Shown here in pieces: positions 1 to 64,000 of a stretch of 64,000 nt of DNA. Below the pieces are notes generated by a model that saw only the letters and a list, made by a program, of their open reading frames with translations, had not been told where the DNA came from and did no database searches. The stretch is taken from contig NC_049993.1 in assembly GCF_000003815.2 (NCBI RefSeq), positions 2,355,728 through 2,419,727 of the forward strand, written 5' to 3'. Each line of letters opens with the position of its first letter. The stretch's first letter is position 1. Position numbers and translations under genes: made by a program. Source of the stretch: Branchiostoma floridae (taxonomy: Eukaryota > Chordata > Leptocardii > Amphioxiformes > Branchiostomatidae).

Positions 1-1010
1 CGTTTGCACAGAGCCCATTTTCCAGCATAGTTAGAGCAGAGAACCACCCGTTAACAAAGGAGGCCCACTAGGAACAAAAGCTCCGAAGAGAAGTGTTGCG
101 TTTGGCGATAACCCGTCTCCAGTCTTGTTTTACCAGAAAGAAGCACACGTTCGCCACAGCGGTCCACTAGCTACCACACCCTGAAGAGGAGTGTTGCGTA
201 TGCCGTAGACCCGTCTCGATCCTGTTTTAACGCATAACCACACCTTACCACAGCGGACCACTAGGTACCACGCCCCGTACAGGAGTGTTGCGTTTGCCGT
301 AGCCCGTCTCAGTACTGTTTTACAGCAGAACCACACCTTACCACAGCGGACCACTAGCCACCACGCCCCGTACAGAAGTGTTGCGTTTGCCGTAGCCCGT
401 CTCAGTCCTGTTTTACCGAACAACCACACTTTACCACAACGGACCACTAGCTACCACGCCCCGTAGAGGAGTGTTGCGTATGCCGTAGCCCGTCTCGATC
501 CTGTTTTACCACATAACCACACCTTACCACATCGGACCACTAGCTACCACGCCCCGTACAGGAGTGTTGCGTTTGCCGTAGCCCGTCTCAGTACTGTTTT
601 ACCGAACAACCACACTTTACCACAGCGGACCACTAGCCCCCACGCCCCGCACAGGAGTGTTGCGTTTGCCGTAGCCCGTCTCGGTCTTGTTTTACCGAAC
701 AACCACACCTTACCACCGCGGACCACTAGCCCCCACGCCCCGCACAGGAGTGTTGCGTTTGGCGTAGCCCGTCTCGGTCTTGTTTTACCGAACAACCACA
801 CCTTACCACAGCGGACCACTAGCTACCACGCCCCGTAGAGGAGTGTTGCATTTGCCGTAGCCCGTCTCGGTCTTGTTTGACCGAACAACCACGCCTTACC
901 ACAGCGGACCACTAGTTATCACGCCCCGTAGAGGAGTGATGCGTTTGCCCTAGCTCGTCTCAATCCTGTTTTACGGCAGAATCACACCTTACTACGTCAT
1001 GCAGGCGTGG
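1..1010. repeat. 93-bp minisatellite, about 10 copies
   Basis: The motif CGGACCACTAG recurs every 93 bases (near 259, 352, 445, 538, 631, 724, 817, 910), with a slightly irregular first copy. Units differ by a few substitutions. Because 93 is 31 codons, long open frames appear on the minus strand with a 31-residue repeat. They show no splice sites, no conserved domain and no plausible start, so I treat them as non-coding. The array runs off the left edge of the window. Confidence 0.9.
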
Positions 1011-1154
1011 GTCACTTGATACGCCGCGCGCCTGTCCGCGTCTCCCGGCGATTTCATGACTGCCTTACAAGTTTTAACGCGCTATTTGCCATCAATTTCG
1101 TGATGTTATTGCTATGACGAGGATAGCGCGTTCGGGCATAGGGCCCGAAGTTTT

Positions 1155-1220
1155 CCCGCACCCCTGGCTGCATTTGCCCGCACCCCTGGCTGCATTTGCC
1201 CGCACCCCTGGCTGCATTTG
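1155..1220. repeat. 22-bp tandem repeat, 3 copies
   Basis: Three near-identical copies of a unit containing CCCGCACCCCTGGCTGCATT follow each other directly. Shorter motifs of the form GGCGATTTCGTGATGGCTT flank the array (about 1048, 1223 and 1549), suggesting a larger decayed repeat. Confidence 0.85.
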
Positions 1221-1222
1221 CC

Positions 1223-2832
1223 GGCGATTTCGTGATGGCTTACATGAACGCTTCGCCTAAAGCAGACAATCAAGCAGTCACATAACTGCCATACACATAA
1301 GAAATAAAGCTCCAGATAACATTATGGGTCTTCAAATGTTTCTTGAGCAGAAACCCGACCATAGAGAAGAAACATAAACATCCCCACCATTGTTTCCCAA
1401 GGGAGTGCGGCCGTGAAGGTGGCAGACTAGAGAGCGCTCTAAAGATTTATTTCACTCTAACATGATAATACGTAATGTTTATGAAATTGAAACTTTATAG
1501 ACAGATATCGAAGATATTTTCCGATAATTAGACAGAGTTTTATTGATGTTGGCGATGTCGTGATGGCTTTGTTAGTCGGGCAGTCATAATGAGTGCATTT
1601 AGCCCGTTTCCCGTGAAAACATCAGCTGGATTGTTCTAGATACACCCCTCCTCGTGTGAAACAAGAAGAACACAGTCACGAATTTGTTGTCAAAAGAAAG
1701 CCAAAATATCATAGAATCAAATTCTTATTTCTGTGCACTTTAGTCCATCACTAACTTCTGAAGACAGCAAAATTTAAAAACGCTAACCAGTTGCTCAAAA
1801 TTAAAAGGTTACATACATGAAAACGTCTTAAAGTGTCTGCCACTTGTAACGATGAGGGTGAAGGGTTCATGAACCGTATTATTGCATTTCTTATCAAAGT
1901 ATGTTCTTCAGATGAATGTGTTAAAGATACTTTCATTAAACTTGACCACTCTCTGGTAACTGGCGATGGAGCGCCATGAGTTCTAGTACGTGAAAAATCG
2001 TGCCATGTTATTGGCTCATTTTCAGTTGCTTTGCTTGATTTATAGAATGGTCTAAGCCGTTGTTTGTGAAACGGGCCGGAAAACTAATGCGCACGAGTTA
2101 TCCATATGGTTAGATTGAACATGGCCGTAGTGGTATTCGGCTTGAGCTCGTTCTCTTGAAATGTGCAAAATGTTGTCGCCAGTCGTAACGAATAACCATG
2201 AAGCAAATTACAGGTTACATAACTGCTTCCTTCATTTTACCACAACACTTGTTATGTTTAACGAAAGATGCACCGCTATATATTAAGTATTTGGTATGTT
2301 GGCTTTGAAGAAACGGGTGAGATTCCAATCCATATAAAGAACGAATAAAGCCTGAGAAGACATGACGAATTCAAATAGCAGCGGATAATGTATAACAATT
2401 CAGTTCCAGGAATTATCGTTTCTCAGGTGTCACTGTCATTGTTGTCTGAGTGACTGTGTAAAGATGATTTTATCAAAATATGCATGTCGCCAAGTTCGGT
2501 AACAAACGTTACCGTTTTGGAGAAGACGGTGTTGACATCGAAACTAGTCACATGTTATACAATAAATTACCGTATTGTGACGCTGTACAGAGTTGCTGGC
2601 TTTCATACCGACCAAAAGGATTGCTTGTTGTCATTTTTCGCACATCTTGCGCAACACTGACACATCGTTTATACATTACATAGATCTATCACCCCTTCCT
2701 CTAAATCCACATAATACTCACAACAACGCAATCCGGAAACACAAACACAGACGTACCTGAAACAATATCTCCATTCTTCATATGAAGATAAAAATGTCCA
2801 CATGATTAATGGGTTGCCATGTAAACTGCCTT
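1223..2832. other. Intergenic, no recognisable gene
   Basis: Only short open frames without family resemblance are present. No RNA gene or clear inverted-repeat element was seen. The right part probably lies beyond the 3' end of the minus-strand TPR gene. Confidence 0.5.
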
Positions 2833-2838
2833 TTTATT
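2833..2838 (-). promoter_or_regulatory. Candidate polyadenylation signal of the NTase-TPR gene
   Basis: AATAAA reads on the minus strand about 190 bases past the TAG stop at 3028-3030. This is a plausible distance for a compact 3' UTR. The hexamer is common in AT-rich DNA, so this is only a candidate. Confidence 0.45.
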
Positions 2839-3027
2839 TAGTGGCAAAGCATCATAACATCTCTGACATTTTCATTATTGTCTTGCTGTGAAAATACTTC
2901 TATATGATAAAACTCAGATTGATATTTCATTTTCTATGTAAAATTTAGAAGCGCTTGGTTCAGTTACAGAGGTCCATCCATAGCTCCATTTACTACAAGA
3001 TACGTTTTCCTGACCATGACGGAGTGA

Positions 3028-6000
3028 CTATTCTTGATAGTTGGTGATCTTTTCGTGATCACCAAGGAGTGTCCGGGCCATACGAAGTCCATAAAGCGAT
3101 TTTGCAATGGAAGGGTGTGCAGTGTCCTCACCATAGATACTCCGCTTCATATGCAGCGACTGTTCATAATAGCGGACGGCCATTCTGTACTCGCCAAGAT
3201 TCCCATAGACGGCACCCAAGTTGGTCAGTGATGCGGCGATGTCCGGATGCGGGGTGGTGTCACCATAGAGAGTCCGTCTCATCTGTAGTGACTGTTCATA
3301 AAATCTGGCAGCCTTTCCGTTATCGCCAATCTGCCTCCAGGCATTACCCAGCTTGTAAAGTGAGTTAGCGATGTCAGGATGCGCAGTGTCCTCACCATAG
3401 ATAGTTTGCTCCATCTCTAGTGCCTGTTCGTGAAAGGTAAGGGCCTTTCCGTGGTCGCCGAGGACCCCCCACGCGTTGCCCACAATGTTGAGTAATTTGA
3501 CATTGTCAGGATGTGCAGCATCTTCGCCATAGATAGTCCTCTTAATCTGTATTGACTGTTGAAGAAAGTTGGCGGTCTTTCTGAGATCACCAAGGTGACC
3601 CCATGCTTTGCCCAAGTTTTTGAGTGATTCGGCAATGTCGGGATGTGCATTGTCCTCACCATAGATACTCCGCCTCATTTGTAGTGACTGTTCATGATAA
3701 CTGACTGCCTTCCTGTAATCACCAAGGCCTGCCCAGCCATTAGCCAAGTTGTTAAGTGCACTGGCGATATCAGGATGTACAGTGTTCTCACCGTGGATAC
3801 TCCGCATCATCTGTAGTGACTGTTCGTAATAGCTGAAGGCCTTCCTGTGATCACCAAGCACATCCCAGGCGTTACCCAAATTGTTGAGAGTCTTGGCGAT
3901 ATCAGGATGTGCAATGTCCTCACCGTGGATACTTCGCATCATCTGAAGTGATTGTTCATGATAGTTGACAGCCTTTTTGTTATCACCAAGGTGAGTCCAA
4001 ATGTTACCCAAGTTGTTACGTGAGGAGGCGATGTCCGGATGTGCAGTATCCTCACCATAGATACTCCGCCTCATATCCAGTGACTGTTCGTGGTATTTGA
4101 CAGCCTTTTTGCGATCACCAAGGTGGATCCAACAGTTACCCAAGTCGTTTAGTGAGTTGGCAACGTCTGGGTGTGCATTGTCCTTGCCATAGACACGCCG
4201 CTTCATCTGTAGTGACTGTTCATAAATGCTAAGGGCCTTTCCGTGATCACCAATGTGATTCCAGGCGACACCCACGTTGTTGAGAGTGTTGGCGATTTCA
4301 GGGTGTGGAGTGTTCTCACCGTAGATAGTCCGCTTCATCTTTAATGACAGTTCATAATAGCGTAGGGCCTTCCTGTGATCACCGAAATCACTCCAGGTGA
4401 CACCCAAGTTGGTAAGGGAGTCGGCAATGTAGGGATGTGCAGTGTTCTCACCATAGATACTTCGCTTCATCTGCAGTGCCTGTTCATAATAGCTGGCGGC
4501 CTTTCTGTAATCACCAAGGTAGCTGAAGCTGGCACCCAAGCTGTCGAGGGTGACGGCGATGTCAGGATGTGGAGTGTTCTTACCATAGATACTTCGCTGC
4601 ATCTGCAGTGCCTGTTCGTTATAGTTGACGGCCTTTCTGGGATCACCTAGGTTCCTCCAGGTGTCACCTAAATTGTGGAGTAATGTTGCAGTGCAAGGAT
4701 GTGGAGTGGTCTCACCAGCGATGCTCCGCTGCATCTGTAGTGACTGTTCATAATAACCAAGAGCTTTTCTGTGATCCCCAAAGTCCCTCCAGGCGGTACC
4801 CACGCTGTTTAGTGTCTTGGAGATGTCAGGATGTGCACTGTGCTCACCATAGATACCCCGCTTCATTTGTAGTGACTGTTCAAGATAGCTAGAAGCCTTT
4901 CTATGGTCACCAAGATCACTCCAGGTTTCTCCCAAGTTGTCGAGTGATGCGGCAATGTCCGGGTGTGAGGCCTCTCTACCGTACGTGGAAAGAACGTCCT
5001 GTAGTGCTAACTTCGCGCACGAATTTGCTTTTTCGTACTCACACAGACTTGTGTATACCTGTGCTTGTAATGTTAGTGAGTTATCAAACAGACTAGACGG
5101 TTCTTCTTCCAGGATTTCGTTTTGTGAAATAAAGGCCTTTAATGGCGTCGCTGTATTATGGTACCTCATCAGTTGTTTTGAATTTGAAAAGTAAAACACT
5201 TTCGTCAACTTTTCCCTGAAATCCTTGTTGACAGGCATGGACAATAAGGTGGACATGTTCTCCACCTGCCCACGGTTGTTCATGTATGTCCGTACCCTCA
5301 GTTCTGCTGAGATGCTGACCAGCACCATCAGGTGATGCGCGTTCTCACTGCTGATGACTCCGTTCTTTCGCATCGTCTCAATAGTCTCCCAGATTGTGGT
5401 GGGCCGGATACGATGGAATAGAGCCCAACAAGATATCGCAAGGGTAGAAAATCGATAGATTTCTTTCTTCACATTCAGCAGACTAGATGTTGGAGCTTTA
5501 GGTGTGAACGTTTGAGTATTTGTATCTTCGATCAATATGTCCAATGCCTGTGACACTGGTATTGTCCCTTTGCTACGTTCGAGTTGCTGTGCCCACAAAG
5601 TAGAGTACTCATCGATCAAGTCCTGATCTCCTGTGATCAAACACACATTTTCCAATACGCTAGTGAGATGGTAGCCTTTCTTAAGATAAAAATTCAGGTC
5701 AGCTAGCATGATTGAGATCATTCCCATTGGTGTATCGATAAGTTCGCATCTGTTTCCCCTGCCCAGTGGAGTCTTACATGCGTGTGGCATGGCTCCATCG
5801 AACGCAAAACCGCGCGGTGTCACAGAGTCATAGTACCAGTTGTGCAGTGGGGAGTCGGAGAAGAAATCATTAAGCGATTTGATCCCCATGGAAGGAAGGA
5901 TGGTTTCTCCCAGATTGATGACTTTGAGATGCAGGTAGTGAGTAAGGTTACGGAAATACTCAACGTTGCTCTCTGTATACTTGCTTATCAGGATGGCAAA

Positions 6001-7851
6001 TTCCAGATCAGAGTATGGGGTCAATAAACCTGTCGCGTGTGAACCCAGCCCTATCATGGCGTACTTACAGGGAGGGGGGTCCATTACCTCCATGCACTCA
6101 TCTACAAGATTAGCAATAAACGTTTTTCTCTGTTGAACAATTGTCTGAAACAGCATCATGATTGCTTTCGCTCTTTTCCCTTCAATTTCTCTTATTTCTG
6201 GATCATCGTCATTGAGGTTGTAGGGATTTATCTCTTGCTCTATTCGCTTCAGATCGTCTCCAACAAGTTCTCGATCTTTCTTCAGTATCGATTTGTGTTT
6301 CTCTGAGTCACCAATGTCCCCTGATCTCTTTATTTCCAGCACGTGCTCAACAAACAACTGGGTAGTTCGGAGGATAGTTTGTTTGATGCCTTCTCTGTCT
6401 TCTGTTCTTGCTCTCACCAGTGCGGCATTACAGAGCGCTGCAGCCTTGGTGAAGTCACTTCCGTCTTTCGACTGCATTCCTCTTTTGAGGTAGACCTCGC
6501 TCAACTCGCACAGGGGCTTCGACTCTTGTTGGTATTGGTCTGGATTTGGATCTAAACAAAATAACGTGGGTTAGAACTCTCAATTTATTTTGTCATTTCA
6601 CTAATCGGAGACATTTTGAAATATATGCTGATAGAAATTACCACTATTTAACATGCACAGCCATTCGTCTGATATGGACGACGTATATATTAGAGATACA
6701 CGCATTGATAAAGTGTACAGTTAACATCAGGTCCCCCGGCCATGTCTAAAGTCTGAAGCATGTGTTTTCGGTAGAAGAGGGCGCTCGCTAGGGGGCTGTC
6801 GCCTCAGTGAATCAGGCTGCAAACGACGACTTCCCGCATCACTCCATACCGGAGGACCTGTGGCTACGCATGATAAAAGGGTTCTATTCAAACTGGCAGA
6901 TTTATGTGCCATTCTGACTTAGTCAATAATCATTTAGCTTTAGTACGCTACTTATTTCATTTCATTAAGTGGAGTTGATGCTAAAACTCTAACCTGCAAG
7001 AGAGGATTCCCCACAGCAGATTACCATATTTCAATAATATGGGAAAATAGTGTGTTATATATTAGATTGTCACACTATCTTTCGTATGCTCTACTTGAAC
7101 TATGATTACCTTTTACATGTACAGCCTTGAGTAAAGCTGCAAAGTGCTGTTCTGCCCTGTCCAATGTGTACTTGATGCGATGCTCCAGTGTTTCTCTGCC
7201 GTCTGAATCTTCACAGCGGTCCAGCGCCGCTCGGTACAGGCCGACTGCTTTGGTGAATGCCGACTCATCCTTGCTAAACCATTCTTTCTCTAAGTGCAAA
7301 TCTCCAAGGCTCTTCAACGACTCTATTTCCTGACGTTTACTCCTACCAAGTGCTGTCACAAAGTATTTTGTATATTCCTCAATTAAAGGCTTCACACCGT
7401 ATCCTTTCAACTTGGTGTTCTCTTCCAACTTGAAAAGCTCCATCGACACATGTAAAGTCTCGTCCGATTCCATGCTACTTTGACAGTGCACCAGTTTCGT
7501 ACACTTCTCTGCATATTTGATACGATGCTCTATCGCTTGTTTCTCATCTAAGTTACGGCTTCCACACAATCGTAAGACTTTTGTGTACAACCAACACGCC
7601 TTGTTAAGGTTCTCAACCTTGTGCTCATTCATCTTTGCTTTCTGCAAGTACAAATCGCCTAGACTTTTCAGTGTCTCACTTTCCAAGACCTCGTCTTCAC
7701 TACTGATGGCCTGAATCAGTTTACGTGCGTACCCCTTCTCTATAAAGTCCAGATCAGAACCACTCTTGAACAGCAGGTCCAATTCGCGTAATTCCTCAGC
7801 CACTGCTGTCTTGGCCCTATGCACGGTGTTGTTTTTTGACACGATTTCCAT
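3028..7851 (-). CDS. Nucleotidyltransferase-like / TPR repeat protein (two coding exons)
   Basis: Exon 1 is 7851-7110, with its ATG at 7851-7849 and donor AAAAG|GTAATC. Exon 2 is 6551-3028, with acceptor TTTAG|ATCC and stop TAG. The phases fit (G|AT gives Asp) and the joined frame is 1421 residues. Seen: three related N-terminal helical units, each with an LGDLYL or LSEVYL core and an FTKA or LNKA segment (about residues 60-130, 185-245 and 260-310). A nucleotidyltransferase-type motif lies at about residues 414-434 (GLGS, then SDLEF). About fifteen 42-residue TPRs (HPDIA..LNNLG..W..LGD..KA..Y.EQSLQM) follow to the C-terminus. Known: such TPRs resemble kinesin light chain and nephrocystin-3 repeats, and the G[GS]...D.[DE] motif is typical of DUF294/GlnD-type NTases. 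Inference: a cytosolic scaffold with possible NTase activity; substrate unknown. The frame is intact despite the repeats. It resembles amphioxus TPR-family proteins I know of. Confidence 0.88.
3060..4990 (-). repeat. 126-bp coding tandem repeat (15 TPR units)
   Basis: The 42-residue TPRs are also a DNA-level tandem array with period 126. Codon-level conservation is strong around the AHPDIA, LGD and EQSLQM blocks. Variation is concentrated in the helix A surface (for example TWSDL, AWNHI, CWIHL and IWTHL). Such arrays can gain or lose units by unequal exchange while keeping frame. Confidence 0.85.
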
Positions 7852-7942
7852 AGTTCTGCGAATTCCTCACGTTTGCTTATAATGTAATCCTAGACGATGT
7901 TGTATCGAGGTTTTTCTGTAAAGAAGTTGAAGAGAATTGGCC

Positions 7943-8147
7943 CGTTCATCATTCCGAGTACGCATGCGCAAAGACATGCATTGTGGGTAATATGCCAATG
8001 TGAAAGCCCCTGAGATATAAACAAATGGGCATTATTTTCATGATAACGACCATTATGAAAATCAAGACAATGGCCCAGGCGAGAAATGTTTACAAAAAAG
8101 GGGCTTTCACTTTTGACATTTCGCATGCGTACTCGGAATGGCGAACG
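7943..8147. mobile_element. Foldback MITE just upstream of the TPR gene
   Basis: Two arms pair over nearly the whole 205 bp. The ends read CGTTC..CATTCCGAGTACGCATGCG on the left and its complement on the right. Inner blocks GTGAAAGCCCC and GGGGCTTTCAC also pair, with the centre near 8048. It lies about 90 bp upstream of the ATG and may therefore sit in the promoter or 5' UTR. A related inner motif (TTGTGGGTAATATG) recurs near 23717. No coding capacity. Confidence 0.8.
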
Positions 8148-9474
8148 ACTTTGTCGACATGATTATCTTCAAGAACGAGTTTAACAGTAAATTGCATTTC
8201 TTAGTCATAATGAACGATTATGTCTTCATCGTACTTTCGGTCTAGTAGTGTTCAACTTTGTGTGTTTCAGAGTTTAACAAGGTACGGAATGGGTGAGTCT
8301 CTGGATTGTCACCATATTTTCCAATAGATGAGCTTGAAACACAGTCAACGATTCGCTGCATTTCTAAACTTAATCATTGTACATGAATGATGATTAATTT
8401 TGCATAAGCGTTTTGTTTCGTGGGGGAAATTCTATACCAACCTTCCACTTCCTCCGCAGCTGGCAACTACCTAAAGGTCGACGACCTTAAGCTCGTTCAC
8501 CTGAAGAACAATTTTAGAAATTACATAGCTGTCAATCATTTTCAGTGACGTCATGAACTTATCAAGGCCCAGAGTGAGACGGGACCTGCGCTGTGATGCT
8601 TGAACATTGTAAATGTTTTCATCATTACTTGTTGGTTATCATTTGTTACAGTTATTAGCTGTCATCGATTCTCAATATTAAACTACTAGTTGCTACACAT
8701 TCTTTTTAAATAAGTTAGGGAAGACCACATATAAACCAGGCTTGTTTCTAGTCATCACATCACTTTCTATTTGTATTTTTTGAAATTGTTATGCGCGGCA
8801 GGGACGTCAAGCAGATAGGAGGGGTACGGCTGGGAAAGTTCATCGGCGAGAAAAGGACCAGAGGGCCTAAGCTCGGCGGGCGACGGCACGCCGGCGAACT
8901 GGGTGGATGCGGTCCAGGTGACAGGGTGGCATGGCTCCGGTCTCGGCAGGATGACAGCCTGGCGGGACGGTCTCGGCACATGCATGGTAGACGTTTTCGG
9001 GTGGCAGGTGGTGTAAACCATACGACATGGACGTTTGTAGATCGAGTCGGGATCGGCTAGGGACGTGGCACGGTGGGGTTGGCTGGTCAGCGGCATGGGA
9101 CGACGGCAGCGTGGCTGTCAGCTCCGTCAGCGATCAGACGGTTGGGCGCTGGTCTCCGGACGAGTCGGGCGGCATCCACGCGATGCCACCAGTGTTGCTT
9201 ATCATAGATATACGTCCACACTGACTGGTGTTTCATGGAGGTATGAGGTTTCCGAACTCTTGTGGCAAAAAAAAAAAACGTTTGTCTTCCCCTTTCCCGG
9301 AACAGGCTTTTCAAACATCAACGACAACAAAAAAGAACAAAAAGATATGATTTTATCATTTCGACTTCTTCAATGAACTTCAAATTCCTGTACGTGACAA
9401 GTTTGGTGACCCCATTTCTTCGCATGACTGAGCACTTCACTTTGACAACAACAGTTTTAAAGGATAAATGATTG
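8148..9474. other. Intergenic; GC-rich block of unknown nature
   Basis: AT-rich sequence is interrupted at about 8790-9190 by a GC-rich, CpG-rich block that is open on both strands (89 and 109 codons). I recognise no protein domain in it. A motif close to GGAGGTATGAGGTT..CCGAACTCT near 9237 recurs near 12355, and in part near 12502 and 14593, marking a dispersed repeat. Nothing else is supported here. Confidence 0.45.
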
Positions 9475-10250
9475 TTACCTTCGCCAGAATGGCGCAAGGT
9501 TATGTTTTAGGCTTGTACGTCTGTATGTCTGTTAACAGCATAACTCGAGAAGCCACGGATGGATCTTGATGATATTTGGTAGGTGGGTAGGGGTCGGGAA
9601 AACGAAGGTCAAGTTCGATAATGAGCTTGCGGCTTGCTGCAGCGGAGTTTCCATTTTTGATATCTCGTGTTCTGGACAAGCTGTGTTCGAGAGAGTAAGT
9701 GCTGTGAGTTTGGGCCCCCTAACGGCTTTATTGGAACTGCAGGCACCAGTTTCCTTTTAAACTTTGGACGAGAATAACTAAAAAAAGTGTTGACGGATCT
9801 TCATGATTTTTGGTATGTAGATGGCCTAAGTAAAGACTTACATGATGAAATGCTAATTATGCAAATCATTAGCTAATTTGCATTATTAATGAGGAAAGTT
9901 TATAAATCCACTGCATTCAATGATAGGACTTTTAAACTTGTCACAGATGTACCTGAGAAGGAGAGAAATGTCAATAGATATTAATTATGCAAATGAAAAC
10001 CTCATTTGCATAACTAATGGGAAATATGAACGTGCAGACGGATCGTTGTGATTTTTGGTATGTAGCTAGCCTAGGTGAAGAGTTACATAATGAGATACTA
10101 ATTATGCAAATCAACAGCGTATTTGCATGATTAATGGAGAAAGTGCTTAAATTCACTGCAATTCATGATAGGACTTCAAAGTTGTCACATATGTAACTGA
10201 GAAAGAGGGCAGAGAGTAAGAGGTGTATGTTTGGGTCCCCTATTATATTA
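9475..10250. repeat. Dispersed repeat with tandem octamer-palindrome units
   Basis: The left part (about 9475-9720) has the look of a dispersed repeat, with phrases such as ATCTTGATGATATTTGGTAG. It is followed by about 240-bp imperfect tandem units at about 9780-10220. Each carries a pair of inverted ATGCAAAT octamers (9855-9890, 9985-10010, 10100-10135) and a TGATAGGACTT block. Non-coding. Confidence 0.65.
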
Positions 10251-10439
10251 AACGCCTTTTTGGAACTGCAGGAGCCGGTTTAGTTTCAGACTTTGAAAGA
10301 GAATAAGTCAAGAAGGGATGAAAAAGCGCACTAGGAAGGACAAAAAATGGAACTAGAAAGGCCGACATTTGCTTGAGAGCAAATACAGCATATTTCAGCC
10401 ATCTCCCTCCCCAAGCAACAAAATCACCCATTTGAAAAA

Positions 10440-11145
10440 TCACTTTTACTAATGACGGTTTAACCCAAAAATGAATCGTACAAAATTCCTCCGTTCAAGA
10501 ATGGACGCCAGTACACCCTATGTGAATTTGCACAATAGACCAGTCCAGAAATACTCCACTGAAACCTTGGCCTTTTGAATAAGAAACAGAATCCAAAATT
10601 GAATTTAGCAAAAAAGGTCCCAGTGCGTGAAAAGGTATAATAGACCAGTCTAAAAACACTTCCACTAAAAATTGAATTTTGAATCATCACCCGTCCAAAA
10701 CTGAATTTGAAAAATTCCCTTTCCGTGTGCAAAAATAGACTCTTCCATGTAAAGTAGAGCAGTCCAAAAATACATCCGCTAAAAAAGGACTTTGATGACA
10801 TAATCACTGAGGTCCAAAAATGGATTTTTGAAAAAAAAACCCCTCCATGCAAGAATGGACTCTTCCAGCACACCCATGTAAAATTGCAAATTAGACCAGT
10901 CCAAAAATAACCCTACTGAAAGACTTTGACAAACTAGTAGTCACCAAAGCCCAAAAATGAATTTTAAAAAATCCCCCTCCGTGCAAGAATGGACTCTTCC
11001 AGCACACCTTGCAAAATAGACCTGTCCAAAAATACACGCACTCGAAGACTTCAGCAGGCCACTGATGAATTTTACAAAAAAATGAACCCCTCCGTCTAAG
11101 AATGGACTCTTCCAGATAACACCGGGCTCGCTGATTGGCTGTCAC
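10440..11145. repeat. Degenerate tandem repeat, about 110-130 bp unit
   Basis: The phrase AAGAATGGACTCTTCCAG and variants recur near 10496, 10731, 10853, 10985 and 11098. Blocks of CCAAAAATGAATTTT and AGACCAGTCCAAAAATA lie between them. Minus-strand open frames across it are repeats of the array rather than a gene. Confidence 0.7.
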
Positions 11146-11379
11146 CCCTCCCCCTTTAGGATATAGATTCAGGCTAAGTGATTGGTAATCTAATTAGATT
11201 ACATAGATATACAGGCCAGTAGGTGCAATCTGCAGGTAGGGGGTCAACGACATTAAGGTCATTGACCTCTTTGACTATTGGAAAATGACAAAAAAATTCC
11301 CAAATATATCATTTTGAAGTGTTTTATGCCAAAAATTCTACATGTGTCATTTGAATAAATATCTAGTGCACCCTTTTAC

Positions 11380-11900
11380 CAAAATTTAGGTCATTTGGTT
11401 TTCAAACCAGAGTACAGGAGCCAAAAGCGCACGTTTTTGGTCATAAAATGGCCAAATAATCGCAAAATTAAGCATTTTGTTGTACTGTATGCCTCAAGTG
11501 TTCATGAATCCATGTGCGAATATGTCTAGGGCACTCCTATACTAAATTTCAGGTCATCCGGTTCTAAAACCAGGGTACAGGAGCCAAAAGTGTCCTTTTT
11601 TTGGTCAAAAAATGACCAAAAAATCGCAAAAATAAGCATTTCGTTATACTGTACACCAAAACGGTGATATTGAATTTATATGGGGGAATTATCAAGGCAC
11701 ATCTGTGCCAAATGTCAGCTCATTCGGTTATAATACCAGGGTACAGGGGGCCAAAATATACAGTTTTGGTCTTAAGATGACCAAAAAAACCTTAATAAAA
11801 TCATTTTAAAGGCAGATATGAAAAAAATGAAGAAAAAAAAGTCTAAGGGTGTTGGCCCACTACCCTTTTGCCAAATTTCAAGTCATTCGGTCCAGGAACA
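11380..11900. repeat. Imperfect tandem repeat, about 165-bp unit
   Basis: The phrase GGTCATTCGGTT..AAACCAGGGTACAGGAGCCAAAA begins near 11390, 11550 and 11716, with a partial copy near 11880. A GACCAAAAAATCGCAAAA block follows each. AT-rich and non-coding. Confidence 0.65.
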
Positions 11901-13545
11901 ACGGAGATACCGTGTTTTGAAGATTTGACAGGAGAAAGAAAGAAGAAACATTACGAATACAATATATTTCAACATACCTATGGTATGGCTGAAATATAAA
12001 AAAGGTAAACACGGAAACAAAGAAAGTGAGGAATGAAAAAAGGGAGGGTCAAAAAGGGAAGACGTACAAAGTGGGAGTGAGAGGGAAAAATGTGAAAAGT
12101 AGTTAAAGTAAACTGACTCCGAGAGGCGTATAAATAAAGAGTATGAGATTCTTTCATTACAAAAAATTGTATCTCTAAGTTCCACCTCTGTAGGGTTGCT
12201 CCGACACCTGTTAGATTCTCATGTCTCAGGGCATTGGCTCTTGCCTGAGATCTTTGATATTTATGATACTACGTCAGAAACTGGTACTGTCCGCACCAAG
12301 ACTAATGATTTTGACTAAGTCATGACATTTACAAAAAGCTCTTAAAATTTCATGGAGGTATGAGGTTGCCGAACTCTAGTTGATAAGAGTTTGTGTGATT
12401 TTATGAAAAACATATAAGATAAAATGTAATGACTAACACATTTATGTCTACAAACATCAATCTACATAACAAACCTGGTTTATTTGGCGAAGGAATGTGT
12501 TCGTGGAACTCTAGTTATGGATGTACATTAGTTGTACATGTGTAACATGATAACAAACCGCAGGGTGATCAATTCTGTTGTTGTTGTTTACATACGCGTA
12601 AAACTCATTAGCCTACTACACATACATGTATGTAACATCCATTGGCATAATACCGGTCGGTTTACTGCAATTTCTCAAGCAATGCTAATTTGGCAAATGA
12701 TCAACGCATCATTTTCTCCAGTTACATGTTGCTGTTACAGCTTACCTTTGCCACTTCTTCTGTGTAAATTATTTTGTCTCTCTGGTCCTGCTAAAAACAC
12801 AATATCGTAATTGGAACACACCGCGGAATTGCACGGAGAACGGGCGCGTGGTTGGAAGGGGGTGCACTATACCGGCCGAACGAAACACGGCACAATTAAC
12901 TGCCGCTATGTACCTTTATACATCCTCTGTTGTTCCTTTCTTTCCTGATAGTAGTTGCACAAAACAAAAATCTGCATGAGCATACAAAAAGTCATGAGAA
13001 AATGGGCGTATACTGACAAGAATTTTCATTTAATTTTGGTCCGTCACAACCGCTATGACGTAAAACTTTACTGCTGGCCGTAAAATTAAAAACGGCGGGA
13101 AAATGGCGGCGTACGTTCACTTTGACCCATTCAGCCGTAGATCCGGGCGATAATGCAACGGTTCCTCACACTTTTACACGAGTTGTAGGTCACCAAAAGA
13201 AATTCAAGATTGCTGTTGAATCATGCTCGTCTTGTGCCGTGAGCACATGTGATTATTATCTACAAATCTGGCGATGAACGTGACAGTGTGTCCCACGACG
13301 AGCTCGCCTGCCCCGAAAATGACCTGAAAACTTTTGGCCTTGTTGTCTTCGAATGCATTGTTATCGATGCTTTGTAAATTATGTGTTGGACACCTAGATG
13401 TCTGAAGTGTGCACACCTCAGAAATAACTATTGTTGCATGTGTAGATTTTAAGTTCCACTATTTTTAATCGACCGGTATAAGGCTTATGACAGGTATTAT
13501 GCCAATGCATGTTATATCATTGAACCGTCCCTGAATGAAATATTT
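11901..13545. other. Intergenic, no recognisable gene
   Basis: Short scattered frames only. A purine-rich stretch (about 11930-12110) and a second copy of the GGTATGAGGTTGCCGAACTC motif near 12357 are the only structures I noticed. Confidence 0.45.
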
Positions 13546-13595
13546 GGGGAACTTTCCAATCCATCATGGAATTCCCCTGTCTTGGGGGCTTCCCC
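13546..13595. promoter_or_regulatory. Three kappa-B-like sites in 50 bp
   Basis: GGGGAACTTTCC (13546-13557), GGAATTCCCC (13568-13577) and GGGGGCTTCCCC (13584-13595) all resemble the Rel/NF-kB consensus GGGRNNYYCC on one strand or the other. The cluster abuts an inverted-repeat element and is far from any recognised start site. Function is not shown. Confidence 0.3.
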
Positions 13596-13602
13596 AACCG
13601 AC

Positions 13603-13722
13603 GTAGCCTGGATACCAGACTGTTCCAGTGGACACACAGGCCAACTTCTCGGCCGCCGAGGAGTTGGCCTGTGTAGGCACAATAGGCCTATTAAGTGTTA
13701 TTGAGTCTGGCATCCAGGCTAC
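13603..13722. mobile_element. Short inverted-repeat element (GTAGCCTGGATACCAGACT ends)
   Basis: The termini GTAGCCTGGATACCAGACT and AGTCTGGCATCCAGGCTAC pair with one mismatch. A second nested hairpin (ACACAGGCCAACT / AGTTGGCCTGTGT) lies inside. A second family member with the same ends is at 51025-51113. Confidence 0.75.
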
Positions 13723-14319
13723 AACTGATGACGTAGCTGACCCCGTAAAGAATTTCCTGGCGTGGCTAAAGAAGTTAACGGGGTGTCTCTACACTCTCAC
13801 TTAGTCTCAGCATCGTAGAGATAGCGACGAGCTCTCGGTGGTATGGTTACCAGGCTAACCGAGCCGTGGCGGCTCGTGGATGGGGCGAGTTTTACCTGTA
13901 GCATATGTTAGGCATTAACAAACGAGTCGAAGAAAGATACCTTGACGGTGACGTTTCAAGTTATCTGATCGGGGCTAGAAGTAAAAGGGATAATGACCGC
14001 GAAGTCAACGGGAAATCTCAGCTACCGCCAACGTCTTTGGTGCTGGCTAAGTAAGGTAAGATTACACGAATCACCACGGCTACTTTTAAGTATACCGACA
14101 ACCGTAATCACCTTCATAGGAAGTAGGTACAGTACCTGTTGGTTGCTGTGTTTACCTCGCCTTGGCTTTTTTCAATCACAGAGTAATAAACTGAAGCTCG
14201 CCAGTGGCACCGTCGAAACAGGAAGTGTCACAAGTCGACAGTACAGTTTGTACCGCGCGGTGACGTCTGGGAAGGGGGATTCCCCTCGAGCTAGATATGT
14301 TGGCTAAACGGCGGGTGTT

Positions 14320-14525
14320 AACACTTGGGGCACCGCTGTGGCACTGCGGGGTTCGTAGATGACTCAACTCTTCAGAGATAAAGAAAGAATTTTCTTCTGT
14401 TTTGTGTATTTTGTTCTAAGTCATATTTTTACGTATTACGCAATATCTAAATTTATAAAAAATCGCGAAAAAAAACACGAAACAATGCCGCAGTGAACGA
14501 ACCCCGCAGTGCAATTTCACCGCGT
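14320..14525. mobile_element. MITE with CACTGCGGGGTTCG inverted arms
   Basis: CACTGCGGGGTTCG (14342-14355) is matched by CGAACCCCGCAGTG (14498-14511), with an AT-rich core. The core and ends recur in inverted orientation at about 26450-26672, showing one family. Confidence 0.65.
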
Positions 14526-14868
14526 CCGAACAGGTACTTGTATCTCTTACTCTAGATCTCGTTGCTAAACCATATAATATTATTTAGCAAAGGTACAGAG
14601 GTATGAGATCGTGGAACTCTATTCCATGGTTGTATCAACCATCAGAAATCAGAGCTGGCTTTATACAAAACATTTATTTCCCCTCAATGTTACGTCTGTT
14701 GCAGTTGTCTCACTAACGTCCAGACATGAATAACAACAGGAATATGACATTGAACTTACCTTTGAAACTTTACATGCTACTATAGATACTTATTAGTACA
14801 CAAATTCATACAAGGCCACAGGTGAGATGGTCATCATTTATCCACAGAAAGAAGAAAGTGCTGCTTTG

Positions 14869-14968
14869 NNNNNNNNNNNNNNNNNNNNNNNNNNNNNNNN
14901 NNNNNNNNNNNNNNNNNNNNNNNNNNNNNNNNNNNNNNNNNNNNNNNNNNNNNNNNNNNNNNNNNNNN
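14869..14968. other. Assembly gap (100 N)
   Basis: One hundred unknown bases, a placeholder length, so the true distance may differ. It falls between the intergenic repeats and the likely 3' region of RIC1. Confidence 0.99.
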
Positions 14969-17116
14969 GTTACATTTATTTTGTGGCAATACATATTAAC
15001 TACTTTAATTTGGAATGGATCTCTTTTTCCTATCTAGATATACTAACAGTTGTATAACTTATACAATAGCTTCGAATGCAGAACCCTGTCTTTTAAGATT
15101 GTACAGTTTGATAGACAAGCAAGTTATTATAATCATTATTATTGCAGGTTATGAGTAGTTGATAAAATAGTTCTTTTGTTTACATTCATTAAAATACATT
15201 ATCATTTTCTTATCTACAAGAAAAAAATACAATTGGCCACGCCTTGACAACATGTTAAAGCTTGGCTGTTTTTAACGAATTGTACAGTAAGTCATTTACA
15301 TATTTGTGACTATTCATTTTCCTAATATCACTAGACAGAGCAAGAGTACGTTGGCGTATTTCCATACCTGGGCTCATTTCTATAATACACTAAGTCTGTC
15401 AGCTTTGCTTACATACAAGCAGTTACTGTATAAAAATAGACGTGGAAAAACCTGGACACGCTACTTGCATTTTGTTCGAGATCACTAGAAACTATCATTT
15501 AACATACAGGGCAAATTATGGCCTTACAAATATGGCTGTTTCAACGGTAATGCTGTACATATTAAAGTTACCACTTAACCAAGTTCTCTTACTGATGTCA
15601 GGTCCAATGAATGTGTATCTCAGGCAACCACCCTGATGTATTGGCCTCCAATCACTCCTATTGGCTGCATTAAAGGGTTTCCCTTAATCTTGCTGTCAGC
15701 CAATCATGTTGTTGCTTACAATCAAGAGACAACGTGATTGGCTGGTAAATTTGATTAGTTTAAGCTGATGGCCAATCTGATTGGCTGATTGGCATTGAAA
15801 CACAGAATGGATACGGTCCTTACTTTTGATACACAGACGATGACAGAGTGCTAAAATGCAGAAAGGACAGATTTCTTCCTTTCTGTCTTATTTGCCCTTT
15901 TTTTACGTTTCCACAAACATTGAACACACATATATAACATGTGTGTTTACCCCTAAGGTAACATTTCAGTACAATTGAGCAAGCTGCCAAGCACAAGCAG
16001 ATAGTTATGTGAAAATACATCACAACTTTGTGATTCTTGCGGGAAATACTACGTTACACAAAATCTGAAACAGTCAGTTTCAATAACTCAAACATCATGA
16101 CTCCATTGCTGCTATTAAGAATTTGTATAGCTTATAGAAATTACATTTGCCATAACAGTACTGTTGTGAATAAGAGAGAAACCAACCTCCTTGGAGAAAC
16201 TTAAACCGAAAAATAAGGGGAGATTTTAACTGGCAGTCATTATACTATGTCTTATAGTATTGCACTGTGGTAATATTGTATGGTGGCTATTAAAAAGTGA
16301 CATACATTAGAAGACAAAGCACAGTGCATAATTTATGCATCATTAAAACAGTATATCAAATACATAGTAAGAATAAAGGGTACAAGTATATGTGACAAGA
16401 TTCATGGATGTTCAGTGTCCAAAACTATCATAGTTTTAGAAAGAAGCAAACAATGGTGTGAAGAAAAAAATGTTCAATGAGATATTTTGTCTTGCAGTTA
16501 GGTCCTGGTGAAAAAACAACAACAACTGTGAATTAAGAAACATTTGTCTAAACAGAATAAATACAGTCCACTGTTTACCATCTACTGCAAAACACTAGGC
16601 ATCCTGTGTTTTAAGCCCCAATATCATTTGGTGACAGGAAAAATTGTATGAACATACTTAGGACAGAAAAAAAAAGACATTTTATGACTTAATAAGAGGT
16701 TTTTAACATTTCTCACATTTGTGATACAACAGAAGTCAAGACAGCGCAGAGACATCATGTTAAAAAGGTAATGGCAAGCCTCTTCAGTATGTAGTATATA
16801 CTATTAGGTCCTCTCTGTATCTAAAGCTCACACTTGTATCTGAAATTGTTCGTAAGTCGAGCAGCCTATCGTTGAGTACAGTTATCCCCGGCATGTGCCA
16901 ATAGCCTCGTGTCGGAGAGTACGTGTCCATGAATCACAATCGTATCAACACTCGGCCATTTGTACCCGTGGCCACTGAAGTTGTTACTTGAATCCCTCAT
17001 TCACATCCCATCAGTTTCACTGGGTTTCGAACCACGTTCAAGATGTTCTCGGCTGCTGTAAGACAATTAAATCCTCACAAGAAACGTCATGGTTCCCCGG
17101 AGGAGGCTCTTTGTTG
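14969..17116. other. Probable RIC1 3' UTR and downstream region
   Basis: This is AT-rich DNA downstream of the RIC1 stop codon, with no supported coding exon. The 3' UTR must start at 17116 and run leftward, but I could not fix a polyadenylation site with confidence. A CCAAT cluster lies at 15604-15790. Confidence 0.4.
15604..15790. promoter_or_regulatory. Cluster of nine CCAAT/ATTGG pentamers
   Basis: Nine CCAAT or ATTGG motifs occur in under 200 bp, several as the extended form GATTGGCT or AGCCAATC. This is the NF-Y core. It could be a regulatory cluster or simply the arms of an old inverted repeat. Confidence 0.35.
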
Positions 17117-20100
17117 TCATGACAACGCACACTGACCGCTGTCCTGTGGTAGTTCCGTCTCAACAACAGATTGCTTTTCCTCGTTCTCGGGATTTTCCGT
17201 GTCGCTGGTGTTGCCGTGGAAACCGAGCGCGTGAAAGTCTGCAGAGGTGAGCGATGACTCGGGGGTGGGGATGGGGGTGACCTGAGGTGACCCCTGAATG
17301 TCCACGATGCCTGTTAGGACCTCGGCCTGACCACGGATGACCAAGAGAAACGGTTTGTATCCAGGGCTGGGGAGACAACAATGAGGACATTTTATTAATC
17401 CTGGAATTAAAGGGAGGTTTGTAGCTAGCCTAAATCATTTTCCGTAGCCTCGATTTTGAATCCTATCGAGTGCCCAAGGTGCGACACTCTTAAAACTTCC
17501 CCCGGGAAATTATAAAATCTAGACCCTCTGAAATGCTATATTTCCTGCATTTTAAGGTGTAAATTTTGCTGGTAGACTAAGTTGATTAATGGCATCTGTT
17601 TTGGTGAAAAATTACACAAGAGAGACAGTTCTACTATTATCTTCACATATTGATTTTTGTCCATCACAGACGATGGATTGGGCAAAATTTTTTCCCGTCC
17701 CAAGCTGCAGAATTCCGTCAAAGGCTGGCTACAACCCTGCTTGAAGGTGAAAAACACTATATGTAAATTTGATATCCACTTCAAATGTTTCAACGTTGGT
17801 GAAGAAAAGGTGTCACTTTATTTGAGATTTGTATCTTATATTTCAGCATAACAGATATGTCCTCTACTTCTCCCCAAAAGGGAATGCATACCTTAATTCA
17901 GTATGGATATCTCTTTTATAGAGAAAATACAGTACCAGTAATACAGGAGTCATAACTTATGGGCTAGTAAACACACTGTCTTACCACTCGGTGTCTGCCC
18001 AGAGTTCCAGATACGACAGTCCCTCCCTCATCCTCCCCACCACGTCAATGGGCATGTCCGTCAGGCTGGCGGTGTTGACGACCCGTGTCACGCCCATGGA
18101 GTCCCTCAACACCAGGGAGATCAACATGGCCCACTCCAGACACCCCGCCTCCATCATCACATGCAGCAGGTATCTACGTTCAAATAATGATTGACAGTTA
18201 ACTGTCTACTCCAGACACCCTGCCTCCATCATCACATGCAGCAGGTATCTATGTTCAAATAATGATTGACAGTTAACTGTCTACTCCAGACACCCTGCCT
18301 CCATCATCACATGCAGCAGGTATCTACATTCAAATAATGATTGACAGTTAACTGTCATCACACTCCAGACACCCTGCCTCCATCATCACATGCAGCAGGT
18401 ATCTACATTCAAATAATGATTGACAGTTAACTGTCCACTCCAGACACCCCGCCTCCATCATCACATGCAGCAGGTATCTACATTCAAATAATGATTGACA
18501 GTTAACTGTTCACTCCAGACACCCCGCCTTCATCATCACATGCAGCAGGTATCTACATTCAAATAATGATTGACAGTTAACTGTTCACTCCAGACACCCC
18601 GCCTCCATCATCACATGCAGCAGGTATCTACATTCAAATAATGATTGACAGTTAACTGTCATCACACTCCAGACACCCTGCCTCCATCATCACATGCAGC
18701 AGGTATCTACGTTCAAATAATGATTGACAGTTAACTGCCAACTCCAGATACCCTGCCTCCATCATCACATGCAGCAGGTATCTACATTCAAATAATGATT
18801 GACAGTTAACTGCCAACTCCAGATACCCTGCCTCCATCATCACATGCAGCAGGTATCTATGTTCAAATAATGATTGACAGTTAACTGTTTCACAGTGAGG
18901 AGGCCCCCTGCATGCCAGCTCCTGGGACAGGGCCTCTTGCTACATTTGAAAATGATTGACAGATAACTACCTACCTCAGCTGTGTTTCACAGTGAGGAGG
19001 CCCCCTGCAGGCCAGCTCCTGGGACAGGGCCTCTAGCTACATTTGAAAATGATTGACAGATAACTGCCTACCTCAGCTGTGTTTCACAGTGAGGAGGCCC
19101 CCTGCAGGCCAGCTCCTGGGACAGGGCCTCTAGCTACAGTTTGAAAATGATTGACAGATAACTGCCTAACTCAGTTGTGACTTTCACAGTGAGGAGGCCC
19201 CCTGCAGGCCAGCTCCTGGGACAGGGCCTCTAGGTACATTTAAAAATGATTGACAGATAACTGCTTACCTCAGTTGTGTTTCACAGTGAGGAGGCCCCCT
19301 GCAGGCCAGCTCCTGGGACAGGGCCTCCAGCTCATCCAGATTGGCCAAGTTCCACATACTGTCATCTAGAGTCAGCTCTGAATCATCAGCCACGATAGAC
19401 GCCGACATCTCCGATGTTTCAGTAGCTGCTGTGCTGCCATTGTCTCCTGTAAGAGAAATTTCCAACCATAAGTCCAATAAAGTCCACTCTTTTGGAAACA
19501 AGCAATGTCATGTTTAAGCCAGGCTTAATTCTAGCACACACACACACACACACACGTTCTAACTGCATTTTTCCCCTGGAAATTATTAGTAAAGTTTTGA
19601 AGTCTTCTTTGTCTTCTGACAAATATCCAGAAACATAAACATGCTGCATCTAACCTGCACAGGTCCATGTGCTGGGTTTTATACATAAATGTCCTATGAT
19701 GTAGGTGTATGTAGATTGTTATTAGCTGCATTGACTGTTACCACCTATTTAAGTATAAAAGGAAAACTAGTAATGGTTCCTGAACGGATTTAAGTATGAT
19801 CCATGCTTCCTAACTTCTGAGTGGTGCAGGTAATTTTCAATGTTAAAAAAGCAGAAAAAAGCCCTGCTACTCACCTTTACATTTTAAGGTAAACACATTA
19901 CTGCAAAAATAAAACAACTGCAAACATTTCACAATTTACAGGTTGATAATAGTTTAAACGTATCACACACACACACACACTCACACTCATGTACCTTTCT
20001 GATTAGAGTTGAACTGTCTGGAGTCCATCGCTTCCTGTCGTAGTTCGTCACACAGCAGATCCATGGACGACCGGAGGGACGGGCTCGCATACATCCCATT

Positions 20101-23100
20101 CGGTCGGAGCCGGTTCGGTCCCTCGCTGATATCGTTTAGCGTCATTCCATTCATTCCAATTTCCAAGGCATCGTAGGAAGACGATCTGGATCTTTCTCCC
20201 ACTGAGCCAATCTTTGACCCTATTATCGAAGAACAAATTCTTACTAAAACAAGAAGCTTTTTCACAGAAAGAAAGAAAGGACAGATTTTATTATGGCTGT
20301 ATGTTAGATTACAGGAAAATAAAATCTTCTTTCAGAGCATAATTTATTGATTGCACAATCATCAAGACAATCAAAAACATGTACAAAAAAAGTACAGAGG
20401 AAAGGGCAATAAAAGTCATCAATATTAGTAAGTTAAGGCATTTGATTTGAAAATTATAGTTCAACATTTTAAACATGGCTTTACAAACTGTTCTTTCAGA
20501 ATGTATGTCTTTTCAGTAACTTAGGCTTCTGAATTTTGTGTTGACAAAATGTACTCAGTTTGCCATCATACATCTGTACTTCTTGATACAATTCATTATA
20601 AAACAAATGTAACTAGGTCCTTCCCGATAAGTATAATACAACTAGCAGAGTAGAGCAGTTTAGAGTAGTGCATGTGGGGCCATTGTTGATTCGATATAGA
20701 TGACATCCCAAACTGATGCGACCATCAGTCCCTTAAGTTTATTACAAAATCTAAGTGACCAGAAAGATTGAACAAACGCACAGAATATGGTACATTTATA
20801 CAGAATACATGATAGTCTAAGATTTTTCATTTTGGTTCTTGTTACTTACCGGTATCTAAGCACATGACTTCTTCTTTGACTTTTGGAATTAATTTTCAAA
20901 ATTCTTCGAAGTATTTTGTTTGCCGCAATTTACAGGAAATATTTGCTCATTTTGAAATTGCTTTGTACAATTTACAGTACGTGTATATCTGAAAAAGATA
21001 TACAACAGACGTTAAACCGGAGAGTGAGTGGGTGTGATAAAATTCCTGCACACATGGATGTCATCTGTATCATCCCATCAACAAGGCCTAGGCGTAAAAA
21101 GAGGAGAAAAGGGCCCAAAGACTCACCGCTATTAGACCTGGATATCACCTGAGACAACGCAATCACTAGAAAAGAGAGGAGCACCAAATGTGAAGATAAA
21201 CCATGATAGTGAAATGTAGCATTAGGGTATGGTGGAGAACAAGCTAAATGAGAAGTGTAAAAATGGCAGCCATGGAAGGTGAAAATGGGTCGGACACAGT
21301 GTTGCAGCCAGCACCTGTCCTTCCGTCCTTTGATGGAATTGTGTAGCTGGCGACATAAAAAATTTGCCCATTCCGTCGTCTGTGACGGACAAAAATCCGT
21401 ATGTCAAGACATAAAAAACGGTCTCACTTGTGTAATTTTTCACCCAAACAGATGCATAGTCTACCAGCAAAATTTACACCTCAAAATGCAGGAAATAGCA
21501 TTTCAGAGGGTCTGGATTTCAACATTTTTCGGGGGAGCTTGTCCCCAGAACATTGCGCCGTGGACGGTCGATAGATTTCAAAATCAAGGGGACGGAAATT
21601 CAGGCTGGCTACAACCCTTATCGGACATGACCTAAAAAGGCTTAAATATACAATCGTATCTGGAGAAGTCCATTTTCAAGCTTTTCTTCTTCTTTCTTTT
21701 TCGTCAACACGAATGGGAAACAGGATATCCTAAACGTACCCCAGAGCCTAATTTATTTTTGACAGAAATGAGGTACCCATTTTTACACCTGGGTGGAGTG
21801 AATAGAGTCATTTGAAAGGTACAAGATCTGTATCATGACAGGGTTCAAACCATTGACATCCGGTGTTCTTGAACAAACATCCTGCAGTTACCCCACACCA
21901 CCCCAGAATCTTTTCTAGGAAGATTAAAACATTTTTATCTTCTGGTTTTCAAAGCAACATAGTGACTGTAGAGAAAAATGAGTAGTTTTATAGTCTATGG
22001 CTGCCATTTTTTAAAAGGAACAGAGCACCACAGGAAACTAGAACAAAAACAATGGAGGTAACAAGAGAAAGAAAAATAAAGTTGTATTTTAGTACCTGGC
22101 ATTGGCCACTGGAAGTCCCTGTGAAGTGTGTGTAGTGATGTTACAAAGTCATCCACTCTGGCTGCTCTGGACCTGTAATTATGTATAATTATACCATATT
22201 CAAGTGTTGTGTAAAATGGATGTCTGAGAAACCATTCTGCACCATTCTGCACCTCTGTACTTGCACCAAAGCTGTATGAGGTACTTTTAAACAAATGTAC
22301 CAACAAAATTCTAAACCTCTGTGTAATACTATGTAAATGCATAAAATGTATCTAAATCATTGTACCTAAAACCTTTGTACCTGTATCCTATACCTGTATA
22401 TAAACCTGAGGCCATATATTTGCACCTTACAGCACTTATTATATGTAGCTGGCTAACAAATCTCTGTAATACTATGTGTATCTTAATCTCTGTACAAACA
22501 CTCTAAATCAGGTACCTGCAGTTAGATGTATATCTTTTGTACCTGTTTCAAAACCTCTATATATCTGTGTACCTAACTTCTGTGCCTGTACCTGAAGCTA
22601 AACCTAAAAATATGTCGTACTACATTTAGGAGTCCTAAGCAGTCCTACATGTATGTACATGTACATAATGTACGATACAGTTGCGGATGTAGCAATGGAT
22701 TTTTTTCCTGTTGCTTTTAAGTTGCAATTTCCATATTCAACCAAATGTTGCCTACCTCTCCTTCTGTAGCCAACCAATCAGCTCAAAGTTTAGATGAGCC
22801 GCGAAGGAACCTAGTTCTCGGAGTCGACCGGCGCCAAGCAACTTTCGAGCGTGTCGCTGTAGAATCACGTCAATGAAGAAGTGTTCCGCGGTATCTTCCA
22901 GGTGTTTCAGTGTCCTGTAGGAAACATTAGTTAATATTTAAAATCCATATGGACTTTCGATAAGGCCATGTTGATTTGATCATATTAAGTATCTCAGTTT
23001 TCATCCGTTTCCAACAAAAAAGTTTTTGACCATAATGTACATCATACAAAGCAGCTGCAAAATGATCAAATATTTATTTGCCAACAAATATTTAAAAAAA

Positions 23101-26100
23101 GGATAATGCCAAAGTCAGTTCCAAAGTCAAAGAAGAAGATGTAGAAGAGCAAAACTGAAAAATGTAATTGTTCGGAATACCATACTCCCCGTGTTTAGTG
23201 ATTTTGTTGAACCTTCCTGACTACTTAGATTTCTTTTTTTTTCATACATGCATCATGGCATAAAAACGATTCAAACAAAATGGAGTATGTGAGAGAGAGA
23301 TTATTTTTTGCAAGTTCAGTACACATTTTTGGTCTTTTATAGGGTCTTTTTGGGGACAACCTCATCATTCTAAATTTTTAAGTCCCGTTCCAATTTGGCA
23401 TACAGGTACGCAGCACAGATGTTAGTTAGTCAATGACATCACATCCAACAGATAGAAGAAGGCTTTTTTAATGATGTGGGAGAGAAAGGAAAAGTTTTAT
23501 TTCAGACTCAACAAGAAGTGGAAAAATTTTAAAGGCTCCACCCCAGGGGCATTGCAAAAATCACTTCAAACAGCAGGTAATATTTTTGTTGATTTGTTGT
23601 CAAAGATTGAAGATTAGATTTTCAAACTGACACTGCTCTAAGTTATAGACTGAAGTTTGGACCTCTATGCTATATGCCCAATAGGCAAGTTCACAGTTTC
23701 AAGTGCACAGGTGGAACATGGTGAATTGTGGGTAATATGTCAAAGTTGAAATTAGCAATGTTACAAGCAATACATTACAAGTTCGACTGAAACATATACC
23801 AACAATGTATCACACTTTATGTCATACCTGGGCCGCAATAACGTTCAATACAGGTGTTCCAGACTGGGTGATAACAAGCCGTATCACACAAGCTTTGATT
23901 TTTATCCTACGTCAGGCTTTTATCGAATAGTTTGAACATACTCTGTGCAGTCGCCGAGTGCCACATGGTCGAAAACTCGAATACCTGCTCCAGACGTTGG
24001 AACAATGCTGTTGTAACAATGTTTGTTTGGGGGCACCAAATTTTCAGAACTTCTGGGCAGGCGCAGTTCACACCATGTGTTTTCTCAGGTAGGTATGAGA
24101 TAAATGAAATACAACACGGTGTATTCCGCATTACCCTCGGTCCCAGCCCTCCCGTGGGTCGGATCAAACTCCGGCCTTCTGGCAATCCGACCCGCAATCG
24201 GGCTGGTACCTCGGGTGATACGGAAAACGCTGTGTTGCATTCTATGTGTACATGTGCACTTGAAACCACAAACCATGTGTAGTTTAATATTTAGAACAAT
24301 TATTATAATAATTCTCTCGTTAAAGGGCTACGCTCTAGTATTTGTCGTGGTCTGCCTCACCCCGTAAATACCCCGCAATCTGCCCGTACCCGTGGAGGAA
24401 TGTCCTTTGGCGCCGCTCTGCCGCAAAATAAAAGATGGAGGTAAGGAAAAAAGGCAACACAAGCAGCCCAGAGTAGACAACAGATCAGCAAGCAAGAGGC
24501 CCAACATACCATGTTCTGAACAACTTTTTGGAACAAGAAGAAAAAATAATATAGTGTTATTTTACAATTTTAGACTTTATATCCGTACACAAAATAAAGC
24601 GCTAATAAAACAAGCTTTCAATTAGTCCTCTGATCCTTATCAAGTGACCTACGTCACACAGTTAACCCGGAACTGAAGTGTGACATCAGCAAAGGTTCAA
24701 AGGTACTTGGCAGTCGGTATCGGCCAAGCACCTTTGACCCTTTGCTGACATCACACTGCCGTTCCAGATGTGTGACTTAGTCTTTGGGTCATTTCAACTT
24801 GATAAGGATCAGAGGACTGATCGAAAGCTTGTTGGTAAGTGCTCTATTTTGTGTACGGATATACAGTCTTAAAATTGTAACATAATGTTGTCTACCGTCA
24901 CAGATGAACTTACATTGTTTCAAATATGTGATTGAGTGGAATTCATTCTATTCTTGCTCCCATCCACTCCTTTTATTGTTTAACCGCGCAGAAAAGGTTG
25001 GCACTTTTGTATTACTTTGGGACAGCAGTACAGGAAGTATCTAGCAAGGGTGCCATCTCCCGTAGAAACCGCCAGCTCGATCTTTTTGCTAAGTCTAACA
25101 GAAAAGAGTGAGCCATCAGTCTATGGGGGATGGCACCCTGGCAAAGGAGGATCAAACGTCCAAAATACATGGCTGTTCAAACTTTATAATTATCAGCTTA
25201 CTAGCCAATCAGAGCTCTATGATTCAATGAAAATTTTCAAAATATTCAAAATTTGGATTACAGATTTCCACTTAAATAGTGCCAAACTGCACTGCATGGA
25301 AAAAATAAAAGAAGTAGAATAAGGTGGATGGATTCAAGGCTACATAATGCCAACACATTTTGGAATTTTCTTATTGGTCAAAATGAGGATTTCTACTGCA
25401 ATTTGTCCATTATTTTAGTGATAAATCCTTTCAAACAGCCTTTAAGGCTTATATTTCTAAAAAACAGGATTGGAAAACAAAGAGAGCCACCCATAGATAC
25501 AGGCCCTACACCAAAGTAATAGCAAAATCTTTGATGAGAAGCAAAAACACAGAAAAATAGGAGATACAGGGCATTTCTTCTGTTGCTATAAAGATTAGAA
25601 AAATAAACTTTTACCTACTAAAGATACTAATACAACCTCATATGCATAGTACCCTACTAATGTGGCATAATTACTACCGGTAGCTTAAGAAACCAATAAA
25701 ATTACTTGACATCTAAAAAATTCCTGAAATTACATTTAATCAACCATATCAATTGTTTAATAGCATCTATAGACGTTCTTTCTATGAATGTGACCCAGCC
25801 TTGTCTCTTAACCCATTAGTATGAATTTGTCTGTACATCCTTGTACAACTACGCACGAATTATAAGTATGTTTCAAATTGTTTGAATGTGCATTTGAATG
25901 TGTACAGATTAAAAATCATTGTACAATTAGACTGTTAAGAAACTATTATCATTATATAATGATAGAATTTGTATGCTTCAACTAAGTTAGTCTTTTTCAT
26001 TTGTGTAGAGATTTAGAAAAATCTTTTCTCTAGTTTGCATCCCCAATTATGGCAAGTGGTATCCGTCCTATTCAAGCTCTGGCTCGCATAATTGCTTTCA

Positions 26101-29100
26101 GAATAGAAAAAAATTCTTTAGTTAAAAGAGTTCTTTACATCTTGCATTATTTCGGGTATAAACATTACAATGTATTTCTTAGAAGCAGTATAACAGGGTT
26201 CTGAATTTCCAAATACTTCTAATTCTCTAAAGCAGGTTACCATTAAGACGATCATGTGACTTAACACCAATCAGAAGTCCAGCCTATATTTCAGCTAATG
26301 TCTGACTCCAAATGCCATTCTTTAAATGTCTATAATTTAGTATAAACAAGTGCCAAACTATTCTGTTAAGAAGCATCTTGTGGTTGGGAGTTAACCAGAG
26401 GTAAAATAGGACACCAGACTATTATCCCATGGTCCCTAGTCTACCTAAAGGTGGACTCTCACTGCACGTGGGGCACCGGTGTGGCACTGCAGGGTTAGTT
26501 CACTGTGGCACTGTTTTTTTTTTTTTTATAATCTAAATATTGCGTAATACGTAAAAGTATGACTTACAAGACAACAAAATACACAAAACTGTTCTTTATC
26601 TCTGAAATTCGTTGAGTCATCTAGGAATCCCACAATGCCACGCCAGTGCCCCAAGTAAAGTGAGAGTCCACCTTCATAGACGGATCATCCCAACTGTCCA
26701 CCATAATTAGAAGTTCAACCAATGACAGTATGGCAATTAGGGGGTCGAGAACTGAGAGAATGGATGTGAAATTTACATGTTTTATGTTTCTACTCAGTGT
26801 CAACATTTTGACGGATGGGACTACGGGATTGGTCCATCGCAGGGTTGTAGCCAGCATCCATCCTTCCGTCCTTTGACTGAATTTTGCAGCTGGGGCCGGA
26901 AACAAATTTTCCCCATTCCGTCCTCTGTGAGCAAAATTCAACCCCCCTCAAAATGCAGGAAAAAGCATTGCAGAGGGTCTAGATTTCAAAATTTTCATTA
27001 GGAGCATGCCCTGGACCCCCCTAAGAACACTGCACCAAAGCTATTCAAAATCGAGGGAACGGAAAATGATTTCTGGCTGGCTACAACCCTGGTACATCGT
27101 TTACATCACAGGGCCTGTGTTAAGTAACATTTAGGTGCAAATTGTGCTGTACTTACGTTGCTTTTTTGTTGGTTGTACTGGTTGCTTGAACGGAGTGGTG
27201 CCGTTCCCTATCTCTCTCCTTCGCGCTCCCTCGTTCTCTCACTCCCGCCAGGTTCTCCCCCATGCTGTAGCTGCGGACCGGGCGCGCCTGCGAGCCGAAC
27301 GCGAAGCCGGGGAAGGGACCATCTTGTGGCGGGGGTGGCAGGGGGTAGATGGGGGCATTGATGGGGTTTACGGGCGTGCGGGGAGGTGATTCTGGGTCCT
27401 CATTTCCGATGGCACGTAGAAATCGCACAAGGTCTTTGGCAAGCTGATTAGGAAATGAAAGACGATATAACATCAATAGAACAATAAAGGAAACTAAAAG
27501 TAAGTTTTTTCTAACTTTGAAGATTTCAATCAAATATTCTTTTTACATATTCCAGGCCTATACCGGTAGTATGTATTTTCAGATATTTTTTCAAATAAAT
27601 GAAATGCATTTTTAATTTGTCCTTCAACTCTCAAGGATGCGTGGTTTATTCGGTAACAATAGAAAATGGGACTAATGAAAATTTGACTTTCATTGCAGAG
27701 CTAATTCTTTGTGTCAGTTTTGACCACTAAAAAGGTATCACACATCCTTGAAGTACAACTTTAAAATGCATTTCATGACATGTTTAGACTCAAATGAATG
27801 ACACATGGCTATATATGAAAATTCAATAAAGTTATCTTTTATCAACAAACTAGGCCATTACTATATGTATACATATAATAAAAAGACATACCTCCCATTT
27901 GCCTTTGTCTAGCGAAGCATCCAACAGCAGCGTTGCATGCTGGGTGGTGGATTGAAAGACATAATAAGATGCATAGCAGTGCTTTCAAAAGAACCAAGTG
28001 TGCAACACAGTTACCCAGTGTTCTAGCCAAACAATTTTTTTTTCCTTCCTTTGAATTATGTTTCACAGAAAATCATGTCAAGCACCATAGGCACAACAAT
28101 CTATTCTAAAGGGGTTCTGAAAGCATGCTTTGATTCTTGTCTGTAAAAAAAGACCAATTGGAAAGTTTACATTCACCACCTCACAACCAAAAAAATCAGT
28201 CATTTCAAAATCTACAAACAGCTCTCAAAAATGACAATGGAATTGCACAGTTTTAAATAGTCTGTTTTAAACAATTTTTTGGAACCCATGTTTTTAACTA
28301 TTGTTGTTGAATATATCATGTTAAGCTTTCGAAAATATCTATATATTTTCATCTCACGAAGTTCAAATTTAATTTTGGGAAGGACAGGTTAAAATTCATT
28401 GTTCCATGCCAACAAGAAAATTTCTGTCCCAGGACAGAGTGACAAGTCATGAGGACAGCCCTGGTTTCTGAGAAGCATCCCCTAATCTCAGTGGATCTGG
28501 CTGACTTTACAATGAGAAAGATAGGCCCAGTGGGTGGTACCACTGTGCAGCGGGGGTGTACCTGTCTACTGACAGCTGCAGGCTCCAGGTTCTGCAGGAT
28601 AATGAGGTAGGATGATGCAGTCTCCAGGGAACCTGACTGCAGACATTGCTGCAGGGACACATAAAAAATTTGAACATGACAGCTTTAAAATTTCTTTTAC
28701 CTAAAAACAACATTTTTGAGCTATGTTATTTGTGAAATAAAAACCAGATAATAACAATTATAAGTTTTGCCAAAAAAGCAGTTACTCATTCGACAAGCAG
28801 GTTAGGATATGATCAGAAACGGTTTGACATTTTAAATTATATCCACTATCGTTCATCAGTCACAGAGAAGAGATTTGTAAGAAACTGTTTTTTTATACCC
28901 TACATGTAACTTTGAAATACAAAAGAGCTGAAGACAATTTTGGATGTCCAATATATAGGAAACAAGGTAGACAAAGTCAATCTGAAGACAACTTTGGAAG
29001 TGTCACTGACAAAACACATGTACAGTGTATCTGAAACATCTGACCGTTTCCAAAATCATATCCAGTTGCTTTATTTAGTAACTGCTTCTTTAGCATACCT

Positions 29101-32100
29101 TATAACATTACCTGGATGTCTACTAGTAACCTTCATCAGTGTAACAATAACTTACCATTGGATACATTTGATTTACATAAATTATGCAAACGTCTTTACC
29201 TCAAACAAGTCTTTGGGGCTTCCCGCCGAGGCAAACAGGTATGACCAGAGAGCGATCTCCGTTTTCCTGGCGCAGTGGACGATGGTCTGCAGGAACTCTG
29301 GGAACTCTCGGATGAAGTCCACTATTCTGGGTAGCAGGGGGTCTGTGGGAGGGGACACAGTTACAAAAATATTGACAAAAATTCCCCTGCAGTACCAAAG
29401 CAAGCTGGTAGGGGGCTGAAGTCTACAACAATTTTTCTTAGAAAAGTTAAACTGCAATTTCCAATACGACAAATTTGACTTACTTAAATTTTGCTTCATT
29501 AAAGCAGTGGATTGCCCATTTCTCGACAAAGACTGGAGTCGATCGGTCGGAAATTTGGGTACATGGCATTGTTGCCCCTACGGCCGTCGAGGCTATGGGA
29601 CCGGTGAGGTGAGGTGAGGTGAGGTACTGTAAGTCCAGTTCATTGTTCACCTTGAAAATTGCAGTTCAGCTTTTCTTGGAAGAATGACTTCTACCAACAC
29701 AGATGAACTTCAACCTACAACACTTTTTGCTTACGTTGAAAGCTATCTGCAACCAAAGAATCATGACCACAGCACATCCACAACAAAAGATACAACAACC
29801 AGAAGTTCTGCTACTGCATGTACAAAGGTCACACACCAGAGGGCCCAAAATCCACTATGGCCTTCATCTTTGCCAAAGAGAAATTACTCGACAAGCTACT
29901 AGATATGACTTTGAAAAGGGTCAGACTTTTCAGATAACATCTGCTAGCTTTCGTCAGTGACACCAGGGCTCGAAATACCACATGCATATGCAAGTTTGTG
30001 CAAGTAAAATTGGTGTGGTGCAAGTAAGTTTAGACCAAACTTGCACCAGTGCAAGTTACTTTTGTCCTCTAATACCTGACATTAGAAAAAGCTTACACAC
30101 ACCGAGAATATTGTCTGTCATTGAAAGGTAAACGAAAATAACACTGAATGAAAAAAGTCTAAATTTGTTATTTCTAAATTTGGTCTGACATCCAGGTAAA
30201 CTATTTTTTTAAACAAATCCATCTCTACAATGCTAATGATTCCTATGGTGCTGTCTTACCTTGATTTGCATATGAGTTACATTTGCATACTAATTAGTGA
30301 CTTTAATATGTTCAGCTGGTTTTTCCAGTTATATGTATTGTATTGAGTTGTTCTACCACTTCATTCTGGAGACGCTTAAGACTAGTTACTGTGATGGATG
30401 TCACTCGAAGAGTCCAGAAGAAATCTATGGATCTTATCGAGTTGTAGACATTGAATTGTCTTTAATTGAGGCTAAATTCACAGTTTTTATGAAACAGTTT
30501 GTACAATTTCAAACCAAAAATAAGATACGCTACGGAAAAACAAATATCCAAACATGTGGTCTTTACCGGTATGTATCCCCATTTACTCACGTACATTTGC
30601 AAATTTTCAGAAGAAGAATAAAGGGTTAACAGTTCACTATTTTGGGTTGTGCAAGTAAGTTTCTTTTGGTGCAAGTTACCTTTGGCTTAACTTCCACAGG
30701 TGCAAGTTGACTGAAAAGTGTATTTCGAGCCCTGGACACTAAATAAAATCTTATGTTCTCTGAAGCATCTGAACATTTTCAAAGTCATATCAAGTTATTT
30801 CTGGTGCATCTTACTACCTGGATGCCTAACTTCATTGATGGACCTCCATTTTCCCAACCCCCATCCACAAACAATATTGCATCATTTGGCATAGGCTTGG
30901 TGTATCTTTCAGTTAAGTTAGTACAGTAGAAGCCGCTTATTCGCCCGTGAATTTCGTGCAATTATCTAGCTGGTGCAATAATGTGAAGACCACATCAGTT
31001 TGTGATTTGGGCATTTATCCGTTGTGCAATTAACTGGCTTCTACTGTACCTGTATATCTAACCTTCTTCGACATTAACACAATCGTTTGCCTGTACCTGG
31101 GATAGGTTCATGAGCTGTAGCCTCTTCTTCTAGAACCTGGTGCAACAACAACTCCAACACGTGGCTAAAGTACGGCAGGGAGCGACAACTCTTCGCTATC
31201 TGTAGTGCGTGAGAACCCAGGCTGGAATAGATACAACACAAACGTTACAAACAGCTCCAGCACATGACTGAAGTATGGCAGGGAGCGACAACTCTTCGCT
31301 ATCTGTAGTGCGTGGGAACCCAGGCTGGAATAGATACAACACAGTGTTACAATCAGCTCCAACACATGGCTGAAGTATGGCAGGGAGCGACAACTCTTCG
31401 CTATCTGTAGCGCGTGAGAACCCAGGCTGGAATAGATACAACACAAACGTCACAATCAGCTCCAACACATGGCTGAAGTATGGCAGGGAGCGACAACTCT
31501 TCCCTATCTGTAGTACGTGGGAACCCAGGCTGGAATAGCTACAACACAGTGTTACAATCAGCTCCAACACGTGGCTGAAGTATGGCAGGGAGCGACAACT
31601 CTTCGCTATCTGTAGCGCGTGAGAACCCAGGCTGGAATAGATACAACACAAACGTTATAAACAACTCCAACACATGACTGAAGTACGGCAGGGAGCGACA
31701 ACTCTTCGCTATCTGTAGTGCGTGGGAACCCAGGCTGGAATAGATACAACACAAATGTTAAAAAAAAACTCCAACACAAATTGGCTTAATCATGGTAGGA
31801 AGCCCAGGCTGGAATAGATACAACACGACATTAAATACAACTTCAACACAATTTGGCTTAGCATGGTAGGGAGCAGCAACTCTAAGCTACATGTACTTGT
31901 ATGTACTACATGTTCAGAATTCGTTTTCCAGAAGAACATCCATGATATGGTTGTTGAAAAAACTGTTTGCCTCTATTTTAACAATTTTCTCCTATTTTAT
32001 ATTCTTTCTATGATTTGTCACAACGTATTGCCTATGATGTATCTAAATATAGAAGACCACAGGGAGAAATTTTTTTACATTACTATTAATAGGTTTTAGA

Positions 32101-35100
32101 TTGCTTACTTTCTTCTTAACAGCTCTCTGACAATATGATGCAGGTAAACTTGAGTCTGGAACAAGAGAATCACACAATTGGTATTGTACATTAGAAATTC
32201 TTCAACTTCAAGACATATTTATTTTCTAGCAACTAAGCAGACATGACAAATATTTGAATGTACTGTTGAAGTTTTCTTTCAGCAAAGAAAAAAATTGTCG
32301 AGTTTCCCTAAAGTTTGTTGTTGAAGACAATCATTTTGCTGTACATAAAGTTTAAAAGATACCAGCATGTCTTCATGTGTGGCTATATCATAATTTATAA
32401 CATAGGTAATGAAACTGCAGTACCACAACAGCATGACAGGGGACAAAACCAACACAACATAGACTGAGGAGAGTTACAACTGTGGAACAGTATTGGTTAA
32501 AAAGTCACTACTCACTGTTCTGTCCACGACATTGAAAGGGAACAGCCTTGTAGGTGTGGAGTCGGAGACACTCGGAGACGCGCAGTCCTGGAAATCGTAC
32601 TTCATGGTGTCGTTGGCCGCACCCAGTACCACGGCATCCTCGAACAGTACCGCTAAGGAATGGGCCAAACATTCATATGTCAATCAGATGTGTCTTCATT
32701 CCACCAATCTCATTTGAATAAACTCATTTGCATAAATGGGAACTTTACCTGCACAGCAACCATTATACTTATCTATCAATAGTAATTTTAAGATAGTAGA
32801 AAAAATTGAATTCAAGGTAGCTTTTGGTCTTTGATTTCCAGGTATTTTTTAAAATTTCAATTATGCCTTTTATATTTAGTGGGTGCAGTGGATTGCGTTG
32901 GTACCCTTTTCTCAAGTAGGTGGAGTGAGAAAAGTTGTCTAACATGCCTTTCCTAAGGGCACAACACTGGTGGCTTTTTAGGGTATTCGAACCAGGGACA
33001 TCATGGTTCTGGGTCACACACCCCAACCGTCAAACCAACATGAACTGACTCCTAACTTACCTAGTGGGTATATGCTGAGCTGGAACGGCAGCATGATTCT
33101 CTTGGACAGGAAACTGTGTCTCTTCTCATCATTCCTTGGAAACAGCGGCAGCCACACCTAGCAACAACAAAAAAATGCATTAAACCCCTGTCACAGCCAG
33201 CTATGGCCTCTAAACCCCTCCAGACATGGTTGGGAGTTAGGCATAGGCAATTTTACAGTGAACATGGCTTTAAAAAAATGACTCTCATTTTCTTGTCGTA
33301 AACCATCAAAAGCTTTCAATAGATTGTGACATTTATGCTGGAAAAAGATGAAAACATTGCTGTTTTTTTGTTCATAATTGAGCTTTTGTGTTAACTGTAT
33401 ATAATTTTGCATGTGTATATTTTTTCAAATTGCACATAAAAATCATGCTAACATAATCTACATGCATATGCAACTTACATGTATTTATGGTATTGAAATA
33501 TCATGGGATACAGACTGGACATATAAGTCAAGACCTGAACCTGAGTGGACCAGAACCAGAGTTTTGATATACTAAGCACTATACTGTATGCAAGTGGTAG
33601 TTGTATCATCCACAAAACATTACTTCAGATACTTAAGTTAAAAGAATGACATTTTGATGCAACATGTATGTTCAATAACAGAAGAGGGCTGTACAATATC
33701 ATATATATCAAACCCGACAACACAATGTATGTCGACTGATTATCATAAAAACATGTATCATTCCTTTTAGAAATAATAAAAAAATTAGAATGTAAGTTCA
33801 TCATTATGTTACAATTCTAAGAACCATAAATCCATACATAAAATAAAGAGCTTACCAACAAGCTTTTGATCAGTCCTCTGATCCTTCTCAAGTTGAAATG
33901 ACCCAAAGCCTACAGGATTATTTTCTCAGGGTAGTGGCCATTTACATCAGAGCCCACCAACCTTCCCTCAATCGAGGCGGGGGCCGATACCGACTGCCAA
34001 GCACATTTGACCCCTTGCTGATAGGCTCTGGGTCATTTCAACTTGAGAGGGATCAGAGGACTGATCGAAAACTTGTTGGTAAGCACTTTATTTTGAGTAC
34101 AGATATAAGGTTCTTATAATTGTAGCGGCAGTTGCAGGCTGAGTGATAAAATAAATGGTGTGAAATCCGTACCTTCATGCCAGACGCTCCACAGCCCAGC
34201 CACAGCGCTTCACTCAGGTGCACCTTGTCCGGGCTGGAGCGGCTGGACGACCACATGTTCTCTACACATGATGCCAGCACAACAGGTGCACAGAATGGCA
34301 GCTGTAGACAGGTGGGGAAGATTGGAATATTTTAGTATAGAATACAACACAGTTGGGGTGGGTACTGGTACAGGGAATTTAGGTACGGGTATACAGTCCA
34401 GGTCTAGAGGATCAGGTCCAGGTGCAGATACAGACTTGATTGTTTGTGAAAACGTGGAATGGCAATACTCAAAACAATGGTCCATTTTTCTACATAGGAT
34501 TCTGTTTGGGGGAGTATCTAACAACACTGGAATATTCATGTGAACAACAATATAAGCACCAGTGACAGGGTTGTTAGTGCTTAGATGGTGTTCAGCACCA
34601 AGGACAGGGTTGTTAGTGCTTAGATGGTGTTCAGCACTAAGGACAGGGCTGTTAGTGCTAAGATGGTGTTCAGCAACAAGGACAGAGTTGTTAGTGCCTA
34701 GATGGTGTTCAGCACCAAGGACAGGGTTGTTAGTGCTAAGATGGTGTTCAGCACCAAGGACAGGGTTGTTAGTGCTTAGATGGTGTTCAGCACCAAGGAC
34801 AGGGTTGTTAGTGCTTAGATGGTGTTCAGCAACAAGGACAGAGTTGTTAGTGCATAGATTGTGTTCAGCACCAAGGACAGGGTTGTTAGTGCCTAGATGG
34901 TGTTCAGCACCAAGGACAGGTTTGTTAGTGCTAAGATGGTGTTCAGCACCAGTGACAGGGTTGTTAGTGCTTAGACGGTGTTCAGCACCAAGGACAGGTT
35001 TGTTAGTGCTAAGATGGTGTTCAGCACCAAGGACAGGGTTGTTAGTGCTAAGATGGTGTTCAGCACCAAGGACAGGATTGTTAGTGCTAAGATGGTGTTC

Positions 35101-35909
35101 AGCACCAAGAACAGGATTGTTAGTGCTAAGATGGTGTTCAGCACCAAGAACAGGGTTGTTAGTGCTAAGATGGTGTTCAGCACCAAGGACAGGATTGTTA
35201 GTGCTAAGATGGTGTTCAGCACCAAGAACAGGGTTGTTAGTGCTAAGATGGTGTTCAGCACCAAGAACAGGTTTGTTAGTGCTAAGATGGTGTTCAGCAC
35301 CAGTGACAGGGTTGTTAGTGCTTAGACGGTGTTCAGCACCAAGGACAGGGTTGTTAGTGCCTAGATGGTGTTCAGCACCAAGGACAAGGTTGTTAGTGCT
35401 TAGATGGTGTTCAGCACCAAGAACAGGGTTGTTAGCGCCTACATGGTGTTCAGCACCAAGGACAGGGTTGTTAGTGCCTAGATGGTGTTCAGCACCAAGG
35501 ACAGGGTTGTTAGTGCTTAGACGGTGTTCAGCACCAAGGACAGGGTTGTTAGTGCTTAGATGGTTTTCAGCACCAAGGACAGGGTTGTTAGTGCTTAGAT
35601 GGTGATCAGCACAAAGGACAGGTTTGTTAGTGCTTAGATGGTGATCAGCACCAAGGACAGGGTTGTTAGTGCTTAGATAGTGTTCAGCACCAAGGACAGG
35701 GTTGTTAGTGCTAAGATGGTGCTTTGCACCAAGGATAGGGTTGTCCAACAACATCACAAATTGACTCACTATTTTCTCTTTTTTCCTGACGTCTCCGTTT
35801 TCCTTTCCCGAGGTCATCGACCTGTCCCTCTGTAGCATCAGCAGTCGCCCCGCCACGTTCACGATCAGGCTTTCCGCCTCCCGTCTGGACGATGTTTGTT
35901 TAGAGGATG
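17117..35909 (-). CDS. RIC1: RIC1 exons 18-34 (RIC1 domain and C-terminal half)
   Basis: Coding exons: 18, 35909-35770; 19, 34301-34173; 20, 33157-33061; 21, 32652-32516; 22, 32155-32109; 23, 31221-31097; 24, 29342-29200; 25, 28648-28562; 26, 27939-27892; 27, 27443-27157; 28, 22914-22756; 29, 22172-22096; 30, 21165-21127; 31, 20219-19995; 32, 19446-19269; 33, 18173-17985; 34, 17366-17117 (TGA at 17119-17117). Exons 21-26 correspond to the Pfam RIC1 domain, with [30 protein letters not shown] and [19 protein letters not shown]. Exon 27 holds a proline- and arginine-rich linker ([21 protein letters not shown]), and exons 30-31 a serine-rich linker. Both linkers are poorly conserved in the family. 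Exon 23 and exon 33 each have several extra upstream copies of their acceptor edge; the copy nearest the exon body was chosen because it alone keeps frame and homology. Confidence 0.92.
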
Positions 35910-38900
35910 CTGAAACAAACAAGAATGTTAACATTAGCACAAACATAAGTTGACATCTTGCAATTCAGATTTCTCTGACTTTCTCCATGCTATTGTATGA
36001 AGATGAAATATTGTATGATGATTATAAAATCTATAGGTTAAACAGTTCTTTCCATAAAATTCCAAACTTCCAAATTCCTAAATTTGAAACAGATAATATT
36101 ATTCTTTCTGCATTGATAAGGTTTAGCACTGTAAATCAAAATGAACTGTTGGACTTTAAAAAAAAAATTATTAAGTTTTCCTGTTGCCAATCCCAAAAAA
36201 GATGCTTTGAAAAAATTATTAGTCTTCTGTGAAACAAATCACACGAACTCCGAGGAAATGACTTGACATACACAATTCTCAGTGCAAATTCTATAAATAG
36301 TAAAATTCAGATTGACCAGGGATGCTACTATGTCACATATGTCTGGTCGTCAACTTTGACCTCTCTGACAGTAACTACCAACCTCCAGAAGTCTTAAGAT
36401 CCCTCCACTTTAACTTAAAGATCCCAAAACTCCTTACCATCCCATGCTCCACTCCCTTGGTTCCCAAATGAAACCTTTTCTAAACAAATCCCTCACCTTC
36501 ATTTGCATATGAGTGATCAAATTGACCTCTGACCTGTTTCAGTCCGGAGAGAAGTCAGGGTGACTGAGATGACGGTCACAGCATGGGGGATGTAGCTGGC
36601 CAATGAGATCTCCTGTAGCAATGTGAGGCTGGCACTCGGATCTGAAACACAACCACAGCAGATTTTACAGTCTCTGTAAGATGTCGTCTGATTGGTCAGA
36701 TTCCTTCAAGGTACAGCTGGGTTCTAGAGTTTTGACATTTGGTTTAATTCAAATATGTTACAAAATACTAATAAGTTTAGTCTCAAATTATTGTATCCTT
36801 AGGTAACAGAAAGATACAGTACAGGTCATGGAATATGCATCAAATTTGGGAAAACTGCCCATTATCTTTTCACAGGACATTGTGTAATCTTTCGCAGGAC
36901 TCTCTGCAATCTATTGCAGGATATTACGTCTTCTTCGGAAGGATGGTCCAGGTAATAACGTACGCAGAATAGCACTTACTCAAGGAAACATGATTTTGGA
37001 AATGCTGCAGATAGCATACACTGCATTTCATGAGTGACACTAAGGATATCTTGTTGGAGAGCAGGTTCTATTTCCTTAGACTATGAATTAAGGAGATAAA
37101 GACAATATTTTTCTTGCTCCTGTACTCAAGTAACAGAAGGTAATTGACTCATCTGCTGAATTTATTTACTAAAAATGCAGAAGCTCTTATGGTGTTTTGA
37201 CGTTCGCAGTTTTCGCAGTGACCACTTCACCGCAAAAACTTAAAACCACAGCGAAATTTTTTCCATGGCAGTAAGAGACTACTGTGCATGGTGTTACAGC
37301 AAACTTAAACCACTGTAAAAAGTCCTTTTACTGGCTACCATGACATTAAATCTCCGAAAACTTAAATTCATTTACAGTATCCTGCCTGAAATAAAAACAC
37401 ACACACAGACAGACAGACTTGAGAAGGGAGGAGGAATGTCTGCCATGCTGAAAGTGGAGAAAAGGGTTGTTGACATGCAGTCACCCTGTGCGATGTTTCA
37501 CAGAAAATACATGCAAATATCAATATATCACATTCAATCCACTAACCAAGCCTACGGTAGAGAGAAATGCAATTATAACTAGATCTCGCATGGGTATGGT
37601 ACCATTAGAGTTGTAAATAAAATAAATTTGAATAATTGGACCAAAATTTCAAAATTTGCATACCCAGGACAACTCAAATGATACCATCGCCTCAAATCAG
37701 CACAGTCATGTAAATGAGTTCAGGTGCAAATATGTGAACACCTCTTACCCATGACACCGAACCCAATGCTAAGGCCTGAAAGAAAGGAGTGTGAAAGGTC
37801 ATGTGACGTCATGTGATTGTGTGATGTCACCAGTGGACAGTCATTGCAGGCACAGAAGAGCTATAAAGTAGTCTAAGCTGAACACCCCTCATGCAAAGTG
37901 GTACCTTCTAAAGTTATAAGAACAAAATCCTATTCCTGACAGTTTATCGATTTAGCTTGAACTTTGGAAAACATTTCTACGTATGACTTATTTAGCTATT
38001 CCTTCAGCAGAATCTTATGAAGTCCCAGCTTTTTTTTACCTCCGTTTTTATAACAGACTTGCAAACAAAAACACAGGTATTTTGTTTATCTTACAACTAC
38101 CAGCTGTACCTTTCTAATAGTATACATCTTTATTCATACAAGATATCAGGAACTACTAAATGCTGTGGACAGCCAATGCTACTCAAATTCAATCCTGCTG
38201 ACAATAACATCTAGGCCATAGATATACAATCAAGTCTACAAGTATCTTCACCTTTCACCTATGAACCTTTGACCTAGTGCTATCTATCACCATTAGCATG
38301 AGAGCCTCTAGTTCTAATTCAAATTTGGCCTCCACCTGAACTTTAACCTTTCACATGCAACTGATATTTTGGTCTCCTCTTAGACAAGAACTTCTGACAC
38401 ATGCCCATTACATCTACTTGGAACTTGTTGACCTTTGAACTCCCTTTCACCTTTAACCTATGATCTTTAACATGCATTTGCTCCTTTTTGCAGTCACCGT
38501 TGTCCTTAAACCAAACTTTGAGGATTCAAGACATGCAAAACTACTACCACTACCTCCTGAGCTTCTACTACACCTTTGACCTTCCCACTTTCACCTCTAA
38601 CCTTTGCCCTGTTAAAAGCAGTCACCTAGAGGCTTTGCAAGCCAGTATTAGTGTAGTATTACCAGACAGACTGGAACGCTGGGACCTACCGCTGCTCTCC
38701 ACCACACTGGGGCCGCCACAAGTGGGGGCTACATGTTAGGGAATACAGTATTTAGTCTTTAAAGTCTAACATAATACATGTACAGGTTTTTCATGAGACA
38801 CCTTTTCTGAGTATGTTGGAGAACAGAACACATCAGCTGTCAAACATGTCAACATGCATCAATGAAAAGCCGGTATAGTATTACAGACTGAGCTAGTTCT

Positions 38901-41900
38901 TTAAAACTGTAAGGATCTGAAGAAAAAAATTAATGAATGTTTTAAAAGATACGCGTTGTCAAATAGTTATAGTATGCACTACACTAAACCTACACAATAA
39001 CCTTGTACCCACTTTTTACTTACACAGAGGAATTCTGGGAGATAAAGCCTGAAATAAATGTTCAATTCTGATTGACTTAAACTGGGAAAAGTTTCTTGAG
39101 AAAATACCCTGAAAAAAATCTGGAAAGCAAAGTAAAAGTATAAGACATTGTATGCAAGACTTCATAATATCAAAACACAGCATTCTTGTAGAAGGAGTAA
39201 TGACTAGTAAAGACATCCTTACTTGGATTGGCGTCTCTGCGTTCGATTGAGTAGAGAGCGATATGGCAGTCGGCACAGAACACCACCAGCATGTCTCGGA
39301 ACAAGTTCAGTAGGAGGATCTGAGACGGGACCTTACAGCTGTACGCAAAGGCGTTGTCAAGGTTGCTCGCTCTTGGGTACATCCTCAACTGTGGGTGGGG
39401 GGTGAGAGATATTTGATTTGATTTATTGAGCTGTATGAAAAAAAACAAAAAACAGGAGGCCCAACTAACCAAATGCTATTGTAAAGGGCTAGCATTGGTA
39501 AATGGACAATGTACAATAAACACGAATTTACAGATTTATGGAGGTTTTTTTTACATTATATTAGGTTATACAAATGATGCAAATCAGGGAATTTCTTTAC
39601 AGAAAATATAATATATATCTTTCCTTACCAGCATAATAAGACTTAGTGAACTGTATGTGATAATACTCAATAGCTTATTGTCAGGCACCAAGGCCCATAA
39701 GGACAAACAATTAGATGATAAAAGCAGTATTACACAGCTGTCTATATTCTGGACCCAGTTAAGGTCACTAAAGAACTATTCATCCACTAGTCGTGGCAGA
39801 GAAGACAGACGCTACCATATTCACATTTTTCTTTGTACTTAGGAAATTCCCCTTGCTCTTTTCAACAAGTACAATGAACAGTAGAGTATGGCTTAATGTC
39901 CCGTCCTAACAACTCCAAACATTTCAAGACTAGCAAGAGTATCTAACCTCGTCCCTGTTCTCGTTGAGATTGTAGCAGGCACAGATGATGAAGTCTCTCC
40001 ACCAGGTCAGGCCGCCCGTCACCACCATGTCCTTCTCCTGAACACAAAACATGTCATCAGCGCAACAGTGCCACCTAGCAACCCTCGAAAAAACTGCAGC
40101 ACCATTAAAACAGGAACTTGACTAATGTGCAAGTCATGTGTAATAACCAATAAATCGTCGGACCCTTGTTTGTGAAGTAAGCACAATCTCAAGAAGCTTA
40201 TAAATAAAAACTTACTTTAAACTTTTGTGAAAGACATCAACTTCAAATAACCTATTTTTCCTTTACTGTAAATGCCAGTTAACATCACAATATGTTCGTA
40301 ATATATAGGGGGGAAAATAACTGAGCATTGGGGCCCCACTTTCTTATAGCTTTACGGATTTGGTTGCTCAACCAACTTGCTTATATATAGGAACTAAATA
40401 CCATGCCTTATGACAACGTATACACTAGTACTTCTGGTTAGCTCTGGTAGATTACTATAAGTAAATTTTTCCATTTGAAGAAATAGGAAGACTATGTTGA
40501 AGATGAATCTACAACGTTTTCTTTACCTAGATGTCAAATTTAAGAATCTACGTCCCTTGCGAGCAGGCTAGGGTTGGCAGGTTTCTCCTAGGGTCTGATA
40601 GGTATAAACACAAGATTAAGTTTCCTATAGTCCCTACCTGTGTTTCATTTCCGAAGAGTTTCCACTTGCGAGTGAACATGGCGTAGTGCGCCAGGCCACA
40701 CCTCCCAGCCACCGCTATACAGAACCCGGTCCTGTCTATGGCTGCGTACTGGAAGAAACATAATGTATACAGGGTTAGACAAGTCTACTGACAGGGTTGG
40801 ACAAGTCCACTAGCCCAATTGTCCAGGGCAAGTGAAGGTGCAGATTGGGCAAGTGCATGTCCTACTCTACTTGTCTGGTCAGGTAATTAAGATTTTTCCA
40901 TCGAGGGAGATGTTGATATACTTTTTACTTTTTACAGTCAAGACATCAAGCAATGGTCTACATAGAAATATAGAGGCAACAACAAGAATTCCATTGCTGG
41001 AAGTGAAAATGCATATAAAAGTGACATTTGCACTTTTAGCAAGTGAAAAATTGATTCAGGCAAGTAAATTCTTTATGTGTTTGCCCGATAGGACAAGTGA
41101 ATTTTAGAAAACTTGTCCAACCCTGATTGGTCCAACTGCCCGGGGAAAGTGAAAGTGCTGATCGCCCTCATAAAGCTCTGTCATATAGTAGACAAATAAT
41201 TTTATACAATGTACTGGCAACACAGCAAGAATTCAATGAAACACTTACCCTTATGGGCCAATTGCTTCCTAAATATGTAATGGGGATCTGAAATAAAAGA
41301 AGAAAAAAAATGAACTATGCATTAATACAATTAACAAACTGAGATATTTTTAAGAAGTTGTAACATTTAATATCATCAGGGTATATCAAGTACCATTGCT
41401 TAAAATTTCTTAAAATCCTGGTTTCAAATTCTTCAAATACAATTGAAAAAAAAAATTGTTTCAGGCTATAGTATAACACTTACAGTCTTAGAATATATAT
41501 TTCCCCCCTGAATTAAGTCCTGCAAGAATTTAAACATTAATATACATCATAGCCCAGAAGGTCCATAAGAGCTGCTAATTAACTATAAGCAGCTCTCATA
41601 GTTGACCTCTCAGAAATTCCATGAGTTGACAACTCGGGGAGACTTCGATTCAAGTCCGGGGAAGGGCATCTTGGTTGGGGTTTCACCCGTCGTTTAGAAG
41701 GGACCTAAAAAGGATGTCCCGTGTTTCTGCAGGTGCCTCAAGTCAAGAACAATAAAGTTGAAGGGCTAGCAACCCCTCCGTGTAAAAATATACCCTGCTA
41801 CAGAAACAGCAAGGAAACTTGTTGACCTAGTTTTACAAGGATTACAAGAAAGTGTCAGAAAAGAAATAAAAAAAGCTGATTGTCAAACTTGTAATGCCCT

Positions 41901-44900
41901 GTTCGCAAGATGAAAGCATTGTATATTATAACTTGAATGTAAATGTTTAAAGAGGAAAAAAGGATAATCTGACGATGGGAAATGAACCACCAGTGTCATA
42001 GACAGTTGTACTGCAGACTGAGCTACTTTTACCTTCACTACATCTTGGTGATTTTCTAAGGTGGTATATACTGTTTTAGCTTTCAACATCATCAGCTACA
42101 ATGAGCTTTAATGATGAAGGTAAACGACAACGGTGACAGAAGAAAGAAAAAAAAGGACGTTTACCTTCCAAAACATAACAACAAAAGGTGACTGACCTGT
42201 ACAACCAGCCATTGTTTGTTTCCCACCAGTATGTTACTCTGTCTCACTGGTTTCTGCGGGGATGAATCGCCGGATCTCGTGATGGACTCCCGTAACGGTC
42301 GGTTCATGTTGGCGTCCTTCCACTGTTGTTTCATGACCAGGTCTCCCGTGTTAATGAACAACTTGTCCTCCCCTTGCAGGAATAGGTGTTCATGATTCGT
42401 CTAGAGTAAAGGAGAAAAAAAAGGGCAATAAAAAGATGTGCACTATACACAGGCGACCTCTTGCAGAACATATGGAAACTGCACTGCAGAAATACAGAAA
42501 CAAGTCATACATAGTATACAATAAACAACTTGTCATCGCCTTGCAGGAATAGGTGTTCCTGATCCGTCTATTGTAAGGGGAAAAAATCAAGAATCAAAGA
42601 TGTGCATTATACATCAGCGCCCTCGTGCAGAACATATGGAAACTGCACTACAGAAACACAGAAGCCAAATATTATGAATAACATGTCCTAGTCTTGCAGG
42701 TGTAGTTGCTTGTGATTTGTCAAAAGAGAAAACATGGCAATCGAAGACATGCATGCATTGGTGCCCTCTAGCAGACCATGTGTAAACTGCACTGGAGAAA
42801 CAAAGGCAAAGACAAGCCCAAATTATGACCGACTTGTCCTGGCATTACAGAAACAGGTACATGCTCATCAATGTCTTGTCTATACAGCAGGGAAAAGACT
42901 GGAACATTAAGTAAGCGCCCTCTTGCAGATCATATACAAATTACACTTCAGAAACACAAAGGCAGACAGGTCAAACACTTTTTTCGTCTTACCGCACAAG
43001 GGTTGACTGTGAGCGTCGACTTGACAAACTGGAGTTGTAGCAGCTCCGAGGTGGCCGTGGGCAGCTCCATAACCTCTGTACGGTCTAACGTTTCACACGC
43101 CATCCACAGCTGGTACCCTTCCATGCTCCAGCACTGAAACATTGGTGAGATACCTTAGTTTCATGATAAGGACACAGTAGCACACTGGTTAGAGACCAGG
43201 GTTGGACACTAGCCTGATTGTACAGGGCATGTGAAAGTGCTGATCGGGCAAGCACATGTCCTACTCCACTTGCCCGATCAGGCAAGTAACATTTTTCCAT
43301 GAGTGAGATTTTGATATACATGTGTTTGTTACTTTTCACATTCATGGCATCAGGCATTGGTCAACACAGAAAAATATAGAGAGAGCTAATAGAAATTCTA
43401 CTACTGGAAGTAAAAATACATAGAGAAATGTTACTTAAATTTCGAAGCAAGCGAAAAGTTGGTTCGGGCAAGTATATTTTTCATGTACTTGCCTGATAGG
43501 ACAAGTGAATTCTAGAAAACTTGTTAAACCAAGGAGACCTTTAAATGAATGGTTCGATCCCCGGACGAGTCATACCAAAGACATGAAAAATGGTACATGC
43601 TGCTTTCTCTGCTCAACATCAGCATTAGGGAAAGACTATGATAGTCCCACGCACACCACTGCAAGTAGACTAGTCCCCTGCTGTACGAATTGCACAAAGT
43701 TGTGTGGCCAAAGGGCTACAGAAATGGAGATGGGCACCGCCCTATGCGCCATCTGGTACAGGATGGACTTCAATATCATCTAAATACTCAGACTGCATCT
43801 GGGACTGCATCTGGGACACCTTGGCTGCAGTACTCTGAAGATTATTCATGACACAACAATGTAGTTGTGGTACTGTTTTACTTACCATTGACTTTATTCT
43901 GAAGAGGTGCAATCTGAGGGATTCTTGATACAAGCTGTAAGGAAGTCAAACACATACATGTACCACAGTGAGCCATTTTGTATCCACTCCTTTCTTTTCA
44001 CTCTTTTCATTTAACTTTCCACCTTCAACATAGACAAACAGTTTACCATTGTTACACTAATGTTTAAGTGCTTATGTCACCTTAGTTTCTGATTACAAAC
44101 AAAGATTCTGGTGCAACATACAGTCATCCTTTTGACGTTATTGAATATGGAATCTTCCAAATCATATATCAAGCTAATTCTTTATTCTTGCCAGCAAGAA
44201 ATCGGGTTAATGTCTGCCCATGGTGTCATAGAAAACATGGTAGCCAATTCAGATCTTGGTATACCGCAACTCACGAAAAGTCTTTTGTTTTTTAGATGAA
44301 AAAAGAGCAAAATCAATTTTCTTGAAAGAATTCATCAACTCCCTGTGCCAGGCTCCGAAGCAGCTGCTGTGTTTACCAAGATGTCCAATTTGCCCTTGTT
44401 GACCAAGGGTCCAAAATGTCCAACTGACCCTTGTTTATGGCAGTAGGAAGCAAGAACTAAATTGACAAATTGTAAGATTCAATATTCAACAATTTCATCA
44501 TCATTATAATCACGGGTCGCTTGCCCGGATCATTTTTCACTTATAAGTCTGTACCTCAACCAGAATCTATGCATTATTTTGAACATTGATTACAATAGGT
44601 ATTATTATGTATGAGTTCAAATAAACAAAAGACCATCTACATACCCCTGATCTGCCCCTAAGGTACACATCAACAGAGCGCCGTACACGCTCCACACCGC
44701 CATCCCGCCACGGTCCCACGCCATCGCGAGTACGCAGCCGTCAGGCGACCATCTTAGTCTGGACACAGGACCGCACGCCATGCACGCATCTAAGGTTGAG
44801 AACATTGAAAAAGTAAGAATGGATCGAGTGAAATTATATGAAGCTTTTGTAGAGTACTTCAATGTGCAAGTATTGCAGGATTGGATATTTACTACTTATT

Positions 44901-47900
44901 TATTTATTTCTGTTTTCTTTATACAGGGTGGACACACTCAGTTAGTACAATGCTAAACTTTCTTCCACAACAAAAGTACACACAGACCAAATTTTCAATG
45001 ACCAGTCACCTTCTTCAGGATCAACACTGATGACCAATCACTTCAGATTTACTCGCGAGAGTTACAGACACATGATCTTATTACTAACATGTGATCCGGC
45101 GGACTATCAACAGCAATTGGTTGAGAGAATTGGAATTATATGGAAAATATTTTCAGGCCCTATTGCAGGGCCATTGAGAGTAAGAGGCCTTTTCCAATGG
45201 CAATGACAAACCCCTCTGTTTTGAACATCCGACCAACACCGCACTTTGGGTACCAACATTAAGCCTTACCTGGGTAATCTTTGGTAGAGAGTTCGAGTCT
45301 GTGTGAGACCTGTAGAGCTCCTGTCATGTCATCCACAGTGTAGACTACACCCAGCCCACTGGAAAACAACAAAAATGAATCAGATGTAAAAAAAGGATTG
45401 TAGATGTACCAAATACTGAATATCTTAAACCATGCCCTCAACAGGGCTCAAAATACTTTTTTCTGCATACCTGCACTGGTGTAAGTAACATTGAAAATTA
45501 CCTGCACCACTCTGGATTCAGTCTGGATCAAGCTAAAATTGTTCAGAAACCATTGCTATTTTTCTTTTATACTTTATTGGTGGTAACAGTCAATGTAGCT
45601 GCATGTATAACAATTGACAGACATCAACATCATAGAATGACTTAAGTACAAAACCCAATACATGGACCAGTGCAGGTTAGGTGCAGGTAGACACCAGAAA
45701 TACCTGCACTGCTCCAATTTTACCTGCACAAACCTGCAGATGCAGATGATATTTGGAGCCCTGCCTCAAGTACCAACCAAGGATTGATGTGTTATAACAC
45801 TTGTTCTTCCCTAGAACTATCGGGGACTGGAATCCTTTGCTGTCAAGTAATTCGTTTTCAATTAGATAGCTTCCAATGACAGTTGCCGTCAGATGTGCAA
45901 AGGTTAGGTGTGACAGGTTAAGTGTAATATAACCAGCTGTTGTCATGACACATGCCAATGCAAAGTCAATTTCAAAGTTAAAGAAGAGAAAGAATGAAAA
46001 TAAAAAATCTATTGTTCTGCTGACCACCTAAATTTTTTATGATGATGAAAACTTTTTTGACAACTTTTATTTCTTTCGTGACATCAATATAACTTGGAAT
46101 CATCATGGCTTAAACAGGACAATATATAGTCTAATAAAGTATGGTAAAACTTACTCTGTGCAGCCAAATGCTATGAGTCTGTATCTGTTGTTGACAGCTA
46201 CACAGGTGACATTCTCCAGACCCTGGGCCCAAACACCCTGTAGGCTCTATAATGGGAAAACATTACATCACAGTTCAACTACTAGTACACAGCTCCCTCT
46301 GGCAAAACACAGACAAACTGCAGTGTGAAATAAACACAGGTGACGTTCTCTTGTGGACACTACAACGGGTAAATACATGACTGTACATCACAGTTCAACT
46401 ACAAGTACACAGCTCCCTCCAGCAGAACATAGACAAACTACAGTGTGAAATAAACACAGACAAATATGCCAAAAACAATACTCTACTTGGGATTGTGAAA
46501 AAGCTTTTAAGCTTACTTTGGTCTATAAAGTGTTATCTCAAGGGGATAAATATAAGATATTTCACAAAGACAAATGATAAAACGTTACAATAAAAACATA
46601 TAGCAATTATTGACAGGTGTCACTCACATTGTTTTCTACTTTACCGGCCAACGTGTTGACGAGCCCCGCCCTCCCGTCCGGTAGTACGACAGCGAAACCT
46701 CCCAGGAGCCCGCTGTACTCGATATGTGTAAACGTGATGCCTGGAGTGTCCAGGGTAGACGCTGGGGGGAGGAAAAGATAAAATAATAAAAGCTTATCCC
46801 AAACTACATTTTTTCCATTTATAAAGTACTTGGAACTTTTTATTAATCTCCAAGCATATCCTATGATGGCATAAGATAGTACCAAACCTGCCATGGAGTT
46901 TAGTCCGCCAAGAGCTGTCCATTTGCCATGTAGCCAGTAGCCAAACACACTTCTGAGCCGGCTTCACTCCTCTGCTAGCTTTTGATACTATCTCTTCTAC
47001 CGTAGGATCTGCTTGGAGATTAACTTTTTAATGGCATAAGATAGTTACCAAACCTGCCAAGGAGTTTAGTCAGCCAAGAGGTTTTCATTTTGCCATGTAG
47101 CCGGTAGCCAAACACATTCCTAGGCCGGCTTCACTCCTCTGCCAGCTTTTGATACTATCTTATGCTACCGTAGGATCTGCTTGGAGATTAACTTTTTACA
47201 CCTTTTTGAAATTCAAACTTGTTGGTGCTGCAAACTTTTTGCAAAGTCGAGGTGGGTACTTTATTTGAGGTAATTCTACAGATAAATAGCAAAAGGAATT
47301 CATATAGACCAAGCTGGTGCTACAGTTCTAGGTATGATGCAAAACTTTTCATGTGTAAAACATTTCTCATTCCTGTTTTCATAACTTGTCGTTTTATTCC
47401 TAACAGCTTTTGAGCATATTGTCAGAACGATCAGAAGTTTATTTGCAAGTTGTTGCCTGAGGGCGAATTGCAACATGGGACATACAGAATATATAAAGTA
47501 TACATACAGAAAACAAAAGACTTTGTTTGGTATAGATAACAATGGTGACAAGTTGAGACAAGTGACTATTCTAGTAAAAGTATGGACTGCTGAGAGCTAC
47601 AATCTAAGCATATTGGGTTGACTTCTTTTCTGGAAGCAATGGAAGACACTTGTCCCACTTTTTCTATAATGAGTGGGTTATGTGACATTAACACTATAGT
47701 TTTGTGTTCTTTGAGAAGTAAACGTTTGGAAATTTTTGTGGATTTTGCATGCTTCTTCGATTAGTCAGGTTTACTTTGCACTGGTAGGAAACATTTATTA
47801 TCAAGGGCTGGCTTTTGGACTGACCTCTGGAATGTTGAAGGTCAATAGAGAAGGGAATAGACGCGATGTTGATCCCCGTTTTTCCGTTGACCACGCCGTC

Positions 47901-50900
47901 CCAGCGTAACCGCTGCAGCATACCGTTACCCGTGGCAACCAGGAGCTCGTCTCGTACGCACACCAGGCTGTAAGATGAACATTTGTCAATCTTATGGCTG
48001 ATATAGGTATTCCAACTATGATTTCTAAAACACAATACAATAATAATTCTATTCTCTCAAAAAAAATTATTACTCCTGCATGTAACTTATAAAATATTTT
48101 TTGAAGCAAACATCTTGAGCGGTTGCTGAAATAGTAACATACTGTACCGTGTACTTCTGTAATTGTACAATGATTCAGAGTCAAATTCATCAAAAAGAGA
48201 TCTATACTGTGTCACAATATTTTGCCAACTGCAATTCATTTCAAACTTTTGGAAAAAAATCACCATTTTAGGTCACCAACTGGCACCTGTTGACGCCTAT
48301 TGGTGACATGTTGAGAACTGTCTAATACTAGGTGACTGTCTTTCACAAATAATTGCCAACAGTGTACAGTGAGATACATGTACATGTACATGTACTAAAG
48401 AACTTACCATTCTATCTTGCCGATGATTTGTACGGAGGTGAAAAAAGTCATCCTGATGGAGGGAACCCCCTCTCCGTACTCCATACTGCTGGACGAACGC
48501 ATACTTGGGAACCTGGGATTTGTGGTTACAGAGATATCATTGTTAGAGTTTCCATATCATTCAACTTACATGTATATTACAGTTCCTGCATAGGCCTATG
48601 TCACATTTCCAACCAGGGCTCGGCAAGGCAGCTTTCAGGAACGAAAAGTGTAATATACAAAAATGTACAAGACACCAAACTACACAAGACATAAAAAGAA
48701 TATAATCGTGGGCATTATTCTATTATGTATAATTATATTTCTACTTTCTGTTTTCACAAATGGCTCGGCCAGGCTCTGATTTGGAAATGTGACGTTAGCC
48801 TTACAATACAAGTAACCATTGCAGTCATTATCTAAAATGGACAATTTGTACAAAATTAAAATATACAACGTTGCTGTCTCAATTGCAAAGACCTTTTCCA
48901 AAAGAAACTTGCTTGGTGGCAAAGACGCAAATTTCACCGTCCTTCAAAATAATCTGAACTCTGAGAAATTATATTATACTTTTGTAAGCTTGAAATAAAA
49001 GATCAAACAAAAACAGAAAAAACAAAAAATCCACAAAACGGGCTTAAAAAAAATAAGTGGGACAGAAAAAAATCTTAAGATTGAGACGGACCTGGAAAAC
49101 ACCCTTCTGAAGTTGAACCTTAAATGGCGCAATGCAAACACAGGAAACAATTGTTTCTGAGGTTAGTGAATATTGAATATTCTAGTAACAAATTCCAGTT
49201 CTTGATTCCTGTTGCCAGATAATTTCCACCCGTGACGTCAATAGTTAACATAGCAGCTAGTTACCGCGACTAGCAAAAAATGTTCCTTTGAGAAACAAAC
49301 ACTGCATTATATCATCATATATTATAATAGTCATTGCAAAGTACATACGATTGCAAGCTTTCATAACATTTACTCTATATCTATGCCTTTATAAAGAAAG
49401 TTTTTCTGTCCAGTGCGAAGTACATTTTTCATAATCTAAGTAGTTTGTAATAAGTATTCTACCCAGGATTTCATTTTAGAGTAACGGGAATGGCATGGTA
49501 GCAAAGCGACCAATCAGGACCTGGCGTTTTGGCCCTTCCACGGTGAGATTTTGAAAATGTAGAGTAGAGTAAAAAGTTGGCAATCTGTTAACATCTTTGA
49601 CAACTCTAATTTTTGGGGTTAGAGGACGAGGGCGCTGATTGGTCCCTACACATGAGCGAATTAAGAAATGGGTTCCAACACCCAAAAAGTCTTCCATCTA
49701 CTCTTGGAGGGCCTGTTATCATCGAACGAGCGCTCTTGAACCCATTCCTTAATTCGCTCATTAAGTGTCGTTAGCACCAAACGGTTCGAATGTACAGTTC
49801 CCCAGACGGGTAGCAGAAGCGAACATAGGAGCAAACTACTACTACCCCGATGGTACCCAGGCTACCACTGAGGCTACCAGGTAATGACATCAAGCTAGAG
49901 GAACAAATCCAAGTACTACTCATTAACATAAACCAAGCAGATGTAGTGTAGCCTGACCTTCCTCCCCTGGTCTGGTTGTAACAGTTGGCACCATGTCCAG
50001 CCAGGACCTCCCTCTCCAGATGGTAGAACAAGATATGGCCCTGGCTCGTCTGGAAATGGGAAATTTAATACAGTTACTTAAGCAATTCAATATAGTTACC
50101 AAAGCTCTTGGGTCAACATCTTGCAAAGGTGATGGTCACCTGTTATGTCAATCATTCCACAAATGTGGTCAAACTGAATAGATAAATAAAGCTGGCATTG
50201 AAGACTGTCACTCATCCTCGGCCAACTCTGCTTTTTGTCAGAAGATGAGAGTCAAGTATTATCTCCAAGCAGATCTATCGGGGGCAAAAGAGGATCAAAA
50301 GTGCTAAACAGCATCAAACTGGCTGCTGAGATATGTGTGTGAGAGTGTATGTTAGTGTTAGTGTTAGTGTGTGTGTGTGTGTGTATGTGTGTGCATGTGT
50401 GTGTGACTGTGAGTGTTTGCTTACATAGGAACATGTGTGTGTGGTCATCTTTTGCGACTTATAACAGATAATTCCATGCACATTGTCAGTATTATGACTT
50501 TACACAGGCAATTAGTGGATCATTTTTACTTGCTTTTGACCACATACTTGGCAATTATTTATTCAGAAGTCAATAAGTTTAACTAATAAGAACTGATTCT
50601 GGAATTTGTGACTCCTTGGTGCAATTGACAGCAGTTTGCAGTTACCCATTGCAATCAATTGGCATCTCATATCTCACTACTGTAAATGCAGAAACTTTCA
50701 CTGTGGTTTAATGTTAGCGGTTTTCGCGTTGGCCGCTTCACCACAAATTAAAAACCACCACGAACATTTTTCCATGGCACTTAGAGACTCCATTGCATGG
50801 TGCTACCGTGAACTTAAAACCACCACGAAAAGTCCCTTTTCCCGCTACCACGAAATTAAATCCCCGCGAACTTAAATGCATTTATAGTAACACCCTGCAG

Positions 50901-53900
50901 GTTACAGTACTGATGCAACAATGCCAAGACTGAGGTGGTGGTGGGACATTCTCTACATAACTTGGGATTAAGTTGTTAGAGATTGGGCGGCCACAGACAA
51001 ATATCAGGCATGTAACACCAGGATTAGCCTGGATACCAGACTTCCTAGCAGGGTACCAATCACTCAGTGGCGGCAGGTAATGAGTAAAGCTAACAAGGCT
51101 GGCATCCAGGCTATGTCAGTATGTGATCTCAGGTTCTTGCATTGCTGCAAGTTGCTTTGGCCTTGAATTTTTTTCTTCATTCATGATATCATGCTCAACC
51201 CTTAAAATATAAAAACTCCAACTGTTTTGATCTTGGACATGTCAAGTTTAAGGCTTCCACTATTGCCATAAATGGAAACGTATCAAGCATTTGTCGTGAT
51301 TCTTGATACATTGAAACTGATTGTAACTTGGAGCTCAAATATGACACACATATACAATAATTTTTTTCTATTTCAAACATAAATAAATCAAGAACTGAAC
51401 AGATAGAAACAATATCTATGACTTCTTTGACTACTAGTACATGTAGTTGCATTTAGATTATGACCTGCAAATTACTAGTATGACCTATTTCTGTTGTAAG
51501 CACAAATCATTCAAATTAACACATCAATAACAAGAAAACAATACACAAAAGGGTGTCAATATCTATTCTGGGAACAATTCCCACTGTCCTTCAAACAACT
51601 GTACTATTGTTATTGAGAAGACAATAGAACAACAACAACATTCCTTCTATTGATAACATCTGTTATTTGGGAGAAACAATATATTTTCTGTATTGCAACT
51701 ACTCAAGAATGGAACTACAACTTAGTACAAGTGTAGAAATTCGAGGGGCGAGTAAGAACAGAAAGAAACAACATACCGACTCCCGGGATTCGAACCCGCG
51801 CCGAACCCGGGCAGCCGGATCACAAATCCAACGTGCTAACCACAACACCAAAAGCTCAAGAGCTGTTGGCGTGGTCAGTTTGGCAGCGCTAGAACCCCAC
51901 TGTTACACTACTCCCCCTTTTCTTTTCAAGATTCGTCCTCGAATCCCCGAGATCGACATCCCTGTGTGGCACATACTAGCCTGTTACTCACAGGGCCGGC
52001 GTGGGAACCATTGTAGAAATTCAAGGGGCGAGTAAGAACAGAAAGAAACAACACCCCGACTCCCGGGATTCGAACCCGCGCCGAACCCGGGCAGCCGGAT
52101 CACAAATCCAACGTGCTAACAACAACACCAAAAGCTCAAGAGCTGTTGGCGTGGTCAGTTTGGCAGCGCTAGAACCCCACTGTTACACAAGGAAGGAAGG
52201 GGGAAGCATGGGTAAAGATACTTTCCCTACAATGCTCACACCTTAGGCTCCCTTCATGATGAAAAAATCGAACGGTTCTATCCATTTGGCCAGAAAATCC
52301 GACAGAAAACGGTAAATACATTTTGTGTTCACGATGCAAAATTGTACACACGGGCAAACCATTTCAGTTCCTTGAAAAGGAATGGTAATGCATGGTAATG
52401 TGACCTCTGACCCGCTGAGTTTGTTGTGGTCCTGCAACCATTGTACTTCAGTGTCAGATCATATTTATAGGTCTTCGATCCGAACAGAACAATGTCTTGC
52501 TGAAACCGTATTCCTTCATTGGACTTGGAAAAATATTCTACCCTCGATAATCATAATAATATAATATGCAATAACATTTCCTCTGAATCTCCTGACACAT
52601 CCCCCCTTCCATATCAGGACTGTCAGTTCCCCATTTGACCAGGGGGTGGGATAATAAAGACAAATTTTTAGACTAAATCAAAACGAGGCCAAAATACCCA
52701 ACAGACTACTCTCATGTCCCTAATAAACGTACCGGGACGTTTATTTTTTTCAGCCTCACAATCCACCCGGTACGTTCTTATTTTGGACGGTACGTTTATT
52801 TTTTTTCTGAAAATTGGGGATTTGCTTAGCCAGGACCTTCAAAGAATTGAATTTTGGGGGGTTTTCTGCCCATATTTCCGCGGTATTTTTGCTCAAAATT
52901 CCGTATTTTTCGGGCGAAACAGCGCGGATTTCCTTGAGCGTGTACGCGTACGCGGTACACTTTCGGTGATTTCGGCCGATCTCGCTATGACGCTACGAAG
53001 TAAATGTTGTTCTTGGGGGAAAATAAAACACCACACTGACGTTTTGGAATACAATTTTTACATAAATAACTTTTAGTTTTCATTTAGTAGTAGTTTACAG
53101 TCTGTGTTTACATCGTAAACCAGCACCTTGCACGAGGAATTTCCCGCCGGTCTGGTGGTTCCATGCGCTTTCGGCAGCGAGGCGGAAGAGTGATACGTTC
53201 ACATAATAAATGCTGGACGTAAAAATAACAACTATAACTTCGTTTCCCTTGTGATATGAGGCTTGACGCCGCAAATTCTCCCAAACGACAGGAATTCGTC
53301 GGTAAAAACAGCAAGTTCATAATCATTTCTAAGCATCAACCGCCACAACTTTCCTTTCTAGATGCATGTGCCATTATGCCGAGATGGTCACGTCGAAATA
53401 AAACTTTCTTAACGTAGGCTTATTTCTTTGACAAAAATCAACCTTAGTCTAGTTTTCACATAACTAACTTTTATTTAATAGATTTTAATCGTTTTTATAC
53501 CGTAATCACTGTATTTTATGCTACACATCAGAAATCATGTTGCGATATTTTACCTTGGTAAAAGTGGAGCCGTCCACTGACCCCTAGTGACCTTGTTTAC
53601 AGCTGCTGCGACGCCATGTTCGAGAAAAACCGAAAGACGGAGATTTCCATTTTTGGCCCGCGGAATACGAAAATTGGGACAGCTTACATGCATTTCAAGA
53701 ACCTAAAACATCAGATACATGAACGGACGGTCTATTTGTAAAATCTGCCCATAGTAGCCTTCCAGTCTGCACAGAAATGACGATGTAGAGAAGGGTAGAA
53801 GTGCAAAGAGTATGAGATGAGAAAAAAAACGCCACGTGAATTCAACAACACTTCGCATAAAATCACATAATTTTGTATAATGTTTCCTTTATTCAATGTC

Positions 53901-56900
53901 TCCTTCGTAAAGAGTCCAAGTTGAACCGACATCTTGCTGATGTAGTACAGAAAAAAAAAACGTGATCCCCTCGTGGATAATTTACTATTTAGCGCAGCGT
54001 AACGCGGCCGGCCACGCGCCCGTGACGGCAGTGTTGGCATAGCGGCCGGACTGAAAATCGTCTGGCCGCGACCGCATTCGACAGGTGACCGCTATAGACT
54101 AATTTCTTAATGCATAGGTCAACTGGAAAAATCCAAGGGACCGACGAAAACTGACCGCATGACATGACCTCAGTTACGTGGCCCCTATACTCAGGTGACC
54201 CTAAGGCAGGTTTCACTGCGAATTTCAACTTACCTTTTATTAAAAAATTGAGAAAACATCATGATTCGAACAAGATATCTATAGTTCTTCAGCTCATCAT
54301 TTATAGAACTAACTGATGTGGTTCTTAGGCATAAATGAATAAAAAGACCTACCTGCTTATCATCTCCTTTTCTTTGGACAGAAGTAGCATGTTCACAGTT
54401 AAATACATGTCAATTTGGTAATTTTCCAGGGGGTATGTTTATTCCGGGGGGTACGTTTATTAGATATTGACGATTTGTCCTGGGGGTATGTTTATTCCGG
54501 AAGGTATGTTTATTAGGGACATGAGAGTACTTTTCAAGCTGAGAATCCAGAAATTATACCGAGGACATTTTATGTAACATCCTTGATTGATGATTATACT
54601 GATTATCACTTTCTAGAGCAATAGGAGAAATTCTGCACCCCTACCGTGACAGCCACACTGGTTGAGTCCGGTCTCCATGCTGCCTTCTGATTGGTCCCCA
54701 GTGTTCGCACAGATTCCTCGGAGCGACAGTGGCACACGATCTGCACACATGGCTGTAAGACGGAAAAACATACGCCCGATTTATAACCAGAAAATTGATG
54801 GACGTACTACAAAGTACAACTTAAATCAAGCTAGGTCATGTTGATTTGATCATACGTAGGGCTTCAATTTGAATTTCATTGAAAAACTTTTTTCTGCATA
54901 CCTGCACTGTTGCAGGCAACATTGAAAATTACCTGCACCAGACAAATTTTACCTGCACCACTCTGAGTTTAGGAAGTATGGACCATACTAAAATTGTTCA
55001 GGAACCATTGCAATTTTGTCTTTTATACTTTATAAGTGGTAAAATTCAATGCAGTTAATAACAATGCACATACACCTACATCATAGGACATTTATGTACT
55101 ACAAACCCGGTACATGAACCAGTGCAGGTACGGTGCGGGTAGACACCAGAAATATCTGCACAGCTCCAATTTTACCTGCACTAACTTGCATACGCAGGTA
55201 GTATTTCGCGCCCTGATATGGATGATATCCAAAAAGACCCCCCAAAGTGATGCAAGCATGCTTATAGAAAAAGATTTGACTCAAAAAAAAAGTTGCCTTC
55301 GTGATATAATCTGTGGTCAGGAAGGTTAAACAAAGAATGACTGTAGTACAGGCAGTTGTATACTGTACAACTTACAAGAGACCCTTTATTTTTGTTCTTT
55401 TGTAGTCTCACATCTCTATCAGCTTGGAATGTTCTAATATAATCAAATCAACATGGCTTTACTGTTAACAAATCAAGAATAACACTACCACAAACACAAT
55501 CCCTAATTCAAGACAGCTGAATCTGTTTTAAGAAATGTGATATTTGTCAGCATCTGATTTTACATATCATATGAATGTAGGTCAGATTGATTATGGGGTA
55601 GAGGAAAATAACTATACTCTCTATCTCTTTAACATAAAACAGGTGTGATTAGTAGAGTACACACATTTGAAAGTTTTCAAAATCATTTCAAATTCAAAAG
55701 GTGCTGTAAGTTGTTGACAAAGTCAAGTTGTACACTATATTTGAGGCTATTGATGAATAGGAAAAGGACCCCAAAATAGTCAAATAGACCAAGGTGGTGT
55801 TGCAGTTCTAGGAAGGATGCAAATCTTAACAATAGATCTAGATGCTTACAGCAAACTCAAACAAAAGATTTCACTCTAAACCGCAGCGAACTTTTTTGTT
55901 TTGTCCTTTGCCAACCTATGCCAAACACTACATGTATGTACTATAATACATTTTACAGTATGTGCTGGAGGTGCATGCTATGAATCAAAATTGCAAATGA
56001 TAAAAACACACATAGAGCAGTAAATACATGATTATTATGAAGTGCTACGTATCCAGAGGGTAGATACTGTAAATGCAGAAATGTTCGCGGCGGATTAATG
56101 TTCGCGGTTTTCGCAGTGACCACTTCACCGCGAACATGTTTCTATTATGGTATTACACTGCAGTCTATGGTGTTACCGCGAACCAGCGTTCCCGCCAGGC
56201 ATACGTCTTTACGTCTTTGGACGCATTTTTTTCTGGAAAGACGCACTCAGCTCGGCTGAATGCGTCCATAAAAAATCTGTAAGAAAGGCTGACCTGTACC
56301 ACCAGTGTACAAAATGTATCTGGAATCTTTTAAAAAATCTGTCTTTATAAGAAGGAATCCTACCTTTACAATTTATACTTCAAATTGTTCACTTTCCGGT
56401 CATCCCATGGGGCGGAGCGCGGCACGTTTTACAACTAGCGGACCCATGTGCGACACACCCAGCCACGCGCCAGTCTGAGCTGTCCGTTGCGCAATATAAT
56501 TATTTGTAGTCCGTGAAATAACGTTACATCTGACAGCCAGCATTCTGTAACACTGGAAGAAATCTTATGCAGATTTTATATTCTGATTTTAACATGATAC
56601 TTACTTGTCCTCATTTTCATGTATTTGTTAAAGATTTGTGGTTAATACTAGTATTGAACAAACAAACTGTTCTGCGCGAGTGTTGCACATCTCAACAAAA
56701 GTTCTCACGCTGTGGGCAGTTGATTGGCAGTCGGTTTCTTTGACAACAGGCCGCCGGCGCCAAGCAGTCTAGATTGGCCACCAGGTCCAAATCCAATCAT
56801 CTTAATAACCAATCGGCGTTTGCTAAATGTAATGATGTACTCTGTCATTGGTCACCGGAGAAAATACAAAAGTTACCGAGTATTAGCGCACGTGACGTTG

Positions 56901-59460
56901 TTTTGTGATATTGGTAGGCGCCCGTGTCGTCTGGCAAGTTTCTTCCCTAGCTGCTAACAATTTGCTATTAAAGTTTCCCCATTTATCCAAGTTAAAAAAG
57001 CGGTGCGCGGTAAATAAGTGAAGAATCTAAAACTATACACTTTATTTCTTATTTCCAAAATTTCTTTTGTTTCAAAAAGACAAAATTTGTGGCAGAAAAG
57101 GGGCCGCAATATTGTTGTCAAGCGTCGATCGAGTCGGCTGTGCACTGGCGTTGGCCTCCGTGGCACATGGCGCGGCACACCCCCCTCCCAAGACGGACCG
57201 TCGATCGCAGCGCCCAGCACGTTGGAACGTCTTTCTGGCTACTAGTTCAAGGCTACCCCGGCACTGATCACTGCCAAAGAGGCAACAGATCGTCCTCCTT
57301 CGAGTAATGTATAACGTTCTTGGTCTATTTACAAATAAATCCAGCCAAAGATTTCACGCCGAAAACGGGGTTACATGAGGTCGCAGGAAACAAACGCACG
57401 CTCGTGGAAAATGACGGCACGGCCTTGTAAAACCCCACCGATTCGTGAGTGTGATGTCGTCGTTATTTTATCGTCTCGGAAAACTATTTGATGAGGAAGG
57501 GCGCAACATCGATCGCACGAGGTCGACATTTTTTTATTCAATGACGGAAGAAATTGGCAGAATTTTTCCATGGGCTGACGAACTGGCTAGAGCCCTGTTG
57601 CGAAGCATAAAAAATCCAAAAATTTTCGTGTCTGGAGAAATTATACCCGGGCCAGATCACTGACGGCTGATTCCCCGTGCTGTAGTATATTACGGGAGTA
57701 AAAGAGGCAACCGACATCCAATCTCAAGTGCATGATTTTCCTCTCAAATTGCGGGAAATTGTGTTCTAGAGGGTTTGAAAATCCAAATTTTCCTGGGGGA
57801 GCATGCCCCCGGACCCCCCTAGAACGCGAGCGCCTGCGGCGCTCGTCTCGCGCCTCCGGCGCTCAATACCCCCCTCAGAAATATTTGGACGCATACTGTC
57901 AAGAACCTGGCGGGAACGCTGCCGCGAACTTAAATCCACCGCGGAAAGTCCTTTTACACGCTACCGCGAAATGAAATCCCCGCGAACTTAAATGCATTTA
58001 CAGTACATTTTCTTTAGTGACACTAGTTTATCATGTACCAGCACGACTAAAAGCAATTGTTTTGTTGCTAGTAGCTTGCCGGTAAGTCGCCGGTGTGTCC
58101 ATTACTGTAATCCATGAAGTTGTTTACCCAGGCCAAAGATCAGAGTAGAAAATGACAAACATGTTTTGATTTGTTGTGTTGGGCCATGTTGATTGGAGTA
58201 TATGGATGACATCCTCTGGTAGTGCCAAAATTGAGTTTGAGGAAAAAAAATTGCCTTCAATAACTGAAACAAACAAAATACTAAAAAAAATTTTAGATTC
58301 TTCAAAAAGTTCAATTTTTTTCTTTCACATCTTGAATCTGCTTCTTTGACCATGACTTTGGGATTAACTTTCCACATTCAAAGAAATCAGTACTAGTATC
58401 AATCTTTAAGTATTATTTTTTTCATTCAAGTGCAAACAACAGGCACATTATCTAATATTTGCAGCTGCTTAAGATAGAGCAATTTACAACTTATGGTCGA
58501 ATCCTTTTTTTGTTTGTTTTGGAAATGGACGAAAATAGATGTGCAACCACCAACCAGATGTCATCCATATTTTTTAATCAACATAGCCTTGTTGTTAATC
58601 TTCTAGGAAATGACCCAAATAACATAATTAAACAAAGATATTTCAAACAGTAGCAACAAATAACACTAACAGAGAAATATGCATGGCCATAGTTTCAGTA
58701 CCAAAGGTCATTACTAGTATATACTAGTTAGTACTACAGTAGTAGTCGTTGTGAAATTTTTTACTATCAGCTATTCTGCTTTTGTATCAACAAAAAAACA
58801 AGTTAACAAGAGGAAAATAGCTGATGAAGGATATGAAACATTCTTTGAATATCTTCAGGGCTAAATTATTTCCAGCAACTAGAATAATTCCTTGGAAAAC
58901 GCCCAAGTTGTGGCATTAAAATTATATCAACATTTATAGCTCCAGGTTTAGAATTAGATGAAGAGGTGTTAGTTTGAACAAACGATCGGGTATTGCTGTA
59001 GGGTTTGGTAGAAGTTTACAAACACGGGGATTTGAGGGAAGAGCGTCGGAAAATAAACAAATTATGGCCACGAAGCGAAGCGAGGTCAAGTATAAAAAAA
59101 ATACGGGTTGTCAGTCAACCGGTCACGTCAACAGCGATCTGACTTTTCTTCCTCTCAAATATCCAAAACTAGAAATGCTAACAAAATTAATACCATATCT
59201 TGGTGAAAGTATGGAAAGATTCTAAAATCTACAGTAAGCCAGCTTACGGAGGCCATAGATATTTTCTAGTGACGATTTTGCAGTTCAAAGAGCGATCAGC
59301 CGAGAAGAAAAACACTCACCCGGCAGTACCAAATAGCGAGGGATCTCTCGGTGATGACGGCGAAAAGGACGCGGTCCCGGTTACACAAGACGGAGTGGAG
59401 CCCGCCGATGTCTTCAGGAGGCACGGCCAATGCCTTGGGCCAGCCTACGGGAAAATACAT
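17117..59460 (-). CDS. RIC1: Guanine nucleotide exchange factor subunit RIC1
   Basis: Orthologue of the RIC1 subunit of the RIC1-RGP1 complex, the exchange factor that activates RAB6A on Golgi membranes for endosome-to-Golgi retrograde traffic (established for yeast and human). I joined 34 coding exons with canonical GT-AG ends. Phases agree at every junction and the frame totals 4314 nt (1437 residues), close to human RIC1. Conserved blocks appear in order: MYFPVGWPK at the start, [33 protein letters not shown] and WSVYGA in the beta-propeller half; then [49 protein letters not shown] and [14 protein letters not shown] in the helical half. The start context (GCCATGT) is good. The C-terminus is shorter in conserved sequence than its vertebrate counterpart. 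Some intron edges are tandemly duplicated, so minor isoforms are possible. Identification is by recalled homology, not a search. Confidence 0.96.
17411..17739 (-). mobile_element. hAT-like MITE copy, decayed (family A)
   Basis: The end at 17728-17739 (GGCTACAACCCTG) and the interior (AGACCCTCTGAAATGCTATATT) match the family copies at 21297-21619 and 26840-27091. The opposite end is degenerate. It lies in RIC1 intron 33. I found no clear target duplication. Confidence 0.65.
18174..18886 (-). repeat. 75/79-bp tandem partial copies of RIC1 exon 33 acceptor edge
   Basis: The phrase GGTATCTA (the exon 33 acceptor junction on the plus strand) recurs at 18169, 18244, 18319, 18398, 18473, 18548, 18623, 18702, 18777 and 18852. 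The first is the real exon edge. The other nine each contain an intron tail with an AG acceptor and about 37 nt of exon 33 ([13 protein letters not shown]), then return to intron sequence. Confidence 0.95.
18887..19268 (-). repeat. 97-99-bp tandem partial copies of RIC1 exon 32 donor edge
   Basis: The phrase TCACAGTGAGGAGGCCCCCT starts at 18890, 18987, 19084, 19183 and 19281. The last is inside real exon 32. The other four repeat the 3' part of exon 32 ([12 protein letters not shown]...TQL) followed by a GT donor and the intron start. Confidence 0.95.
19535..19555. repeat. (CA)n microsatellite
   Basis: A short uninterrupted CA dinucleotide run in RIC1 intron 31. A similar run lies at 19963-19982. 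Confidence 0.95.
20850..20855 (-). CDS. Candidate 6-nt microexon of RIC1
   Basis: Between exons 30 and 31, the minus strand reads GTGCTTAG|ATACCG|GTAAGTAAC. Inclusion would keep frame, since G|AT ACC G|GG adds Asp-Thr. A six-base segment between an AG and a strong GTAAGT can arise by chance, so this is speculative. Confidence 0.2.
21297..21619. mobile_element. hAT-like MITE (family A), intron 29
   Basis: It starts CAGTGTTGCAGCCAGC and ends GGCTGGCTACAACCCTT, imperfect inverted ends of the same family as 26840-27091. Flanks GTCGGACA (21289-21296) and ATCGGACA (21620-21627) form an 8-bp target duplication with one mismatch, the length expected for hAT transposons. No transposase. Confidence 0.75.
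22240..22640. repeat. TACCT/TGTACC-rich low-complexity tract
   Basis: Irregular repetition of GTACCTGTA, CCTATACCTGTA and CTGTGTACCTAA fills this part of RIC1 intron 28. It resembles the AGGTACAGGT tract at 61634-61780 in the other orientation. Confidence 0.55.
24107..24242. mobile_element. Foldback element in RIC1 intron 27
   Basis: Arms of about 40 bp pair: ACAACACGGTGTATTCCGCA on the left and, complementing it, CGGAAAACGCTGTGTTGCAT on the right. An inner pair GTGGGTCGGAT / ATCCGACCCGC follows. Length about 136 bp, non-coding. Confidence 0.75.
24562..24880. mobile_element. Foldback MITE with long inverted arms (family D)
   Basis: Arms of about 80 bp are complementary: TTACAATTTTAGAC at the left end, AGTCTTAAAATTGTAA at the right end, with CCTCTGATCCTTATCAAG / CTTGATAAGGATCAGAGG inside. 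A second, more diverged copy is at 33810-34124. Confidence 0.85.
26450..26672. mobile_element. MITE with GGTGGACTCTCACT ends
   Basis: The left end GGTGGACTCTCACT is matched by AGTGAGAGTCCACC at the right end. GGGGCAC...GTGTGGCA and TGCCACGCCAGTGCCCC extend the pairing imperfectly. The core (poly-T, GCGTAATACGTAAAA) matches the element at 14320-14525 in inverse orientation. Confidence 0.75.
26840..27091. mobile_element. hAT-like MITE (family A), RIC1 intron 27
   Basis: It begins CAGGGTTGTAGCCAGC and ends GCTGGCTACAACCCTG, a 16-bp inverted repeat. GTCCATCG (26832-26839) and GTACATCG (27092-27099) flank it as an 8-bp duplication with one mismatch. It carries the family's AGAGGGTCTAGATTTCAAAA block. 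It lies only 65 bp from exon 27. Confidence 0.8.
29964..30734. mobile_element. 771-bp element with CAGGGCTCGAAATAC ends, nested in older repeat
   Basis: CAGGGCTCGAAATAC at the left and GTATTTCGAGCCCTG at the right are perfect 15-bp inverted ends. GACAC flanks both sides. The outer sequence (GATATGACTTTGAAAAG at 29904, and CATTTTCAAAGTCATATC at 30774) is itself an inverted repeat that the insertion splits. A 110-codon plus-strand frame inside (30297-30629) matches no family I know. Confidence 0.75.
31222..31830 (-). repeat. 102/103-bp tandem partial copies of RIC1 exon 23 acceptor edge
   Basis: GCTGGAATAG (the exon 23 acceptor junction on the plus strand) begins at 31221, 31324, 31426, 31529, 31631 and 31734, with a degenerate copy at 31808. 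The first belongs to the real exon. The others contain acceptor TATTCCAG, about 75 nt of exon 23 ([24 protein letters not shown]) and about 28 nt of intron. Confidence 0.95.
33810..34124. mobile_element. Foldback MITE (family D), second copy
   Basis: Arms TTACAATTCTAAGAACC and GGTTCTTATAATTGTA, plus GATCAGTCCTCTGATCC / GGATCAGAGGACTGATC, match the element at 24562-24880. It ends about 50 bp from RIC1 exon 19. Confidence 0.8.
34555..35745 (-). repeat. 39-bp minisatellite in RIC1 intron 18, about 30 copies
   Basis: Period 39; each unit carries TTGTTAGTGCTTAGATGG and TTCAGCACCAAGGACAGG variants. Read on the minus strand it encodes [13 protein letters not shown] in frame with exon 18, beginning only about 25 nt after the donor at 35769. 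Plus-strand frames are also open because 39 is divisible by 3. I treat it as intronic. Confidence 0.95.
36534..59460 (-). CDS. RIC1: RIC1 exons 1-17 (N-terminal beta-propeller half)
   Basis: Coding exons in transcript order: 1, 59460-59320; 2, 54752-54645; 3, 50049-49958; 4, 48512-48408; 5, 47967-47825; 6, 46761-46628; 7, 46246-46155; 8, 45358-45270; 9, 44789-44645; 10, 43934-43886; 11, 43133-42993; 12, 42400-42197; 13, 41287-41249; 14, 40748-40638; 15, 40037-39948; 16, 39388-39223; 17, 36641-36534. They encode about residues 1-653, the WD40-like part of the protein. Exon 9 contains [14 protein letters not shown], a typical WD-blade motif. Exon 15 has an unusual but valid donor (GTTAGA). Introns 1-3 are long (about 4.6, 4.6 and 1.4 kb) and packed with mobile elements. 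Confidence 0.92.
37165..37382. repeat. Inverted-end repeat (family C)
   Basis: A 5' AAAAATGCAGAA...TTCGCAGTTTTCGCAGTG portion and a 3' TTAAATTCATTTACAGTA end match the copies at 50678-50889 and 56065-58005. Non-coding; in RIC1 intron 16. Confidence 0.7.
38250..38610. repeat. ACCTTTGACCT-type low-complexity tract
   Basis: Repeated TTTCACCT, CCTTTGACC and CTTTAACCT phrases. One perfect TGACCTTTGAACT (38429-38441) matches a DR1 nuclear-receptor site. Confidence 0.5.
38690..38728 (-). CDS. Candidate 39-nt cassette exon of RIC1
   Basis: Between exons 16 and 17, a 39-nt segment has acceptor ACATGTAG|CCCC and donor GCAGCG|GTAGGT, no stop, and phase 1-1. It could be included without breaking frame and would add 13 residues ([13 protein letters not shown]). 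The vertebrate protein has a variable linker at this position. No transcript support is available here. Confidence 0.35.
40792..41130. mobile_element. Element with CAGGGTTGGACAAGT ends
   Basis: CAGGGTTGGACAAGT at the left is mirrored by ACTTGTCCAACCCTG at the right. A GTGCATGTCCTACTC block is shared with a second copy at about 43197-43540. No target duplication was clear. Confidence 0.7.
41635..41800. mobile_element. Possible tRNA-derived SINE remnant
   Basis: GATTCAAGTCCGGGG resembles a decayed tRNA B box. It is followed by a GTTTAGAAGGGACCTAAAAA segment of a type seen in SINE bodies. No matching A box could be secured. Confidence 0.35.
42401..42990 (-). repeat. About 150-168-bp tandem partial copies of RIC1 exon 12 acceptor edge
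   Basis: The start of exon 12 with its acceptor (CTTGCAGGAATAGGTGTT..GATTCGTCTA on the plus strand) is repeated near 42530 and, decayed, near 42683 and 42831. Each copy is followed by shared intron sequence (CATATGGAAACTGCACT). The array reaches the exon 11 donor. Confidence 0.85.
43197..43540. mobile_element. Second CAGGGTTGGAC element copy, decayed right end
   Basis: It shares CAGGGTTGGACA, GCATGTGAAAGTGC and GATAGGACAAGTGAATT with 40792-41130. The right end is mutated. Confidence 0.6.
45442..45763. mobile_element. 322-bp element with CAGGGCTC ends and 6-bp duplication
   Basis: The left end CAGGGCTCAAAATA and right end TATTTGGAGCCCTG are inverted. CCTCAA stands at 45436-45441 and again at 45764-45769. 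A close relative lies at 54857-55215. In RIC1 intron 7. Confidence 0.75.
46247..46480 (-). repeat. Partial duplication of RIC1 exon 7 acceptor region
   Basis: CACAGGTGACATTCTC inside exon 7 recurs as CACAGGTGACGTTCTC near 46335, followed by the same downstream phrase ACATCACAGTTCAACTAC. A third partial copy is near 46450. Period about 130 bp. Confidence 0.7.
46836..47202. mobile_element. Foldback element containing a tandem duplication
   Basis: TTAATCTCCAAGCATATCCT at the left is complementary to the AGGATCTGCTTGGAGATTAA end at the right. Inside, a unit starting GGCATAAGATAGT is present at 46868 and 47033 (165-bp step). Located in RIC1 intron 5. Confidence 0.7.
48594..48800. mobile_element. 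Short inverted-repeat element in RIC1 intron 3
   Basis: GTCACATTTCCAA (48600) pairs with TTGGAAATGTGAC (48781), and adjoining CAGGGCTCGGC / GCTCGGCCAGG blocks extend the similarity. About 200 bp, AT-rich core. Confidence 0.55.
50336..50405. repeat. (GT)n-rich microsatellite
   Basis: Alternating TGTG runs with AGTGT interruptions, in RIC1 intron 2. Confidence 0.9.
50678..50889. repeat. Inverted-end repeat (family C), intact copy
   Basis: It starts TACTGTAAATGCAGAAA and ends AAATGCATTTATAGTA. Three CGCGAACTTAAA-like blocks lie inside. This copy shows what the interrupted copy at 56065-58005 looked like before insertion. Confidence 0.8.
51025..51113. mobile_element. Short inverted-repeat element (TAGCCTGGATACCAGAC ends)
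   Basis: TAGCCTGGATACCAGAC and GGCTGGCATCCAGGCTA are the same ends as the element at 13603-13722. The core differs. Confidence 0.7.
51733..52190 (-). mobile_element. Tandem pair of tRNA-derived SINE copies
   Basis: Two copies 280 bp apart. On the minus strand each has an A box (TGGTTAGCACGTTGG) and a perfect B box (GGTTCGAATCC, at 51796-51786 and 52076-52066) with tRNA-like spacing. Non-tRNA sequence continues on both sides, so this is a SINE rather than a tRNA gene. Copies are nearly identical, implying a recent duplication. Confidence 0.75.
52709..54527. mobile_element. 1.8-kb DNA transposon-like element with 20-bp TIRs
   Basis: Both ends read CTCTCATGTCCCTAATAAAC inward, followed by GTACC or ATACC. 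TA stands at both outer edges (52707-52708 and 54528-54529), a possible TA target duplication. Sub-terminal GTACGTTTATT and GTATGTTTATTCCGG repeats occur at both sides. I found no transposase, so it is probably non-autonomous. Located in RIC1 intron 2. Confidence 0.8.
54836..55456. mobile_element. MITE (CATGTTGATTTGAT ends) split by a CAGGGCTC element
   Basis: The outer ends TCATGTTGATTTGATCATA and TAATCAAATCAACATGGC are inverted. The interior is broken at 54857-55215 by a relative of the 45442 element (TACCTGCAC blocks). Flanks ATACG and ATATG are a likely decayed duplication. Confidence 0.6.
56065..58005. repeat. Family C repeat interrupted by a hAT-like element
   Basis: The left part 56065-56183 and right part 57922-58005 together give one complete family C repeat, with TACTGTAAATGCA and TGCATTTACAGTA ends. 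The 1738-bp insertion between them is described separately. Confidence 0.85.
56184..57921. mobile_element. hAT-like non-autonomous transposon, 1738 bp
   Basis: Perfect 16-bp inverted ends CAGCGTTCCCGCCAGG / CCTGGCGGGAACGCTG. A perfect 8-bp target duplication CCGCGAAC lies at 56176-56183 and 57922-57929. CAG termini and 8-bp duplications are hallmarks of hAT. No transposase-sized frame was seen; the longest are under 90 codons. The interior includes CCAAT motifs (56770-56850), a GC-rich stretch (57090-57260) and GCGTCC sub-terminal repeats. Confidence 0.9.
58180..58592. mobile_element. MITE related to the one at 54836
   Basis: GCCATGTTGATTGGAG..ATATGGATGACATCC at the left is mirrored by GATGTCATCCATAT..TTAATCAACATAGCC at the right. 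Partial relatives occur near 20685 and 22966. Confidence 0.65.
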
Positions 59461-60433
59461 GGCAGAAAAGACTGGGAAAATCACTCGATGGCACTCCGGC
59501 AATCGCTGGAAGTTCACCTAGGTCGCCATGTTGGGGACGTCAGGAGGCATGTTGTTACAGACGATCTGATTGGCCAGCTGTCGACCGCATAAGCCAATAG
59601 AAATCGACCTTTCATTTCCTGCCTCGTTTAGTACGAAAGCCTACAAGTACAATTTATTCCTGACAAAAATATTGTGAAATTTCTCAAAAGGACAAAAAAT
59701 TAGCGATTATTGCTAGATATAGTGGAAATTTACGTTAATATTGTAGCTTAAATGATGCAGTGTGTTGCTCACTACAATGTATACAAAACGTATACGTGAA
59801 AAGTTACTGTCATTGCTATGTCCCTTTTTCAGTCCTTCAGTGGCCAAGTCGGATTTCAAATGACAATGTTTTGGTATTGCATTTTCACTTACAGTTTCTT
59901 TGTATTTCTTTTTCAATATTTGGTATTTCTTCACTAGTCTGTAAGGAAACGAGTATTGTATCCACACTGTGACGGCCAGCTGAATAGGATAGCACTTTAA
60001 TAGGCTGGATTGATAATGCAATTCAAAGAATTTGTCAACAGCATTATATGATGAATTCAGAATAGCAAATAACGTGATACATAGAATTAAAACGAGGAGT
60101 TTTAATCTGTAAGCTTAATCAAAACAAGCTATTCATATTGGTGTATTATTGCAGCCAGTATTAAACGTTACCCAATCTGAGTAATGACGCTGTTAACGTG
60201 CTTATTTTTCCTTTTTGTCAAATTCATCAATAAAGATTTTTAAAAGTCTTTCAAAAATCAAATTGTTACTTAAGATGATAAAATATAGTGTTATCCGGCA
60301 CTCCAAACTTGTGCACACCAGTTATGCCATTGAAAACATTAATTGTACTTATGGGCCTTCGTAGACGTGGGCGCGGCGTCCGACCAACTGACCAATCACA
60401 AGCCGTGCTGTAAATCTAATTAAGTGGTTATCA
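59461..60433. promoter_or_regulatory. Divergent intergenic region with promoter features
   Basis: RIC1 starts leftward at 59460 and a plus-strand transcript appears to start near 60430. CCAAT boxes lie at about 59568 and 59595 (RIC1 side) and 60390 (right side). No TATA box was evident. The middle (59640-60350) is AT-rich and featureless. Confidence 0.45.
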
Positions 60434-60550
60434 ATGAAGTTTGCAGTTTCCCAGAGCGACCGGGTCAGGTCTATTCACAGCGCTACACTGACAACCTACA
60501 GGCGCATTCCTTACCTGAAAAGACTTCTGAGTGGAGGGGCAACAACACAA
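60434..60550 (+). other. Candidate 5' exon of the plus-strand gene, with uORF
   Basis: An open frame from ATG at 60434 runs 39 codons to a good donor (AACACAA|GTACGTG at 60550/60551). Spliced to the acceptor at 61853/61854 it would reach a TAG at 61878, overlapping the main start at 61861. It is therefore best seen as 5' UTR with an overlapping uORF, or as an unrelated exon. Confidence 0.35.
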
Positions 60551-61633
60551 GTACGTGTATTTATTACTTTATCATGACTTGCTTCCTTAGAAATACCCAA
60601 GTTTAGGATTAAGACATGTTTTGTTGTTGAAATCTACACGATCTTTGTTTACTTCCGGTTTGTGAGCGAACGCGCCAAACCCAGAAATGGCGACTTCCAG
60701 TATAAATTTTCAATCAGGAATCATTTAATACCAAAATTTTGGCCCATTTTAATCGTAGATAATGTTGTTACTATGTCTTGTTGTCGTTTGTTATAGATAC
60801 AGTGTAAATTCCTTTGTAGCCAAGCGGTTCTTTTGTGGGAAACAAAAAAGGTGCTCTGGTGTAGGTTTCATGTACAAGTGTACATAATGTCGAATTTCAC
60901 TCTCTTTTGTTTAAATTGTTGTCAACCAAAACGTTTGAAAAGCATAAGTTATTGGCGTTAAGGAAGTACATTAAAGCATATTTTATCGTTAGTAAAACAG
61001 AATTGAGTAAAATATGATTTTCAGGTAAAACTGAGCCATCGCCCCCCCTCCCCCTTTTCCCTATCGAGTCTATCAATATTTATGAGGGACATTCCTTTGT
61101 TGGTGTTTATCACATGAAAAAAAAAACTTGTCAAAACTACCAACTTATGCATTCACCCAGTAGCACTAGTCTTTAATTGGTAAGCCCAACAATGCAAATA
61201 ATTCCCCTAGTGACTTTATAGTCAAGAGTAATTATGTCAGTTGCCCAGATGTATGCTTCGAAAAAAAATGGACCCGATTCCCGCCAGGTGAATTTCATGT
61301 CATACGACAATGGCAATTACAACAAAGGCTTATATCTTTGGTATACAACAACTTTCATGCTTCATGTGGTTCCGCCCCCAGCATTGGGAGACAAATATTT
61401 TTACAATCCGTCATATGTCACGTTACTCCAGGGTGGACGTACTATGACCATTCAGCAAGAAGGTCTGAGAAGCTCACGGCCTTGTCTGAATGCACTACTT
61501 AAGATCATGGAAAACTAATTTGCATTAAATAACAGAGTTTTAAGATAACAAGATTATCACCATTGTCATTGTTGATTCGGGATTTACTTGTCCATCAGTC
61601 TTAATAAGTAGTGTTTGATAGTGATTTAGTTTG

Positions 61634-61780
61634 TTTAGGTACAGGTACAGGTACACAGATGTTTAGGTCCGGACCTGTACCTAAACATTTTTTTTTAGGT
61701 ACGATACAGGTACGGGTATTTAGGTACACAGCCCTAGGTCCAGACCTGTACCTAAACCCACGGGTGCCTGTACCTAAAAT
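61634..61780. repeat. AGGTACAGGT / ACCTGTACCT hairpin tract
   Basis: TTTAGGTACAGGTACAGGTAC is followed by inverted ACCTGTACCTAAA copies and a perfect AGGTCCGGACCT palindrome. It lies about 80 bp before the acceptor of the next exon. Confidence 0.65.
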
Positions 61781-61860
61781 TTCTATATATACACAGCTCT
61801 ACTCCTGAAGTCATTATATTTCTTGACATGTTTGTATTGTTTTGTGAATGTAGGTCAAGA

Positions 61861-62015
61861 ATGTCGGACAAGCAGACTAGCGACATTGCCCGTGACAAAG
61901 CAGCACGGCTGCTGAAGAAGAGAGGGAGCGCGTCATCGCTGAACACCTCGGAAGCCGTCCCACCACCCCAGCAATCCAAACCCCTACCCCCTAGGGAAGG
62001 AAGGCCGAGACATGG
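61861..62015 (+). CDS. First coding exon of an unidentified gene (partial)
   Basis: The acceptor GTGAATGTAG at 61853 is followed seven bases later by ATG in good context (AAGAATGT). The frame is open for 51 codons and two bases to donor CATGG|GTACG (62015/62016). The peptide starts MSDKQTSDIARDKAARLLKK, then has a Ser-rich stretch and a Pro-rich segment (PPPQQSKPLPP). It looks like a basic, partly disordered N-terminus. I do not recognise the family, and the following exons lie outside the window or were not found. Confidence 0.6.
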
Positions 62016-63388
62016 GTACGTTTATGAACATAGTTGAAGTTCACATTACATAAAAGGTTATTTGAGTTGGTAAATCAAATTGCAAGGAAAATTAGCTGGT
62101 CTCCAACTCAAGATATTTCACTCGCTGTAATTTCTCAGCCTAAAAATTCTTGTCAGCTTGATCTAACCCAAGTGTTGTAAGTCATGTTTAAAAATATCAT
62201 GGGCAGAAACACTCAGCAACACTATGCGGAAATGCACAAATCTATTCTCCCAATGTAATGGTCTGGTTTACATTTTACATACTAGTAATACTTGTGAAAG
62301 TAGTGATTGACATTTGTTTCTCATGAAAGTAAAGCTTGACCTTGAGCTACTCTTTTGCTTTATTTTGGTGCGTCTCATTGTCGTGGAAACTTGACGATAC
62401 CATCTTGAATATCTCCTTTTGTCTGTAAGTACTCCTACGAGTCCTAGCAGTATTTTTAAGTGTATGTGTAGCCCATAGGATTTGTGTGTTCTCACATATA
62501 GCGAGTCCTGCATTTTTCTTTAAATCCACTTCTGCATAGTAAGACGTCCGTTTTTTTATAAATCCGTATGCTTAATTGCATGGTAGTGCTTGAGTTTGTT
62601 TTTTTTTTAAATCTGTATGGTTTTCATAACTTTGTGCAAAGGTTTTGGCCAAACTGCCATATGCAAAATGTAACATTACAGAAGACTGAACATGTATAAG
62701 TTTAATCTTCAACTTCAAGATAAAAACAGCCAGGCAAATCTTGTCTATTCAAGTGCCAATCATAATATACAGTCGTTCTGACATTATATACAAAATATAG
62801 CACTCAGTCTGACTTGATGAGATATTCAGGAAAGACTCGGGTAAGAAATGTAACATGATATATACTGGTGACTGAAAGTGCCCCTTGAAATGACAACTTG
62901 CCATTTAGCTATGATTCGCCTTTTCAGCTCAAAGAAAAAACAAGTTATTGAGTTATGATTATGATATGATCATATGGGCAAGTATTTGCCTGGAGTAAGT
63001 TCATTGACCCCTCTAGATGTTCTTGTCTTTCCTTTTACTTAAATCTACTGTAACAGTAAATAGACTTTGTGAATAGTACAGTTATTCGCTTATTTGGATA
63101 GCTCATTTGTCAGCGCATTTTATCCAATAGTCCGAATTATCCAACAGTAAGACAGCCCCGAAGGTGGGGGGGGGGGAAATATAGGATTACTACACTGTAC
63201 AAAGACAAGACACAAACCCCACACACACGATACGGATTTACTTCATTTACAAAACTTTTTATCAGCCATTTCTTCATCAAGAGTAGTATTCTGTATTTCA
63301 TTTCAAAATTGCTTCAAACTCAAGTAACAGAATTGCTGATCAACAAAGGATTTAAGTAAGTTTTAAATTGAGATGAATAAGGCCCCGT
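62016..63388 (+). other. First intron of the unidentified gene, no feature seen
   Basis: AT-rich sequence with a short G run at 63166-63176. No coding exon, RNA gene or clear mobile element could be supported. Confidence 0.4.
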
Positions 63389-63777
63389 CAGGGTTCTCCC
63401 CAGAATTTTTTAGTATATAGTGGAGGGGCTGGCAAAAATAACCTGAACCAACACGCTGCGCTTCCATGATAATAGGTTCATTTTGCAATGACAGAGGGTG
63501 TCAAATACTACAGGTAGAATGTATTATACTTATAGTGGTTCCTTTGTTGTGAAGTGGCAAAACAACTATTGTTTTGATAATTCACAAGTTTTTGCAGACA
63601 ATGCTGACTGGAAAAGTGATGCCACTTGGCACAGAAATCTGTGAATTTTCATTAATTTTAGCAAAACTAACCAAGAAAATAGGGAAGAAACACACTAAAT
63701 TTCAAAAGGAGTATAGTGGAGCTGGGCTAGAGTATAGTGGAGGGCCTCCCTTATTCCATCCTGTGGGGAGGACTCTG
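63389..63777. mobile_element. MITE with CAGGGTTCTCCCCA ends
   Basis: The left CAGGGTTCTCCCCAG is matched by TGTGGGGAGGACTCTG at the right. CCCCGT precedes the left end and follows the right end, a 6-bp duplication as at 45442. AGTATAGTGGAG repeats lie inside. Confidence 0.65.
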
Positions 63778-64000
63778 CCCCGTTCATGATACAAAAAATG
63801 AAACGGTTCTATCGGTTGTAACTATCGGTTAGGCCAGCTGAAACGGATAAGTTTTGTCATCATGGATGGTCCGAAACGGATCTGAAGCGATAGGAAACGG
63901 TTTGTTTGGAACCTCCTCGCGAGGTAGTATTGAAACGGTTTCTTCCTTATCTGGAATTGCGAATTTGTATCATGAATGCAAAAGCGGCGCGATCCGTTTT
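63778..64000. repeat. GAAACGG-rich repeat fragment
   Basis: GAAACGG occurs five times in about 150 bp, with a TCATGATAC..AAACGGTTCTATC start that resembles sequence near 52255. It runs off the window's right edge. Confidence 0.5.

Follow-up and report, generated by a model that had tools for sequence, protein, structure and literature searches.

How does a gene keep its protein when one of its introns is filled, from both ends, with copies of the neighboring exon edges? The question is raised by a 1,095-nt intron of the gene RIC1 in a 64,000-nt stretch of the Branchiostoma floridae genome (here called the window; all positions refer to it). The intron is a striking case of the minisatellites known from amphioxus as "mirages," and it involves no new mechanism. 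Very probably, tandem duplications occurred across both boundaries of this intron and are neutral, the outer pair of splice sites is spliced, and no function of the arrays is required.

The gene was identified as RIC1 by Pfam, with matches to the RIC1 family (PF07064) in two of the 10 stretches submitted (E = 5.1e-19 and 9.4e-12). The Pfam search gave no match in either of the two exons flanking 18174-19268. Using tblastn with an approximate human RIC1 sequence as the query, we obtained 27 collinear minus-strand blocks between 59460 and 17285, the weaker ones with E values of up to 0.035, and additional matches to the array copies. One more exon, near 20219, was placed manually, giving 28 blocks. 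The flanking exons, numbered 32 and 33 in the preliminary description, are the 25th and 26th of the 27 tblastn blocks (26th and 27th of 28 with the manually placed exon); some exons of the gene are unplaced. A search of solved structures with RIC1, in which E values up to 1 were allowed, gave four matches; the best had an E value of 0.11, and none was named RIC1. Spliced at 19268/18173, the two exons join in frame, and the conceptual translation parallels the human protein over the junction. Because the protein is continuous across that junction, we infer that this outer splice pair is the one used. The intron and its exons are as follows.

19269..19446, minus strand: RIC1 exon upstream of the intron, 178 nt, ending in CTGAG (in-frame join, human RIC1 match)
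18174..19268, minus strand: RIC1 intron, 1,095 nt, GTAAGC...CGTAG, an exact GT..AG intron
17985..18173, minus strand: RIC1 exon downstream of the intron, 189 nt, starting with ATACCTGCTG (tblastn, in-frame join)

The intron lies entirely within two abutting tandem arrays detected by TRF, which we call the tail array and the head array. When the region was shuffled 100 times by mononucleotides, TRF scores reached no more than 47, versus the observed 1286 and 797.

18886..19332, minus strand: tail array, TRF period 97, 4.6 copies, 95% matches, score 797 (unit alignment)
18133..18888, minus strand: head array, TRF period 75, 10.0 copies, 94% matches, score 1286 (unit alignment)
18888..18935, minus strand: tail copy 5, 48 nt, with the last 10 nt and the donor absent, fused directly to a head-array core (unit alignment)

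The tail array repeats the terminal 58 nt of the upstream exon in five copies (four of them extra), with a stretch of intron that we refer to as the core; copy 2 measures 60 nt and copy 5 only 48 nt. The copies start at 19326, 19229, 19129, 19032, and 18935 (steps of 97, 100, 97, and 97). The head array repeats the opening ~37 nt of the downstream exon in 10 copies (nine extra), each with a core ahead of it, and its acceptors follow one another at steps of 75, 75, 79, 75, 75, 75, 79, 75, and 75. The layout of the intron is therefore exon tail plus core five times, then an exon head, then core plus exon head nine times, with the final head being the real exon. Extra copies that span the boundary itself number three at the donor (19268) and nine at the acceptor before 18173. 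Two head units contain an exact 16-nt palindrome, TGACAGTTAACTGTCA (at 18342-18357 and 18646-18661), which other units carry in shorter form.

The core is common to both arrays and measures 35 to 36 nt between the donor position and an acceptor-like end. A core pattern allowing up to three mismatches matched 14 times in the 64-kb window, all 14 within the arrays, and in 100 dinucleotide shuffles it matched 0.06 times on average and at most once. The number 14 equals 5 + 10 - 1, which is the count to expect when the two multiplications lie on either side of a single core. Several fixed positions distinguish the cores of the tail array from those of the head array, which end in AG/ATACC (the slash marks the boundary). 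A mobile introner-like element was rejected as the source of the core, as the 64-kb window held no dispersed copies.

These results bear out most of the preliminary description, which had the intron as nearly all tandem exon-edge copies, both units as carriers of one intron core, and the head array as nine extra copies of ~37 nt at a step of 75/79. Its four extra tail copies were also found, and its tail unit of ~50 nt had to be corrected to the lengths given above.

At the joints, adjoining sequences have a few letters in common. By eye, and allowing one base difference, the intron end TGTAG meets the exon sequence AGCTGGAGG via a common AG in the tail units. In the head units, also judged by eye, the exon sequence GGAGTGGGC meets the intron sequence GTAGGCAG via a common GGC, exactly in two units and with at least one difference in the rest. 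Such common letters suggest that the array units arose by short-homology duplication. Among nine head units, the mean number of substitutions plus gaps was 2.25 at lag 1 and 3.57, 4.33, 4.2, and 4.0 at lags 2 to 5, and units h3 and h7 are identical. With adjacent units most alike and a distant pair identical, the pattern is as expected from unequal exchange copying several head units at once.

Next to the exon copies, the arrays carry splice sites, which we scored with position weights derived from RIC1's own sites (22 donors and 24 acceptors). The tail array keeps the GT donor in three of five copies, and the head array keeps the AG in all 10.

19267..19268, minus strand: authentic donor GT, GAG/GTAAGC, score 10.9
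19168..19169, minus strand: broken donor of tail copy 2, TT in place of GT, GAG/TTAGGC
19070..19071, minus strand: decoy donor of tail copy 3, GAG/GTAGGC, score 9.6
18973..18974, minus strand: decoy donor of tail copy 4, GAG/GTAGGT, score 10.7
18174..18199, minus strand: authentic acceptor region, the end of the last core, with a TTAAC branch-like motif 25 nt from the AG and an acceptor score of 0.1

Both decoy donors thus come near the authentic donor in score, and every other GT in the intron scores 3.6 or less. The head-array acceptors score between 0.1 and 2.6. The authentic one has the lowest of these values, below 23 of the 24 other placed RIC1 acceptors, and all nine head-array copies equal or exceed it; by this score, its choice cannot rest on intrinsic strength. 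One AG in the tail array scores 5.4. A YTNAY branch-like motif 14 to 45 nt upstream of the AG-like end is found in none of the four tail-array cores, and TTAAC lies 25 nt upstream of the AG in all 10 head-array cores. For comparison, a YTNAY motif accompanies 19 of the 25 placed RIC1 acceptors, among them the authentic one. An RNA accessibility run put the authentic acceptor lowest of the 10; the same run was faulty (an impossible negative value at one donor) and was not used.

The three donors and 10 acceptors allow 30 direct pairings, and a single one of them, which joins the two outermost sites, is open. Joining the authentic donor to any of the nine inner head-array acceptors leads to an early stop. 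Of 100 paths that splice out two introns and keep a tail copy as an exon between them, none is open (seven AG sites in the tail array tried). The preliminary description had at least five donors facing 10 acceptors, with one pairing restoring the protein. The acceptors and the single restoring pair hold; the donors come down to three, copy 2 having TT and copy 5 having lost its donor.

Two-sided arraying was found only at the 18174-19268 intron among the placed edges of RIC1. Copies spanning the boundary within 3 kb occur at 3 of 25 placed acceptors (42400, 31221, and 18173) and at 1 of 23 donors (19268), and the remaining 22 acceptors and 22 donors had none within that distance; the first-exon donor and several other unplaced edges lie outside this survey. 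Matches at acceptor 46246 (one match) and donor 19994 (two matches, a simple repeat) were rejected as mirages, as the copies do not span the boundary. Two more mirages of RIC1 are one sided.

31147..31874, minus strand: second mirage, six extra copies of exon head plus acceptor, the outermost partial, with the authentic exon start at 31221 (TRF)
42353..42663, minus strand: third mirage, one extra boundary-spanning copy of exon head plus acceptor, with the authentic exon start at 42400 (TRF)

The second mirage has seven acceptor copies with CTATTCCAG/CCTGGG, and all six upstream acceptors lead to early stops. Near the third mirage, there is an additional partial exon-head copy that is 75% alike. 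Four of the five RIC1 arrays with a period of at least 60 lie over an exon edge, versus 1.75 expected (P = 0.048), a weak result because the arrays and the period limit were chosen after inspection. The limit excludes a 39-bp array, TRF rows were merged, and the edge list is incomplete.

Other repeats were seen in the gene and around it. The 39-bp minisatellite (30.5 copies, 34555-35744) lies in a RIC1 intron, and its 13-codon unit is open on the minus strand; an open reading frame of 584 amino acids (34210-35964) runs over it in the same frame as the RIC1 block at 35940-35818. A 167-bp duplication (2.0 copies, 46866-47198) in a RIC1 intron is clear of the placed exon edges. Elsewhere in the window are a 132-bp array of 13.9 copies (3112-4947), the reverse complement of which resembles TPR repeats by eye, and a 93-bp tandem array of 9.6 copies (92-992; TRF). 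Exactly 100 N at 14869-14968 mark an assembly gap 3 kb from the arrays.

A 2002 study of the amphioxus gene Adh3 reportedly gave mirages their name and described both somatic instability and duplication across exon edges. Repeated exon-edge duplication in amphioxus genes is also described in reports of 2010 and 2013 (PMC3087553 and PMC3902484). According to these two reports, mirages are boundary-spanning minisatellites in the Adh3, globin, TnC, and PGBD5 genes, the last two having been added in PMC3902484. Published unit sizes are 10 to 72 bp in Adh3, 60 and 108 bp in PGBD5, and 150 to 160 bp in the globins BflGb6 and BflGb9 (PMC3087553 and PMC3902484), and BflGb6 has six units in one haplotype versus three in another (PMC3087553). 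Mirages may affect 5' or 3' boundaries (PMC3087553). The Adh3 data and globin reverse transcription-PCR (RT-PCR) suggest that regular splicing is undisturbed, and the same reportedly appears to hold for TnC (PMC3087553 and PMC3902484).

The RIC1 intron resembles these cases in its tandem copies across the exon-intron boundary, on the donor or the acceptor side, with units of 75 to 100 bp, many but not all of which keep GT or AG, and with a normal protein from the outer pair by conceptual translation. The concerted turnover of amphioxus mirages is seen in its head array as well, in the closeness of adjacent units and the identity of h3 and h7. It differs in being arrayed at both edges, with one core in both arrays and little other content. 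A two-sided array with a common core was not seen in the passages of PMC3087553 and PMC3902484 that this comparison covers. Intron gain by tandem duplication, as in the potato case, likewise involves a duplication over an intron-exon boundary that copies the branch site, tract, and 3' splice site. There, however, a new intron results, whereas in RIC1 the junction was kept and an existing intron was lengthened, with no new intron or exon seen. Ordinary intronic minisatellites also have units of tens of base pairs, closest similarity between adjacent units, and copying of several units at once, but the RIC1 units contain coding sequence and splice sites.

A first duplication at a few common letters would have been followed by multiplication and homogenization through unequal exchange or slippage. 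With one end of the duplication in the exon and the other in the intron, one exon edge would stay intact and the extra copies would be pushed into the intron; the arrays may be tolerated because of this. The outer donor and acceptor would mostly be spliced, as those edges alone bound real exons, and mis-spliced products, carrying early stops, would be removed. Within such a two-sided mirage, the growth by edge duplication proposed in the preliminary description is supported (the core in both arrays; the count of 14), but the ancestor of a few dozen bases that went with it is not required. A functional intron of 35 to 36 nt that grew to 1,095 nt by duplications alone is a possibility we hold tentatively. 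The 14 cores have this length and little other intron sequence remains; against this, no placed RIC1 intron is shorter than 381 nt (22 besides the arrayed one). The longest of the 23 placed intervals measures 6,677 nt, and two or more of the long ones hold exons with unplaced edges. In a 35-nt intron, TTAAC would moreover be separated from the donor by about a dozen bases, which is generally too close for animal spliceosomes. The identical present sequence also results if the head array arose first in an intron of normal length, a deletion of the middle then brought the donor next to the first core, and that joint was multiplied into the tail array. This order of events, to which we give a chance approaching even, never needed a 35-nt intron to be spliced. 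A deletion can be read from the point at which tail copy 5 meets the head array, with the donor and 10 exon bases absent there, although one extra event is needed and the intron holds no remnant of a lost middle. We lean slightly toward the array-first order, because 35 nt is much shorter than any other intron placed in RIC1 (381 nt or more).

Could the arrays instead serve the gene? The preliminary description saw the intron as possibly a generator of splice noise. Ten near-equal weak acceptors, nine of which give early stops from the authentic donor, would suit a row tuned to produce early-stop transcripts and to lower RIC1 output via nonsense-mediated decay. Early stops are nevertheless the ordinary outcome of reading intron, and published mirages are reported not to disturb splicing (PMC3087553 and PMC3902484). 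We regard such a regulatory switch as very unlikely. An assembly artefact, with the repeat collapsed or expanded or haplotypes merged, is likewise very unlikely, although assembly could have influenced the copy number. There is the 100-N gap in the window, and copy numbers of lancelet PGBD5 differ between two assemblies (2 versus 7 and 3 versus 6; PMC3902484). Yet the RIC1 units carry substitutions and indels, with adjacent units most alike, and both arrays run cleanly into open exons. Other lancelet mirages were supported by RT-PCR of transcripts (globins; PMC3087553) or by re-examined reads (PGBD5; PMC3902484).

The neutral two-sided mirage leaves existing knowledge unchanged in kind. A further reading, which we consider doubtful, is that the signals of the one core became split, with donors lacking a branch motif in one array and branch motifs plus acceptors lacking donors in the other. 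No unit could then be spliced alone, and only the outer exons would be defined. Introns might in this way be rebuilt to normal length from exon edges without the gene ever being broken, with the inner acceptors leaving a low background of early stops. The RIC1 intron offers a natural test of spliceosome choice among 10 near-identical acceptors, since the true one is surpassed in strength by others. It shows that exon-edge minisatellites can form almost an entire intron, and from both sides. If haplotypes differ in copy number, one could read directly in this lancelet gene how fast and in what manner intron length changes.
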